A stretch of 64,000 bases of DNA, taken from the NCBI RefSeq assembly GCF_000293865.2, contig NZ_ALKN02000001.1:1-64000 (forward strand), written 5' to 3'. The first letter of the stretch is position 1; each line of letters starts with the position of its first letter. Below, one piece after another: positions 1 to 64,000 of the stretch. The notes under the pieces are model-generated. The model was not told the DNA's origin. It saw only the letters and a program-made list of their open reading frames with translations, and did no database searches. The translations under genes were made by a program, and so were the position numbers. This DNA comes from Limnohabitans sp. Rim28 (lineage in GTDB: Bacteria > Pseudomonadota > Gammaproteobacteria > Burkholderiales > Burkholderiaceae_C).

Positions 1-20
1 TGGATAGGCAAAAAACAAAA

Positions 21-46
21 AAGCCGCCTGGTGAACCAGGCGGCTT
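21..46 (-). terminator. Rho-independent terminator downstream of bcp
   Basis: A perfect 11-bp stem closed by a TGAA tetraloop (arms at 21-31 and 36-46). The A-rich tract on its left becomes a U-run on the minus strand, so it suits the bcp transcript that ends about 80 bases upstream of it. The T-rich right flank (TTGTT) means it may also stop a plus-strand transcript entering from outside the window. Confidence 0.8.
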
Positions 47-128
47 TGTTGGGGTGAATTGACAGAACTTTTGTTCAAAGGCATAAAAACATTATGCACC
101 AGCAACGTGACACCCTCGAACAGCGGTA

Positions 129-614
129 TCAAGCAGAAGTAGTGGCCTTTTTCAAATCCTTGACGGCTTGAAGAACTTCCTCAACATGGCCTGGGACTTT
201 GAGGCCTCTCCATTCGTTTTTGAGGGTGCCATCAGGGCCGACCAAAAATGTACTGCGCTCAATGCCTTTGACTTTCTTGCCGTACATGATTTTGTTTTTG
301 ACCACGCCAAACATGTGGCACATCTTTTCTTCCGTGTCCGCAATGAGTTCAAAGGGCAACTCAAGTTTGGCTTTGAAATCATCGTGGGACTTCATGTTAT
401 CGCGTGAGACACCCAAAACAAGAGCACCAGCCTTGACGAAATCTTTGTATTTGTCGCGGAACTGCATGGCTTCTGTGGTGCAACCCGGTGTGTTGTCTTT
501 CGGGTAGAAAAACAAAACAACGGTTTGGCCGACGTGAGAGATGTTCGAAACTTTCAATCCGCTGGTGGCGTTGGCTTCAAATTCGGGGAGGGGTTTGTTC
601 AGAACGATCGCCAT
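129..614 (-). CDS. bcp: Peroxiredoxin, Bcp/PrxQ type (thiol peroxidase)
   Basis: A 161-residue thioredoxin-dependent peroxidase that reduces hydrogen peroxide and organic hydroperoxides in the cytoplasm. The AhpC/TSA fold is recognisable from FFYPKDNTPGCTTEA, with the peroxidatic cysteine at C45. The residue five positions later, the usual resolving cysteine in E. coli Bcp, is methionine here (M50). C99 in the EEKMCHMFG segment is the only obvious alternative partner. Length is normal for the family. The ATG start has no strong Shine-Dalgarno sequence. A weak minus-strand promoter guess is a TAAAAT box at 703-708. The gene is followed by a terminator and appears monocistronic. Family assignment is firm; the resolving-cysteine reading is inference. 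Confidence 0.93.
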   Translation of the reverse strand: MAIVLNKPLPEFEANATSGLKVSNISHVGQTVVLFFYPKDNTPGCTTEAMQFRDKYKDFVKAGALVLGVSRDNMKSHDDFKAKLELPFELIADTEEKMCHMFGVVKNKIMYGKKVKGIERSTFLVGPDGTLKNEWRGLKVPGHVEEVLQAVKDLKKATTSA

Positions 615-773
615 GGAACTTTAACTCGCTAGTCTGGTTGTGCGTACAGCACCTGCATGTGGTGCCATTGCCGCTGGAGGCCAATAACCTCGGCAACCAG
701 GTATTTTACTCTGAACGGCGTTTTGACAGGCAACAACTGCCCAAACAATGTTCATCCGTTTGCAATACAGCCT

Positions 774-1151
774 TTAGGACTCGATCAAAAGTAGTGCCGC
801 TACTTTGCGCCCTTCACTGGCCAAGATGTTGTAAGTGCGACACGCGGCAGCCGTGTCCATGGTTTCTACCCCGATGCCTCGGCCGATCAGGTCTTGTAAC
901 CAATGTGGTTTTGCAAACCTCAGTTTTTTGCCGCTGCCAAAAAGAATCAGTTCAACCCCTACATGGGCCCAGGGGCTGAAATCGTTTTGAGTCAGGGTCT
1001 CGAATTGAGCGCCTGCCCAGGCTGAGGGGTGGATTTCGGGCAAGCTGCTGACAGACAAAGATCGCTCGTATCGAATGCCGTTGACCTCTATCCACGCAGG
1101 GTCATAAGCATGGATCATGGGCGCATTGGATTTGTCGGGTTGTAGTTTCAT
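774..1151 (-). CDS. Mth938-like domain protein (DUF498 family)
   Basis: A small protein of about 125 residues with the Mth938/NDUFAF3-like fold, recognised from the pattern WIEVNGIRYERSL, then a central LILFGSGKKLRF strand and the ending IGVETMDTAAACRTYNILASEGRKVAALLL. Bacterial members have no settled biochemical role; eukaryotic relatives help assemble respiratory complex I. The reading frame stays open further upstream, but the homologous part begins near this ATG. No clear ribosome site is visible at it, and a second ATG lies 33 bases downstream. It is transcribed divergently from alaA across a 123-bp gap. Function is not assigned. Confidence 0.75.
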   Translation of the reverse strand: MKLQPDKSNAPMIHAYDPAWIEVNGIRYERSLSVSSLPEIHPSAWAGAQFETLTQNDFSPWAHVGVELILFGSGKKLRFAKPHWLQDLIGRGIGVETMDTAAACRTYNILASEGRKVAALLLIES

Positions 1152-1274
1152 GGGGGGCGCGTTCTGCGGCGTTTGGCAATTAGAGGTTTGACTCAAGGAT
1201 GCGGTCCTTAAGACGCGCAGTTTTGTGGTCAAATTATAGGTTTTCTCCGTCTTGAAACTCCTACTGGAGGCACT

Positions 1275-2516
1275 TTGAAGCCCATTCAAAAATCAGCCAA
1301 GCTTGCCAACGTTTGTTACGACATCCGCGGCCCTATCATGGACCGGGCACGACAAATGGAAGAGGATGGACACAAGATCATCAAATTGAATATCGGCAAC
1401 CTGGCGGTTTTTGGTTTTGATGCGCCGGAAGAGATCCAGCAAGACATGATCCGTAACTTGCCCAACTCGGCGGGTTATTCAGACAGCAAAGGCATTTTTG
1501 CAGCCCGTAAAGCGGTCATGCATGAGACCCAAAAGCAGGGCATTCAGGGGGTTTTGCTGGATGACATTTATTTGGGCAACGGGGCCAGCGAATTGATCGT
1601 CATGGCCACCAATGCGCTGTTGGACAATGGCGACGAGCTGCTCTTGCCATCGCCCGATTACCCGCTATGGACGGCTGCAGCCAGTTTGTCGGGCGGTACG
1701 CCCGTGCATTACCGTTGCGAAGAGGGCAATGGGTGGATGCCTGATTTGAACGACATTCGTGCCAAAGTGACACCGCGTACCAAAGGCATCGTGGTCATCA
1801 ATCCGAATAACCCAACGGGCGCCTTGTACTCGGATGAGTTGCTGCAGGGCATTGTGAAGATTGCCCGTGAGCATGGCTTGGTCATTTTTGCCGATGAGGT
1901 CTATGACAAGGTTTTGTACGACGGCGTCAAACACACCCCCTTGGGCAGTTTGTCGCAAGATGTTTTGACTCTGACTTTCAACTCTTTGTCGAAAAGCTAT
2001 CGCTCTTGCGGCTACCGTGCAGGCTGGATGGTGATTTCTGGGGATAAAAAAAGAGCCCGCGATTACATCGAAGGCCTGAATATGCTTTCCAACATGCGCC
2101 TGTGTGCCAACGTGCCTGGCCAATGGGCCATTCAAACGGCTCTGGGCGGACACCAAAGCATCAACGAGTTGGTGGGTGAAGGTGGTCGGTTGCGCAAGCA
2201 ACGCGATTTGGCGCATCAACTGATCACGGCGATTCCCGGCGTCAGCTGCGTCAAGCCGCGTGCGGCGTTGTACATGTTTCCCAAACTCGATCCGAAGATC
2301 TACCCGGTGCAGGACGACCAAGATTTTTTCCTGCAACTTCTGGAAGAAACCAAGGTCATGTTGGTTCAGGGTACGGGCTTTAACTGGCCCGATGCCGACC
2401 ATTTTCGCATCGTGTTTTTGCCGCACGAGGATGACTTGCGCGAGGCCATTGGCCGCGTGGCTCGTTTTCTGGAGGGCGCACGCCAACGTTTTGGGACCGA
2501 AGCCTTGGTCGCCTGA
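1275..2516 (+). CDS. alaA: Alanine aminotransferase, AlaA-type (PLP class I/II)
   Basis: A 413-residue fold-type I aminotransferase that most likely makes alanine from pyruvate and glutamate. Seen in the sequence: the N-terminal KLANVCYDIRGPI stretch typical of AlaA, the substrate-loop motif NPNNPTG, the ADEVYDKVLYD strand, and the PLP-binding lysine K240 in SLSKSYR. Translation appears to start at TTG: GGAGG lies just upstream at 1266-1270, homology begins with this residue, and no ATG fits. It heads a run with hom, thrC and the moe/moa genes. A 51-base gap containing a hairpin separates it from hom. Substrate specificity is inferred from similarity to AlaA. Confidence 0.9.
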   Translation: MKPIQKSAKLANVCYDIRGPIMDRARQMEEDGHKIIKLNIGNLAVFGFDAPEEIQQDMIRNLPNSAGYSDSKGIFAARKAVMHETQKQGIQGVLLDDIYLGNGASELIVMATNALLDNGDELLLPSPDYPLWTAAASLSGGTPVHYRCEEGNGWMPDLNDIRAKVTPRTKGIVVINPNNPTGALYSDELLQGIVKIAREHGLVIFADEVYDKVLYDGVKHTPLGSLSQDVLTLTFNSLSKSYRSCGYRAGWMVISGDKKRARDYIEGLNMLSNMRLCANVPGQWAIQTALGGHQSINELVGEGGRLRKQRDLAHQLITAIPGVSCVKPRAALYMFPKLDPKIYPVQDDQDFFLQLLEETKVMLVQGTGFNWPDADHFRIVFLPHEDDLREAIGRVARFLEGARQRFGTEALVA

Positions 2517-2527
2517 GTTCAAAAATT

Positions 2528-2544
2528 GCCCGAATCTTTCGGGC
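2528..2544 (+). other. Intercistronic hairpin between alaA and hom
   Basis: A perfect 7-bp inverted repeat (GCCCGAA / TTCGGGC) with a three-base loop sits in the 51-base alaA-hom gap. No U-run follows it on the plus strand, so it is not a standard terminator for alaA. On the minus strand it would be followed by a short U-rich stretch, but no gene there needs it. It could be an mRNA processing or stability element. Confidence 0.4.
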
Positions 2545-2567
2545 GCATTGCAGTAAAGAAGATAAAC

Positions 2568-3890
2568 ATGAAACCGATCAAAGTGGGTCTCCTGGGCATG
2601 GGCACTGTGGGAAGCGGCACTTTCAATGTGCTCAAGCGCAACCAAGAGGAGATCCAGCGCCGTGCGGGCCGTGGCATCGAAATCACCATGGTGGCCGACT
2701 TGGATGTGGCGCGTGCCCAATCCTTGGTGGGCGAGGGTGTACAAGTGGTCGGTGATGCGCGCACCGTGATTGCCAACCCCGAGATCGATATCGTGATCGA
2801 GCTGATCGGTGGTTACGGCATTGCCAAATCGCTGGTGATGGAAGCGATTGCTGCAGGTAAGCATGTGGTGACGGCCAACAAAGCCTTGCTGGCCGTGCAT
2901 GGCACCGAGATTTTTGCAGCAGCACAAGCCAAAGGCGTGATGGTGGCTTTTGAAGCCGCTGTGGCTGGGGGCATCCCGATCATCAAGTCCCTGCGCGAAG
3001 GCCTGACGGCCAACAGCATCCAGTGGGTTGCGGGCATCATCAACGGGACAACCAACTTTATCCTGTCCGAGATGCGCGACAAGGGGCTCGACTTTGGCGA
3101 TGTGCTCAAGGAAGCCCAGCGCTTGGGTTACGCCGAAGCCGATCCGACTTTTGACATCGAAGGCGTGGACGCCGCGCATAAAGTGACCTTGATGAGCGCA
3201 ATTGCATTCGGCATTCCGGTGCAGTTCGACAAGGCTTATGTCGAAGGCATCACCAAACTGGGTGCCGCTGACATCAAGTATGCAGAGCAATTGGGCTACC
3301 GCATCAAGTTGCTCGGTATCACCAAGCGCACCGCCCAAGGCATTGAGCTGCGCGTGCACCCCAGCCTGGTGCCGACACAGCGCCTGATCGCCAACGTTGA
3401 AGGCGCGATGAATGCCGTGATGGTTCAGGGGGATGCCGTGGGCACCACTTTGTATTATGGTAAGGGCGCAGGTTCTGAGCCCACAGCAAGCGCGGTGATC
3501 GCCGATTTGGTGGACATCACCCGTCTGCATACAGCCGATCCGCTCAACCGCGTTCCGCATTTGGCTTTCCAGCCCGGTGCCATGAGCAACTTGGCGGTCT
3601 TGCCGATGGCCGATGTTGTGACCAGTTATTACCTGCGTTTGCGTGTGGCCGATCAGGCCGGGGTGTTGGCCAAACTGACTGGATTCTTGGCCGATGCGGG
3701 TATCAGTATTGACGCGGTCTTGCAGCGTGAAGCCGATCAGGTCAGCCTGGCGGGTGAAAACCAGACCGATGTGATCATCTTGACGCACGACACCCGCGAA
3801 GGCACGTTGAACGAGGTGTTGGTCCAGATGCAGGCCCTGCCGACCGTGATGGCGCCCATCGTACGCATTCGCAAGGAAGAGTTGAACTGA
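2568..3890 (+). CDS. hom: Homoserine dehydrogenase
   Basis: A 440-residue cytoplasmic enzyme that reduces aspartate semialdehyde to homoserine with NAD(P)H, the branch step toward threonine and methionine. The Rossmann glycine motif GLLGMGTVGSG lies at residues 7-17. The catalytic domain has VTANKALLA and GIINGTTNFIL. A C-terminal ACT domain begins near residue 355 (YYLRLRVADQAGVLAKL), the usual site of threonine feedback control. The aspartokinase domain found in E. coli ThrA is absent, so this is the stand-alone type. An AAGAAG ribosome site precedes the chosen ATG; upstream in-frame codons are not conserved. Its stop overlaps the thrC start by one base (TGATG), implying coupled translation. 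Confidence 0.97.
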   Translation: MKPIKVGLLGMGTVGSGTFNVLKRNQEEIQRRAGRGIEITMVADLDVARAQSLVGEGVQVVGDARTVIANPEIDIVIELIGGYGIAKSLVMEAIAAGKHVVTANKALLAVHGTEIFAAAQAKGVMVAFEAAVAGGIPIIKSLREGLTANSIQWVAGIINGTTNFILSEMRDKGLDFGDVLKEAQRLGYAEADPTFDIEGVDAAHKVTLMSAIAFGIPVQFDKAYVEGITKLGAADIKYAEQLGYRIKLLGITKRTAQGIELRVHPSLVPTQRLIANVEGAMNAVMVQGDAVGTTLYYGKGAGSEPTASAVIADLVDITRLHTADPLNRVPHLAFQPGAMSNLAVLPMADVVTSYYLRLRVADQAGVLAKLTGFLADAGISIDAVLQREADQVSLAGENQTDVIILTHDTREGTLNEVLVQMQALPTVMAPIVRIRKEELN

Positions 3891-5335
3891 TGCGATACCT
3901 GTCGACCCGCGGCCATCCTGACCGCAAGCAATTTTGTGAAATCCTGCTTGAAGGCTTGGCGCCAGATGGTGGTTTGTACCTGCCCGAGCGTTACCCGCAC
4001 GTCGATGCCACGGCCCTGACCCGATTGCGCGGAGTTTGGCAAGCCCAAGGCTATGCGGCTTTGGCTTTCGAGGTGCTGTCGCTGTACATCGATGACATTC
4101 CTCGCGATGATTTGCAGGCTTTGTGCAAAAAAACTTACACCTCTGAAGTCTTCGGCACGAAAGAAATCGTTCCACTCAAGCCTTTGCAGGCCGCGGGTCA
4201 AGCCCGGCCGGATTTGTATTTGGAAGCCTTGTCCAACGGTCCCACCTTGGCTTTCAAAGACATGGCCATGCAGCTGCTGGGCAACTTGTTTGAGTACGAA
4301 CTTGGCCGCCGGGGAGAACAATTGAATATATTTGGCGCGACTTCCGGTGACACGGGCAGCGCTGCAGAATATGCCATGCGCGGCAAAAAGGGCGTTCGTG
4401 TTTTCATGACCAGCCCGAACGGGCGCATGAGCCCTTTCCAGCAAGCGCAGATGTTCAGTTTGCTCGACGAGAATATCCACAACCTTGCCATCGAAGGCGT
4501 TTTTGACGACTGCCAGGACATTGTCAAGGCGGTCTCCAATGATTTGGACTTCAAGCGCAAATACAAAATCGGGACGGTCAACTCCATCAACTGGGCGCGA
4601 TTGTTGGCCCAAGTGGTTTACTACTTTGCGGGTTATTTTCAGGCCACCCAAAGCAATGACCAGAAGGTCAGCTTCACCGTGCCGAGCGGCAATTTTGGCA
4701 ATGTGTGTGCGGGCCATGTGGCCCGCATGATGGGCTTGCCGATAGACCGTTTGGTGGTGGCCACCAACGAAAACGATGTGCTCGACGAATTCTTCCGCAC
4801 CGGTATTTATCGCGTGCGCGGAACAGCCGATACGCATGAAACTTCAAGTCCATCCATGGACATCTCCAAAGCCAGTAACTTCGAGCGTTTTGTGTTCGAC
4901 CTTCTGGAGCGCGATGCTGCCAAAACCAAAGCCATATTTGGCGAGGGTTTGAGCCGTCAAGGTTTCTTCGATTTGTCGGCCGATGCACGATTTGCACAAG
5001 CGGGTACAACTTATGGTTTTGACAGCGGTCGCAGTACCCACACGGACCGCTTGAGGACCATCCAACAGGTTTTCGCTGCATACGGCGTGATGATCGACAC
5101 CCACACCGCCGACGGTGTGAAGGTGGCCAAAGAGCACCTTGACCCGCAGGTGCCCATGATCGTGCTTGAAACCGCTTTGCCCATCAAGTTTGCTGCCACC
5201 ATTGTGGAAGCTTTGGGGCGACAACCTGAGCGCCCAAAGCAATTTGAAGGCATCGAAGCCCTGCCTAAGCGGGTCAAGGTCATGCCTGCCGATGTGGCTT
5301 TGATCAAGGCCTTCATCACCCAGCATTGCGACTGA
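3890..5335 (+). CDS. thrC: Threonine synthase
   Basis: A 481-residue PLP enzyme that converts O-phosphohomoserine to threonine, the last step of the pathway begun by hom. The N-terminal signature is MRYLSTRG. The PLP lysine is K123 within NGPTLAFKDMAMQ, and the phosphate-binding part reads FGATSGDTGSAAEYAMRGK. The length matches the long bacterial (E. coli-like) class. It is translationally coupled to hom by a one-base overlap and is followed 5 bases later by moeA. No threonine-rich leader peptide is visible ahead of hom, so attenuation of the E. coli thrL kind is not supported. Confidence 0.97.
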   Translation: MRYLSTRGHPDRKQFCEILLEGLAPDGGLYLPERYPHVDATALTRLRGVWQAQGYAALAFEVLSLYIDDIPRDDLQALCKKTYTSEVFGTKEIVPLKPLQAAGQARPDLYLEALSNGPTLAFKDMAMQLLGNLFEYELGRRGEQLNIFGATSGDTGSAAEYAMRGKKGVRVFMTSPNGRMSPFQQAQMFSLLDENIHNLAIEGVFDDCQDIVKAVSNDLDFKRKYKIGTVNSINWARLLAQVVYYFAGYFQATQSNDQKVSFTVPSGNFGNVCAGHVARMMGLPIDRLVVATNENDVLDEFFRTGIYRVRGTADTHETSSPSMDISKASNFERFVFDLLERDAAKTKAIFGEGLSRQGFFDLSADARFAQAGTTYGFDSGRSTHTDRLRTIQQVFAAYGVMIDTHTADGVKVAKEHLDPQVPMIVLETALPIKFAATIVEALGRQPERPKQFEGIEALPKRVKVMPADVALIKAFITQHCD

Positions 5336-5340
5336 ATGCC

Positions 5341-6600
5341 ATGAGCCATGCGCCTCGCGCCCCTTTGATGTCGCTTGACGATGCACTTCAGGCTTTGTTG
5401 GCCAACATCCAACCTTTGTCCAAGTCCGAAACTGTAGCCACACTGGAGGCCGATGGCCGCGTCTTGGCGCAAGACCTGGTGTCGGCATTGCAAGTGCCAG
5501 CTTTTGACAACTCGTCGATGGACGGTTACGCCGTGCGCAGCGCTGATCTGCAGCAGATGGGTGCCGAATTGACCGTGACGCAACGCATCGCGGCGGGTCA
5601 CTTTGGCGAAGCTTTGTTGTCCGGTCAGACGGCTCGCATTTTCACGGGTGCCCCAGTGCCGCCTGGGGCCGACGCCATCGTGATGCAAGAACAAGCCGAA
5701 TCGGTGCCGGACCAAGAGACTCCCCGGGTACGCTTCTTGACCACAGCTAAGCCGGGTCAATGGATCCGCCGCAGTGGCGAAGATGTCAAAGCCGGTGACA
5801 CGGTTCTCCAGCGTGGCCAAAAACTCGGTCCTGCTGAATTGGGTTTGGCCGCCAGCTTGGGTCTGGCCCATTTGCAAGTCACAGCGCGGCCAAAAGTCGC
5901 CTTGTTTTCGACAGGCGATGAGCTGGTCATGCCGGGGGATGTGGTCCCTGGGGACATGCGGCCCGGGGCCATTTACAACTCCAACCGATTTTTTTTACGG
6001 GCTTTGTTGCAGCGCATGGGCTGCGAGGTGAGCGATTTGGGTATTGTTCCTGATCGCCGTGAACTGACTGTGGCGGCTCTCAAAACCGCAGCTGAGCACC
6101 ACGATTTGATTGTCACCAGCGGCGGCGTGTCGGTGGGTGAGGAAGACCACGTCAAACCGGCAGTGCAATCTTTGGGCGAGTTGGCACTTTGGCAAATTGC
6201 CATGAAACCCGGAAAACCCTTTGCTTATGGCCATGTGCGGCGCCAGTCCTTGCCGGGCTCAGCACATTTTGTGGGCTTGCCTGGTAACCCTGTTTCCAGC
6301 TTCATCACCTTTTTGCTCTTGGTCAAACCCTTGATTATGGGTTTGCAAGGTTCTGCGCCACAGGCACCCGTACCCTATCGTTTGCCTGCGCACTTTGATC
6401 TGCCCAAAGCGGATAAGCGGCGTGAATTTCTTCGCGTCAGGCGCAATGCCCAAGGTGGTTTGGACTTGTTCCCGAACCAAAGTTCCGGTGTTTTGACTTC
6501 TGTGGTCTGGGGGGACGGCGTGGTCGACAATCCTGCTGAACAAACCATAGCCCACGGGGATCTGCTCGACTTTTGGTCCTTTTCGGATTGGCTGTCATGA
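5341..6600 (+). CDS. moeA: Molybdopterin molybdenumtransferase
   Basis: A 419-residue enzyme that inserts molybdate into adenylylated molybdopterin to give active molybdenum cofactor. Family motifs are present: DNSSMDGYAVR near residues 55-65, the FTGAPVPPGADAIVMQE segment, TSGGVSVGEEDHVK in the MogA-like domain, and GLPGNPVSSF. Two ATG codons (5341 and 5368) are possible starts, and neither has a good ribosome site. The first lies 5 bases after the thrC stop and is used here. The end overlaps moaD by four bases (ATGA). It is placed with moaD and moaE, so late cofactor steps are co-expressed, although physically joined to threonine genes. Confidence 0.95.
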   Translation: MSHAPRAPLMSLDDALQALLANIQPLSKSETVATLEADGRVLAQDLVSALQVPAFDNSSMDGYAVRSADLQQMGAELTVTQRIAAGHFGEALLSGQTARIFTGAPVPPGADAIVMQEQAESVPDQETPRVRFLTTAKPGQWIRRSGEDVKAGDTVLQRGQKLGPAELGLAASLGLAHLQVTARPKVALFSTGDELVMPGDVVPGDMRPGAIYNSNRFFLRALLQRMGCEVSDLGIVPDRRELTVAALKTAAEHHDLIVTSGGVSVGEEDHVKPAVQSLGELALWQIAMKPGKPFAYGHVRRQSLPGSAHFVGLPGNPVSSFITFLLLVKPLIMGLQGSAPQAPVPYRLPAHFDLPKADKRREFLRVRRNAQGGLDLFPNQSSGVLTSVVWGDGVVDNPAEQTIAHGDLLDFWSFSDWLS

Positions 6601-6848
6601 AAATTCAGCTCCGTTATTTCGCTTCTTTGCGTGAAACCATTGGTTTGGGCAGCGAAGTATTCGAGACTTCGGCGACCGATGTGGCTGCCCTGCGTCAAGC
6701 GCTGATCGAACGCGGTGGCGCTCATGCCCAATGTTTGGCCGTTGGTTTGCCTGTCCGCGTCGCCGTCAACCAAGTCATGGCCAGCGATGACACGCCTTTG
6801 GTGGGTGAATGTGAAGTGGCATTTTTCCCACCTGTGACCGGGGGCTGA
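6597..6848 (+). CDS. moaD: Molybdopterin synthase small (sulfur-carrier) subunit
   Basis: An 83-residue ubiquitin-like sulfur carrier. Its C-terminus must end in Gly-Gly, which is adenylylated and then thiocarboxylated; here the last residues are PPVTGG, exactly as required. The N-terminus MKIQLRYFASLRETIG is typical of the family. The start ATG overlaps the moeA stop (ATGA), which settles the start. It is followed four bases later by its partner moaE, with which it forms the heterotetrameric synthase. Confidence 0.95.
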   Translation: MKIQLRYFASLRETIGLGSEVFETSATDVAALRQALIERGGAHAQCLAVGLPVRVAVNQVMASDDTPLVGECEVAFFPPVTGG

Positions 6849-6852
6849 ACGC

Positions 6853-7341
6853 ATGCAGCCACAAGTGACGATCCAGACCGAAGACTTCAATGTGTCACAA
6901 GAAATTGAAGTTTTGCGAGCACAAGACCTGAGAGTGGGCGCAGTGTGCAGTTTTGTGGGCACGGTACGCGACACCCGCGCACTCACTGGGCAAGCGATCG
7001 ATGAGGTCCAGGCCATGGAACTGGAGCATTACCCGGGTATGACCGAAAAATCGATCGAAGCCATGATTGAGCAAGCCCATCAGCGCTTTGACTTTTATGC
7101 TGCCCGCGTGGTTCACCGTGTAGGCCGTTTGTTGCCCTCGGATCAGATTGTGTTGGTGGCGGTAACCTCCGCTCACCGGGGCGAGAGTTTCAAAGCTTGC
7201 GAGTTTTTGATGGATTACCTCAAAACCCAAGCCCCTTTTTGGAAAAAAGAGCAAACCCCACAAGGTGCTCAGTGGGTGGACGCCCGGATTTCGGACGATG
7301 CCGCCTTGGCCCGTTGGGGTATTCAGAGCCATAACCGTTGA
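6853..7341 (+). CDS. moaE: Molybdopterin synthase catalytic subunit
   Basis: A 162-residue large subunit that accepts sulfur from MoaD thiocarboxylate and converts precursor Z (cPMP) to molybdopterin. Diagnostic parts are GAVCSFVGTVRD, MELEHYPGMTEK, HRVGRLLPSDQIVLVAV, and the active-site lysines in YLKTQAPFWKKE. It ends the alaA-hom-thrC-moeA-moaD-moaE run and converges on an unknown minus-strand gene with a 53-base gap in which I see no terminator. Confidence 0.95.
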   Translation: MQPQVTIQTEDFNVSQEIEVLRAQDLRVGAVCSFVGTVRDTRALTGQAIDEVQAMELEHYPGMTEKSIEAMIEQAHQRFDFYAARVVHRVGRLLPSDQIVLVAVTSAHRGESFKACEFLMDYLKTQAPFWKKEQTPQGAQWVDARISDDAALARWGIQSHNR

Positions 7342-7394
7342 CACCTCCAAGGGGGGGCTGGGTGCGGTGCCATTTTTTGCTGACACCCTTACTC

Positions 7395-7946
7395 TCAGTG
7401 TTTGTAAACCGTCGAGTTCATGGGCAATGATCCATGAGGCTCTGCGCTGATGGACCCATTTGGCGCGTTCATTTCCCAGGCAGCTTTGACAAAGGTTTCT
7501 TTCAGCAAATGGATCAAGCCGTGCACCAATTGGGCTTGCAGGTTGAGGCGGCAGGACTGAACGCCTTCCCCCATTTTTTGTTGGAAAACCACCTCCAGGC
7601 TGCCATGATCGTTCAGCGTCAGTTGTACATCCGTGACCAGCAGGGGTTCTGGGCCCAATGGAAAATGCTGTGCAAGGGCGTCATAAGGGGTGGCGAAATC
7701 GGCGCTTTGCAAAAAAGCATCCCGTTTTAGATCGGTCAGAATTTGTTGGGTACTCAGATCTGAGGCTGCGACACCGGGTTGTGCGGCTTCCAAGCGAGTC
7801 AAGGTTTGCTCCATGGCCGGCAGCAAGCGAAGCACCATACGGCGAGTGAGCCAAAAACGAAATTCGTGCGCTGCCTGTGTGTTCAGGCGAACCAACAGGC
7901 GGTCTTGAATTTCATCGTGGCTGACGGACAACTGGTGGATCTGCAT
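7395..7946 (-). CDS. Conserved hypothetical protein
   Basis: A 183-residue protein that I do not recognise. It begins MQIHQLSVSHDEIQDRLLV and has a mixed hydrophilic character with no signal peptide, no membrane segment and no nucleotide-binding motif. A basic patch FWLTRRMVLRLLP lies near residues 30-43, and a beta-rich middle (LLVTDVQLTLNDHGSLEVVF) is followed by a helical C-terminal half. Codon use resembles its neighbours, so it is likely real. It sits between moaE and clpB and is divergent from clpB. The 85-bp gap to clpB also contains the clpB heat-shock promoter. Confidence 0.7.
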   Translation of the reverse strand: MQIHQLSVSHDEIQDRLLVRLNTQAAHEFRFWLTRRMVLRLLPAMEQTLTRLEAAQPGVAASDLSTQQILTDLKRDAFLQSADFATPYDALAQHFPLGPEPLLVTDVQLTLNDHGSLEVVFQQKMGEGVQSCRLNLQAQLVHGLIHLLKETFVKAAWEMNAPNGSISAEPHGSLPMNSTVYKH

Positions 7947-7982
7947 TTCTTGATTTTAGGCAACAAAGTACAACGAGATCCG

Positions 7983-8011
7983 CTTGAAAATCGCCATCAA
8001 CCCCCAAGCTA
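7983..8011 (+). promoter_or_regulatory. Sigma-32 (RpoH) type heat-shock promoter of clpB
   Basis: CTTGAAA at 7983-7989 matches the sigma-32 -35 element exactly. After a 12-base spacer comes CCCCAAGCTA (8002-8011), close to the -10 element CCCCATnTA. The spacing is within the normal range. Transcription would start near 8017, leaving a leader of roughly 15 bases before the clpB ATG, with GGAG at 8021-8024 as ribosome site. Confidence 0.75.
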
Positions 8012-8031
8012 GGTCACATTGGAGAATTTTC

Positions 8032-10638
8032 ATGCGCTTAGACAAATTGACGACCAAATTTCACGAGGCCTTGTCCGATGCCCAGTCATTGGCGCTGGGT
8101 GGGGATCATGCTTACATTGAGCCCGCACACGTTTTGCTGGCGATGCTCAAACAGGACGACGGCCCCAAATCTTTGCTGATGCGAGCCGGCGTGCAAGTAC
8201 CCGGTTTGTTGCTGGCCACCGAAACGATGGTGCACCGCTTCCCCAAAGTGACGGGGCAAGACCAAGTTCAGGTGGGACCCGATTTGGCCAAATTGCTGCA
8301 AGCTGCCGAGAAAGAATCGATCAAACGGGGCGATGCTTTCATTGCCAGTGAGCTCTTTTTGTTGGCCTTGGCTGACAACAAAGGTGACATCGGGCGTTTG
8401 GTCAAAGAGCAGGGCTTGAGCAGAAAGAGCCTGGAATCGGCCATCGATGCAGTGCGCGGCGGTCAAAACGTGGGCAGCGCCGAATCCGAAGGGCAACGCG
8501 AAGCCCTGAAAAAATACTGCATTGATCTGACGGAACGCGCTCGCATGGGCAAGTTGGACCCGGTGATTGGTCGCGACGATGAAATCCGGCGGGCCATTCA
8601 GGTTTTGCAACGCCGCACAAAAAACAACCCTGTTTTGATCGGAGAACCGGGCGTTGGCAAAACGGCCATCGTCGAGGGCTTGGCCCAGCGCATCGTGGCA
8701 GGTGAGGTGCCCGATTCCCTCAAGGGCAAACGTGTCTTGTCACTCGACATGGCCGCTTTGTTGGCCGGAGCCAAGTTCCGGGGTGAGTTTGAAGAGCGCC
8801 TCAAAACCGTACTCAGTGAGCTGGCCAAAGACGAGGGAATGACCATTGTCTTCATTGACGAGCTGCACACCATGGTGGGTGCGGGCAAGGCCGAGGGGGC
8901 GATGGATGCGGGCAACATGCTCAAACCTGCTTTGGCCCGTGGCGAACTCCATTGCGTGGGCGCCACCACTCTGGATGAATACCGTAAGTACATTGAAAAA
9001 GACGCCGCTTTGGAGCGCCGTTTCCAAAAAATACTGGTCAACGAACCTTCTGTTGAAGCCACCATTGCGATTTTGCGGGGCTTGCAAGAGAAGTATGAAA
9101 TTCACCATGGTGTGGACATCACCGACCCGGCCATCGTGGCCGCGGCCGAGCTGAGCCACCGCTATATCACCGACCGCTTTTTGCCTGACAAGGCCATTGA
9201 TTTGATCGATGAGGCCGCCGCCAAGATCAAAATTGAGATCGATTCAAAGCCTGAGGTCATGGACAAGCTGGATCGCCGTTTGATCCAATTGCAAATTGAG
9301 CGTGAGGCCGTTCGCAGGGAAAACGACGAAGCCTCGCAAAAACGGTTCGCCCTGATTGAAGAAGAGATTGAAAAACTCAAAAAAGAAGCCGCTGACCTGG
9401 AGGAAATTTGGCACGCTGAAAAAGCCCAAGCCCAGGGTGGTCAACAAGTGCGCGAAGAAATCGACCAATTGCGCCAGCAGATCGAGGAGCTGACCCGCAA
9501 GGGAGATTTCAACAAGGTCGCAGAGCTCCAATACGGCAAGTTGCCAGCCCTGGAAAAAACACTCAAAGAAGTTCAAGCCAAAGAGTCCGCGCCAGGCGAT
9601 AAACCTGTGCATCGCTTGCTGCGCACCCAAGTAGGTGCCGAAGAAATTGCCGAGGTGGTGTCTCGCGCGACGGGCATTCCGGTCTCGAAAATGATGCAAG
9701 GTGAGCGCGAAAAATTGCTGCAAATGGAAGACAAACTGCATCAACGGGTTGTGGGCCAAGACGAAGCCATTGCCGCGGTCGCCAACGCCATTCGACGGTC
9801 TCGATCAGGCCTGTCCGATCCGAACCGACCCACAGGTTCTTTTTTATTTTTAGGGCCAACGGGTGTTGGAAAGACTGAACTTTGCAAGGCCTTGGCGGGG
9901 TTTTTGTTTGACAGTGAAGACCACCTGATTCGCATGGACATGAGTGAGTTCATGGAAAAACACTCGGTCGCGCGCTTGATCGGTGCGCCGCCAGGGTATG
10001 TCGGCTACGAGGAGGGTGGTTATTTGACCGAGGTTGTGCGCCGCAAGCCCTACAGCGTGCTGCTGCTGGATGAAGTCGAAAAGGCCCACCCGGATGTGTT
10101 CAACGTCTTGCTGCAAGTCCTTGACGATGGCCGTTTGACAGATGGTCAAGGGCGCACCGTAGATTTCAAAAACACCGTGATTGTGATGACCTCCAATTTG
10201 GGTTCGCACTTGATTCAGTCTATGGTGGGGCAGCCCGCTGAAGACATCAAGGACGCGGTCTGGGATGAGCTCAAGGCCCATTTCCGTCCGGAGTTTTTGA
10301 ACCGCATCGATGAGACGGTGGTGTTCCACGGCTTGGATGCTGAACACATTGCCAGCATTGCCAAAATACAGTTGCAGGTCCTTCAAACCCGACTTGCCCG
10401 CATGGATTTAAGTTTGCAAGTGAGTGCCGCTGCCCTGTCCGAGTTGGCAAAGGTGGGTTTTGACCCGGTGTTCGGTGCCCGCCCATTGAAGCGGGCGATT
10501 CAGCAGCGCCTGGAAAACCCCTTGTCCAAACTCTTGTTGGAAGGGCGTTTCCCGCCCAAATGCAGCATCGAGGTGTCGGTCGATCCTGTTCGAAATCCAG
10601 GACATTTTGATTTCAAGGTGGTCGAACAACCCGTTTGA
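8032..10638 (+). CDS. clpB: ATP-dependent disaggregase ClpB
   Basis: An 868-residue Hsp100 chaperone that forms hexamers and, with DnaK, pulls polypeptides out of aggregates after heat stress. Domains in order: the Clp N-domain with two repeats (about 1-150), AAA-1 with Walker A GEPGVGKT near residue 204 and Walker B FIDELHT, the long coiled-coil middle domain (about 410-530) that distinguishes ClpB from ClpA, and AAA-2 with GPTGVGKTE near residue 608. It lacks the IGF-type ClpP loop, as expected. The ATG with GGAG seven bases upstream is chosen over an upstream in-frame TTG that lies inside the promoter. Regulation by sigma-32 is supported by the promoter just upstream. Confidence 0.98.
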
Positions 10639-10710
10639 TGGCCATGCCATCGTGGGCGCCTCATTCGCGGCTGTGACAGTTGACCGGTGCGGTCTTGGGC
10701 ACAATAAGGC

Positions 10711-12414
10711 ATGACCTCAAAAATTGCCGGCCACCTGCTCGTTGAATGCCTCTTGGCCCAAGGCGTTACCCATGCTTTTGGCGTTCCCGGGGAAAGTTAT
10801 TTGGCGGTGCTGGATGGCTTTCACTTGTACCGCGACAGCATTCAGTTTGTCACCTGTAGGCAAGAGGGCGGGGCGTCCTTCATGGCCGAGGCGCAAGGCA
10901 AACTCACAGGGCGACCTGGTATTTGCTTTGTGACCCGTGGACCCGGTGCCACCAATGCCTCCATTGGCGTTCATACCGCATTCCAAGACTCCACACCTAT
11001 GGTGTTGTTTGTGGGGGACGTGGCCAGCGAAACACGCGACCGCGAGGCTTTTCAAGAAATGGACTACACCCATTTTTTTGGGCCCTCTACCAAAGGCATG
11101 GCCAAGCGGGTCGAGCGCGTGGACGACCCTGAGCGCTTGCCCGAGTACGTTGCCCGTGCCTTTGCCACGGCCATGAACGGCCGTCCTGGGCCAGTGGTTT
11201 TGGTCTTGCCTGAGGACATGCTGACCCAACCCGTCAAAGCAGTCGCCTTGCCACGCTTGGAGGCTATTCAAGCCTGGAGCGATCCTGGCGCTTTGCGCAC
11301 GCTCCGAGACATGCTTTTGGCTGCTCGCAAACCGTTGGTCATCGCTGGAGGGGGCGGGTGGACCACGCAGTCTGCGCAAGCCCTTCAGCGTTTTGCCGAA
11401 AACTGGCAGTTGCCTGTCACCAACGCTTTCCGCTTTCAAGACACGTTTGACAACCACCATGCCTTGTATGCAGGTGATGTTGGCATCGGCATAGGTCCTG
11501 CCTTGGCCCAGCGCGTTCGCGATGCCGATTTGATCCTGGCCATTGGTCCACGCTTGGGCGAAATGACAACAGGTGGGTACACCTTGCTGCAAGCACCCAA
11601 AACACGCCAAAAGCTGGTGCATATCCATGCCAGTGCTGAAGAGCTGAACCGGGTTTATCAAGCCGATTTGGCCATCCACGCCACCATGAATGCAGCTGCC
11701 CGAAGCCTTGAGGTCTTGACCGCACCCCATGAACTCCCTTGGTCAGGTTGGACGCAGTCGGCCCATGCGGACTATCTGGCCAACTTGAAGCCACAAACAT
11801 TGCCCGGCGCTATCGACATGCCGGCCATTGTTGCAACGCTGCAAAAGCATCTTCCCGTGGATGCCGTGCTCACCAACGGTGCAGGCAACTTCGCCAGTTG
11901 GATGCATCGCTTTTACAAACACCATGGCTTGGTCAAGGGACATAAAACACAGCTGGCGCCGACCGTGGGTGCGATGGGTTACGGCGTCCCTGCAGGTATT
12001 GCCGCAAATTTGTTGACGGGTCGACTGGCTTTCACCATTGCCGGAGACGGTGACTTTCTCATGAACGGCCAAGAATTGGCCACAGCGGTTCAGCATGGCG
12101 GCAAGAGCATCATCGTGTTGCTCAACAACGGCATGTACGGCACCATTCGCATGCACCAAGAGCGTGAATACCCAGAGCACGTGACCGGATCAAAACTGCA
12201 AAATCCGGACTTTGCGGCCTTGGCACAAGCCTACGGATATGCAGGCGTCCGAATCGTGAAAACTGAGGGTTTTGAAGCAGCTTTGCTAGACGCGCTTGCG
12301 CGCCCACAAGGCACACTGATCGAGGTGATTCTGGACCCAGAAGTCATAACCACCCGCGGCACACTGAGCGCCATCACCCAAGCAGCCTTGGCCAAGCAAG
12401 AAACGGCGGGTTGA
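10711..12414 (+). CDS. Thiamine-diphosphate enzyme, acetolactate synthase large-subunit-like
   Basis: A 567-residue protein of the IlvB-like ThDP family. The PYR domain carries the catalytic glutamate E52 in CRQEGGASF. A central Rossmann-like domain follows (residues about 190-330). The PP domain has the ThDP/Mg motif beginning GDGD at residues 445-448 and ending with NN in LLNNGMYG. No small regulatory subunit gene (ilvN) and no ilvC lie nearby, so a biosynthetic acetolactate synthase is unlikely. A catabolic ThDP decarboxylase or lyase of unknown substrate is more plausible. AAGG precedes the ATG. A TTGACC box at 10680-10685 with a CAATAA-like -10 would give a very short or absent leader. 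A terminator follows. Confidence 0.85.
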   Translation: MTSKIAGHLLVECLLAQGVTHAFGVPGESYLAVLDGFHLYRDSIQFVTCRQEGGASFMAEAQGKLTGRPGICFVTRGPGATNASIGVHTAFQDSTPMVLFVGDVASETRDREAFQEMDYTHFFGPSTKGMAKRVERVDDPERLPEYVARAFATAMNGRPGPVVLVLPEDMLTQPVKAVALPRLEAIQAWSDPGALRTLRDMLLAARKPLVIAGGGGWTTQSAQALQRFAENWQLPVTNAFRFQDTFDNHHALYAGDVGIGIGPALAQRVRDADLILAIGPRLGEMTTGGYTLLQAPKTRQKLVHIHASAEELNRVYQADLAIHATMNAAARSLEVLTAPHELPWSGWTQSAHADYLANLKPQTLPGAIDMPAIVATLQKHLPVDAVLTNGAGNFASWMHRFYKHHGLVKGHKTQLAPTVGAMGYGVPAGIAANLLTGRLAFTIAGDGDFLMNGQELATAVQHGGKSIIVLLNNGMYGTIRMHQEREYPEHVTGSKLQNPDFAALAQAYGYAGVRIVKTEGFEAALLDALARPQGTLIEVILDPEVITTRGTLSAITQAALAKQETAG

Positions 12415-12470
12415 GCCCAAGATGAACTTTGTTTGTGCTGCAGTCAGCAGCGATTGTTTTTTTGTAATCA

Positions 12471-12500
12471 ACAAAAAACCCGCCTAGGCGGGTTTTTTGT
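12471..12500. terminator. Bidirectional Rho-independent terminator
   Basis: A palindrome with core CCCGCC / GGCGGG around a TA centre, flanked by A6 on the left and T6 on the right, so a U-run follows the stem on either strand. It lies between the ends of the convergent ThDP-enzyme gene and the SWIB-domain gene and can serve both. Confidence 0.88.
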
Positions 12501-12516
12501 TGAAAGCGCATTCGAA

Positions 12517-12921
12517 TTACTTCAAGTGCTTGCCGATCAAGCCGGCCATCTCAAACATGGTGACTTGAGCTTTACCGAAGACAGCCTTGAGTTTGTCGTC
12601 GGCATTGATGGCGCGGCGGTTCACGCTGTCTTGCAGGTTGTGTTTCTTGATGTAGATCCACATTTTGCTGACCACTTCGGTACGTGGCAGTGGGGTTGAG
12701 CCCACCACAGCAGCCAATGCAGCGCTAGGAGTCAATGCTTTCATGAAAGCCGGGTTAGGTGTGCGCTTGGCGGCCGGAGCAGCTTTTTTGGCAGGCGCCT
12801 TAGCGGCTACTTTTTTTGCAGGTGCTGCTGCTTTTTTAGCTGGAGCAGCTTTGGTTGCCGGTGCTGCTTTTTTAGCGGGTGCTGCAGCTTTTTTGGCCGG
12901 GGTTTTTTTCGCAGTTGCCAT
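12517..12921 (-). CDS. SWIB/MDM2-domain protein with histone H1-like N-terminal tail
   Basis: A 134-residue small DNA-associated protein. Residues 1-53 are almost only Ala, Lys, Pro and Thr in AKK/PAKK repeats, like the tail of bacterial histone H1 homologues. Residues about 59-133 form a SWIB domain (MKALTPSAALAAVVG, PLPRTEVVSKMWIYIKKHNLQD, the INADDKLKAVFG turn). Such proteins are common in Burkholderiales and Chlamydiae. They are presumed to bind or compact nucleoid DNA, but the target is not known. The chosen ATG is preceded by AGGAAA; the frame is open further upstream but not in a tail-like composition. Expression is likely from the minus-strand promoter at 12986-13014. Confidence 0.88.
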   Translation of the reverse strand: MATAKKTPAKKAAAPAKKAAPATKAAPAKKAAAPAKKVAAKAPAKKAAPAAKRTPNPAFMKALTPSAALAAVVGSTPLPRTEVVSKMWIYIKKHNLQDSVNRRAINADDKLKAVFGKAQVTMFEMAGLIGKHLK

Positions 12922-12985
12922 GATGAGTTTCCTTTGGTCGGAAGTGGGTTCGCCGCTGATAAACGGTGTGTTTACAGCTAGAGCG

Positions 12986-13014
12986 ATGCTAATGGAGAAA
13001 CGGGTAGTTTCCAA
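12986..13014 (-). promoter_or_regulatory. Candidate sigma-70 promoter of the SWIB-domain gene
   Basis: Read on the minus strand: TTGGAA (13014-13009), a 17-base spacer, then TAGCAT (12991-12986). Each box matches consensus at four of six positions, with ideal spacing. Transcription would start near 12979 and give a leader of about 58 bases. Confidence 0.4.
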
Positions 13015-13333
13015 GTGAAAAAATCATTTTTATCTAGGTGTTGTTCCTGATTTCCACACTTCATCGTTTTTTTCTACCTATTGTCTTTTCTGTTGCATGT
13101 TTCCCTTGTTCTTTGAATTGGATGCTGCACATCGCTTCAGTTCTTTGGTTTGGTGGTGGTGTTGGTGGTTTTTTTAAACGAGATGCCATTGGCGTTTTCA
13201 CAATTCATTTTAGGTTTTTGCAATGTGGAATTTTTGTTTCTGCTGCTTGCTTTAACGCCTTTTGAATGTGAAGTTGTTTTTTGCATGGTGACAAATGCCT
13301 TTCAAGTCATTGATTTTAAACAAATAAAAATAA

Positions 13334-13354
13334 GTCTTATATAAGACATAAGAT
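13334..13354 (+). promoter_or_regulatory. Operator-like palindrome 1 upstream of aceA
   Basis: The first 14 bases (GTCTTATATAAGAC) are a perfect palindrome. They are followed by a further half-site-like TAAGAT, giving a 21-base unit that recurs 30 bp downstream with two mismatches. The pattern suits a dimeric DNA-binding regulator, identity unknown. Confidence 0.6.
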
Positions 13355-13363
13355 CAATTAACA

Positions 13364-13384
13364 GTCTTATATAAGAGTTAAGAT
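13364..13384 (+). promoter_or_regulatory. Operator-like palindrome 2 upstream of aceA
   Basis: The second copy of the 21-base unit, with core TCTTATATAAGA intact and the outer pair changed (G...G). Its centre is exactly 30 bp from the first, about three helical turns, so two dimers could bind on the same face. The TATA-like core may overlap the aceA -10 region. It ends 68 bases before the aceA ATG. Confidence 0.6.
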
Positions 13385-13452
13385 TGGATCAACGACACAG
13401 CAGACAGTGCTGCAAAAGTCGTCTGATTTCAACTTGACCACAGGAGCTACCC

Positions 13453-14784
13453 ATGTCATCCAATAGCACTCAAACATTAAGCCGTGAACAACAAATTGCC
13501 GCTCTCGAAAAAGATTGGGCAACGAATCCACGTTGGAAAGGCGTCAAGCGCGGTTACTCTGCTGCCGACGTCGTTCGCCTCAGGGGCAGCATGCCGATTG
13601 AGCACACCTTGGCTAAGCGTGGCGCAGAAAAACTTTGGGAAAAAGTCAATGGTGGTGCCAAGAAGGGCTATGTCAATTCCTTCGGTGCCATCAGTGCAGG
13701 CCAAGCCATGCAACAGGCCAAGGCTGGTTTGGAAGCCGTGTATTTGTCGGGTTGGCAAGTGGCCGCGGACGGCAACACGTCAGAAACCATGTACCCCGAC
13801 CAATCACTTTACGCCTACGACTCGGTGCCGACCATGGTGCGCCGCATCAACAACACTTTCAAGCGCGCCGACGAAATTCAGTGGGGCCGAGGCATCAACC
13901 CGGGCGACAAAGAATTCATTGACTACTTCCTGCCCATCGTGGCCGATGCAGAAGCGGGATTTGGCGGCGTGTTGAATGCGTTTGAATTGATGAAGAACAT
14001 GATCGCCTCCGGCGCTGCCGGTGTGCACTTTGAAGACCAATTGGCAGCCGTTAAAAAATGCGGTCATATGGGCGGCAAGGTCTTGGTGCCTACCCATGAA
14101 GCCTGCGAAAAGTTGATTTCTGCACGTTTCGCGGCAGACGTCATGGGCACATCGACCATCGTGTTGGCCCGCACCGATGCAGAAGCGGCCAATCTGATCA
14201 CATCAGACCACGATGCCAACGACAAGCCATTCTTGACGGGCGAGCGCACCCAAGAAGGTTTTTACCGCGTTAAAAACGGTTTGGAGCAAGCCATCAGCCG
14301 TGGTGTGGCTTATGCACCTTACGCTGATTTGGTGTGGTGCGAAACTGGCGTGCCAGACATTGGTTTTGCCCGTGAATTCGCGCAAGCTGTTCATGCCGCA
14401 TGTCCAGGCAAGTTGCTCTCCTACAACTGCTCGCCATCGTTCAACTGGAAGAAAAACCTCAACGACAGCCAGATCGCTTCTTTCCAAGAAGACTTGTCGG
14501 ACTTGGGCTACAAATACCAGTTCATCACATTGGCGGGTATCCACATCAACTGGTACAACACTTTCCAGTTTGCCCACGCTTACGCCAATGGCGAAGGCAT
14601 GAAGCATTACGTCAACATGGTGCAAGAGCCTGAGTTCGCTGCCCGTGACAAGGGCTATACCTTTGTGTCGCACCAGCAAGAAGTAGGCGCAGGTTACTTC
14701 GACGACGTGACGACCGTTATCCAAGGCGGTTCGTCTTCTGTGAAAGCCTTGACCGGCTCGACCGAAGAAGAACAGTTCCACTGA
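13453..14784 (+). CDS. aceA: Isocitrate lyase
   Basis: A 443-residue glyoxylate-cycle enzyme that splits isocitrate to glyoxylate and succinate, allowing growth on acetate or fatty acids. The catalytic signature KKCGHMGGK is at residues 201-209, with catalytic Cys203. Also seen are [10 protein letters not shown] (substrate and Mg binding) and [13 protein letters not shown], and the late [10 protein letters not shown] motif. Length matches the approximately 430-residue bacterial class. AGGAG just upstream supports the ATG. It is preceded by two palindromes likely to control it. It converges on monomeric icd, which competes for the same substrate, with a shared terminator between them. Malate synthase is not in the window. 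Confidence 0.98.
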
Positions 14785-14825
14785 TGGCTGTGTGAGCCTG
14801 CCGTGGGCAGGTTTCATGCGTGTAC

Positions 14826-14853
14826 AAAAAAGCCACCTTGCGGTGGCTTTTTT
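14826..14853. terminator. Bidirectional terminator between aceA and icd
   Basis: A GCCACC / GGTGGC stem with a TTGC loop, extended by A6 on the left pairing with T6 on the right. A U-run follows on both strands. It lies between two convergent genes and can end both transcripts. Confidence 0.9.
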
Positions 14854-14887
14854 GATGGCGTGTTCACCTCTCGGTGAGCAGGGCGTC

Positions 14888-17125
14888 TCACATGGCTTTC
14901 AGTGCATCGTTGAATGTTTTGCTCGGGCACATGATGGTCTGTAACTTCTCAGCTGAGGGGAAGTAATAACCACCGATGTCCACCGGTTTGCCTTGAACAG
15001 CTTGGAATTCACCAACGATTGTTTTTTCTTGCGCTGTCAGTGTTTTGGCCAAGGACTCGAACTGCTTTGCCAGTTCGGCATCGTCGGTTTGCGCGGCCAA
15101 TTCTTGTGCCCAGTACATAGCCAAATAGAACTGGCTCCCACGGTTGTCGAGTTGGCCTGTCTTGGGAGACGGATTCTTGTTGTTGTCCAAGAGCTTGCCA
15201 GTGGCAGCATCCAAGGTCTTTGCCAAAACCCCAGCCTTTTTGTTGCCGGTCTTCAGGCCCAGGTCTTCCAGCGACACGGCCAGCGCCAAAAACTCACCCA
15301 GCGAGTCCCAACGCAGGTGGTTTTCTTCAACCAACTGCTGCACGTGCTTGGGGGCTGAACCGCCCGCACCGGTTTCATACATGCCGCCACCAGCCATCAA
15401 GGGCACGATGGAGAGCATTTTTGCCGATGTACCCAATTCCATGATCGGGAAAAGATCCGTCAGGTAATCACGCAAAATATTGCCGGTGGCGCTGATGGTG
15501 TCAAAGCCACGCACCACACGCTCCAGTGTGTAACGCATCGCGCGAACTTGGCTCATGATCTGGATTTCAAGACCAGCCGTGTTGTGCTCATGCAGATACA
15601 TTTTCACTTTGGTGATCAGCTGAGCTTCGTGTGGACGGTACTGGTCGAGCCAGAACACCACAGGCATCCCGGAGTTGCGCGCACGAGTCACAGCCAATTT
15701 GACCCAGTCGCGGATCGCAGCGTCTTTGACCTGGCACATGCGCCAGATGTCGCCTTCTTCCACGTCTTGGGACAGGAGTACCTCACCCGTGTTGATGTCG
15801 GTGATGTTGGCCACGCCATCTTCTTGGATTTCAAAAGTCTTGTCGTGCGAGCCGTATTCTTCTGCTTGCTGCGCCATCAAACCGACATTGGGCACTGTGC
15901 CCATGGTCTTGGGGTCGAAAGCGCCATGCCATTTGCAAAAATTAATCATCTCCATGTAGATGCGCGCAAAAGTGGACTCAGGCATCACAGCCTTCACGTC
16001 TTTGAGGCGCCCGTCAGCGCCCCACATTTTTCCGCCGTTGCGGATCATGGCGGGCATAGAGGCGTCCACGATCACGTCGTTGGGTGAATGGAAATTGGTG
16101 ATGCCTTTGGCAGAATCCACCATGGCCAGCTCGGGGCGGCCTTCGTGGCACGCGTGCAGGTCACGCTTGATCTCGTCTTGTTTGGATTGGGGCAAAGTGG
16201 CTACTTTGGCATAGAGATCGGCCATGCCGTTGTTCACGTTCACACCCAGCTCTTTGAACAAGGCACCATGCTTGGCAAACGCATCTTTGTAGAAGATTTT
16301 GACGCAGTGTCCAAACACAATGGGGTGTGAAACCTTCATCATGGTGGCTTTGACGTGCAGCGAGAACATGACACCCGTGGCGTGTGCGTCTTCGATCTCT
16401 TTTTCGTAAAACTCCAACAAAGCCTTCCTGCTCATGAACATGCTGTCGACCACTTCGCGATCCAGCAAGGCCACTTTTTCTTTGAGAACAAGGGTCTTCC
16501 CGGTTTTTGTGATCAGTTCCATCTTCACTTCACGTGGGCGATCCATGGTCATGGATTTCTCGCCGTGGTAAAAATCGCCAGCATGCATGTGTGACACATG
16601 CGAGCGCGAAGCCTGACTCCATTCAGCCATGCTGTGGGGGTTTTTGCGCGCAAACTCTTTGACTGCACGTGGCGCGCGTCGGTCTGAGTTGCCTTCCCGT
16701 AGAACGGGATTCACGGCGGAGCCAATGCACTTGGAATAGCGAGCCTTGATCGACTTCTCCTCGTCGGTTTTAGGCGCATCTGGGTAATCAGGCAACGCAT
16801 AACCCTTCGATTGCAATTCTTTGATGGCCGCTGTCAATTGGCCAACAGAAGCGCTGATGTTGGGCAATTTGATGATGTTGGCATCCGCCTTGAGCGTCAG
16901 TTTGCCCAGCTCAGCCAAATTATTCGGGGCACGTTGCTCGGCAGGCAACACATCAGAAAACTCGCCCAAGATGCGTGCAGCAACTGAAATATCGCTGGTT
17001 TGTACATCGATACCAGCAGGTTTTGTGAATGAGCGAATGACTGGCAAAAAAGCCGCTGTGGCCAACAAAGGCGCTTCGTCGGTCAGTGTGTAAATGATTT
17101 TGGGTCGAGCTGTAGGCGTTGTCAT
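14888..17125 (-). CDS. icd: Isocitrate dehydrogenase (NADP+), monomeric type
   Basis: A 745-residue single-chain enzyme that oxidises isocitrate to 2-oxoglutarate and CO2 in the TCA cycle. It is recognised as the monomeric (IDH-II) class by its size and by segments such as [14 protein letters not shown] at the start, the long [20 protein letters not shown] substrate loop, and [31 protein letters not shown] and [18 protein letters not shown] near the C-terminus. It is unrelated in sequence to the dimeric E. coli Icd. The start is an ATG followed by MTTPTARPK; the ribosome site is weak. It converges with aceA at a shared terminator. No palindrome like those before aceA is seen upstream of it. 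Confidence 0.97.
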
Positions 17126-17351
17126 CGTCGTGCTTTTTTACAGGATGAAAAAGAAGACCACTATCTTAAACCAAGCATCCCCACATGGGGCTGACGGCAT
17201 CAGCAAATGAAGGTCTTCGTTTGGTGCATTTTGGAAGGGAATTGGTGATGATTTCTTGGCTTTTCATCCAGAAATCAAATGTGTGAAAATCAGAAGTTCT
17301 TTTCTTAAATTTTTTTGCGTTGTCATTGGCCGCGCGTTCGATCACATGTCC

Positions 17352-19271
17352 ATGGTTCAAATTACGTTACCCGACGGTTCATTGCGAGACTTTTCAGGTC
17401 CTGTCACGGTCGCAGAGGTAGCGGCTTCTATTGGCGCAGGCTTGGCCAAAGCGGCTTTGGGCGGAAAAGTCAATGGCCAATTGGTGGATGCCAGTTTTGT
17501 CATGACTGCCGACGCCAAGTTGTCCATCATCACCGCCAAGGATCCGGAAGGCTTGGATCTGATTCGCCACTCTTCGGCGCATTTGTTGGCCTACGCGGTC
17601 AAAAGCTTGTTTCCTGAGGCACAAGTCACCATTGGTCCTGTGATTGACAACGGGTTTTATTACGATTTTTCTTACTCGCGACCATTCACCCCGGAAGATT
17701 TGGTCGCCATTGAAAAGAAAATGACGGACTTGGCTGCCAAGGATGAGCCTGTGGTGCGACGTGTTTTGCCACGTGATGAAGCTGTGGCTTATTTCAAAAG
17801 TTTGGGAGAACACTACAAGGCCGAGATCATTGGTTCTATCCCCGCGGGAGAACAGGTCAGCCTCTACCGTGAAGGTGAATTCGAAGACTTGTGCCGCGGA
17901 CCTCATGTGCCCAGCACTGGAAAACTGAAGCACTTTAAGTTGATGAAGGTTGCGGGTGCTTATTGGCGCGGTGACAGCAAAAACGAAATGTTGCAGCGCG
18001 TCTACGGCACAGCTTGGGCCAGCAAAGACGATTTACAACTTTATTTGACGCGTCTTGAAGAAGCTGAAAAGCGAGACCACCGCAAATTGGGCCGAGAGCT
18101 GGATTTGTTCCACATCGACGAACATGCGCCCGGTTTGGTCTTTTGGCATCCCAAGGGTTGGACCGTCTGGCAAACCGTTGAGCAGTACATGCGCCAAGTC
18201 TACCGTGACAGTGGCTACCAAGAGGTCAAGGGCCCGCAGTTGCTCGACAAAACCCTCTGGGAAAAAACGGGTCATTGGGACAAATACCGTGACAACATGT
18301 TCACCACCGAGTCTGAAAAGCGCGATTACGCTTTGAAGCCGATGAACTGCCCAGGCCACATCCTGATCTTCAAGCAAGGCATGAAGAGTTACCGTGACCT
18401 GCCACTGCGCTACGGTGAATTTGGCCAATGTCACCGCAACGAGCCATCAGGAGGTTTGCACGGCATCATGCGTGTTCGTGGTTTCACGCAGGATGATGGT
18501 CACATCTTTTGCACGGAAAACCAAATCTTGCCCGAGTGCGATGACTTCACCAAGGTGCTTAAAAAAGTCTATGCCGATTTTGGTTTCGACAACATTCTTT
18601 ATAAGGTCTCCACACGACCTGCTGCGCGGATCGGCTCGGATGAATTGTGGGACAAAGCCGAAAAGGCGTTGATGGACAGTCTACGCCACTCGGGTTGTGA
18701 TTTCGTCATTTCCGAGGGCGACGGTGCTTTTTATGGCCCCAAAATCGAATACACGCTCAAAGACGCCATTGGGCGTGAGTGGCAGTGCGGAACGATTCAG
18801 GTCGATTTCAACTTGTCTGAGCGCTTGGATGCTGAGTATGTGGCCGAAGACGGCTCGCGCCAACGTCCCGTCATCCTGCACAGGGCCATAGTGGGCAGCA
18901 TGGAGCGGTTCATCGGTATTTTGGTGGAGCAACATGCCGGTGCCTTGCCCACCTGGTTGGCTCCTGTGCAAATTTCCGTGCTCAATATCACCGATGCGCA
19001 GGCCGATTACTGTCGTGAAATCGCTGCAAAACTCCAAAAATCAGTGTCAAATCAAGGCCTTAGGGTCGATTTGGACCTGCGTAACGAGAAAATCACGTAT
19101 AAAATACGCGAGCATTCATTGCAAAAGCTGCCTTACATCCTTGTCGCAGGTGACAAAGAAAAGGCAGCAGGTACCGTCGCTGTGCGCGCCCGAGGCAACA
19201 AAGACCTCGGTGTGATGTCGATCGATGCGTTCATTGAACTCATCGCTGCCGACATTGCTTCTAAAGCATGA
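17352..19271 (+). CDS. thrS: Threonine--tRNA ligase
   Basis: A class II aminoacyl-tRNA synthetase of 639 residues that charges tRNA-Thr. Domains: N-terminal TGS (VQITLPDGS), the editing domain with [12 protein letters not shown] and the metal-site [12 protein letters not shown], the catalytic core with [10 protein letters not shown] and [15 protein letters not shown] (motif 2), and the C-terminal anticodon-binding domain. The start giving [10 protein letters not shown] aligns with E. coli ThrS; an ATG six bases upstream is also possible, and neither has a clear ribosome site. The 226 bases before it are AT-rich and carry no recognisable T-box or other riboswitch. It leads the thrS-infC-rpmI-rplT-pheS-pheT-ihfA cluster. 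Confidence 0.96.
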
Positions 19272-19357
19272 AGGTGAGTTTCGCCACAAGCTTTGGCCCG
19301 TGGGCACAAAGATGGATAGGCTGCTTTTCGCAGTTTTGTTCCGTAAAGGATTGAGTC

Positions 19358-19954
19358 ATCGCTACCGAATTTCGTGATCGTCGCCAACGCGAAGAACGTA
19401 AACACCGTTTGAACCGTGAAATCATGGCCCCTGAGGTTCGTGTTTCCGGCCCTGAAAATGAGCCCATGGGCATTTTGTCTTTGGCTGAAGCTCTGCGACT
19501 TGCAGGTGAGATGGACGTGGACTTGGTTGAAATTGCCGCCACAGCCGTACCACCTGTCTGCCGCTTGATGGATTACGGCAAGTTCAAGTACCAAGAGCAA
19601 AAGCGTGCGGCAGAAGCCAAAGCCAAGCAAACGGTCATTGACATCAAAGAAGTCAAATTTCGGCCAGGTACTGACGATGGTGACTACAACATCAAGATGC
19701 GCAACATCCGTCGCTTTTTGACAGATGGTGACAAATGCAAGATCACATTGCGATTTCGCGGTCGTGAGATCACCCACCAAGAATTGGGTTTGGCACTCCT
19801 TAACCGGATACGCGATGAATTGGCTGACACGATCATCGTTGAGCAGTTTCCCAAGTTGGAAGGCCGTCAGATGATCATGATGATTGCCCCAGGCCGTAAA
19901 AAGCCCGCAAGTGGCAAAACAAGCGACTCGCCTTCACCGGCCGAATCGGTTTGA
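19358..19954 (+). CDS. infC: Translation initiation factor IF-3, ATC start codon
   Basis: A 198-residue IF-3 that binds the 30S subunit and checks start codon and initiator tRNA. The homologous reading begins [27 protein letters not shown], and the only codon able to start it is ATC at 19358-19360, seven bases after AAAGGA. A rare AUU/AUC start is a known feature of infC: IF-3 discriminates against such codons and so represses its own synthesis. A later in-frame TTG (19409) would delete 17 conserved basic residues. N- and C-domains are complete ([24 protein letters not shown]). A hairpin follows, then rpmI. Confidence 0.95.
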
Positions 19955-19986
19955 AAGAATTTAACCTGTCTTAGGGCGGGTTGGGT

Positions 19987-20012
19987 CAAAAACAGCCCCT
20001 GGGTTGTTTTTG
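19987..20012 (+). other. Stem-loop between infC and rpmI
   Basis: An 11-bp stem (arms 19987-19997 and 20002-20012, one G-U pair) with a CCTG loop lies in the 133-base infC-rpmI gap. No strong U-run follows. In other bacteria this leader is where L20 binds to repress rpmI-rplT, so it may be a regulatory or processing element. Confidence 0.5.
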
Positions 20013-20087
20013 TTAAAAGTGGCTCGGGGCCAACAAGGCTGCATTTTTTTGCAGACGCCTCACGAGCACAATGAAAGGAGCATTGAT

Positions 20088-20291
20088 ATGCCCAAGATGA
20101 AGACCAAAAGCAGTGCCAAAAAGCGCTTCCGTGTTCGTCCAGGTGGAACCGTTAAACGCGGCCAAGCCTTCAAACGTCACATCCTGACCAAGAAGACCAC
20201 CAAAAACAAGCGTCACCTTCGCGGTTCCGTGTCTGTGCATGAGACCAATATGGGTCACATCGCACAAATGCTGCCGATGGCTGGCCTGTAA
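20088..20291 (+). CDS. rpmI: 50S ribosomal protein L35
   Basis: A 67-residue basic ribosomal protein (bL35). It begins [20 protein letters not shown] and has the conserved [14 protein letters not shown] stretch. A clear AAAGGAG ribosome site precedes the ATG. It is 25 bases from rplT, its constant partner; in E. coli both are repressed by L20 binding the leader of this gene. Confidence 0.97.
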
Positions 20292-20316
20292 TCACTGACG
20301 AACAAGGAGAATAAAT

Positions 20317-20679
20317 ATGCCTCGCGTTAAACGTGGTGTAACGGCACGCGCCCGTCACAAGAAAGTTTTGGCCCTTGCAAAAGGTTTCCGCGGTCGCCGC
20401 GGCAACGTCTTCCGTATCGCCAAACAGGCGGTGATGAAGGCTGGCCAATACGCCTACCGTGACCGCCGCACCAAAAAGCGTGTGTTCCGTCAGTTGTGGA
20501 TTGCCCGTATCAACGCCGCTGCGCGTGAATACGGTCTGACCTACAGCCAATTCGCCAACGGCCTGAAGAAGGCTGCCATTGAGATCGACCGTAAGATGCT
20601 GGCGGACATCGCTGTGCACGACAAGGCCGCTTTTGCTGGCATCGTGAACCAAGTCAAAGCCAAATTGGCCGCAGCTTGA
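20317..20679 (+). CDS. rplT: 50S ribosomal protein L20
   Basis: A 120-residue basic protein (bL20) needed early in 50S assembly. It has the canonical start [18 protein letters not shown] and motif [31 protein letters not shown] precedes the ATG. It is followed by a UUCG hairpin and then a strong terminator-like stem-loop before pheS, so expression of pheST may be partly uncoupled from the ribosomal genes. Confidence 0.98.
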
Positions 20680-20691
20680 GTCCATGAGTGA

Positions 20692-20711
20692 CACCGGCCT
20701 TCGGGCCTGTG
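20692..20711 (+). other. UUCG-capped hairpin after rplT
   Basis: GGCC-TTCG-GGCC extended outward by CAC/GTG with one mismatch. It sits 12 bases after the rplT stop and 14 bases before the terminator stem. There is no U-run, so it is probably a 3'-end stabiliser or part of an alternative fold with the next stem-loop. Confidence 0.5.
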
Positions 20712-20725
20712 CCACGCACTCGATC

Positions 20726-20764
20726 AAAGGGATTGAGGCTCGCAAAAGCTTCAATCCCTTTTTT
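20726..20764 (+). terminator. Terminator or attenuator between rplT and pheS
   Basis: A 14-bp stem (AAAGGGATTGAGGC paired with GCTTCAATCCCTTT, one G-U pair) with an eight-base loop and a T6 tract. This is a strong intrinsic terminator placed 35 bases before pheS. E. coli has a Phe-codon attenuator (pheM) at the same place, but no matching leader peptide is convincing here. Confidence 0.8.
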
Positions 20765-20798
20765 GTTCTTTTTAAACAGATCACCGATCCTCCACACC

Positions 20799-21836
20799 AT
20801 GAACGAGCTGGACACCCTGCTTGAAACCGCCCGCCAGAGTTTTGCGCAGGCACTGACACCTGCTGACCTTGAAAACGCCAAAGCCCAGTTTTTGGGTAAA
20901 GCCGGTCGCTTGACTGAAATGATGAAGGGCATGGGCGCTCTGAGCGTGGAAGACAAGAAAACCCGTGGCGCGTCCATCAACCTGGCCAAGCAAGCGATCG
21001 AAGCCGCTTTGACCGATCGTCGTCAGGCTTTGCAAGACGCAGAATTGCAAGCGCAACTCAAGGCCGAAGCGCTGGACGTCAGCTTGCCCGGCCGTGGCGC
21101 CATTCAAGGCGGACTTCATCCGGTATCGCTCACACTCGAACGTGTCGAGCAGATTTTTGGCTCCATGGGCTTTGAGGTGGCCCAAGGCCCTGAGATCGAG
21201 ACCGACTGGTTCAACTTCACCGCGCTCAATACGCCCGAAGATCACCCAGCCCGTTCCATGCACGACACCTTCTATGTCGAAGGCGGTCACCTGCTGCGCA
21301 CACACACCAGCCCCATGCAAATTCGACATGCTGTGCAGCATGTCAAGCGCTATCGAAACCAGATTGATGCGGGTCAACCCATGCCGGAGATCCGTGTGAT
21401 CGCCCCTGGTAGAACTTACCGTGTGGATTCTGATGCGACCCATTCGCCCATGTTTCACCAATGCGAAGGCCTCTGGATTGGTGAGAACGTGAGTTTCAAA
21501 GACCTGAAAGTGGTGGTCACTGATTTTTGTCGCACCTTCTTCGAAAGCGACGACTTGGTGTTGCGATTCCGCCCCAGTTTCTTCCCCTTCACTGAACCCA
21601 GTGCCGAGATTGACATTCAATTCCAAAACGGGCCGCTCGCTGGTCGCTGGCTTGAAGTCGGTGGCTCTGGCCAAGTTCACCCCAACGTGGTGATCAACAT
21701 GGGTTTGGACCCTGAACGCTTCATCGGCTTTGCCTTTGGCATGGGGATGGACCGTTTCACCATGCTGCGCTATGGCGTGAACGACTTGCGTCTCTTTTTT
21801 GACGGCGATGTGCGTTTCCTGAGTCAATTCCAATAA
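20799..21836 (+). CDS. pheS: Phenylalanine--tRNA ligase alpha subunit
   Basis: The 345-residue catalytic subunit of the alpha2-beta2 PheRS that charges tRNA-Phe. An N-terminal coiled coil ([18 protein letters not shown]) is followed by the class II core with [19 protein letters not shown], motif 2 (the [12 protein letters not shown] to PGRTYRVD region), the [14 protein letters not shown] phenylalanine-pocket segment, and motif 3 [17 protein letters not shown]. The ATG at the NELDTLL start is chosen; the frame is open upstream through the terminator but that part is not homologous. The ribosome site is weak. pheT follows after 72 bases. Confidence 0.97.
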
Positions 21837-21908
21837 GCCTGTTCCCGATATTCCTGAATGCCTGCCGCGCGGCGTGTGCCGTGTAGCGAAACGTAGTGAG
21901 TTCTGCAC

Positions 21909-24338
21909 ATGCAATTTCCTGAATCCTGGTTGCGCGAGTTCTGCAACCCAAACCTGACGACCCAGCAACTGGCCGATACCTTGACCATGGCGGGTTTAGA
22001 AGTGGAAGAGCTTGAGCCGGTGGCGCCGCCGTTCACCGGTATCGTGGTCGGAGAAATCAAGGAGGCCGTGCAGCACCCCAATGCTGACCGCTTGCGTGTG
22101 TGTCAGGTCGATGTGGGGCAGGGCGCTTTGCTCAACATTGTGTGTGGTGCGCCCAATGCACGTGTGGGTATTCGCGTGCCTTGTGCCATGGTGGGGGCCG
22201 AATTGCCGCCGGGTGAAGACGGCAAACCTTTCCTGATCAAGGTCGGTAAGCTGCGCGGCGTTGAAAGCCAGGGCATGCTGTGCTCGGCCAAGGAACTGAA
22301 GATTGCAGATGACCACGGCGGCCTGCTGGAGTTGCCTGCCGACGCCCCATTGGGTCAGGACATTCGCCAGTATCTGAACCTGGACGACACCCTGATGACG
22401 CTCAAGCTCACGCCCAACTTGGCGCATTGCTTGAGCGTTTATGGCATCGCCCGCGAAGTATCGGCCTTGACCGGTGCGCCGTTGAAGGCTCCGACCTTTC
22501 CCTCTGTGGCGCCGCACATCACGGACACTCTGGCCGTCCATGTGCAGGCCAGCGATTTGTGTGGTCGCTTCAGCGGCCGCGTGGTCAAGGGCGTGAACAC
22601 CCAGGCCCAAACACCTCAGTGGATGGTGGACCGATTGGCCCGTTGTGGTCAGCGCAGTGTGAGCCCCTTGGTGGACATCTCCAACTACGTGATGTTCGAG
22701 CTCGGCCGCCCCTCGCACATTTTCGACCTCGACAAGATCCACGGTGGCTTGCAGGTGCGCTGGGGCAAGCCCGGCGAATCCCTCAAGTTGCTCAACGGCA
22801 ACACCGTGACCGTGGACGTCAAGGTGGGCGTGATCGCCGATGACCGCCAGGTTGAGTCGCTGGCGGGCATCATGGGCGGCGACGCCACCGCCGTGTCCGA
22901 TGACACCCAAAATATTTACATCGAAGCTGCGTTCTGGTGGCCTACCGCGATTGCGGGCCGTTCGCGACGCTATAACTTCTCGACCGATGCCGGTCACCGA
23001 TTCGAGCGCGGTGTGGACCCTCAGCTCACGGTCGAGCACATTGAACGCATCACCCGTTTGGTGCTGGACATTTGTGGCACGCCCGAAACGAAGGTCGGCC
23101 CCATCGATGACCAGACGCTGAACATTCCCCAGTCTCAGCCGGTCACGCTGCGTGTGGCTCGTGCCAACAAGGTGATTGGCATGCCGCTGACACAAAAGCA
23201 GTGCGCCGATGCGCTGCGCGGTCTGGGCCTTCAAGTGGCCGAAGGCGAAGGTACGGTGACCGTGACGCCCCCGAGCTTCCGCTTTGACCTGCAGATCGAA
23301 GAAGACCTGATTGAGGAAGTCGCCCGCATGGTCGGCTACAACAACCTGCCAACGAACCCACCTCTGGCCCCCATAATCGCCAAAGTGCGTTTGGAGACTG
23401 AACGCAGCCCGTCTTCCGTGCGCCGCGCCATTGCCGCCCTGGGATACCAGGAAACCATCAACTACAGCTTTGTCGAAGACAGCTGGGAGCGCGATCTGGC
23501 GGGCAACGTCAATCCGATCCGCCTGCTCAATCCGATCGCCAGCCAGATGAGCGTGATGCGCTCAAGCTTGATTGGTTCGCTGCTGCAGGTGGTCAAGTTC
23601 AACACCGACCGTAAGGCTGACCGTGTGCGCGTCTTCGAGCTTGGCCGTGTGTTTTTGCGCAAACCTGAGGTGCAAAGCACCGACACCACCGTAGAAGGGT
23701 TTGACCAGCCAATGCGTGTGGCCGGCATGGCCTGGGGACCGATCGAGCCTTTGGGCTGGCAAGGCAAGGCCCGCAACGTTGACTTTTACGACGCCAAGGC
23801 CGATGTTGAGCGGCTGTTGGCGCCTCGAAAGGCCGAATTTTTGGCCGCCGAACACCCCGCCATGCATCCTGGCCGTTCAGCATGTGTGATGCTGGACGGT
23901 GAAATCATCGGCCATGTGGGCGAATTACACCCGCGTTGGCGTCAAGCCTGGGAGCTGACCAGTGCACCCGTGGTGTTTGAGTTGTCGCTCAACGCCGTGA
24001 TTGCCAGAAACGTGCCTGTGGCGCAATCTGTGGCCAAGCACCAGCCGGTGGAGCGTGACATCGCTGTCATTGTTCAAGATCAGGTCACACATGGCCAATT
24101 GATGGCGGCTATCCATGCCGCGCCGACTCAGGGCTTGCTGCGCAATGCGGTTTTGTTTGACATTTACCGGCCAAAAGCTGAAACCACCGGCGGCTTGGCC
24201 TCGGGTGAGAAGAGCTTGGCAGTGCGGTTGACGCTGCACAGTGACGAGGCCACACTCACAGACGCACAAATCGAGGCGGTCATGGATGGCGTGATGTCTT
24301 CTTTATCGCACCAGCTGGCTGCTCGTCTTCGCTCTTGA
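21909..24338 (+). CDS. pheT: Phenylalanine--tRNA ligase beta subunit
   Basis: The 809-residue large subunit of PheRS. It begins MQFPESWLREFCNP, followed by a tRNA-binding OB domain (residues about 40-150: GIVVGEIKEAVQHPNADRLRVCQVDVG), the B3/B4 editing module (RCGQRSVSPLVDISNYVMFELGRPSHIFDLDKI), the B5 domain, a class II-like core, and a C-terminal ferredoxin-fold anticodon-binding domain (HQPVERDIAVIVQ). Full length for the family. It is 9 bases upstream of ihfA, as in many proteobacteria, so IHF alpha is likely co-transcribed. Confidence 0.97.
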   Translation: MQFPESWLREFCNPNLTTQQLADTLTMAGLEVEELEPVAPPFTGIVVGEIKEAVQHPNADRLRVCQVDVGQGALLNIVCGAPNARVGIRVPCAMVGAELPPGEDGKPFLIKVGKLRGVESQGMLCSAKELKIADDHGGLLELPADAPLGQDIRQYLNLDDTLMTLKLTPNLAHCLSVYGIAREVSALTGAPLKAPTFPSVAPHITDTLAVHVQASDLCGRFSGRVVKGVNTQAQTPQWMVDRLARCGQRSVSPLVDISNYVMFELGRPSHIFDLDKIHGGLQVRWGKPGESLKLLNGNTVTVDVKVGVIADDRQVESLAGIMGGDATAVSDDTQNIYIEAAFWWPTAIAGRSRRYNFSTDAGHRFERGVDPQLTVEHIERITRLVLDICGTPETKVGPIDDQTLNIPQSQPVTLRVARANKVIGMPLTQKQCADALRGLGLQVAEGEGTVTVTPPSFRFDLQIEEDLIEEVARMVGYNNLPTNPPLAPIIAKVRLETERSPSSVRRAIAALGYQETINYSFVEDSWERDLAGNVNPIRLLNPIASQMSVMRSSLIGSLLQVVKFNTDRKADRVRVFELGRVFLRKPEVQSTDTTVEGFDQPMRVAGMAWGPIEPLGWQGKARNVDFYDAKADVERLLAPRKAEFLAAEHPAMHPGRSACVMLDGEIIGHVGELHPRWRQAWELTSAPVVFELSLNAVIARNVPVAQSVAKHQPVERDIAVIVQDQVTHGQLMAAIHAAPTQGLLRNAVLFDIYRPKAETTGGLASGEKSLAVRLTLHSDEATLTDAQIEAVMDGVMSSLSHQLAARLRS

Positions 24339-24347
24339 GATTGACCC

Positions 24348-24698
24348 ATGCAAATCAGTTTTGAATCCCTTGAAACGCCGGCGCTGACCAAAGCGCATTT
24401 GGCCGATTTGTTGTTTGAGCAAATTGGCTTGAACAAACGCGAGTCCAAAGACATGGTGGATGCGTTTTTTGATCTGGTGGTGGAACAGTTGATCGCTGGT
24501 GAAGAAGTCAAAATTTCAGGTTTTGGCAACTTCCAGATTCGCACCAAGGCTGCAAGGCCTGGTCGCAATCCGCGCACCGGAGAATTGATTCCTATTGATG
24601 CACGTCGTGTTGCCACCTTCCATGCCAGCCATAAACTCAAAGCATTGATTCAGGGCGATACCGTTGAAGACGATGGTGTGGAGATGGTGGGCCGCTGA
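24348..24698 (+). CDS. ihfA: Integration host factor subunit alpha
   Basis: A 116-residue HU/IHF-family DNA-bending protein that works as a heterodimer with IhfB in replication, recombination and promoter architecture. It has [11 protein letters not shown], the beta-arm [22 protein letters not shown] with the intercalating proline, and [25 protein letters not shown]. Compared with the 99-residue E. coli protein it has about 12 extra N-terminal residues ([12 protein letters not shown]) and a short acidic C-terminal tail. The pheT-ihfA arrangement is classical and supports the alpha assignment over HU. Confidence 0.95.
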
Positions 24699-24718
24699 AT
24701 TGTTTCAAGGAGCCTGTC

Positions 24719-25057
24719 GTGTTGTTCAAATTCAAATCCAAAATCACCAGTGATCTGATCATGCTGGAAGCAGACGGCAGAAGGCTGCTCAAAATCATGC
24801 TGGGGGATGACCCGGTCAAAGGGATTGTTCTCAGCCAAGACATGCCCATGGTGCTGGCCAAATTGGAGTCAGCGGTGGCCCAAGACGAAGCCCTTCGGGC
24901 TCAGAGAAGTCAAAACGCCAAAAACGAGGGTGTTCTCGACGGCCATCAACCGGGTTCAGAGACCGATGCTGTGCGCCTCGCTCAGCGAGCGAGCCCCATG
25001 ATCAAATTGCTCAAACAATGTGTGGCCAACCCAACGGACCTGGTTTGGGGTGTTTGA
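24719..25057 (+). CDS. DUF1840 domain protein
   Basis: A 112-residue protein of the DUF1840 family, recognised from MLFKFKSKITSDLIMLEADGRRLLKIM, the conserved start of this betaproteobacterial family, and the ending RASPMIKLLKQCVANPTDLVWGV. The role is unknown. It appears to start at GTG with AAGGAG at the right distance; TTG is the next codon. No signal peptide or membrane segment. It follows ihfA by 20 bases on the same strand and converges on the DUF192 gene with only two bases between stops and no terminator. Confidence 0.82.
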   Translation: MLFKFKSKITSDLIMLEADGRRLLKIMLGDDPVKGIVLSQDMPMVLAKLESAVAQDEALRAQRSQNAKNEGVLDGHQPGSETDAVRLAQRASPMIKLLKQCVANPTDLVWGV

Positions 25058-25059
25058 GA

Positions 25060-25563
25060 TCAGTTGGGTCGTTTCACGAAGATTTGACCGTTCAACTTGA
25101 AGCCTGGCTTGATTTGTCGTTTGGCAAACCAGCCTTGGTTCATTTCAAGCACAAAACGCACGGGTTTCGTGGAACAGTGTGAATCGTCGTTCATGGGTTT
25201 CATGTCTGCCAGGTTGACGATGGTGCCGTCATCCTCTAAAAATGCTGCCGTCAGGGGTATCAGCGTGTTGCGCATCCAAAAACACTGGGTGCTGGGCTGG
25301 TCAAAGACGAACAACATCCCTTCGTGCTGTGGCATGTCTTTTCGCCACATCAGGCCAATCTGGCGTTGCTCGGGCGTGAGGGCCAGTTGGACATCCAAAC
25401 GGTGCATGCCCGCCATCAATTGTGTTCGTTCCAAAGACATTTGCGGGTTATTTTGGGCGTTCACTTGAGCCCCTAAAAACAAGACCTCAAAGCCTAAAAC
25501 ACCGACCAAGAGCAGGCTTGGGCGAACTGAAAAAATGCGGTACAAAAAAGGGCAGCGGTTCAT
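25060..25563 (-). CDS. DUF192 family exported protein
   Basis: A 167-residue DUF192 protein. The N-terminus looks like a signal peptide (hydrophobic SLLLVGVLGFEVLFLG, cleavage suggested after AQVNA at residue 36). The DUF192 core follows: LDVQLALTPEQRQIGLMWR, MPQHEGMLFVF, CFWMRNTLIPL. The family has no proven biochemical function. An alternative ATG at 25650 overlaps the cspD stop (TGATG) and would add 29 residues ahead of the signal-like segment; the shorter form gives a more normal signal peptide, but no good ribosome site marks either. Likely co-transcribed with cspD. Confidence 0.8.
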   Translation of the reverse strand: MNRCPFLYRIFSVRPSLLLVGVLGFEVLFLGAQVNAQNNPQMSLERTQLMAGMHRLDVQLALTPEQRQIGLMWRKDMPQHEGMLFVFDQPSTQCFWMRNTLIPLTAAFLEDDGTIVNLADMKPMNDDSHCSTKPVRFVLEMNQGWFAKRQIKPGFKLNGQIFVKRPN

Positions 25564-25649
25564 AAGAGGGCACAAAAAGGGGGATTGCAAAATCAAAGCA
25601 TAAATGATTGGCCCCCGTACCTGGCCGTCAAAGGCAGAAAACAAAGGCA

Positions 25650-25922
25650 TCAAACGCCGGGTGCGTCCTTTAGCGGTGGTTCTGCGTCCCCGTTTGAATT
25701 GCTCGGCGCTTGTGACAAGGCTTCGGCTTGAATTTGCACCGCCAAAGATCCTTTTTCGCCCTCAATCAGGTCAAACTTGACCCTTTGGCCTTCTTTGAGC
25801 GTTTTGAAACCTTCCATCTCGATCGCCGAAAAATGGGCGAAAGCATCGGCGCCACCGCCATCGGGCTGGATAAAGCCAAAACCCTTGGCATCGTTGAACC
25901 ATTTGACCGTGCCATGGGGCAT
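25650..25922 (-). CDS. cspD: Cold-shock-domain protein, CspD-like
   Basis: A 90-residue protein with one cold-shock domain. RNP1 is KGFGFI, and the RNP2 region reads FAHFSAI. The GGG-D-FAH pattern and the [11 protein letters not shown] region resemble E. coli CspD, which binds single-stranded DNA and inhibits replication in stationary phase, rather than CspA. A C-terminal extension of about 20 polar residues ([16 protein letters not shown]) is extra. GGAG lies seven bases before the ATG, and a perfect TTGACA is present at 25982-25977 on the minus strand, though its -10 partner is poor. It is divergent from clpS-clpA, the same layout as cspD-clpS-clpA in E. coli, which supports the assignment. 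Confidence 0.85.
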
Positions 25923-26074
25923 GCGATGTCTCCGTTATTGATCTGATAAATCAGTTTGTGTAGTTCTTGATGAATTTGTCAATGTGAGGTTTTCCCGGGG
26001 GCTATTTTGGCCACAGCTTATAAAGACTTTTCAGGTCCCAGCCTTGAAGGGCTTCAAAGCATCGATAGAATGAA

Positions 26075-26437
26075 ATGATGGCAACGAAAAAACCTCTAAA
26101 TCCGACGCTGCCGACTGAGACCCCCCGAGCGCCCGATGGTGGCGATGCGGTGGTCCTTGAGCGGCGTGCCCAAAAAATTGAACCACCTCAGATGTACCAG
26201 GTGGCGATGTTGAATGACGATTTCACGCCGATGGAGTTTGTTGTGATGGTCATTCAAGAGTTTTTCAGCAAAGACCGCGAAGCGGCTACGCAAATCATGC
26301 TCAAAATCCATTTGGACGGCAAAGGCGTTTGCGGTGTCTATTCCCGTGATGTTGCTGCCACCAAGGTGGACCAAGTTCTGGACGCCGCCAAACAAGCGGG
26401 GCATCCCCTTCAATGTGTCAGTGAGCCCCTTGAATAA
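26075..26437 (+). CDS. clpS: ClpS, N-degron adaptor of ClpAP
   Basis: A 120-residue adaptor that delivers proteins with destabilising N-terminal residues to ClpA. The conserved core is seen: [24 protein letters not shown] with the LNDDFTPM recognition pocket, and [24 protein letters not shown]. The N-terminal 30 residues are flexible, as usual. Two adjacent ATG codons (26075, 26078) are possible starts. clpA follows after 60 bases, giving the classical clpS-clpA operon. Confidence 0.95.
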
Positions 26438-26497
26438 GCGGCCATGTTCCCCATCTCCCCATCATCTCTATTACTCAGCAAGGCATAAGGAAATCAC

Positions 26498-28831
26498 ATG
26501 ATTGCCCAAGAATTGGAAGTCAGTTTGCACATGGCCTTTGTTGAAGCCCGTCAGCAACGCCACGAGTTCATCACTGTCGAGCATTTGCTTTTGGCCTTGT
26601 TGGACAACCCCAGCGCGGCCGAAGTGCTGCGCGCTTGCGCCGCCAACATCGATGACCTGCGCAAGGCCTTGGGCAATTTCATCAAGGACAACACACCTCA
26701 AGTGGCGGGCACCGAAGAGGTGGACACTCAGCCAACATTGGGTTTTCAGCGCGTGATTCAACGCGCCATCATGCACGTTCAGTCCACAGGGAATGGCAAA
26801 AAAGAAGTCACTGGCGCCAATGTGCTGGTGGCCATCTTTGGCGAAAAAGATTCGCACGCCGTTTATTACCTGCACCAGCAAGGCATCACGCGTTTGGATG
26901 TGGTCAACTTCATCGCCCATGGCATCCGCAAGACGGACCCGCCTGAGGCGGCCAAGTCCGATTCCCCATCCAACTCTGAGGCCGAAGAGAGCAGCGGGGG
27001 CGAGCGCAGCGAAAAAGCTTCTCCACTTGAGCAGTTCACCAACAACCTCAACCAAGCGGCCAAAGAAGGCAAGATTGATCCACTGATCGGTCGCGAGTAT
27101 GAGGTCGAGCGCACCATCCAGATTTTGTGCCGCCGCCGCAAAAACAACCCCTTGTTGGTGGGCGAGGCCGGCGTGGGCAAAACCGCCATTGCCGAGGGCT
27201 TGGCCTGGCGCATCACCCAAGGCACCGTTCCGGACATCTTGGCTGAAGCAACGGTTTACTCGCTCGACATGGGCGCATTGCTCGCGGGCACCAAGTACCG
27301 GGGTGACTTTGAACAACGCCTCAAAGGGGTGCTGAAGTCGCTCAAGGACAAGCCCAACGGCATTTTGTTCATCGATGAGATCCACACCCTGATCGGTGCG
27401 GGTGCGGCCTCTGGCGGCACCTTGGATGCCTCCAACTTGCTCAAGCCGGCCTTGTCCAGTGGCCAGCTCAAGTGCATCGGTGCCACCACCTTTACCGAGT
27501 ACCGCGGCATCTTTGAAAAAGACGCCGCTTTGTCCCGTCGCTTTCAAAAGGTCGACGTGGTCGAACCCACCGTTTCCGAGACAGTGGACATCCTCAAAGG
27601 TCTGAAAAGCCGTTTTGAAGACCACCACAGTGTTAAGTACACCATCGCCGCTTTGCAGGCCGCTGCCGAGTTGTCGGCCAAATTCATCAACGACCGCCAA
27701 TTGCCAGACAAGGCCATCGACGTGATTGACGAAGCCGGTGCGGCCCAGCGCATCCAGGTCGCCTCCAAACGCAAAAAGACCATTGGCAAAGCCGAGATCG
27801 AGGACATTGTGGCCAAGATCGCCCGTATTCCTCCTGCCAACGTCTCCAACGACGACCGCAGCAAGCTGCAAACCATCGAGCGCGACCTCAAGTCGGTGGT
27901 GTTCGGCCAAGACAAGGCCCTCGAAGTGTTGGCCTCTGCGGTCAAGATGGCCCGCTCTGGCTTGGGCAAGACCGACAAGCCGATTGGTGCCTTCTTGTTC
28001 TCGGGCCCCACCGGTGTGGGCAAGACCGAAGCAGCCAAGCAGTTGGCCTACATCATGGGCATCGAGTTGATCCGCTTCGACATGTCCGAATACATGGAGC
28101 GCCACGCGGTCAGCCGCCTCATTGGTGCCCCTCCGGGCTACGTGGGTTTTGACCAAGGCGGCCTTTTGACCGAAGCCGTGACCAAGAAGCCGCATTGCGT
28201 GCTTTTGCTCGACGAGATCGAAAAAGCGCACCCCGACATCTTCAATGTGCTGCTGCAGGTCATGGACCACGGCACCTTGACCGACAACAACGGGCGCAAG
28301 GCCGATTTCCGCAACGTGATCATCATCATGACCACCAACGCGGGTGCCGAGACCATGAACAAGGCCACCATTGGTTTCACCAACCCACGCGCGGCGGGGG
28401 ATGAGATGGGCGACATCAAGCGTCTCTTCACCCCCGAGTTCCGCAACCGCCTGGATGCCATGGTCAGCTTCAAACCCCTGGATGAGCAAATCATCTTGCG
28501 CGTGGTGGACAAATTCTTGCTTCAGCTTGAAACCCAATTGGCCGAGAAGAAGGTGGAAGTCACCTTCACCGACGCCTTGCGTCAATCCTTGGGCAAGAAG
28601 GGCTTCGATCCGCTCATGGGCGCCCGCCCAATGCAGCGACTGATTCAAGACACGATCCGCAAAGCCTTGGCGGATGAGTTGTTGTTTGGTCGTCTCACCG
28701 ACGGGGGAAGGCTGACCGTGGACATCGACGACAAAAACGAAGTCAAACTCGACATCACGCCGACACCCAAGAAAGACAGCCGGGCTTCGCGCGCCGAACC
28801 CGCTGAACCTGAAGAGGCAACTGCGGGCTGA
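26498..28831 (+). CDS. clpA: ClpA, ATPase subunit of the ClpAP protease
   Basis: A 777-residue Hsp100 unfoldase that feeds substrates to ClpP. It has a Clp N-domain (MIAQELEVSLHMAF...), AAA-1 with GEAGVGKT from residue 222, and AAA-2 with GPTGVGKTE from residue 503. Unlike ClpB there is no long coiled-coil middle domain. An IGF-like ClpP-docking loop is present (TIGFTNPRA). AAGGAAAT precedes the ATG. The C-terminus carries a charged tail (KKDSRASRAEPAEPEE). A strong terminator follows 17 bases after the stop. Confidence 0.97.
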   Translation: MIAQELEVSLHMAFVEARQQRHEFITVEHLLLALLDNPSAAEVLRACAANIDDLRKALGNFIKDNTPQVAGTEEVDTQPTLGFQRVIQRAIMHVQSTGNGKKEVTGANVLVAIFGEKDSHAVYYLHQQGITRLDVVNFIAHGIRKTDPPEAAKSDSPSNSEAEESSGGERSEKASPLEQFTNNLNQAAKEGKIDPLIGREYEVERTIQILCRRRKNNPLLVGEAGVGKTAIAEGLAWRITQGTVPDILAEATVYSLDMGALLAGTKYRGDFEQRLKGVLKSLKDKPNGILFIDEIHTLIGAGAASGGTLDASNLLKPALSSGQLKCIGATTFTEYRGIFEKDAALSRRFQKVDVVEPTVSETVDILKGLKSRFEDHHSVKYTIAALQAAAELSAKFINDRQLPDKAIDVIDEAGAAQRIQVASKRKKTIGKAEIEDIVAKIARIPPANVSNDDRSKLQTIERDLKSVVFGQDKALEVLASAVKMARSGLGKTDKPIGAFLFSGPTGVGKTEAAKQLAYIMGIELIRFDMSEYMERHAVSRLIGAPPGYVGFDQGGLLTEAVTKKPHCVLLLDEIEKAHPDIFNVLLQVMDHGTLTDNNGRKADFRNVIIIMTTNAGAETMNKATIGFTNPRAAGDEMGDIKRLFTPEFRNRLDAMVSFKPLDEQIILRVVDKFLLQLETQLAEKKVEVTFTDALRQSLGKKGFDPLMGARPMQRLIQDTIRKALADELLFGRLTDGGRLTVDIDDKNEVKLDITPTPKKDSRASRAEPAEPEEATAG

Positions 28832-28848
28832 TTCCCGCTGTTGCACAG

Positions 28849-28884
28849 CCATGAAAAAAGGCCCTTCGGGGCCTTTTTTCATGG
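28849..28884. terminator. Bidirectional terminator with UUCG loop, clpA / HerA-like gene
   Basis: A perfect 16-bp inverted repeat capped by TTCG: AAGGCCC-TTCG-GGGCCTT core shared with flanking A6/T6 and CCATG/CATGG arms. U-runs arise on both strands, and it sits between two convergent genes. The UUCG cap makes it unusually stable. Confidence 0.92.
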
Positions 28885-28919
28885 TCATTCGCTTCGCTCA
28901 ACGGATGTTGGCACGACCA

Positions 28920-30422
28920 TTATTTTCGTTTACTGCCTCCCAGCAACCCACCCAAAACACCCCGAACGATTTCTCGGCCTATGGCCGAACCGACCGTTCG
29001 AACGGCGCTTTTGACCACCATCTGGGCCACTCCGTCGCGCTGACCGCCACGCGGCCCATGGCTACCGAACAACAGATCTGAGAGGCCACCGATCAACCCG
29101 TGGCCTTGAGATGGGGCGTCATCGGTGGTGGCCTCGACTGGCCCCGCACCGGTGCCTCGCAGCTTTTCGTAGGCCGACTCACGGTCTAAGGCTTGTTCGT
29201 AAACCCCCGCGACCAAAGAACCTTGAATAATGGCTTGGCGTTGTGCGGGTGCGATGGGGCCGAGCTGGCTGCCCGGGGGGAGAACAAAGACGCGCTCGGT
29301 CTCACAAGGACGGCCTTTTGCGTCCAAAAAGCTCACCAGCGCCTCGCCCACAGCCAGTTCGGTGATCGCTGCCTCAATGTCCAGCCCCACTTTGGGCCGC
29401 ATGGTTTGAGCCGTGGCTTTGACGGCTTTTTGATCCCTCGGCGTGTAGGCCCGCAAGGCATGCTGGATGCGGTTGCCCAACTGGCCCAGCACGCTGTCGG
29501 GAATGTCCAGCGGATTTTGCGTGACAAAGTACACGCCAACGCCCTTGGACCTGACCAATCGAACCACCAATTCGATGCGTTCGATCAAGGCTGCAGGCGC
29601 GTCTTTGAAGAGCAAGTGCGCTTCGTCAAAAAAGAACACCAGTTTGGGTTTTTCAGGGTCACCAATCTCGGGCAAGACCTCGAACAATTCCGACAACAGC
29701 CAAAGCAAAAAGGTGGCGTACAGGCGAGGCGAGTTCATGAGCTTGTCTGCTGCCAGAATGTTCACCACCCCCAGACCTTGTGCATCGGTCTGCATGAAGT
29801 CTTCAATGTTGAGCATGGGCTCACCAAAGAATTGGTCGCCACCTTGGGTCTCGATTTGCAGCAGGCCCCGCTGAATGGCCCCGATACTGGCAGCGCTGAT
29901 GTTGCCGTACTCGGTGGTGAATTGTTTGGCGTTATCACCCACATGCTGCAGCATGGCCCGCAAGTCCTTCATGTCCAGCAGCAGTAAACCGTTGTCATCG
30001 GCGATCTTGAACACCAGGTTCAGCACCCCCGCCTGCGTCTCGTTCAGGCCGAGCATGCGCGTCAGCAGCAAGGGCCCCATGTCAGAGATGGTGGCACGCA
30101 CCGGATGGCCTTGTTCACCAAATACATCCCAAAGGGTGGTGGGGCAGGCCATCGGTTCGGGCAGTTGCAGGCCACGGTCTTTCAGTGCGCTGGCCAGTTT
30201 TTCACCCACCTTTCCGGTTTGGCTGATGCCCGTCAAGTCTCCTTTGACGTCGGCCATGAACACCGGCACCCCCAGGCGAGAGAAGTTCTCTGCCAAAGTC
30301 TGCAAACTGACGGTTTTACCAGTCCCGGTGGCGCCAGTAATCAGGCCGTGGCGGTTCGCCAAGCCTGGCAAAAGGTGGCACTGCGCCTTGGCATTTTGAG
30401 CCATCAACATTGGTTCGGCCAT
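28920..30422 (-). CDS. yjgR: HerA-like P-loop ATPase (DUF853, YjgR family)
   Basis: A 500-residue ATPase of the HerA/FtsK-like group with unknown cellular role. Walker A GATGTGKT is at residues 30-37, Walker B is the [12 protein letters not shown] stretch, and the sensor region reads [40 protein letters not shown], the family signature. The C-terminal 60 residues are Gly-rich ([24 protein letters not shown]). Bacterial YjgR proteins are not the archaeal HerA-NurA pair, and no nuclease gene lies beside it. Divergent from yebC. Confidence 0.88.
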
Positions 30423-30438
30423 TTTTGATATCCCCTGC

Positions 30439-30468
30439 TTGTGAAAAGTAAAATTCAGGCTCTAGATT
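30439..30468 (+). promoter_or_regulatory. Candidate sigma-70 promoter of yebC
   Basis: TTGTGA (30439-30444), an 18-base spacer and TAGATT (30463-30468), in an AT-rich divergent gap. Each box matches consensus at four of six positions. Transcription would start near 30475, followed by AAGGAAA as ribosome site. Confidence 0.38.
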
Positions 30469-30492
30469 AAATCAACATTCAAGGAAATCCCG

Positions 30493-31218
30493 ATGGCTGG
30501 CCACAGTAAATGGGCAAATATTCAGCACCGCAAGGGTCGGCAAGACGAAAAGCGCCAACGCATCTGGACCCGGGTGGTGCGAGAAATCATGGTGGCGGCT
30601 CGAACTGGCGGGGGAGATGTCAGTGCCAATCCACGACTTCGTTTGGCCATTGAAAAAGCCAAAGCGGCCAATATGCCTGCCGACACCATCAAGCGTAACG
30701 TGGACAAAGCCACTGGCAATCTGGAAGGTGTGAGTTACGAAGAGATCCGCTACGAAGGTTATGGCATCGGCGGCGCTGCCATCCTGGTGGACACCATGAC
30801 GGACAACCGGGTACGGACGGTTGCAGAGATGCGGCACGCCTTCAGCAAACTTGGCGGTAATCTGGGCACTGAAGGTTCGGTGGTTTTTCAGTTCAAGCAC
30901 TGCGGACAGCTGATTTTTGCACCGGGCACGGATGAAGACCAATTGATGGCCGTGGCGCTGGAGGCCGGGGCCGACGACGTGATCACCCACGGCGATGGTG
31001 CCATCGAAGTGTTGACCGCTTACACAGAATTTGAAGCCGTTAAAAACGCTTTAGAAATGGCTGGTTTGGTGGCCGAGTTGGCCGAAGTGACCATGCGTCC
31101 TGAAAACAGCGTGACTTTGACGGGAGAAGATGCTGCCAAAATGCAAAAATTACTGGATGTGTTGGAAGACTTGGACGATGTTCAAAACGTCTTTCACAAC
31201 GCTGAAATTGAAGACTAA
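30493..31218 (+). CDS. yebC: YebC/PmpR family protein (TACO1 homologue)
   Basis: A 241-residue cytoplasmic protein of the YebC family, annotated traditionally as a transcriptional regulator; recent work on the family links it to translation through proline stretches. It begins [21 protein letters not shown], the invariant family start, with [17 protein letters not shown] and [23 protein letters not shown]-like segments (here [13 protein letters not shown]). AAGGAAAT supports the ATG. purD follows after nine bases. Confidence 0.96.
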
Positions 31219-31227
31219 GGAAGTTGG

Positions 31228-32508
31228 ATGAAAGTATTGGTTGTCGGCAGTGGTGGCCGTGAACACGCGATGGCGTGGAAATTGGCACAGTCACCCAAAA
31301 TCCAACAGGTCTATGTGGCGCCGGGCAACGGCGGCACGGGCAAAGATAAAAACCTCGTGAACGTGCCCGTCACTGACTTGGTGCAGTTGCGTCAGTGGGC
31401 GCTTGACAACGGCATTGGATTGACCTTGGTAGGCCCCGAGGCCCCCTTGGCCGCAGGCATCGTGGATGATTTTCGCGCCCATGGTCTGCGGATCTTTGGG
31501 CCCACGCAAGCGGCGGCGCAACTGGAGAGTTCCAAAGCCTTTTCAAAAGCTTTCATGCAGCGTCATGGCATCCCCACGGCTGAGTTTGAAACCTTCACCG
31601 ACGCTGCCCTGGCCCATGCCTATGTGGACCTCAAAGGAGCACCCATTGTGGTCAAGGCCGACGGCTTGGCCGCTGGCAAAGGCGTGGTGGTGGCCATGAC
31701 GTTGGTTGAGGCTCACGAAGCCATCGACTTCATGCTGCTGGACAACACATTGGGTGTGACCCACAACGCGGGCGGTGCTCGGGTGGTGATTGAGGAGTTT
31801 TTGCAAGGGGAAGAAGCCAGCTTCATGGTGTTGTGTGACGGCAAAAACGTGGCTGCTTTGGCCACCAGCCAAGACCACAAACGCCTGCTGGACGGTGACG
31901 ATGGTCCCAATACCGGCGGTATGGGGGCTTATTCGCCAGCGCCGGTGGTCACGGCCGAGGTGCACGCCCGCGCCATGCGCGAGGTCATTTTGCCCACCAT
32001 TCGCGGCATGGAAAAAGATGGCATCCACTACACCGGCTTTTTGTATGCGGGTCTCATGATCGACCCCACGGGCCGCATCAAAACCCTGGAATTCAATTGC
32101 CGCATGGGCGACCCCGAGACCCAGCCGATTCTCATGCGCTTGAAGACAGACCTTTTGGACGTTCTGTTGGCGGCAACTTCTGAGGGGCTGGACGCCTTTG
32201 ACATGGAATGGGACCGCCGTGTGGCCTTGGGTGTGGTCATGGCTGCGGTCGATTACCCCTTTAATCCGCGCAAGGGGGATGCCATCAGCGGCTTACCACC
32301 CGACCAAGAAGATGCCATGGTGTTCCATGCGGGCACCGCTGAAAAAGGGGGCCAGATCCTGAGCTCTGGCGGTCGCGTCTTGTGCGTCACTGCGCTGGCC
32401 GATTCGGTCAAGCAGGCCCAGCAAAAAGCCTATCAAACCGCCATGCCCATTGCCTTCGACGGCATGCAAATGCGCCGCGATATCGGCTATCGCGCCATCA
32501 AGAACTGA
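31228..32508 (+). CDS. purD: Phosphoribosylamine--glycine ligase (GAR synthetase)
   Basis: A 426-residue ATP-grasp enzyme that joins glycine to phosphoribosylamine in step 2 of purine synthesis. Seen: the N-terminal MKVLVVGSGGREHAMAWKL, the ATP-grasp loop KADGLAAGKGVVVA, GPNTGGMGAYSPAP, and the metal-site EFNCRMGDPETQP. The AAGGAAG ribosome site is good. It follows yebC by nine bases and is followed by an acyltransferase gene 14 bases on, so a run of unrelated housekeeping genes shares one transcript. Confidence 0.98.
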   Translation: MKVLVVGSGGREHAMAWKLAQSPKIQQVYVAPGNGGTGKDKNLVNVPVTDLVQLRQWALDNGIGLTLVGPEAPLAAGIVDDFRAHGLRIFGPTQAAAQLESSKAFSKAFMQRHGIPTAEFETFTDAALAHAYVDLKGAPIVVKADGLAAGKGVVVAMTLVEAHEAIDFMLLDNTLGVTHNAGGARVVIEEFLQGEEASFMVLCDGKNVAALATSQDHKRLLDGDDGPNTGGMGAYSPAPVVTAEVHARAMREVILPTIRGMEKDGIHYTGFLYAGLMIDPTGRIKTLEFNCRMGDPETQPILMRLKTDLLDVLLAATSEGLDAFDMEWDRRVALGVVMAAVDYPFNPRKGDAISGLPPDQEDAMVFHAGTAEKGGQILSSGGRVLCVTALADSVKQAQQKAYQTAMPIAFDGMQMRRDIGYRAIKN

Positions 32509-32522
32509 CAGGGTGCCCGATC

Positions 32523-33197
32523 ATGCGTGATGTGCACCGTCATCCCATCCAGTTCAAGGGCTCACGTTTGGCCCTCTGGTTGCTCGGGCGCCTGGGCTGG
32601 CGACTGGAGTTTGACGGGTTTCCAACGCTTCAGGGTGTGGCCATTGTTTACCCTCACACCAGCAATTGGGACTTCCCCATCGGTCTTTTGGCCAAATGGG
32701 CGATGGGTGTGCCCGCGCATTTTTGGGGCAAAGACACCTTGTTCAAATTCCCTGTCGTGGGGGCTTGGATGCGTTGGGTTGGCGGTATGCCGATCGACCG
32801 AAGCTCGTCCAAAGGCGTGGTCGGGCAGATGGTGCAGACCTTCGACGAACACAAACAAAATGACCAATTGCTTTGGTTGGGTTTGGCCCCTGAAGGCACG
32901 CGCAGCCATACGCCAGGCTGGCGAAGTGGTTTTTACCAACTGGCTTTAGGGGCGAAAGTGCCTTTGGCCTTGGTCAAACTCGATTGGGGTCAGCGCTGCT
33001 TCAGCGTGGTGGATTTTTATGAATTGACCGGACAAGCTGAGCACGATTACGCGCACATGGCACAGGTTTTTGAAGGCGTCAAAGGCTTTCATGTTCACCA
33101 AATGGGGCCCATTCAGCCCTGGAGCCCTGGACAAGCGAGTGGTGCTTCTGTCAACAGCCTGGCCACTTCAGCGACGCAACAAGCGCCGCGCTCCTGA
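32523..33197 (+). CDS. Lysophospholipid acyltransferase family protein (PlsC-like)
   Basis: A 224-residue acyltransferase. The catalytic HX4D box is H45-T-S-N-W-D50, and the acceptor-binding motif appears as PEGTRS near residue 125 (LAPEGTRSHTPG). An amphipathic or short hydrophobic N-terminal helix (RLALWLLGRLGWRLEF) suggests membrane association. This is a short member of the family; substrate (lysophosphatidate or other) is not predictable. The chosen ATG lies 14 bases after purD; the frame is open into purD but without homology. Confidence 0.85.
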   Translation: MRDVHRHPIQFKGSRLALWLLGRLGWRLEFDGFPTLQGVAIVYPHTSNWDFPIGLLAKWAMGVPAHFWGKDTLFKFPVVGAWMRWVGGMPIDRSSSKGVVGQMVQTFDEHKQNDQLLWLGLAPEGTRSHTPGWRSGFYQLALGAKVPLALVKLDWGQRCFSVVDFYELTGQAEHDYAHMAQVFEGVKGFHVHQMGPIQPWSPGQASGASVNSLATSATQQAPRS

Positions 33198-33223
33198 ATC
33201 CGTTTACCGTTTGAAAGTTTTCC

Positions 33224-34144
33224 ATGAGTTCAACCTTTGAAATCAGCACGGTCAAAAGCTACTTGCTTGGCCTGCAAGCCCGCATCACTGGCGCCTTGAC
33301 CGCACTCGACGGCACCCCATTTTTGACCGACGCCTGGCAAAAAGACCCCGGTGAAAAGCTTCAGGGCAATGGCGTCACCCAAATTCTGGAAGGCGGTCCC
33401 ATTTTTGAGAGGGCCGGCTGCGGGTTTTCGCATGTCACCGGGCCGCAGTTGCCGCCATCTGCCACACAACACCGTCCCGAGTTGGCAGGCTCGGCCTTTG
33501 AGGCCATGGGGGTGTCTTTGGTGTTTCACCCGCGCAACCCCTATGTGCCCACGGTGCACATGAACGTCCGCATGATTGCGGCCAAACCCGAGGGCAGGGC
33601 ACCTGTGGCCTGGTTTGGTGGCGGTATGGACCTGACGCCTTACTACGGTTTTGACGAAGACGCGGTGCATTTTCACCAGTCCTGCAAAGATGCCTTGAGC
33701 CCTTTTGGTGCAGCCTTGCACCCCCGCTTCAAAACCTGGTGCGACGATTACTTTTGCAACAAACACCGCCATGAACAACGTGGTGTGGGCGGCATTTTCT
33801 TTGATGACTTTTCTGAGCTGGGCATGGACCAGAGCTTTGCCATGCTGCAAAGCGTGGCCGATTCACTGCTGACGGCTTACATGCCCATCGTGATGCGCCG
33901 CAAGGACACGCCCTACGGTGAGCGTGAGCGCGATTTTCAGCTGTACCGCCGCGGCCGATATGTCGAGTTCAACTTGGTCTGGGACCGAGGTACACATTTC
34001 GGCTTGCAATCCGGTGGCCGCACCGAGTCGATCCTGCTGTCCATGCCGCCCGAGGTGCGTTGGTCCTACCAAAGGAAAGACGATGCGGGCTCGCCGGAGG
34101 CGCGTTTGCTCAGCCACTTTTTGGTGCCCAAGGACTGGGTTTGA
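33224..34144 (+). CDS. hemF: Coproporphyrinogen III oxidase, oxygen-dependent
   Basis: A 306-residue enzyme that decarboxylates coproporphyrinogen III to protoporphyrinogen IX using O2, the aerobic heme route. Motifs: the early [18 protein letters not shown]-like region (here [18 protein letters not shown]), [41 protein letters not shown], and [20 protein letters not shown]. Length equals E. coli HemF. Its last codons overlap the likely nadD start. An aerobic lifestyle is implied, although an oxygen-independent HemN may exist elsewhere. Confidence 0.97.
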
Positions 34145-34800
34145 GTCTCCCTGCTGCCGTGCTCAACGCGCCAGCCACTGTGCTGCGTTTAGGCGTTTTT
34201 GGTGGCGCTTTCGACCCGCCGCACCGGGCCCATGTGGCTTTGGTCGAAGCGGCCATCGCCCAGCTGCAGCTCGACCGGGTTCAAGTGTTGCCGACCGGGC
34301 AGGCTTGGCACAAGCCGCGTCAGCTGTCGGCTGCAACTGACCGTTTGGCGATGACGCGTCTGGCTTTTGAGCCCTTGCCGCAAGTGGCCGTAGACGACCG
34401 GGAAATCCTTCGAGCAGGGCCCAGTTACACCATTGACACTCTGCAGGCTTTGCAGCGCGAATACCCCCATGCGCAGTTGTATTTGCTGATCGGGGATGAC
34501 CAGCGGCGATCGCTGCCGTCTTGGCACAAGATCGGCGAAATTGGCCGCATCGCTATAATCTGCGCCGCAGGTCGTGATCAAGCCGTGCGTGCTTGGAATC
34601 AACATTCAGATGCGCCTGAATCTTCCCCACCGATTTCTGACACGCTGCAAGCGCGCATGTGCTCTCTGGAGATGCCGCTGATGCCTCACAGTGCCACGGA
34701 CATCCGTGCGCTGGCGGCCACAGAGCAAGCTTTGACCGGCTTGGTTCCCCCCGCCGTTGAGCGCTATATTCACGAACACCACCTTTACAGGCTCCATTAA
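34141..34800 (+). CDS. nadD: Nicotinate-nucleotide adenylyltransferase
   Basis: An enzyme that adenylates nicotinate mononucleotide to deamido-NAD in NAD synthesis. The nucleotidyltransferase signature is [14 protein letters not shown] and the C-terminal motif is SATDIRAL. The start is uncertain: TTG at 34141 overlaps the hemF stop (TTGA), while GTG at 34159 or 34180 would also keep the fold; 219 residues result from the first. The stop overlaps the rsfS start by one base (TAATG), so the two are coupled; nadD-rsfS-rlmH is a widespread order. Confidence 0.92.
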
Positions 34801-35549
34801 TGACCGATACCGCTGCCAAAAAAGACATTCAAAAACTCCAGCGGGCCATTGTCGACGCCTTGGAGGACGTCAAGGCCCAAGAGATCCAGGTGTTTGACAC
34901 CGAGCACCTGTCTTCGTTGTTTGAGCGGGTCATGATTGCCTCGGGCACCTCCAACCGTCAGACCAAGGCCTTGGCCGCCAGTGTGCGCGACAAAGTGCGC
35001 AACGCTGGCTTTGACAAGCCCCGCATGGAGGGTGAGGACAATGGGGAATGGATCATCGTGGACTGCGGCCCAGCTGTGGTGCACATCATGCAACCCACCA
35101 TTCGCACTTATTACAACCTGGAAGAAATTTGGGGCGGAACCCCTGTGCGCCTGAAACTGGGCGCGCCCAAGCCTGTGGCGTCTGCCGACGTCAAAGGCCA
35201 CATCAAAAACTCTGTGGCCAAAAAAGGGGGGAGCAAAACTGCCACCAGCAAGCCTGCTGGCAAGACCCCCGCCAAAACAGCGGCCAAAGCCAAACCGGCA
35301 TTGAAGGCCCCAGCCAAAGCCGCCAAGCCAGCAGCCAAAACTGCCAGCAAGGCGCCCGCGAAAACAGCAGCCAAAACGGCTGTCAAATCCGCGGTGAAGT
35401 CTGCTTCCAAGCCCACCAGCAAACCCACCGTCAAAACCGTGGGCAAGCCTGCAGCGAAAACCGCCACGAAGACCGCCGTCAAACCCGCAGCCCAAAAAGC
35501 ACCCGCTCGCAAGGCCGTCCAAGCGGCCTCCCGCCGCAAAGCCGATTGA
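34800..35549 (+). CDS. rsfS: Ribosomal silencing factor RsfS with long Ala/Lys-rich tail
   Basis: Residues 1-122 are a normal RsfS/Iojap domain (KLQRAIVDALEDVKAQEIQVFD, VMIASGTSNRQTKALA, WIIVDCGPAVVHIM, YYNLEEIWG) that binds L14 and blocks subunit joining during starvation. Residues about 123-249 form a low-complexity tail of Ala, Lys, Pro, Thr and Ser (KTAAKAKPALKAPAKAAKP-like) that doubles the usual length. The tail is strongly basic and resembles histone H1 tails, so it may bind rRNA or DNA; that is inference. Start overlaps the nadD stop. rlmH follows after six bases. Confidence 0.93.
   Translation: MTDTAAKKDIQKLQRAIVDALEDVKAQEIQVFDTEHLSSLFERVMIASGTSNRQTKALAASVRDKVRNAGFDKPRMEGEDNGEWIIVDCGPAVVHIMQPTIRTYYNLEEIWGGTPVRLKLGAPKPVASADVKGHIKNSVAKKGGSKTATSKPAGKTPAKTAAKAKPALKAPAKAAKPAAKTASKAPAKTAAKTAVKSAVKSASKPTSKPTVKTVGKPAAKTATKTAVKPAAQKAPARKAVQAASRRKAD
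35217..35546 (+). repeat. Low-complexity AAA/GCC-type coding repeat (RsfS tail)
   Basis: About 330 bases of imperfect short repeats such as GCCAAA, GCCAAG and AAAACC encode the Ala/Lys/Pro tail of RsfS. No unit length dominates. Slippage could readily change its length between strains. Confidence 0.75.
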
Positions 35550-35555
35550 TCCTGC

Positions 35556-36023
35556 ATGAAGTTGCTGATCGTTGCGGTCGGCCTGCGCGTGCCCGACTGG
35601 GCTCAAACTGCTTGGGATGACTACGCCAAACGTTTTCCGCCCGAGCTCAAGGTTGAGCTCAAGGCGGTCAAAACCGAGCCCAGGGGTTCAAAAACTTTAA
35701 GCAATTTGTACGCGGCCGAACGTCAGCGCATTGAAACCGCCATTCCCCGCGGCACCCGCGTGGTGGTGCTCGACGAACGGGGTACCCATCTGACCACCCA
35801 GGCTCTGGCGACAAGACTGACCAGCTGGCAGCTGGGAGGTGACGATGTGGCGCTGGTGATCGGCGGCCCAGACGGCCTGGAACCCGAATTTCGTCAAGCT
35901 GCGCACGAGCGCATTCGTTTGTCCGACATGACATTGCCCCACGCCATGGCCCGGGTGCTGTTGATCGAACAGCTTTACCGTGCGTGGTCCATCAACGCCA
36001 ATCACCCTTATCACCGCGAATGA
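35556..36023 (+). CDS. rlmH: 23S rRNA (pseudouridine1915-N3)-methyltransferase
   Basis: A 155-residue SPOUT-family methyltransferase that modifies helix 69 of 23S rRNA in assembled 70S ribosomes. It begins [17 protein letters not shown] and has [29 protein letters not shown] and [34 protein letters not shown], the classic SAM-binding knot and C-terminus. It overlaps maf by four bases (ATGA). Its pairing with rsfS is conserved across bacteria. Confidence 0.97.
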
Positions 36024-36622
36024 GCGATTTCATTTATTTGGCTTCTCAAAGCCCCAGACGCAGCCAACTGCTTGACCAGATGGGTGTGGCTCACAAGCTG
36101 CTGCTGGCCTCGCCTGACGAGGACGCCGAGTCTTTGGAGGCCTTGCATGGCGCAGAAGCGCCTGCGCGTTATGTGGAGCGGGTCACAGGTCTCAAACTCG
36201 ACGCTGCCGTACAGCGCTTGAAGCGTCAGGGCTTGCCCGCAGCGCCGGTGTTGTGCGCTGACACCACGGTGTGTTTGGGCCGCGAGATTTTTGGCAAACC
36301 ATCTGACGAAGCCGATGCCCTGAGCATGCTTGAGCGTTTGGCAGGTCAGTCGCACCGGGTCTTAACGGCAGTGGCGGTGCAAAAAGGGGGCAAACGTGTT
36401 GCTGCCCTGTCCGAGTCTTGGGTGCGCTTTGCGCCCATGAGCAAAGCACAGATCAGGACCTATGTGGCCACAGGTGAGCCCATGGGCAAAGCAGGCGCTT
36501 ATGGGGTTCAAGGCCGTGCGGCTGCCCACATTGCGCAGATCAGGGGCAGTTATTCGGGCATCATGGGTTTGCCGCTTTTTGAAACTGCCGCTTTGCTGCG
36601 CAGTTTGGGCGTGCGCTGCTGA
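36020..36622 (+). CDS. maf: Maf-like nucleotide pyrophosphatase
   Basis: A 200-residue Maf/Ham1-fold enzyme that hydrolyses non-standard or canonical nucleoside triphosphates (dTTP/UTP type or YceF type). It has [18 protein letters not shown] at the N-terminus, the [15 protein letters not shown] loop, [31 protein letters not shown] and [16 protein letters not shown]. The ATG overlaps the rlmH stop, which fixes the start. Subtype (YhdE-like from the QGRAA region) is tentative. rng follows after 23 bases, as in E. coli yhdE-rng. Confidence 0.93.
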
Positions 36623-36645
36623 ATTTTTCCAACTTGGTTCCACCC

Positions 36646-38118
36646 ATGCAACAAGATATTTTGGTCAACTGGTCTCCCCAAGAAACTCGGGTCGCGGTGG
36701 TGGAGTTTGGCGCTGTCCAAGAGTTGCATGTCGAGCGCACCTTGGAGCGCGGTCTGGTGGGCAATGTTTATTTGGGCAAAGTGGCACGGGTCTTACCCGG
36801 CATGCAATCGGCCTTTATAGACATTGGGCTCGACAAGGCAGCGTTCTTGCATGTGGCCGATCTTTGGCAAAAGCATGCCGAGGGTGAGTCATCGGCGGCT
36901 CGAACAGGCCAGCCACTGGTACCGATAGAAAAACAAGTCTTTGAGGGCCGCGCCATCATGGTGCAGGTCATCAAGGACCCTATGGGCACCAAGGGTGCCA
37001 GGCTTTCCACGCAAATCAGCATCGCCGGGCGACACTTGGTGTTCTTGCCCCAAGACGACCACATTGGGGTGTCTCAAAAAATCCCGTCTGATCAACGCGA
37101 TGCTTTGCGCCAAAGGCTGCAGGCCTTGGTGGGACCGGCCGGTGGCGGTTTTATTTTGCGCACCAATGCCGAAGACTCCAGCGACGAAGAGTTGAGCGAC
37201 GACATCGATTACCTGCGCAAGACCTGGGCCCGCACCAAAGAAGCTTCGTTGCGATTGCCGCCTGGCTCTTTGCTGCACCAAGACCTGACGCTCTTGCAAA
37301 GGGTCTTGCGCGATTTGGTGGGGGAGGCCACTCAAAGCATTCGCATCGACTCGCATGAACAGTTTGCCAAGCTCCATGCCTTTGGTCAGGAGTTCATGCC
37401 CAAAGCGGCCGAGCGTTTGCAGCATTACAAAGGCGAGCGCCCGATCTTTGACCTCTATGCGATCGACGAGGAAATTGCCAAGGCCCTGGGTCGCCGTGTC
37501 GACCTGAAATCCGGTGGTTACCTGATCATTGACCAGACCGAGGCCCTGACCACGGTGGACGTGAACACGGGCGGTTATGTCGGCACGCGCAACTTTGAGG
37601 ACACGATCTTCAAAACCAACCTGGAAGCAGCCCAGGCCATTGCCCGACAGTTGCGCCTGCGCAATTTGGGCGGTATCGTGATCGCCGATTTCATCGACAT
37701 GGCCCGCCCTGAGCATCAGGAGGCCGTGTTGTCAGAGTTCCGCAAGCAGCTTTCGCGGGACCGTGTCAAAACCATGGCGGGAGGGTTTTCATCGCTGGGC
37801 TTGCTCGAGATGACCCGCAAACGCACCCGCGAGTCTTTGGCCCACATGCTGTGCGAACCCTGTCCCAGCTGTCAGGGCAAAGGCATCGTCAAAACACCGC
37901 GTTCGGTTGTGTACGACATCTTGCGTGAGATCTTGCGCGAAGCGCGTCAGTTCAACCCCCGCGAGTTCCGCATCGTGGCGGCCTCTGCGGTCGTCGATTT
38001 GTTGCTGGACGAAGAAAGCCAGCACCTCGCGGGCTTGTCGGATTTCATTGCCAAGCCCATTTCGCTGCAAGTCGAAGCCAGCATGGGCCCCGAGCAATAC
38101 GACATCGTGCTGCTTTAA
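36646..38118 (+). CDS. rng: Ribonuclease G
   Basis: A 490-residue endoribonuclease of the RNase E/G family that matures the 5' end of 16S rRNA and cuts some mRNAs. It has an S1 domain (GNVYLGKVARVLPGMQSAFIDIGLDKAAFLH), RNase H-like fold, DNase I-like catalytic part with TVDVNTGGYVG and the ADFIDM aspartate site, then a zinc-link pair CEPCPSCQGKG. Without the long C-terminal scaffold of RNase E it is RNase G. Start MQQDILVNWSPQETRVA is chosen over an ATG/GTG-like codon four residues earlier. It converges on msbA with a nine-base gap. Confidence 0.95.
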   Translation: MQQDILVNWSPQETRVAVVEFGAVQELHVERTLERGLVGNVYLGKVARVLPGMQSAFIDIGLDKAAFLHVADLWQKHAEGESSAARTGQPLVPIEKQVFEGRAIMVQVIKDPMGTKGARLSTQISIAGRHLVFLPQDDHIGVSQKIPSDQRDALRQRLQALVGPAGGGFILRTNAEDSSDEELSDDIDYLRKTWARTKEASLRLPPGSLLHQDLTLLQRVLRDLVGEATQSIRIDSHEQFAKLHAFGQEFMPKAAERLQHYKGERPIFDLYAIDEEIAKALGRRVDLKSGGYLIIDQTEALTTVDVNTGGYVGTRNFEDTIFKTNLEAAQAIARQLRLRNLGGIVIADFIDMARPEHQEAVLSEFRKQLSRDRVKTMAGGFSSLGLLEMTRKRTRESLAHMLCEPCPSCQGKGIVKTPRSVVYDILREILREARQFNPREFRIVAASAVVDLLLDEESQHLAGLSDFIAKPISLQVEASMGPEQYDIVLL

Positions 38119-38127
38119 AAGGCCCTG

Positions 38128-39921
38128 TCAGGTCCTGGACGGTTCAGCTTCGCCGGCCCACTCACCTCTGTGGTGTAAGCGGGCATAGGCGCCACCCAGG
38201 GCCAGCAATTGGTCTGGTGCGCCTTGCTCCACAATGCGGCCGCGCTCCATCACGATCACCCGATCGGCGTGTTCGATGGTGGACAGCCTGTGCGCCACGA
38301 TCAAAGTGGTGCGCCCCTGCATGAGCTTTTGCAAGGCATCTTGCACCAAACGTTCGGATTCGTTGTCCAGCGCCGATGTGGCCTCATCCAAGATCAAAAC
38401 AGGCGCATCTTTGTACAAGGCCCGGGCAATGGCCAGCCTCTGACGCTGCCCACCAGAGAATTGGTTGGCGTTGTGCCCCAGCTCGGTGTCTATGCCTTGC
38501 GGCAGTGTTTGGACATGGGCCCACAAATTGGCCGCCTGCAGGCAATGCTCAACTTTGACCCTGTCGGGTGCTTGGCCCAAACTCACGTTGGCCGCCAAAC
38601 TGTCATTGAGCATCACGACATCCTGGCTGACCATGGCCAATTGGCTGCGCAGGCTCTCCAATTGCCATTGGGGCAAGGGCACACCGTCCAGCAACACCTC
38701 TCCACTGGTGGGGTTCATAAACCGTGGCAACAATTGAATCAAGGTGGTTTTGCCGGCACCGGATGTGCCGACCAAGGCCACGGTTTCGCCGGGTTTTACG
38801 GCCAATTGGACATGGGACAAGGCCGCTTCGCCATCGGGTGTGAACTGAACAGACACGTCGCGCCACTCGATAGCCCCCTGGACTCTTGGCGCCGAATGGG
38901 GGCCTTGAGACTCTTCTGGGGCATCGTGCATCAGTCCCAAGCCTCTTTCAAGGGCTGCCAAGCCTCTGGTGATGGGGTTGGCCACATCGGCCAGTCGTTT
39001 GATGGGTGCAATCAGCATCAGCATGGCGGTGATGAAGGCCACAAAACCACCCACCGTTGCACCAGAACCCACATCCCGGCTTTGCACCAAAGCGATCACC
39101 AAGACCAAAGACAGTGCAATGGCGGCCATGATTTGGGTCAGTGGCGTCATGGCCGCTGAGGCCACCGTGGATTTGAGCGCCAATTGACGCAAGCGTTGTC
39201 CCAGCGCATTGAAGCGCCCGATTTGTTGTGTTTGAGCACCGTGCAGACGCACCATGCGGTGGGCCAGCACGTTTTCTTCCACCACATAAGCAAGGTGGTC
39301 GGTCGCTTGCTGGCTTTCTTTGGTCAAGCCGTAAAGACGGCGGGACAGCACCTTCATGATCCAGCTCAACCCCGGCGCCACGGTGAACACCACCAAGGTC
39401 AGCTGCCAATTGAGCCACATCAAATAGCCCACCAAAGCCAACAAGGTGAAACCATCGCGCGTCAAGCCAATCAGTGCCGACACCAATTGGGATGCACCCA
39501 CCTGAACCTCGTACACCACCGTATTGGACAAGGCACTGGCCGATTGACGGCTGAACAGCGACAGATCTGAACGCACCAACTTGGCAAAGAGGTCGCTACG
39601 CAGTTTTTCCATGCCATCGTTGGTGACCCTGGCCAAGGCATATTGCGCCACAAAGTGTGCCAAGCCACGCACAGTGAACAGACCCATGACCGCCAAAGGA
39701 ATCGACCACAAAGGCAGTTTGTTCTCGGCAAATCCGTTGTCCAGCAAGGGCTGAAACAAGGCTGGGATCAAGGGTTCGGTGAGCGCCGCCACCAATGTGG
39801 CGCCCATGGCCAAGGCCCAAACCCACTTTTGACGGACAAAATAGGGCTTCAGTCGCAGCAACCTTTGGCGAATGCTGGGTTGAGCGGTGGCCGAAACGGT
39901 AGAAGGTTTGGATGAGGACAT
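38128..39921 (-). CDS. msbA: MsbA, lipid A/phospholipid flippase ABC transporter
   Basis: A 597-residue half-transporter (membrane domain fused to ATPase) that flips lipid A-core across the inner membrane. About six membrane helices lie in residues 25-310, then the ATPase: Walker A GTSGAGKTT, signature FSGGQRQRLAIARAL, Walker B VLILDEATSALD, H-loop AHRLST. The MsbA assignment rests on overall resemblance and the ENVLAHRMVRLHGAQ coupling segment; an export ABC transporter for another lipid is possible. Start MSSSKPSTVS chosen; upstream residues are non-homologous. Divergent from tolB. Confidence 0.88.
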   Translation of the reverse strand: MSSSKPSTVSATAQPSIRQRLLRLKPYFVRQKWVWALAMGATLVAALTEPLIPALFQPLLDNGFAENKLPLWSIPLAVMGLFTVRGLAHFVAQYALARVTNDGMEKLRSDLFAKLVRSDLSLFSRQSASALSNTVVYEVQVGASQLVSALIGLTRDGFTLLALVGYLMWLNWQLTLVVFTVAPGLSWIMKVLSRRLYGLTKESQQATDHLAYVVEENVLAHRMVRLHGAQTQQIGRFNALGQRLRQLALKSTVASAAMTPLTQIMAAIALSLVLVIALVQSRDVGSGATVGGFVAFITAMLMLIAPIKRLADVANPITRGLAALERGLGLMHDAPEESQGPHSAPRVQGAIEWRDVSVQFTPDGEAALSHVQLAVKPGETVALVGTSGAGKTTLIQLLPRFMNPTSGEVLLDGVPLPQWQLESLRSQLAMVSQDVVMLNDSLAANVSLGQAPDRVKVEHCLQAANLWAHVQTLPQGIDTELGHNANQFSGGQRQRLAIARALYKDAPVLILDEATSALDNESERLVQDALQKLMQGRTTLIVAHRLSTIEHADRVIVMERGRIVEQGAPDQLLALGGAYARLHHRGEWAGEAEPSRT

Positions 39922-40076
39922 GGGTCTGATGATTGTAAGCAGGCCCCACCTGCTTTGAACCTCTCCATGTCCAGCCAAGGTGGTCGCAGCACTTCATCTG
40001 GGGCAATTTCATGAAATGGCATCGGTTCAGGGTGTAGGATTACGGCTTTCACATCGATACCCCCGCTGAGACGTTC

Positions 40077-41363
40077 ATGACTTTGTTCTCTTTTCCAGCA
40101 CGTTGTTTGGGACTTCTTGTGAGCCTTTGCTGTGCAGCAGCCTTCAGCAGTGCTGCTTGGGCTCAATTCAGGGTCGAAGTCACCGGTGTTGGCATGACCC
40201 AATTGCCCGTGTTAGTGACACCCTTCAAAGGGGAGGCTCAGGCTCCGCAAAAAATAGCCAGCATCGTCCAGGCCAATTTGTCGCGCACCGGCCAATTCAA
40301 ACCTTTGCCGACCGGCAATTTGTCCCTCGATGAGATGAGCCGTCCGGATTGGTCAGCCCTGCGCAGCTTGTCCGCAGAAGCTTTGCTTGCGGGCTCTGTC
40401 ACCCGATTGGCCGATGGTCGGTTTGATGTGCGCGCGCGCTTGTGGGATGCCGTCAAAGGACAAGAAAAGGCTGATTTCAGGGACACCGTGGGCGCCGCTG
40501 ATCTGCGTTTGTCAGCACACCGTTTGTCCGATTGGGTTTACCAGCAGCTGACCGGCACACCCGGTGTCTTTACTTCGCGCATTGCCTACGTCACCAAATC
40601 TTCTGGACGTTACAGCTTGTGGGTGGCCGACTCGGATGGTGAGGGTGCCCGTTCCGCCATCACGAGTCCGGAGCCCATCATCTCGCCTTCTTGGTCTCCG
40701 AGCGGCGCTCAATTGGCCTACGTTTCCTTTGAAAACCGCAAACCTGTGGTGTACATCCATGAATTGGCCTCGGGTCAGCGCCGAGAGCTGGCCAATTTCA
40801 AAGGCTCCAACAGTGCCCCGGCTTGGGCGCCAGATGGGCGCTCGATCGTGGCCACCTTGAGCCGAGATGGCGGCTCACAGTTGTGGCGTGTCGGTTTGAG
40901 CGGTGGAGAGCCACAGCGTTTGACCACGGGCAGCATCAACACCGAGCCGGCCTTTTCGCCCGATGGTCAGACCTTGTTTTTTGTCAGTGACCGGGGTGGG
41001 AATCCACAGATTTACAAAATGCCCGCTCAGGGTGGACCCGCAGAGCGTGTGACTTTTTCGGGCACTTACAACATTTCACCGGCGGTCAGTCCTGATGGCC
41101 GTTGGTTGGCCTATGTTTCGCGCATGGGGCCTGGCTTCAAACTCCATTTGATGGATTTGGTGTCGGGACAAGTCAGCGCCTTGACCGACACGGCTTTTGA
41201 TGAACGCCCCAGCTTTGCCCCCAACAGCCGTATGCTGGTCTATGCCACCCAACAAGGCGGCGAAGCCCTGATGACCACCACCCTGGATGGTCGCGTCAAG
41301 GCCCGTTTGGCAGGTCAGGGTGGTGATTTGCGCGAACCCCATTGGGGGCCTGTGCGGCCCTGA
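40077..41363 (+). CDS. tolB: TolB, periplasmic Tol-Pal protein
   Basis: A 428-residue periplasmic beta-propeller that links TolA to Pal and helps constrict the outer membrane during division. The signal peptide runs to AWA at residue 29 with cleavage before Q30. An N-terminal alpha/beta domain (FRVEVTGVGMTQLPVLVTPF) is followed by WD-like blades containing SPSWSPSGAQLAYVSFE, APAWAPDGRSI, EPAFSPDGQTLFFVSDRGG and SPAVSPDGRWLAYVS. tolQ, tolR and tolA, normally just upstream, are absent; the gene instead faces away from msbA. pal follows after 36 bases. Confidence 0.97.
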   Translation: MTLFSFPARCLGLLVSLCCAAAFSSAAWAQFRVEVTGVGMTQLPVLVTPFKGEAQAPQKIASIVQANLSRTGQFKPLPTGNLSLDEMSRPDWSALRSLSAEALLAGSVTRLADGRFDVRARLWDAVKGQEKADFRDTVGAADLRLSAHRLSDWVYQQLTGTPGVFTSRIAYVTKSSGRYSLWVADSDGEGARSAITSPEPIISPSWSPSGAQLAYVSFENRKPVVYIHELASGQRRELANFKGSNSAPAWAPDGRSIVATLSRDGGSQLWRVGLSGGEPQRLTTGSINTEPAFSPDGQTLFFVSDRGGNPQIYKMPAQGGPAERVTFSGTYNISPAVSPDGRWLAYVSRMGPGFKLHLMDLVSGQVSALTDTAFDERPSFAPNSRMLVYATQQGGEALMTTTLDGRVKARLAGQGGDLREPHWGPVRP

Positions 41364-41399
41364 AGCGTTGAAGACAGTTTTTTATCCTTGAGGTTGATT

Positions 41400-41954
41400 A
41401 TGAAAAAGCAAATTTGGTCAGTGGTTGTGGTGTGTGCCGTGCTCAGCGGTTGTGCCTCGGGTGTCAAGTTGGACGATGTACCGGTGGAAGACAGAGCCGC
41501 GACATCCAAAGGCGCCGGTTCGGGTTCTGGCGTGGCCGTTCAGGGTATTGGCTCAGGCCAGGGCGGCGCTCAAACTGGGATGCCCACGGTGCTTGTGGAT
41601 GCCAAAGCGGCGGGCCAAGGTCCGGTAGGCGTTGCCCATGTGGTCTTTTTCGATTACGACAGTTTTGTGATTCGCGCCGAGGCCCGACCCGTGATCGCCT
41701 CGCATGCCCAATTCTTGCAAGCCAACAAACAACGCAAAGCCAGTTTAGAAGGCCATACCGATGACCGCGGTGGTCGTGAATACAACTTGGCCTTGGGTCA
41801 AAAACGTGCAGATGCCGTGCGCCAGGCTTTGAGCCTCTTGGGCGTGCCCGAATCTCAACTGGAGGCGGTGAGTTTTGGCAAAGAAAAACTCCTGTCAGAA
41901 GGGGGCTCTGACATTGACCAAGCCAAAAATCGTCGCGTTGAAATCCGCTACTGA
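41400..41954 (+). CDS. pal: Pal, peptidoglycan-associated lipoprotein
   Basis: A 184-residue outer-membrane lipoprotein. The lipobox LSGC places the lipidated cysteine at C18. A Gly/Ser/Ala-rich linker (about 35-60) leads to an OmpA-like peptidoglycan-binding domain with VVFFDYDSFVI and EGHTDDRGGREYNLALGQKRADAVRQAL, including the Asp and Arg that hold diaminopimelate. The ATG giving MKKQIW is used because it makes a regular signal sequence. It sits between tolB and cpoB. Confidence 0.97.
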   Translation: MKKQIWSVVVVCAVLSGCASGVKLDDVPVEDRAATSKGAGSGSGVAVQGIGSGQGGAQTGMPTVLVDAKAAGQGPVGVAHVVFFDYDSFVIRAEARPVIASHAQFLQANKQRKASLEGHTDDRGGREYNLALGQKRADAVRQALSLLGVPESQLEAVSFGKEKLLSEGGSDIDQAKNRRVEIRY

Positions 41955-41962
41955 GGTCTGAC

Positions 41963-42790
41963 ATGACGCAAGCCATTTTGGGGTTGAAAAAATCCAGCCT
42001 GGCATGGGCGCTCGTTGTCGTTTTGGGCAGCGGAAGTGCCAACGCCGCCTTGTTTGGCGATGATGAAGCGCGTCGAGCCATCTTGGACCTGCGTCAGCGC
42101 TTGGAGCAGGCACAAGTTGCCAACAAAGCGCTTGTCGAGCAAAGTGCCCAACAGCAAAACCAGCTTCTTCAACAGATCGCACAGCAACACAACCAAACCT
42201 CGGCGCAATGGCGATCTGCCTTGTTGGATTTGCAGACCCAGATCGATAAGCTTCGTGCTGAACTGGCACAAAGCTTGGGCGCACAAGAGCGTTTGGCGCG
42301 CGACTTGACGGAAGTTCAGCTGCGCCAAAAAGACACCTTGACCACAGTGGACGACCGCTTGCGCCGGTTCGAACCCATCAAAGTCACGGTCGATGGTCGC
42401 GAAGTTTTGGTTGAACCCGCCGAAAAGGCTGACTTTGACCGGTCTATGGCCTTGTTCAGGCAATCCGATTTTCCGGGGGCACAAGCGGCCTTCAGCGGAT
42501 TTTTATCGCGTTACGCCACCAGTGTTTACAAACACTCGGTCCTTTTTTGGCTGGGCAACGCGCAGTATGCCAACAAGGCCTACCGTGAGGCGATGGCCAA
42601 CTTTCAACGCTTGTTGAGCGAGTCGCCGACTCACCCTCGGGCACCCGAAGCCATGCTCGCCATCGCGAATGTTCAAGTCGAACTCAAAGACCTCAAAGCC
42701 GCACGCAAAACTCTGGAGGAGTTGGTCAAGGCCTTTCCGGCATCCGAAACAGCGGGCACGGCCCGTGAGCGTTTGAGCCGTTTGCGCTGA
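41963..42790 (+). CDS. cpoB: CpoB (YbgF), Tol-Pal accessory and cell division coordinator
   Basis: A 275-residue periplasmic protein. The signal peptide ends at SANA (28). A coiled coil rich in Gln and Leu (residues about 35-130, LDLRQRLEQAQVANKALVEQ) provides trimerisation, and three TPR-like repeats form the C-terminal half (ALFRQSDFPGAQAAFSGFLSRY, FWLGNAQYANKAYREAMANFQRLL, MLAIANVQVELKDLKAARKTL). In E. coli it coordinates PBP1B with the Tol machine. Nine bases after pal. Confidence 0.95.
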   Translation: MTQAILGLKKSSLAWALVVVLGSGSANAALFGDDEARRAILDLRQRLEQAQVANKALVEQSAQQQNQLLQQIAQQHNQTSAQWRSALLDLQTQIDKLRAELAQSLGAQERLARDLTEVQLRQKDTLTTVDDRLRRFEPIKVTVDGREVLVEPAEKADFDRSMALFRQSDFPGAQAAFSGFLSRYATSVYKHSVLFWLGNAQYANKAYREAMANFQRLLSESPTHPRAPEAMLAIANVQVELKDLKAARKTLEELVKAFPASETAGTARERLSRLR

Positions 42791-42796
42791 TCTTGC

Positions 42797-43912
42797 ATGC
42801 TCCCCACATCGGCAGCTGACCTCTACCATTTGACCGTCCAGATCTGGGTCATTGGTTTTGCGCTGTCCTTGGCCGCCGGCATCTTGATTCACCGGGGCCA
42901 CTTTTGCACCATGGGTGCCATCAGTGACTGGGTGGTCATGCGGGATGCCACCCGTCTGCGCCAATGGGCATTGGCGCTGGCTGTGGCGATGATGGGGTTT
43001 GGCGCGATGGCTTACTGGGGCTGGATAGATCCTGTCAACACCATTTATGCCGCCAAGCACCTGAGTTGGTTGTCCGGTCTCTTAGGCGGTGCTTTCTTTG
43101 GTGTAGGCATGGTGCTCGCCTCTGGCTGCAGCAGCAAGTCCTTGGTTCGTTTGGGTGCTGGCAATCTGAAGTCCTTGGTCGTTTTGCTGGCCATGGCCGT
43201 GGCTGCTTTGGCCACCATGAAGGGCCTGACCGCTGTTTGGCGGGTCAACTTCATCGATCCCATCGGCGTCAACTTGCCCCATGGTCCCTTTCTGGGGCAG
43301 TGGTTATCGGCCACGACAGGTCTGTCCCTGTCCGATGCATGGGGCATGTCGGCTGGCTTGGTGGCGCTGATGTTGCTGGTTTGGGTCATGCGAGAGCGCA
43401 GCTTTCATACGCTGTTCAACTGGGTCACAGGCGCCGGTTTAGGCCTGTTGGTGGTGGCCTTCTGGTGGTTGACCGGCGTGTTTGGTTTTATCCCCGAGCA
43501 TCCAGAAACCTTGGAGCCCTTTTTCTTGACCACCCACAGTGGCCGCATGGAGGCCCTGAGCTTCACAGCCCCCGTGGGGTACTGGCTAGATGCCTTGTTG
43601 TACTACAGCGATGGCAGTAAAAGACTCACGCTGGGCATGGTCACGGTGCTGGGGGTCTTGTCAGGGGCTTGCATCAGTTCAATCTTGCAGGGTTCTTTCC
43701 GGTGGGAAAGCTTTTCACAGCGCTCAGATTTGGTTCGTCACCTGGTGGGGGGTGTCCTGATGGGGGCCGGAGGTGTGCTGGCCATGGGGTGTACGTTTGG
43801 GCAAGGTCTGACCGGTTTGTCCACGCTGAGTTTGGGCAGCGCCATGTCCGTCGCAGGCATTTTCTTGGGCGCCTATGTTGTGTTGCATTGGCAAATGCGC
43901 AAAAGCCAATGA
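42797..43912 (+). CDS. YeeE/YedE family (TsuA-like) sulfur transport protein
   Basis: A 371-residue integral membrane protein with about nine to ten helices and two homologous halves. Family cysteines are seen in GHFCTMGAISD (C36 region), ASGCSSKSLVRLGAGNL, and MGCTFGQGLTGLSTLS. TsuA-type members carry thiosulfate through such cysteines; whether this one moves thiosulfate or another sulfur species is inference. It follows cpoB by six bases, and its stop overlaps the tcdA start (ATGA), an arrangement that joins a sulfur transporter to a tRNA-modification gene. Confidence 0.85.
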   Translation: MLPTSAADLYHLTVQIWVIGFALSLAAGILIHRGHFCTMGAISDWVVMRDATRLRQWALALAVAMMGFGAMAYWGWIDPVNTIYAAKHLSWLSGLLGGAFFGVGMVLASGCSSKSLVRLGAGNLKSLVVLLAMAVAALATMKGLTAVWRVNFIDPIGVNLPHGPFLGQWLSATTGLSLSDAWGMSAGLVALMLLVWVMRERSFHTLFNWVTGAGLGLLVVAFWWLTGVFGFIPEHPETLEPFFLTTHSGRMEALSFTAPVGYWLDALLYYSDGSKRLTLGMVTVLGVLSGACISSILQGSFRWESFSQRSDLVRHLVGGVLMGAGGVLAMGCTFGQGLTGLSTLSLGSAMSVAGIFLGAYVVLHWQMRKSQ

Positions 43913-44730
43913 GCACGATTGAACCGGCGCAAAGCGCTGATTTTTCTCCGCCAAATTGGCGTGAGACCGATGATGAGCGGCGCTTTGGTGGGCTGGCGCG
44001 TCTTTATGGCGTTGCGGGGGCACAAAACATTCGCCAAGCCCATGTGGCTGTAGTCGGCTTGGGGGGCGTGGGCTCATGGTCTGCCGAGGCCTTGGCCCGG
44101 TCGGGCGTAGGGCGCCTGACTTTGATCGACATGGACCACATTTCCGAGTCCAACATCAACCGGCAAATCCATGCGCTGACAGCGACCACAGGACAGTCCA
44201 AGGTGTTGGCCATGCAGGCCCGCATTGCCCAAATCAATCCCGCTTGCAAGGTGGAAGTGGTGGACGATTTTGTGACGCCAGAAAATTGGCCATCCTTGTT
44301 GTCTGAGATGCCAGACGCGTTGATCGATGCCTGCGATCAGGTCAAGGCCAAAGTGGCTCTGGCCCATTGGGCCATCGAAAAAAGGTTGGGCTTCATCACC
44401 GTTGGGGCTGCTGGCGGCAAGCGCATGGCCCACAAGGTCGACGTGGACGATTTGTCGCGCATCACGCATGACCCCTTGTTGGCGCAATTGCGTTACCGAC
44501 TGCGCAAACACCACCAAGCCCCGCGCGGGGAGCACCGCATGGGCGTGCAGGGTGTTTTCAGCCGCGAGTCGGTAGCCCCGCCGGACGCGTCTTGTGCCAT
44601 CGACGGTGACGGGTCTCTCAACTGTCACGGGTACGGATCTGTGGTGAGCGTGACCGCCACCTTTGGGATGTGTGCCGCCTCTGAAATTTTGAATTTTTTG
44701 GCCAGCTCCGCCAAGAAGCCGAAAATTTAA
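43909..44730 (+). CDS. tcdA: tRNA threonylcarbamoyladenosine dehydratase (TcdA/CsdL)
   Basis: A 273-residue E1-like (ThiF/MoeB superfamily) enzyme that uses ATP to cyclise t6A37 of tRNAs to ct6A. It has RRFGGLARLYG, the nucleotide motif VAVVGLGGVGSWSAEALARSGVG, LIDMDHISESNINRQIHAL, and late FSRESVAPP and GYGSVVSVTATFGMCAASEIL. In E. coli it works with the CsdA-CsdE sulfur system. The ATG overlaps the upstream stop, fixing the start. It ends 44 bases before tRNA-Lys(UUU), a ct6A-type substrate species. Confidence 0.93.
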   Translation: MSTIEPAQSADFSPPNWRETDDERRFGGLARLYGVAGAQNIRQAHVAVVGLGGVGSWSAEALARSGVGRLTLIDMDHISESNINRQIHALTATTGQSKVLAMQARIAQINPACKVEVVDDFVTPENWPSLLSEMPDALIDACDQVKAKVALAHWAIEKRLGFITVGAAGGKRMAHKVDVDDLSRITHDPLLAQLRYRLRKHHQAPRGEHRMGVQGVFSRESVAPPDASCAIDGDGSLNCHGYGSVVSVTATFGMCAASEILNFLASSAKKPKI

Positions 44731-44733
44731 GGC

Positions 44734-44739
44734 TATAAT
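44734..44739 (+). promoter_or_regulatory. Perfect -10 box ahead of tRNA-Lys
   Basis: TATAAT in the gap between tcdA and the tRNA, 35 bases before the mature 5' end. No good TTGACA-like box is found 16-18 bases upstream (that part lies in the tcdA 3' end), so the -35 contribution must be weak or activator-dependent. Confidence 0.5.
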
Positions 44740-44774
44740 TTGAGTCTTGCTGCAGTGCATTGCCCTTCAGCAGA

Positions 44775-44850
44775 GGGACCATAGCTCAGTTGGTAGAGCA
44801 GCGGACTTTTAATCCGTTTGTCGTGGGTTCGACCCCCGCTGGTCCCACCA
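44775..44850 (+). tRNA. tRNA-Lys (anticodon UUU)
   Basis: A complete 76-base cloverleaf with encoded CCA. Acceptor GGGACCA pairs with TGGTCCC; the D arm is GCTC/GAGC; the anticodon stem GCGGA/TCCGT holds the loop CTTTTAA, anticodon TTT; the T arm GTGGG/CCCGC holds TTCGACC. Single copy here, followed by its own terminator. Confidence 0.98.
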
Positions 44851-44855
44851 GATTT

Positions 44856-44892
44856 AAAAGCACTTTGAACGCATGTTCAAAGTGCTTTTTTC
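44856..44892. terminator. Terminator of tRNA-Lys, also facing yheS
   Basis: A 15-bp perfect stem (AAAAGCACTTTGAAC / GTTCAAAGTGCTTTT) with a GCAT loop and a T-run on the plus strand. On the minus strand the stem is followed by TTTTAAATC, so it may also end the ABC-F transcript whose stop lies 42 bases away. Confidence 0.9.
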
Positions 44893-44933
44893 TTGCCCAA
44901 ACCCCTGCGCTTTTGACGGCGCACGGCTGGACA

Positions 44934-47024
44934 TCAAGCCGCCGAGGTTTCTTCCAGCTTGGATGTCAATTCGAGCCAGCGCTCTTCAAGCGCAGAGACC
45001 TCTTCGGCCAAAGCTTTGAGGCGACGGCCAGCCTCCGCCATCTCGGCCGGTGAAACAGGGGTTGTGAGCAGCGTTTCCAATGTCATTTTTTCGGCCTCGA
45101 TGCTGGCCATGCGCTGTTCGTTTTGCTCTAGCTCACGCTTGAGGGGGCGTGTCTGAGCGGCCAAAAGTTGGCGTTTTTGGGCATCGATCTTGCGCTGTTC
45201 GGCACTGCTGAGGCTGGGCGTGTTGAGCTTGGGTATTGCAGGCGCTGGTGTTTTGATGGGCAGCGCAGCATCGGCTGAGCCGGTCACCGCGACAGCCGTG
45301 TGGGTGTGCAACGCAGGCATAGCCGCAGCGCTGTCGTTTGCCGTGATTTCTGAGGTATTCGTGTGGGTTGCCGGTGAGGCATCACGGGCCGTGTTTTTGG
45401 CCAGTTCGCGCAAGCGCTTGGACTCGTCCAGCAGATATTTTTGGTAATCGTCCAGATCGCCATCAAAGGGCTCGACCTTGCCCCGGCCCACCATCCAGAA
45501 CTCGTCACACACCGCGCGCAACAAGGCCCGGTCGTGGCTGACCAGCATGACGGTGCCCTCGAACTCATTGAGCGCCATGGACAGCGCTTCGCGCGTAGCC
45601 AGATCCAAGTGGTTGGTCGGTTCGTCCAGCAGCAGCAAATTAGGCCGTTGCCACACGATCATGGCCAGTACCAATCGGGCTTTTTCGCCGCCGCTCATGG
45701 TGCCCACGGCCTGTTTGACCATGTCACCTGTGAAGTTGAAGGTGCCCAAATAGTTGCGCAAGTCCTGCTCTCGGCTGGGTTCACCGCTGTTCGGGCCCAG
45801 TTCTTTGGCCAAACGAATCATGTGCTCCAGCGGGTTGTCCTGCGGGTGCAACACATCGAGTTCTTGTTGGGCAAAGTAGCCGATGTTCAGGCCCTTGCCC
45901 TCGGTCAGCGTGCCCGCCAGCAGCGGCATGGTGCGGGCAATGGTTTTCACCAAGGTGGACTTGCCCTGGCCGTTGGCACCCAAAATGCCGATGCGCTGCC
46001 CGGCAAGGACCGATTTGCTCACGCCTTGCAAAATGGCTTTGGGCTGGTCGTCCACGACATAGCCAAAGCTCGCTTCGCTGATGGCGAGCATCGGGTTGGG
46101 CAGGTTGTTGGGCTCTTTGAAGCCAAAGGTGAATTCGGCATCGGCCAGCAGCGGGACCACTTTTTCCATGCGTTCCAGCGCCTTGACGCGGCTTTGTGCC
46201 TGTTTCGCCTTGCTGGCCTGTGCCTTGAAACGGGTGATGAACTTCTGCAGGTGGGCGATTTTGTCTTGCTGTTTGGCAAATGAGGCTTGTTGCAGCTCCA
46301 TTTGTTGGGCGCGCAAAATTTCAAAGGCGCTGTAGTTGCCGCCATAGCGGGTCAGCTTGGCGTGATCGATGTGCAGGGTGACGTTGGTCACGGCATCCAA
46401 AAATTCACGATCGTGGCTGATCACGATCATGGTGCCTGCATAGCGTTGTAACCAGGCTTCCAGCCAGACCAGGGCGTCCAAATCCAAGTGGTTGGTGGGT
46501 TCGTCCAACAGCAGAATGTCGGAAGGACACATCAGCGCGCGGGCCAGTTGCAAGCGCATGCGCCATCCGCCCGAAAAACTGTTGACGGGATTGTTGAGTT
46601 CGTCCACCCGAAAGCCCAGACCCAAAATCAAGGCCTCGGCGCGGGGCAGGGCATCGTGGTCGCCCGCGTCGGCCAAGTCCGTGTACACATGGGCCATTTC
46701 CATGCCGTCGCCACTGGCTTCTGCGGCCAACAAACGTTGGCGCAGCTCGGCCAAGCGGGTATCGCCCTCCAGCACGAAGTCCGACGCCGGCTGGTCGGTT
46801 TCGGGCATGTTCTGGGCCACTTGGCCCATGCGCCACTGGCGGGGCATGTCAAAGTCGCCACCGTCTTCGGTGAGGCCGCCGTTGAACAAGGCAAACAAAG
46901 TGGATTTGCCCGCACCGTTGCGCCCAACCAAGCCGACTTTTTCTCCGGGGTTAAGGGTGACAGAGGCTTTGTCCAACAGCACCTTGGTGCCTCGGCGCAG
47001 GGTGACGTTTTTGAGGTTGATCAT
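44934..47024 (-). CDS. yheS: ABC-F family ATPase, YheS type
   Basis: A 696-residue soluble protein with two ATP-binding cassettes and no membrane domain, of the ABC-F group that acts at the ribosomal E site. Walker A motifs: GRNGAGKST (near residue 35) and GANGQGKST. Signatures: FSGGWRMRLQLARAL and MSGGEKARLVLA. Walker B: LLLDEPTNHLDL in both halves. The interdomain linker is Lys/Gln-rich (QDKIAHLQKFITRFKAQASKAKQAQSRVKAL). The C-terminal tail is a Glu/Leu coiled coil after an Ala/Thr-rich spacer. Close similarity to YheS rather than EttA or Uup. Not a resistance-type member by any visible feature. Confidence 0.93.
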   Translation of the reverse strand: MINLKNVTLRRGTKVLLDKASVTLNPGEKVGLVGRNGAGKSTLFALFNGGLTEDGGDFDMPRQWRMGQVAQNMPETDQPASDFVLEGDTRLAELRQRLLAAEASGDGMEMAHVYTDLADAGDHDALPRAEALILGLGFRVDELNNPVNSFSGGWRMRLQLARALMCPSDILLLDEPTNHLDLDALVWLEAWLQRYAGTMIVISHDREFLDAVTNVTLHIDHAKLTRYGGNYSAFEILRAQQMELQQASFAKQQDKIAHLQKFITRFKAQASKAKQAQSRVKALERMEKVVPLLADAEFTFGFKEPNNLPNPMLAISEASFGYVVDDQPKAILQGVSKSVLAGQRIGILGANGQGKSTLVKTIARTMPLLAGTLTEGKGLNIGYFAQQELDVLHPQDNPLEHMIRLAKELGPNSGEPSREQDLRNYLGTFNFTGDMVKQAVGTMSGGEKARLVLAMIVWQRPNLLLLDEPTNHLDLATREALSMALNEFEGTVMLVSHDRALLRAVCDEFWMVGRGKVEPFDGDLDDYQKYLLDESKRLRELAKNTARDASPATHTNTSEITANDSAAAMPALHTHTAVAVTGSADAALPIKTPAPAIPKLNTPSLSSAEQRKIDAQKRQLLAAQTRPLKRELEQNEQRMASIEAEKMTLETLLTTPVSPAEMAEAGRRLKALAEEVSALEERWLELTSKLEETSAA

Positions 47025-47135
47025 GAAAAAGCAATGACCGGAAAGGTTCCGGGATAAGGGGCCAGGTCAGCGCAGAAGCTGAAACTGCTTCGGGATAACC
47101 CGCTATTTTCGCCGATCTCGGTTGAAGCTTGCCCT

Positions 47136-48014
47136 TCAAAGGGTGAGCAGGGCTTCGCGGGTGAGGAGCAAGACCTGATCGTCGCCTGCGCTGGTGTCCA
47201 GCCAGGCCACTTCGAGTTCTGGAAAGGCGGCCAAGAAGTGTTCTATCTCGTTGCCGATCTCCAGCACCAGCACCGCGTGTTGGCTCATGCGAGCAGGGGC
47301 ATCTTTGAACAGTTGTCGCACAAAGTCCATGCCGTCAGTGCCACCGGCCAGGGCCAAGGCAGGCTCGGCGCGGTACTCGGGGGGCAGGGCGTCCATGCTG
47401 GCTTGGCACACATAAGGCGGGTTACACACAATCAGGTCAAACGGGCCAGGCAGTGAAGACAGACCATCGCTGTGCACGAGCGTCACCCGCTCTTGTAAGC
47501 CATGTCGCTCGACGTTGATGGCCGCCACGGCCAGTGCCTCGTCTGAAATATCGGCCCCGGTCACCAGCACTTCAGGCCAGGCCAGCGCCGCCAACACAGC
47601 CAAGCTGCCGTTGCCCGTGCACAGGTCCAACACTTGGGTGGTTTGCGCGTTCAGCCAAGCATCGATGGTGCCGTCGGCCAGCACCTCTGCGATCAGGCTG
47701 CGCGGCACGATGGCGCGTTCGTCGATGTAAAAAGACACCCCTTGCAACCAGGCCTCCTGGGTCAGGTAGGCGGCGGGTTTCCGGGTGCTGATGCGCTCTT
47801 CAATCAGTGCAGCGCATGCGGCTTGCTGCTCAGCCGCCACCGCCTGATCGGCGACCTCGTTCAAGTCTGTATCCAATGGCAGGCCCAAGCGCCATAGGAC
47901 GAGCCAAACGGCTTCATCAAATGCGTTGAGTGTGCCGTGCCCATAGGCGACTTGAGCGTGGTCTAAGCGGGCAGCAGATTGTTCTACAAGTGCCGACAGC
48001 TTCAAGCCGCTCAT
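47136..48014 (-). CDS. prmB: Ribosomal protein L3 glutamine N5-methyltransferase
   Basis: A 292-residue SAM-dependent methyltransferase that modifies a glutamine of uL3 (PrmB). The catalytic motif is CNPPYV; the SAM site is [17 protein letters not shown]; the upstream [40 protein letters not shown] segment (split by type) marks PrmB rather than PrmC. The ATG overlaps the dapE stop (ATGA), which fixes the start; the frame remains open upstream in dapE but is a shadow there. It ends the dapC-dapE-prmB run. Confidence 0.93.
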
Positions 48015-49186
48015 GCCGACAGACCCGCGTTGAGTTGTTCCAGCGTACGCCGGTAAATGGCTTTCAGGGGCGCCATATCGCTCAGGGCCACATGCTCGTT
48101 CACCTTGTGGATGGTCGCATTGGGGGGGCCGAACTCGATCACTTGCGGGCAGATTTGCGCGATGAAGCGGCCATCGCTGGTGCCCCCTGTGGTCGAGAGC
48201 TCGGTCGTGAGGCCGGTTTCGTCGGTGATGGCTTGTTGAATGGCTTTGACCAGGGTGCCGGGCGTGGTGAGGAAAGGCAATCCGCCGATGGTCCATTGGA
48301 GCGTGTATTTCAGCCCATGCTTGTCCAGTACCGCGGTCAGCCGCTGTTGCAAGCTCTCGGTGGTGGATTCGGTGCAAAAGCGAAAGTTGAAATCCACCAC
48401 GCACTCGCCGGGAATCACATTGCTCGCGCCCGTGCCCGCATGGATGTTGCTGACTTGCCAGCTGGTGGGCGGAAAAAACGCGTTGCCCTCGTCCCAACGT
48501 ATACCCACCAACTCGGCCAGCGCCGGGGCGAGGCTGTGAATCGGGTTGTCGGCCAAGTGGGGGTAGGCGATGTGACCTTGTACACCTTGGAGGGTGAGTT
48601 TGCCGCTCATCGTGCCGCGCCGGCCATTTTTGATCATGTCGCCGGTTTGCAACACCGAGGTGGGCTCACCCACGATGCAAAACTGCGGTGTTTCACCTCT
48701 GGCCACCAGTTCTTGGCAGACCACCACGGTGCCATCCAGCGCGGGGCCCTCTTCGTCACTGGTCAGCAAAAAGGCGATGCCCAAAGCAGGATCAGGGTTT
48801 TGGGCCAGAAACTCCTGCACGGCCACCACCATGGCCGCCAGTGAAGTTTTCATGTCGCTCGCGCCGCGGCCAAACAGTTTCCCGTCTTTGTGGGTGGGTG
48901 TGAAGGGGTCGCTGTCCCACTGCGCAAGAGGTCCCGTGGGGACGACATCGGTATGACCCGCAAAAGCCAGCGTTTGACCCGATGAGCCTGCGCGTTTGGC
49001 CCAAAGATTGCGCACGCGAAAGGTTTCCGGGCCCGAGTCCATGAACTCGCACACAAAGCCCAAGGGCTGGAGCGCCTGCGTGATGAGGTCGAGGCAGCCT
49101 GCGTCATCGGGGGTGACAGAAGGGCGAGAAATCAGTTGCTCCGCCAGGCGCAGGGTGTCGTGGCAAACAGCAGTGGAGTCGCTCAT
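48011..49186 (-). CDS. dapE: Succinyl-diaminopimelate desuccinylase
   Basis: A 391-residue di-zinc M20 peptidase-like enzyme that removes succinate from N-succinyl-LL-diaminopimelate on the way to lysine and peptidoglycan. Metal-ligand motifs: [25 protein letters not shown] (bridging Asp), [12 protein letters not shown] (catalytic Glu pair), and VGEPT, with [10 protein letters not shown] near the end. AAAGGA lies seven bases before the ATG. Overlaps both neighbours by four bases (ATGA with dapC upstream and prmB downstream). Confidence 0.97.
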
Positions 49187-50403
49187 TGGGGGTCCTTTTG
49201 AGGGTGTGCCCGCGCAAAACGGGCGATGCGCTCGGCCGCTTCCAAGCACTCAGCGGTTTCGGCCACCAAGGCCATGCGGATGCGTCCTTTTCCAGGGTTG
49301 CCACCCTTGAAATCGCGTGCCAGGAAGCTGCCGGGCAGCACAGTGACGTGTTCAGCCTCATAAAGCCCTCGGGCAAATGCAGCGTCGTCGCCTTCCCAGC
49401 CCGCTGGCACGCCTGCCCAAAGGTAAAAGCTGGCGTCGGGCAGTTTCACGTCCAGCACTTCGGCCAGGACGGGCGTGACTTGCGCGAACTTGGTTCGGTA
49501 TTGGTTGCGGTTGTCCACCACATGGGCCTCATCGCCCCAAGCGGCCACGCTGGCGGCTTGCACGATCGGACTCATGGCGCTGCCGTGGTAAGTCCGGTAA
49601 AGCAAAAACTGCTTGATCACGGCGGCATCACCGGCCACAAAACCGCTGCGCAGGCCGGGCACGTTGCTCCGTTTGGAGAGGCTGGTGAAAGCAATCAAGC
49701 GTTTGAAGTCCGTGCGGCCGAGTTGGTGGGCGGCTTCGAGCCCGCCCAAAGGCGCTACTTCGCGAAAGTAAATCTCGCTGTAGCACTCGTCAGAAGCGAT
49801 CACAAAGCCGTATTGGTCCGACAACGCAAACAGCTTTGACCATTCGGACAGCGGCATGACCGCACCCGTTGGATTGCCGGGCGAGCAAACGAACAAAAGC
49901 TGCGTGCGGGCCCACACCTCGCCGGACACGCTGTCCCAGTCGTTGGCAAAGTTGCGTGCCGGATCGCTGGGTACGTAGTGCACTTGAGCGCCGGACAACA
50001 AGGCTGCGCCCTCGTAAATTTGGTAGAAGGGGTTGGGGCTCACCACCGTGGGTTCTGGGCGGCTTGGGTCGATCACGGTTTGCGTCAGCGCAAAAAGGGC
50101 CTCGCGTGAACCGTTCACGGGCAGAACCTGCGCGACCGGGTCCAGAGTCAGACGGTAGCGGGTTTGCAGCCAAGCGGCACAGGCTTTGCGCAGCGCAGGT
50201 TCCCCTGCAGTGGCCGGATATGCCGACAAGCCGGTCGCGACCGATGCTTTGAGCGCTTCTTGGATGAAAGCGGGCGTGGCGTGCTTGGGCTCACCAATGC
50301 CCAGGCTGATGTGCCGCAGGGCCGGGTTGGGAATGACGCTGGCGAACAGTTGCTTGAGCCGTTCAAAGGGGTAGGGTTGCAGCTTGGCGAGAAGGGGGTT
50401 CAT
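49183..50403 (-). CDS. dapC: N-succinyldiaminopimelate aminotransferase
   Basis: A 406-residue PLP aminotransferase that makes N-succinyl-LL-diaminopimelate. It begins [20 protein letters not shown], typical of DapC in this order; it has [26 protein letters not shown] and the PLP lysine in [16 protein letters not shown]. The ATG is used as start because homology starts there. It overlaps dapE by four bases; in relatives dapD commonly lies between the two, and it is missing here. Divergent from smc across a 178-bp gap with no confident promoter call. Confidence 0.93.
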
Positions 50404-50581
50404 GACCCGATTATCCGGGATGCCCGGGCTGAACTTCAGTAAGAGGCTTTTGCGGCGCCAAGCACTGTCACAAGGTATCTTGGCCATTCCTGTCAGTTAA
50501 TATTGATGCTTTTGGGGCCTGGCTGTCTGTGCAGACCCATTTATCTGATCTTTCAACGATCCGACAACGAACCGAAACACC

Positions 50582-53500
50582 GTGCGTCTCAATTCCATCA
50601 AGCTCTCGGGCTTCAAATCGTTTGCCGAACCCACCAACTTCTTACTGCCCGGGCAGCTGGTGGGCGTGGTCGGCCCCAACGGTTGTGGCAAGTCCAACAT
50701 CATGGACGCCGTGCGCTGGGTGCTCGGCGAGTCCAAGGCGTCTGAGTTGCGTGGCGAGTCCATGCAGGACGTGATTTTCAACGGCACCAACACCCGCAAA
50801 CCGGCCAGTCGCGCCAGTGTGGAGTTGGTGTTTGACAATGCTGACCACCGTGCGGGCGGCCAATGGGGCCAGTTTGCCGAAATTGCCGTCAAGCGCGTCC
50901 TGACCCGAGACGGCAACAGCAGTTATTACATCAACAACCAACCGGTGCGTCGGCGTGACGTTCAAGACGTGTTTTTGGGCACAGGTCTGGGCCCTCGCGC
51001 CTACGCCATCATTGGTCAAGGCACGATCAGCCGCATCATTGAGTCGCGTCCTGAAGAGCTGCGACTGTTTCTGGAAGAAGCCGCAGGCGTTTCCAAATAC
51101 AAAGAACGCCGACGTGAAACCGAAAACCGCCTGTCCGACACCCGCGAGAACCTTACCCGGGTCGACGACATCCTGCGCGAGCTGAACGCGAACCTCGAAA
51201 AGCTCGAAAAACAGGCCGAAGTCGCCCGTCGCTACAACGACCTGCAAGCCGACAGCACCCTCAAGCAACACCAGTTGTGGTTTTTGAAGCGCCGTGACGC
51301 TGAGGCTGACCAAGGCCGCATGAAGACGGATGTGGACCAAGCGGTGAATGCCCTGGAGTCACGCATGGCCGATCTGCGCCATGTTGAGGCTGATTTGGAG
51401 ACCATCCGTCAGGCGCATTACGCGGCAGGCGACCAAGTCAACCAAGCGCAAGGCGCTTTGTACGAAGCCAGCGCCGAAGTGGGTCGTCTGGAAGCCGAAA
51501 TCCGCTTTGTGGTGGAAGGTCGCCAACGCGCCGAGCAGCGCTTGCAACAATTGTTGGCGCAAACAGCCCACTGGGGCGCCCGCCGCGAAGACGCCTTGGC
51601 CGAGTTGGAAACCCTCTCAGAGCAGGCTGCCATGGCCGAAGACCAGAGCATGACGCTGGCCGCCCAGGTGGAAGACCAGGCGATGGCTTTGCCCGATCTG
51701 GAAGAGGCCTTGCGCAAGGCCCAAAACGACGCCACCGCCCAACGCGCCACCGTGGTCCAAGTGCAGCAGCAAATTGGTGTGTTGGCCGCTGACCAGCGCA
51801 ACGTTGAAGAACAAGCGCGCCAGCTCGAAAACCGCCGCGAACGTCTGCTGACCGACCGCAATGCCCTGGCCGCGCCCGACGAGGCGCGACTGCACAACTT
51901 GCAAGAACAGCTGTCCGAAGCCGAGGCTCTTTCCGCCGAGTCCGAAGCCCGCTTGCAAGATTTGCAAGCGCAGGTCCCCGCTTTAGACGAAGACCGACGC
52001 AGCCGTCAAACCGCCGTGAACCAAGAGTCTTCGAAATTGTCCGATTTGAGCGCCCGCATGGAGGCGCTCAAGGCCTTGCAAGAAAAAGTGCGCACCGACG
52101 GCAAGCTCAAACCGTGGTTGTCCAAGCACGGCATGGATGGGCTCGAAGGCCTGTGGAGCCGAATCCACATCGAGCCAGGCTGGGAAAATGCCCTGGAATC
52201 TGCTTTGCGCGAGCGATTGTCGGCTCTGGAGGTCTCCCGCCTGGACATGGTGCGCGCTTTGGCCAATGACGCGCCCCCTGCCAAATTGAGTTTTTTCAGT
52301 GTGCCCTTGGCCTCCCATGCCGTGCCGCGAAGTGGTGTTCCCGCCAACTGCAAGCCTTTGGCCGAATTGTTGCGTGTGCAAGATGTCGGTTTGTTGGCAC
52401 TGCTTTCCGATTGGCTGCAAGGCTGTTACACCGCCCCCAATCTGGAAGACGCGCTGGCCTGCCGCAGCCAACTGCATGCCGGTGAAACCCTGTTTGTGCA
52501 AGCCGGTCATGCGGTTCAACTCAACAGCGTGGTGTTTTATGCGCAAGACTCCGAGCAAGCTGGCTTGTTGGGCCGTGCCCAAGAGATCGAGAATCTGGAC
52601 AAGCAACTGCGCGCCCAAACGTTGATCGCTGAAGAAAGCCGCAGCGCATTGGTTCGGGCCGAAGCGGCCTATGCCGACGCTTCACAGCGTTTGATCTCGG
52701 TGCGCCGTGAAGCCAGCGATAGCCAGTCGCGCACGCACGAGCTTCAGGTCGAGACCCTTCGCCTGTCGCAACTGGTGGCGCAAACACGCGCCCGCAGCGA
52801 ACAAATCAGCAGCGACCTGGCTGAAGTCGAGGCCTTGCTGGGCGACCTGCAAGAGCGTCGCGTCACTGCCGAGGCGCGCTTTGAAGAGCTGGACATGCAG
52901 CTGGCCGACACGCAAGAGCGCCACGCCCAGCTGGACGAGCGTGTGATTGAAGCCGAGCGCAAGCTGGCCGAGTGCCGCGAGCAACAGCGCAGCCTGGAGC
53001 GCCGCGCTCAAGAAGCGCAATTCTCGCAGCGCAGCCTGGACGCCCGCCGGGCTGAACTCCAGCGCACCATCGAGACCGCTCTGCAACAAGTGGCCAGCAT
53101 TGAAGCCGAAACCCAGCGCGCCCGTGACGAACTGAGCCGCCTGACCGATGCTGCGGCCCAAGCCGGTTTGCAAAACGTCTTGGCCCTGAAACTCGAGCGC
53201 GAGCAAGCCCTGGGTACTTGCCGCAGCGCCTACGACGACTTGACCGCCAAACTGCGCGCCAGTGACGAACGCCGCGTGAGTTTCGAGCGTGAACTTGATC
53301 CGCTGCGTCAGCGCATCACCGATTTGCAACTCAAGGAACAAGCCGCGCGCTTGGGCCTTGAGCAATACACCCAACTGCTGGCCGATGCGCAAGCCGATCT
53401 GGAGGCCGTGGCCGCTTCGATTGAAGCAGGCCAAGTGCGCGTGACGGGCTTGCAAGGCGAAATCGACCGTATCCTCCGCGAAATCACGGCGCTTGGCCCC

Positions 53501-54109
53501 GTGAACTTGGCCGCACTGGAAGAGCTGAACACTTCGCGAGAGCGTAAGGTCTTCTTGGACTCGCAGTGTGCCGACCTGACCGACGCCATGACCACGCTGG
53601 AAGATGCGATCAAGAAGATTGACGCCGAAACCCGCGACCTGCTGGGCGGGACATTCAAGATTGTGAACGAGCACTTCAGCCGCATGTTCCCAGAGTTGTT
53701 TGGGGGCGGCAACGCGCGCCTGGTCATGACGGGCGACGAAATTCTGGACGCAGGCGTTCAGGTGTTGGCCCAGCCACCAGGCAAGAAAAACCAGACCATC
53801 CATTTGCTCTCTGGGGGCGAAAAAGCCCTCACAGCCATCGCGCTGGTGTTCGCTATTTTTCAGCTCAACCCGGCACCTTTTTGCTTGCTCGATGAGGTGG
53901 ACGCGCCGCTGGACGACGCCAACACCGAGCGCTACGCCAAATTGGTCAAGGGCATGGGCAAAGAGACCCAGTTCCTGTTCATCAGCCACAACAAGATCGC
54001 CATGGAAATGGCCGAGCAGTTGATCGGTGTGACCATGCAGGAGCAGGGCGTTTCACGCATCGTGGCCGTTGACATGGAGTCTGCGGTCTCATTGGCCGAC
54101 GTGGCCTGA
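50582..54109 (+). CDS. smc: Chromosome segregation protein SMC
   Basis: A 1175-residue condensin ATPase. The N-terminal head has Walker A GPNGCGKS (residues 31-38) and QGTISRIIESRPEELR. Two long coiled coils (about 165-490 and 660-1000) flank a hinge (about 505-640). The C-terminal head has LLSGGEKALTAIAL and Walker B FCLLDEVDAPLDDAN. It acts with ScpA and ScpB to organise origins; those genes are not in the window. GTG is the apparent start: MRLNSIKLSGFKSF is the standard N-terminus. Codon use is strongly Gln/Glu/Arg-biased in the coils. It is seven bases from the zipA-like gene. Confidence 0.97.
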   Translation: MRLNSIKLSGFKSFAEPTNFLLPGQLVGVVGPNGCGKSNIMDAVRWVLGESKASELRGESMQDVIFNGTNTRKPASRASVELVFDNADHRAGGQWGQFAEIAVKRVLTRDGNSSYYINNQPVRRRDVQDVFLGTGLGPRAYAIIGQGTISRIIESRPEELRLFLEEAAGVSKYKERRRETENRLSDTRENLTRVDDILRELNANLEKLEKQAEVARRYNDLQADSTLKQHQLWFLKRRDAEADQGRMKTDVDQAVNALESRMADLRHVEADLETIRQAHYAAGDQVNQAQGALYEASAEVGRLEAEIRFVVEGRQRAEQRLQQLLAQTAHWGARREDALAELETLSEQAAMAEDQSMTLAAQVEDQAMALPDLEEALRKAQNDATAQRATVVQVQQQIGVLAADQRNVEEQARQLENRRERLLTDRNALAAPDEARLHNLQEQLSEAEALSAESEARLQDLQAQVPALDEDRRSRQTAVNQESSKLSDLSARMEALKALQEKVRTDGKLKPWLSKHGMDGLEGLWSRIHIEPGWENALESALRERLSALEVSRLDMVRALANDAPPAKLSFFSVPLASHAVPRSGVPANCKPLAELLRVQDVGLLALLSDWLQGCYTAPNLEDALACRSQLHAGETLFVQAGHAVQLNSVVFYAQDSEQAGLLGRAQEIENLDKQLRAQTLIAEESRSALVRAEAAYADASQRLISVRREASDSQSRTHELQVETLRLSQLVAQTRARSEQISSDLAEVEALLGDLQERRVTAEARFEELDMQLADTQERHAQLDERVIEAERKLAECREQQRSLERRAQEAQFSQRSLDARRAELQRTIETALQQVASIEAETQRARDELSRLTDAAAQAGLQNVLALKLEREQALGTCRSAYDDLTAKLRASDERRVSFERELDPLRQRITDLQLKEQAARLGLEQYTQLLADAQADLEAVAASIEAGQVRVTGLQGEIDRILREITALGPVNLAALEELNTSRERKVFLDSQCADLTDAMTTLEDAIKKIDAETRDLLGGTFKIVNEHFSRMFPELFGGGNARLVMTGDEILDAGVQVLAQPPGKKNQTIHLLSGGEKALTAIALVFAIFQLNPAPFCLLDEVDAPLDDANTERYAKLVKGMGKETQFLFISHNKIAMEMAEQLIGVTMQEQGVSRIVAVDMESAVSLADVA

Positions 54110-54116
54110 GGACCTT

Positions 54117-57339
<3,223 letters not shown>

Positions 57340-57343
57340 GGCC

Positions 57344-57883
57344 TCAATCGTCTTCAGCAGCGCTGATGTCCGGGAACAGGACGTCGGTAAAACCAAAGCG
57401 CGTGAAATCGCGCACCCGCATCGGATAAAGCGTGCCGATCAAATGGTCACATTCGTGCTGCACGACGCGGGCATGAAATCCGTCGACTGTGCGGTCAATG
57501 GGACTGCCCTTGTCATCAAATCCGGTGTACCGAATGTGTGCCCAGCGCTGAACGACCCCGCGCAATCCAGGCACAGAGAGGCAGCCTTCCCAATCGTCTT
57601 CCTCTTGCGGGCCCAGCGGCGTGATGACCGGGTTGATCAGCACGGTGCGCGGTACCAGCGGCCTGCCGGGGTAGCGCGGGTTCACGGACGAACTGCCAAA
57701 CATCACGAGTTGCAGATTGACCCCAATTTGAGGCGCGGCCAGACCCGCCCCATTGACCGCCACCATGGTGTCGTGCATGTCGGCGATCAAGGCTTGCAGC
57801 TCGGCGGTGTTGTAAGCGGTCACAGGCTCTGCGGTGCGAAGCAGTCGCGGGTCGCCCATTTTGAGGATGTCACGAACAGTCAT
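57344..57883 (-). CDS. def: Peptide deformylase
   Basis: A 179-residue metalloenzyme that removes formyl from new N-terminal methionines. All three motifs are intact: [18 protein letters not shown], and QHECDHLIG (HEXXH). The length is slightly longer than E. coli Def with a C-terminal [17 protein letters not shown] extension. The ATG giving [16 protein letters not shown] is the conserved start. It is not beside fmt, its usual partner, but follows a small repeat protein gene by ten bases. Confidence 0.96.
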
Positions 57884-57893
57884 CTTGGCAAAC

Positions 57894-58289
57894 TCACATG
57901 AAAAAATAAAAGAACACAATCATCTGCATGCGTCGAAGGCCATCGGCGCGGCCAATCTGACGACCTGAGCCATCGTAGAGGCGATCACCATCGATGCGGC
58001 CCAACTGCATGCCAGAGGCACTGTAAAGCCTGTCTCCATCGATTCGCCCCGTTTGGCTACCCGAGGCGTTGTAGACCCTGTTGGCGTCGATGCGCCCTAA
58101 CTGGCGCCCAGCGTTGTCATAGACGCGCTCACCGTCAACCCGCCCTATGAATTGGCCAGAAGCGCTGTAAAACCGCTCAGCTTCCACCCGGCCCAGCGAA
58201 CGACCCGTGCTGTCGTACATGCGCTGCGCAAAAGCAGCGGACATCATCCATAAAACGATGAGTAAGGCGGCAATGGCGCTTTTTGACAT
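57894..58289 (-). CDS. Secreted 16-residue tandem-repeat protein, function unknown
   Basis: A 131-residue protein. A signal peptide ([17 protein letters not shown], cleavage after residue 21) is followed by six consecutive 16-residue repeats (residues 24-119). Each has the form aromatic-Tyr-Asp/Ser-x-x-Gly-x-x-x-Gly-Arg-Ile/Val-Asp/Glu-x-x-Arg, for example [16 protein letters not shown]. The last 12 residues are hydrophobic and Phe-rich ([10 protein letters not shown]). The repeat spacing suggests a regular beta structure in the periplasm; I do not know its function. Start is the ATG giving a normal signal peptide; the longer upstream frame lacks one. It precedes def by ten bases. Confidence 0.82.
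57933..58220 (-). repeat. Six 48-bp tandem coding repeats
   Basis: Six in-frame units of 48 bases (288 bases in all) encode the 16-residue repeats of the secreted protein. Nucleotide identity between units is partial: the GGCCGCATCGAT-like segment (GRID) is best conserved, the Tyr-Ser/Asp part less so. The drift suggests old duplication rather than recent slippage. Confidence 0.85.
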
Positions 58290-58320
58290 CAGAAAAAGAA
58301 TCCCAAAGCGGCTCAATGCG

Positions 58321-59385
58321 TCAAGGCAGCTTGGCGCATACCGAAACTTGGGCTTGTTGCACATTGGTCTGCGTGGCCAGAGGGTGTTGCACCAACCACT
58401 GCTCAAGGTCGAGCAGCACTTGATGGGTTTGCAGCTGGCGCGTCAACAGATGCCAGCCTTCCGGGTAAATTGCAAAATCGAGCGTGTTTCTGGCTGAGCC
58501 TGAGGCGTTCAGGTGCGTCAACCAATCGCAGACAGGTGCCGGTGGGATGATGCGGTCGCGCAAGCCGTAAAGCACCAGACTGCGCTGCGGGGGCACATCG
58601 CTCAGGCTTTGGGCCCGACCCATCAACGATGTCACACCGGCCAAGCTGCTGACGCGTGTCGCTTTGATGAACAGCGGGTCGCGGCTGAGGTCGCGCGAGA
58701 CTTCAGGGTCGTTGGTGGGGGTGATGCCCAGCGACTGCACGCCACGGCCCGTGAATGTCATGTCAGGGGCCACGGCATTCATGAATTGCAAGCCCCACCG
58801 TTGGAACCAAGGCATGCTGTTGGCACCCCAGACAGCAGGGGCCTTGAGCACCACTTGGTCGGCCACCAAGCCGGGTGCTTCAGAGGCTGCCACCCAGACC
58901 AAGGCAGCGCCCATGCTCTCACCCACAACCGTCAGTGGTAAGCCGGGGTGCTGCAAGCGCAGTTGGGCAGAGATGCGCCGTAAATCGGCCAGCAGCGGAT
59001 CCGTGCCCGGCCAAATGCCAGGTTCAGGGTTGGCCCCAAAACCGCGCTGATCGTAGGCATACACAGTGGCCCCCAGTTCAGCCCTCAAATGCTGCGCGAG
59101 GGATTCAAAGGCTTTGCTGTAATCATTGAAGCCGTGCACGCCCAGCACAATGTGACGAGGTTGAGCGTGTTGCCAGACGCGTCCGGCCAAATTTTCGCCA
59201 TTCGCCAGTTCAAACCGCAGCGGCAAAGGCGCTGTGGCACTCGAGGATGAGGCATGGTCGCGCAGGGGCTGCGCGGTCACTTGTGCCGGACTGGGTGCGC
59301 AGGCGGTCAAACCCAAGAGCGCCAAGGCCATGACCCATGATCCGCACGTGCGCTTGAACACCGCCAAAAAGCTCAAGGTGACCAC
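58321..59385 (-). CDS. Alpha/beta hydrolase, lipoprotein, lysophospholipase-like
   Basis: A 354-residue exported lipoprotein. From a GTG start the N-terminus gives a hydrophobic stretch ending in lipobox LTAC (C29). The hydrolase core has HGFNDYSKAF (oxyanion region), nucleophile motif GESMGA, DRIIPPAP (acid) and GWHLLTR (catalytic His). The pattern matches monoacylglycerol lipase or lysophospholipase relatives; substrate is unknown. The ATG at residue 19 would leave too short a signal. Nine bases after the aminotransferase stop on the same strand. Confidence 0.85.
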   Translation of the reverse strand: MVTLSFLAVFKRTCGSWVMALALLGLTACAPSPAQVTAQPLRDHASSSSATAPLPLRFELANGENLAGRVWQHAQPRHIVLGVHGFNDYSKAFESLAQHLRAELGATVYAYDQRGFGANPEPGIWPGTDPLLADLRRISAQLRLQHPGLPLTVVGESMGAALVWVAASEAPGLVADQVVLKAPAVWGANSMPWFQRWGLQFMNAVAPDMTFTGRGVQSLGITPTNDPEVSRDLSRDPLFIKATRVSSLAGVTSLMGRAQSLSDVPPQRSLVLYGLRDRIIPPAPVCDWLTHLNASGSARNTLDFAIYPEGWHLLTRQLQTHQVLLDLEQWLVQHPLATQTNVQQAQVSVCAKLP

Positions 59386-59393
59386 CCCATGGC

Positions 59394-60563
59394 TTACAGG
59401 CCTTTGAGCTTGTCCAAAGCAGCGAGCAGGGTGTCGTCCTGTTTGGCAAAGCAAAAGCGGATCACTTTCTGGTCAAACCCGTTGCCATAGAAAGCCGAAA
59501 GCGGAATCGCGGCGACCCCAATGTCTGTGGTCAGCCATTTGCAAAAATCAGCTTCGCTGAGGTTTTTCTCGGGCACTTTCAAATTCGAGATGTCCACACA
59601 CTGAAAATACGTGCCTTCGCCAGGCAACAATTTGAAGTGTGTTTGCGCCAAGCCCGCACGGAACAAATCGCGCTTGCGTTGGTAAAAAGCGGGCAATTCC
59701 AAATAGGGCGCAGGGTCGGCCATGAAACGCGCCAACGCGTGCTGCATGGGCGTGTTGACGGTGAAGACATTGAACTGGTGCACTTTGCGAAATTCGGCGG
59801 TGTAAGCCGCTGGCGCTGCCACAGTGCCCACTTTCCAACCCGTGACATGGTAGGTCTTGCCAAAGCTCGACACGATGAAGGCGCGGGCGGCCAAACCTTC
59901 GAAGTGCGCAGAGCTCCAGTGTTGGTTTGGCGCATAAACCATGTGCTCATAGACCTCGTCACTGATCAGGACGATGTTGGTAGGGGCCAGGATTTCTTGC
60001 AAGGTCAGCATGTCTTGCTGAGACCAGATCATGCCGCTCGGATTGTGCGGTGAGTTGATCAAGATCGCCCGTGTTCGGTGGTTGATGGCGGCGCGGATTT
60101 TGTCAAAGTCAGGCCGAAATGTGCCTGGCGTGAGCGGCACGCGCACCACCACACCGCCCGCCAACTCGATGTTGGGCACATAGCTGTCGTAGCAGGGTTC
60201 GAGCACGATCACCTCGTCCTCCGGATGCACGATGGCCAACAGGATGGTCAAGATCGCTTGGGTCGCGCCCGCGGTGACCGTGATCTCGCTCGCAGGGTCA
60301 TAGTGCCTGCCGTAGAGGCTTTGGATCTTGCGCGAGACGGCTTCGCGCAAAGGGGCCACACCCGTCATGGGTGGGTATTGGTTCAGGCCTTCAGACATGG
60401 CGTCGTTGACCAAGGCAGGCAGGCGTGGGTCGCAGGGGAAGTCCGGAAAGCCTTGCCCCAGATTGACCGCTTTTTTTTCTGCGGCCAAGGCCGACATGAC
60501 GGTGAAGATGGTGGTGCCCATGTTGGGCGCTTTGGAGACGATGGCAGGCGTGCGTGCGTTCAT
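59394..60563 (-). CDS. PLP aminotransferase, YbdL/methionine-type
   Basis: A 389-residue class I/II aminotransferase. It matches E. coli YbdL (methionine/2-oxo acid aminotransferase) over NLGQGFPDF, NQYPPMTGVAPLREAV, TVTAGATQAI, NSPHNPSGMIW, ISDEVYEHMVY and the PLP lysine in SSFGKTYHVTGWKVG. An upstream in-frame ATG would overlap cysB by 23 bases; the internal ATG (MNARTPAIV) avoids that and keeps all homology. It is directly downstream of cysB, so a link to methionine/sulfur salvage is plausible but inferred. Confidence 0.87.
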   Translation of the reverse strand: MNARTPAIVSKAPNMGTTIFTVMSALAAEKKAVNLGQGFPDFPCDPRLPALVNDAMSEGLNQYPPMTGVAPLREAVSRKIQSLYGRHYDPASEITVTAGATQAILTILLAIVHPEDEVIVLEPCYDSYVPNIELAGGVVVRVPLTPGTFRPDFDKIRAAINHRTRAILINSPHNPSGMIWSQQDMLTLQEILAPTNIVLISDEVYEHMVYAPNQHWSSAHFEGLAARAFIVSSFGKTYHVTGWKVGTVAAPAAYTAEFRKVHQFNVFTVNTPMQHALARFMADPAPYLELPAFYQRKRDLFRAGLAQTHFKLLPGEGTYFQCVDISNLKVPEKNLSEADFCKWLTTDIGVAAIPLSAFYGNGFDQKVIRFCFAKQDDTLLAALDKLKGL

Positions 60564-60570
60564 GGCAGTT

Positions 60571-61512
60571 TCAAAGTTCGTAATCGTTGACATGGCCGGT
60601 CATGGCCCGTGCGACCAAGGGGGCAGTCAGTCGGTCGCTCAGCATTTCGGCAAATTGGTAGACAAATTGGCGCAAGTAAGCGCCCCGCTTGAAGGCCACA
60701 CGGGCCACATTCATGCCCAGCAAAGCACCGAGCGGTCGTACCGCCAAGTCTTTGACCGGGTCATCTTTGACGGCCATCTCGGCCACGATGCCAATACCCA
60801 GCCCCAGCCGCACATAGGTCTTGATGACGTCCGAGTCGATGGCTTCCAGGGCAATGCGAGGCGTGATCTTCTTCGCAGCAAAAGCTTGGTCAATGCGGCT
60901 GCGACCCGTGAAAGAGGGGTGGTAGGTGATCAGGGGTTCGCTGGCCAGGTCTTCCAGTGACAAATGGGTTTTTGCAGTGAGAGGGTGATCCAAAGGCAGG
61001 ACCAACACGTGTTGCCATTCGTAGCAGGGCAGGGTGACCAGGTCCTCGTAGGCCGACAAGGATTCGGTGGCAATGCCGATTTCAGCGGTATCGTCCAGCA
61101 ACATTTTGGCGACCTGATCGGGCGCGCCTTGGTGCAGGCTGATGTTGACCTTGGGGTATTTTTCACGCAACTTGGCCACCGGCATGGGCAACACGTAGCG
61201 TGCTTGTGTGTGGGTCGTGGCAATGGACAAAGTGCCACTGTCTTGGGTGCTGAATTGTTCGCCAATCTTTTTCAGATTGTTCACCTCGCGCAGAATCAAT
61301 TCAATGCTTTGCAACACGTGTTGACCGGGCTCGGTGATGCGTTTGAGGCGTTTCCCATGCCGCGCAAAAATCTCGATGCCCAATTCATCTTCCAGCTCAA
61401 TGATGGCCTTGGACACGCCTGGTTGCGAGGTGTGCAAAGCTTTGGCGGTTTCCGTCAAATTCAGGTTGCGGCGGGCAGCTTCTTGGACAAAGCGAAATTG
61501 GTGCAGGTTCAT
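60571..61512 (-). CDS. cysB: CysB-like LysR-family regulator
   Basis: A 313-residue LysR regulator closely resembling CysB/Cbl. The helix-turn-helix is ETAKALHTSQPGVSKAIIELEDELG (split by the wing), and the effector domain has TTHTQARYVLP (the CysB sulfate/acetylserine-pocket motif), IGIATE, TYHPSFTGRSRID and IDSDVIKTYVRLGLGIGIVAE. CysB activates sulfate assimilation genes under sulfur limitation using N-acetylserine. It lies between a CbiX-like gene (35 bases upstream) and the YbdL-type aminotransferase. Confidence 0.92.
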   Translation of the reverse strand: MNLHQFRFVQEAARRNLNLTETAKALHTSQPGVSKAIIELEDELGIEIFARHGKRLKRITEPGQHVLQSIELILREVNNLKKIGEQFSTQDSGTLSIATTHTQARYVLPMPVAKLREKYPKVNISLHQGAPDQVAKMLLDDTAEIGIATESLSAYEDLVTLPCYEWQHVLVLPLDHPLTAKTHLSLEDLASEPLITYHPSFTGRSRIDQAFAAKKITPRIALEAIDSDVIKTYVRLGLGIGIVAEMAVKDDPVKDLAVRPLGALLGMNVARVAFKRGAYLRQFVYQFAEMLSDRLTAPLVARAMTGHVNDYEL

Positions 61513-61547
61513 GTTCGTATTGTTATATGGCCGACCTGAATTATGCT

Positions 61548-61949
61548 TTAAATGTCTATTGCTGGATTTTCATGGCCCGCTGCAATGCGGGCCATGAGCG
61601 AGGTCATGGCGGGATGTTCACCCATCGCAGGGAGCAACTCGAACCGCATCTGCGGGTAAGCCTCGGACAAGCCGTGGACGATCTCGGGCAAGTCTTCGCG
61701 GGCATGTCGACCAACGCCTAAAAACATGGGGACGATGCGCACATGGGACAAGCCCTGTTTCATCATCTGCTCAATGGTGCTGGGCAAATCGGGTTGTGTC
61801 AGTTCCAGAAAAGCCACGGCCACCGGCAATTCGGGGTAGGTGGCTTTCATGCGTTCGGCCACAGCATCAATCGGAAGACGCCATAAGGGGTCGCGCGATC
61901 CGTGCGCAAACAGCACCACACCGGTGCCAGAATCAAAACTGGGGTTCAT
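61548..61949 (-). CDS. CbiX-like small cobalamin/siroheme chelatase
   Basis: A 133-residue half-size chelatase of the CbiX/SirB family that could insert Fe into sirohydrochlorin (or Co). It has the first metal-binding histidine in VVLFAHGSRDP and the second in MFLGVGRHAREDLPEI. Small members act as dimers. The ATG overlaps the lptG stop (ATGA), which sets the start; the longer upstream frame is a shadow of lptG. Being next to cysB points to siroheme for sulfite reductase rather than cobalamin, but that is inference. Confidence 0.88.
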   Translation of the reverse strand: MNPSFDSGTGVVLFAHGSRDPLWRLPIDAVAERMKATYPELPVAVAFLELTQPDLPSTIEQMMKQGLSHVRIVPMFLGVGRHAREDLPEIVHGLSEAYPQMRFELLPAMGEHPAMTSLMARIAAGHENPAIDI

Positions 61950-63052
61950 CGCCGAAGCACCATCCACCAAAAAGCGGCCAAAGAAACGGCACTGTACAAA
62001 AGCGCTGGCGCAGCCGATGTGAGCAGCGGCTGCCAGTTTTGTAAGTTGCCGATGAAACTGAACACGTTGTTGAGCAGCGCAAAGCTGATGCCCGCCAAAA
62101 CACCACCAAACACATGTCCAGCGATTTGACCGGATCGGAAGTGAAGGTAAGCAAACGGCAGTGCCAGCACCAACATGACCAGACAGCTCAAAGGGTAGAA
62201 CACCTTGCGCCAAAACTCGATTTCGTAGCGTTGCGCGTTTTGGTTGTTCACGGACAGATGCCGCATGTAACCAAATAATTCCCAAGTGCTCATGCGGTCT
62301 GGGCTGAGCAAGGCGGCGGCCACCATGTCGGAGCTGATGCCGGTTGGCCAGCGCTCATGGTCTGTCTTGACCGCTGTGAATTGGACCGATGGATGGGTGT
62401 TGCCTGCTGTGATGGACTTGTGGTTCACCTGGTGCAGCTGCCATTGCCCCGCTTGAATTTGCGCATTTTTGGCATGGGTGATGGCCAGCAATTGACCGGT
62501 CTGGTTGAAGGCATGGATGCGAACATCTTCCATTTGGTCAATGCCATCAAAGCGGCGCACATTCACGGCGTACTGCTGATTGCCTTGTTTCTCGCGCAGC
62601 CAGGCGCCGGTTTGCCCCAAGGTCAGTTGACCTAGAAAGGGGGCTTTGATTTGTTGGGCTTGTCGCTCTGCCCAAGGGGCTGCGTAGTCGCCTAAAAAAA
62701 AGGTCATGCCCACGAAGATCAAACCCAGTTTGAGCAGGGAACTCAAGGCCATCCAGGGCTCAAGACCACCCGTACGCAAAATGGTGAATTCCGAGCTTTG
62801 CGCCAGGCGTGCCATTACAAAAATACTGCCAATCAAAACCGATATGGGCAGTAACTCGTACAGGTGCGATGGAATTTTGAGGGAGATAAAAAGCAGCGCG
62901 TGTTGCAGCAGGTAACCCTGGCCGGCGAAGCGAGACAGTGACTGCAGCTCATCGACCATGTCGAAAAACAAGAAAAGCGCGAGAAAGCCCAAGGCCACAA
63001 ACACCACTGCGCGGATGATTTCACCGAACAGCAAACGACGAACGGTTTTCAT
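61946..63052 (-). CDS. lptG: LptG, LPS export permease
   Basis: A 368-residue inner-membrane protein with six helices around a periplasmic beta-jellyroll domain. It forms LptB2FG, which extracts LPS and passes it to LptC-LptA. Seen: MKTVRRLLFGEIIRAVVFVALGFLALFLFFDMVDEL, the LRTGGLEPWMALSSL coupling segment, and the C-terminal helices FAYLHFRSGQIAGHVFGGVLAGISFALLNNVF. It overlaps lptF upstream and the CbiX-like gene downstream by four bases each. Confidence 0.96.
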   Translation of the reverse strand: MKTVRRLLFGEIIRAVVFVALGFLALFLFFDMVDELQSLSRFAGQGYLLQHALLFISLKIPSHLYELLPISVLIGSIFVMARLAQSSEFTILRTGGLEPWMALSSLLKLGLIFVGMTFFLGDYAAPWAERQAQQIKAPFLGQLTLGQTGAWLREKQGNQQYAVNVRRFDGIDQMEDVRIHAFNQTGQLLAITHAKNAQIQAGQWQLHQVNHKSITAGNTHPSVQFTAVKTDHERWPTGISSDMVAAALLSPDRMSTWELFGYMRHLSVNNQNAQRYEIEFWRKVFYPLSCLVMLVLALPFAYLHFRSGQIAGHVFGGVLAGISFALLNNVFSFIGNLQNWQPLLTSAAPALLYSAVSLAAFWWMVLRR

Positions 63053-64000
63053 GCCGGCGCCCCTTTCGCATGGCGCAAATCAGGCAAAACATTGCGCCAA
63101 CTCCAATTCATGTGACGCCACGATAGCCAAACCATGGACACCGCCAAAACACCACCATGCAACACCAAAATAAACCCGATCGCACTGACGCGTCCCGTAC
63201 TGATCCAGCTCTGACCCACATTCAACAGGTTGTAATAAGCCACGAAAACGAACAGGGCCAACCCCAAGTGGTAACTTCGGCCCACACGCGGATTCACCGC
63301 AGACAGGGCCAAGGCCAGCAGCACCATGTTGATGGCGGTGAATACCAAACCAACGCGCCAAGCCAATTCAGCTTGGTTGTTGGGGCTGGGTTGTTGGATC
63401 AGTTGAAGCGTGGTGCTTTGTCGGCTGTTGCGTACACCGCCATCGGGCGCCGTGTCGGTATCGATCAACAATTGGTAACGCTCAAACTGGGTCAAGCGCG
63501 TCTCGCCGGTGTCCAAATGGGTTAACCATTGCTGGCCGTTTTCCAAAAATAAAAAACGGTCCGACCCAACGATCTCGATGCGTCCTTGCGAAGCCGTGGT
63601 CACACTTTCCAACTGCCCGTCACGGCTGGACACGAACACATTGTTGCCCCATTCTTGACCCGGGCTGTCTTTGTCGATGAAAAAGACGCGGTTGCCGCCC
63701 GCCGACTCTTGAAATTGGCCAGGGGCGATGCGCTCCACGTCGTTTCTCTTTTCATAGCGCTGGCGCAAGTCTTGGATTTGCTGATGGCTCCAGGGCCAGA
63801 CAAAAAGTGACAACAGGCCAATCACCACAAAAATAGGCCAAGAAAACCGGAAAAGGGGCCGTATAAATTGGGCGAGACCCTGTCCGCTGGAAAACCAGAT
63901 GACCATCTCGCTTTCACCGTACATGCGCGACAAAGTGGCCACACAGGAGATGAAGAGGCTGAGGGTGATGATGGTGGTCATTTGCCCCAGCACACTGAAG
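63049..64000 (-). CDS. lptF: LptF, LPS export permease (5' end outside the window)
   Basis: The C-terminal 317 or so residues of LptF, the partner of LptG. The frame stays open to the window edge, and the family start (about 50 more residues including the first helix) lies beyond it. Seen: TTIITLSLFISCVATLSRMYGESEMVIWFSSG, the periplasmic domain with ESVTTASQGRIEIVGSDRFLFLENGQQW, and final helices. The stop overlaps the lptG ATG (ATGA). Confidence 0.95.
   Translation of the reverse strand, partial: FSVLGQMTTIITLSLFISCVATLSRMYGESEMVIWFSSGQGLAQFIRPLFRFSWPIFVVIGLLSLFVWPWSHQQIQDLRQRYEKRNDVERIAPGQFQESAGGNRVFFIDKDSPGQEWGNNVFVSSRDGQLESVTTASQGRIEIVGSDRFLFLENGQQWLTHLDTGETRLTQFERYQLLIDTDTAPDGGVRNSRQSTTLQLIQQPSPNNQAELAWRVGLVFTAINMVLLALALSAVNPRVGRSYHLGLALFVFVAYYNLLNVGQSWISTGRVSAIGFILVLHGGVLAVSMVWLSWRHMNWSWRNVLPDLRHAKGAPA

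Follow-up and report, generated by a model that had tools for sequence, protein, structure and literature searches.

Tandem palindromes upstream of the isocitrate lyase gene aceA as predicted operators of the GntR-family regulator SdhR in Limnohabitans and related Comamonadaceae

The isocitrate lyase gene, aceA, of Limnohabitans sp. Rim28 is preceded by two palindromic repeats that are very probably operators of SdhR, a regulator of the GntR family. Judged by its letters, the pair is a further predicted target site of a known, computationally predicted SdhR regulon; as a tandem operator it is ordinary in kind and well supported by sequence comparison. This assignment names a probable regulator for entry to the glyoxylate shunt in a large bacterial family of fresh waters and soils. 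It also links that entry with the sdh-gltA cluster and argD and, for some relatives, with aconitase B. The window, by which we mean the whole stretch of 64,000 nucleotides that was analysed (contig NZ_ALKN02000001.1, positions 1 to 64,000), contains the following features in the operator and promoter region.

13334 to 13347, no strand assigned: predicted SdhR operator, distal copy, the perfect 14-bp palindrome GTCTTATATAAGAC (genome and family scans)
13348 to 13353, plus strand: outer half-site ATAAGA of the extended SdhR consensus, equal to the right arm of the published motif TCTTATGTCTTATATAAGACATAAGA
13364 to 13377, no strand assigned: predicted SdhR operator, proximal copy, GTCTTATATAAGAG (genome and family scans)
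13379 to 13384, plus strand: predicted -10 box of aceA, TAAGAT (conserved TAnnnT)
13453 to 14784, plus strand: aceA, isocitrate lyase, 443 amino acids (NF011645, 754.5 bits against a cut-off of 562)

A first-pass annotation of this DNA had described a perfect palindrome, a second copy with an intact 12-bp core, agreement at 19 of 21 bases and a 30-bp period, and direct comparison bears out all of these. The letters and coordinates of the distal palindrome are correct; the proximal copy, GTCTTATATAAGAG, differs from it by one letter and retains the core TCTTATATAAGA; the 21-mers that start at 13334 and 13364 are identical at 19 of 21 positions with their starts 30 bp apart, and the gap between the two 14-mers is 16 bp. 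Two other statements held in part. The annotation saw TAAGAT after each copy as a shared extension of the repeat. After the distal copy, ATAAGA is indeed the outer half-site of the published SdhR consensus, and across 49 pairs in the family sample the most frequent letter accounts for 81-100% at all six of its positions; the TAAGAT after the proximal copy sits at the conserved -10-like TAnnnT of the relatives and probably belongs to the promoter. Further half-sites were also said to extend the palindromes, and this is right for the right arm, while the left arm is weak in both aceA copies, so that each site consists of a palindrome and mainly one outer half-site.

A+T-rich palindromes form easily, but the motif exceeds chance. 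The window has two palindrome matches at three or fewer mismatches against 0.27 expected, and two of 100 shuffles also gave two. The genome as a whole (3,407,253 bases in 67 contigs) has four sites at two or fewer mismatches in 3.4 Mb and none for the reversed pattern. Two of these four lie before aceA. The third (C9:25161-25174) lies between mdh and a divergently transcribed GntR/UTRA gene that heads the sdh genes and gltA, and the fourth (C9:535-548) lies between a DUF3579 gene and argD. Assignments of mdh, the regulator, sdhA, gltA, argD and DUF3579 were made by HMM, and those of sdhC, sdhD and sdhB by position and by eye.

The site is conserved in front of aceA throughout the family. Among 100 genomes of the same family, aceA was found at E<=1e-100 in 96, as 97 copies, and all 97 upstream regions were used; the four genomes without such a hit were left out. 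We found the site at two or fewer mismatches in 94 of the 97 regions (34 exact, 53 with one mismatch, seven with two) and in three regions not at all. Permuted half-site palindromes had their best match at zero, one or two mismatches in means of 0, 0.003 and 0.26 regions (maxima 0, 1 and 7). The exact 12-mer occurs in 88 of the 100 genomes and its reversed control in three. Pairs are present in 49 of the 97 regions, 44 of them spaced at 30 bp and five at 29 bp with no other spacing within 20-45 bp, when the second copy of a pair is scored at three or fewer mismatches; a single site is present in 45. The notion that the pair is an A+T-rich chance repeat devoid of function is thus of practically negligible probability and can be set aside, given the shuffles, the reversed controls, the permuted palindromes and the conservation. 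The first-pass annotation had named, among the findings that would overturn its reading, a palindrome missing before aceA in close relatives and scattered at random elsewhere; the genome and family scans gave the opposite picture, and as far as the sequence goes its proposal of an operator pair for aceA stands, with the site in 94 of 97 regions, every pair 29-30 bp apart and the motif otherwise nearly absent from the genome.

A second set, of named loci, tells the same story. It comprised 80 loci, whose names identify the family as Comamonadaceae; 79 were used and one was too short upstream; the nearest named isolate is Limnohabitans sp. Bal53 (98%). All 79 carry the site, as 63 pairs (61 at 30 bp, one at 29 bp and one scored at 39 bp) and 16 singles, and the 16 single-site loci belong to Variovorax, Xenophilus and Pseudacidovorax. 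Two records call for separate mention. One metagenome-assembled genome titled Akkermansia muciniphila (L241) carries an aceA whose product is 99% identical to this Comamonadaceae protein, together with the same tandem sites, and is probably a mislabelled bin. One family genome (G067, estimated contamination 6%) has two aceA copies (L150 and L154), with an exact SdhR palindrome before both.

The owner of the motif was suggested by a full-text literature search that located the 14-mer in a single paper, PMC4494728. In the part of that paper available to us, the motif TCTTATGTCTTATATAAGACATAAGA is given for SdhR, a GntR regulator of the HutC subfamily, with a citation of Suvorova et al. 2012, J Bacteriol. 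Of the 26 letters of TCTTATGTCTTATATAAGACATAAGA, the distal site shares 22, with its last 20 letters identical throughout; the copy ahead of the GntR gene also shares 22, and the proximal site shares 19. That gene (L006 6224-7009) encodes the domains PF00392 and PF07702 by HMM and has a motif copy of its own ahead of it, at C9:25161-25174, as expected of an autoregulated gene; the closest solved structure to its product is the effector domain 3cnv (E 2.9e-54). Because subfamily, place and motif agree, the GntR gene beside sdh is the probable SdhR ortholog. Searches of the open-licence literature turned up no experimental study of SdhR and no binding or expression data.

The resemblance to the published operators, so far as the consulted portion of PMC4494728 describes them, extends to the same palindrome, the same outer half-site and a HutC-subfamily GntR regulator, whose gene lies here beside sdh. 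The arrangement differs: the published SdhR motif is one 26-bp palindrome with additional symmetry, whereas the two palindromes at aceA follow each other with a 30-bp period and have mainly a single outer half-site each. The same source describes GntR-family operators that are flanked, on one side or on both, by a weaker half-site at 7-12 nt from the operator centre, and leaves its function open; compared with these additional half-sites, it is the right arm that dominates at aceA.

In the family sample, loss of the aceA site also goes with loss of SdhR. SdhR is present in 93 of the 100 family genomes (E<=1e-40). G021, G043 and G090, the genomes with the three site-less aceA regions, all lack SdhR and retain mdh, sdhC and sdhA; in each of them mdh adjoins sdhC and tblastn finds no SdhR between the two, in contrast to G005, which has SdhR there. 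On an aceA tree built from 22 of the 97 copies, chosen around the three that lack the site, these genomes require three separate changes. In G021 the operator has gone and a TTGATT block and the TAnnnT at +44 are still in place. Two other genomes, G074 and G084, have the aceA sites and no SdhR hit; they give no sdhA hit either, and so the SdhR/sdhA locus is probably missing from the assembly.

Across the wider order the association is less complete. In 150 order-level genomes the exact 12-mer is present in 54 of the 63 with SdhR (E<=1e-60) and in 25 of the 87 without (Fisher p 2.4e-12, a value that ignores relatedness). The nine SdhR genomes that lack the exact 12-mer count against the SdhR reading, as do the 25 that hold the 12-mer somewhere with no SdhR hit at that threshold, although a more distant SdhR in those 25 is possible. 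Ownership of the sites by a different regulator with an SdhR-like motif would account for these 25 genomes. We consider it distinctly improbable, since in three separate cases the loss of SdhR goes with that of the site before aceA and, among the matches listed, 26 of 26 SdhR-bearing order-level genomes have the site 44-244 bp before the SdhR match. Within the order, all four sampled genomes of one family (f5: G103, G153, G198 and G238) have one or two exact 12-mers and no SdhR hit at E<=1e-60; the motif may be used there by a distant SdhR or by something else.

With SdhR retained as the very probable owner of the sites, their position relative to the promoter suggests how they might work. We see no good -35 box, and a simple sigma-70 scan gave no promoter, so the promoter was placed by the conserved TAnnnT. 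Counted from the first base of the distal operator, or of the lone operator where there is one, this element lies at +44/+45 in all 49 pairs of the family sample and in 39 of its 45 single-site regions; in the named set it is found at that place in 61 of 79 loci and is missing in 18. TAAGAT at 13379-13384 is likely to be the -10 box, and we infer a transcription start for aceA near 13391. The single site of relatives keeps the distance of the distal copy to the -10 box, so it is the distal copy that has its counterpart in the lone site of other genera, and the proximal copy is the addition. The proximal copy falls between the -35 and -10 positions and the distal copy lies just upstream.

Repression by occlusion is the most likely mode of action, because the proximal copy occupies the -35/-10 spacer. 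One SdhR dimer would bind each 14-bp palindrome together with its outer half-site, bound SdhR would bar RNA polymerase from the aceA promoter, and a metabolite would free SdhR from the DNA and so induce aceA. The 30-bp spacing, close to three helical turns, would bring two dimers to nearly the same side of the helix, where they would probably bind cooperatively. Cooperative binding of two dimers is plausible because the spacing is fixed, yet 45 of the 97 regions have a single site. What the sequence itself shows is the sites, how rare and how conserved they are, their agreement with the published motif, the regulator gene and the coupled losses; binding, repression, cooperativity and induction are inferred. 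That some members of the family have one operator and others two at a fixed spacing, and that regulator and site were lost together three times in nature, makes both cooperativity and the role of SdhR directly testable.

The same geometry bears on two other accounts of the sites. SdhR might bind and activate aceA, or do both depending on its ligand: in single-site relatives the whole site lies upstream of the -35 position, from where an activator could also act, and the promoter is one without a good -35 box. We think this unlikely, for the proximal site fills the -35/-10 spacer in 49 pairs, an occluding position, and solved relatives from the same family, such as YvoA and DasR, are named as repressors. 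Perfect palindromes could also form hairpins, and the repeats might then be an RNA element, a hairpin or attenuator, in the aceA leader. This is very improbable: the -10-like hexamer is downstream of both copies, so transcription from that promoter would include neither; at gathering scores Rfam gives nothing in 12900-13500, and no terminator-like site is present in 13000-13460. Occlusion by SdhR remains the reading that we favour.

Paired boxes upstream of glyoxylate-cycle genes are known elsewhere. RamB of Paracoccus denitrificans, an ScfR-type activator, has two nearly identical boxes 18 bp apart upstream of such genes, according to the portion of PMC10370305 available, and resembles the present case in being a regulator with two boxes at this location. 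Its boxes are 18 bp apart, whereas the aceA 14-mers are 16 bp apart and match a GntR motif, a comparison with ScfR made on spacing; the wild-type RamB probe printed in that paper does not contain TCTTATATAAGA. In Shewanellaceae, PdhR (GntR) and PsrA (TetR) control TCA and aceBA genes, as described in the section of PMC5343134 consulted. There, too, one regulator spans sdh, gltA and isocitrate lyase, but PdhR and PsrA are other proteins, and SdhR is absent from the table of that paper that was available. In the literature that could be searched we found no description of the two-architecture pattern, the coupled losses, the promoter geometry or the array of palindromes further upstream that is described below.

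The other sites outline a wider regulon. We examined 16 further sites, hand-picked among the family matches listed: 12 are at argD (with a DUF3579 frame readable opposite in eight), three are before aconitase B and one is close to a gene for an acyl-CoA dehydrogenase. HMM checks covered the three aconitases, a single DUF3579, a single class-III aminotransferase, which we took as argD, and two genes next to the acyl-CoA dehydrogenase site; the rest were identified by eye. From these positions the regulon looks like the citric acid cycle and glyoxylate shunt with a branch to arginine synthesis. The aconitase B gene of the Limnohabitans genome itself has no such site at two or fewer mismatches, so the regulon differs between species. 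An SdhR-type site at argD, often within a DUF3579-argD divergon, was seen in this genome (L005 145-1855) and in 12 relatives (L173, L174, L175, L177-L182 and L185-L187); it ties arginine synthesis and the DUF3579 gene to the TCA regulon.

Sequence conservation upstream of aceA does not stop at the SdhR sites, and three more features of the window lie ahead of the distal operator.

13216 to 13230, no strand assigned: degenerate palindrome TTTTGCAATGTGGAA at array position -118 (4 of 15 mismatches to the idealised consensus)
13279 to 13293, no strand assigned: degenerate palindrome TTTTGCATGGTGACA at array position -55, 63 bp from the first (4 of 15 mismatches)
13310 to 13315, plus strand: conserved block TTGATT, some 24-25 bp ahead of the distal operator (alignment of relatives)

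A TTG is found 21-28 bp upstream of the operator in 42 of 45 single-site regions. A longer conserved block, AAGTCATTGATTT (13305-13317 in the window, about 25 bp ahead of the operator), is kept in G021, the genome that lost its SdhR site. The window has an FNR-type box with one mismatch at 13310-13323. Scored on ten fixed letters, such a box is present at two or fewer mismatches in 34 of 94 relatives (26 of the 34 at -24 or -25) and at one or none in eight of 94; its TTGAT half is conserved and its other half is not. We neither claim nor exclude an FNR site at 13310-13323.

Further upstream, matches to TTTCGCATTGCGAAA at five or fewer mismatches of 15 peak in the 94 site-bearing regions at about -140, -119, -77 and -56 from the SdhR site, where they number 33, 62, 43 and 64; elsewhere between about -200 and -15 there are 48. 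The commonest steps are 63, 21-22 and 41 bp, and 13194-13293 in the window holds two of the four positions. In a control with 38 permuted palindromes unlike TTTCGCATTGCGAAA, the best three-base window reached 21 (mean 4.4). In a second control, which kept permutations close to the motif, one permuted palindrome was found in 49 of 94 regions at four or fewer mismatches (mean 4.9) against 78 for the motif itself. The idealised consensus TTTCGCATTGCGAAA occurs exactly in none of the 100 genomes, and the true array motif is therefore degenerate. In this genome it has 16 matches against nine for the control at two or fewer mismatches, and its core had no match in the literature searched. With these counts, no exact copy in 100 genomes and a core absent from the searched literature, we dropped the idea that the array is the site of a named regulator; ScfR/RamB was likewise set aside as its owner, there being nothing in support of it in the part of PMC10370305 at hand.

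Taken together, these elements may form a conserved two-layer switch on aceA in Comamonadaceae, a proposal that we regard as evenly balanced. SdhR operators would lie on the promoter and be tied to those at mdh, sdh-gltA and argD and, in some relatives, at acnB; further upstream, as many as four degenerate palindromes in helical phase would serve a second regulator. If this is so, the tandem and single SdhR designs would represent two stable solutions with different steepness of response.

On the far side of aceA, its convergent neighbour in the window (14888-17125, minus strand) encodes a monomeric NADP isocitrate dehydrogenase, and the two enzymes compete for isocitrate.
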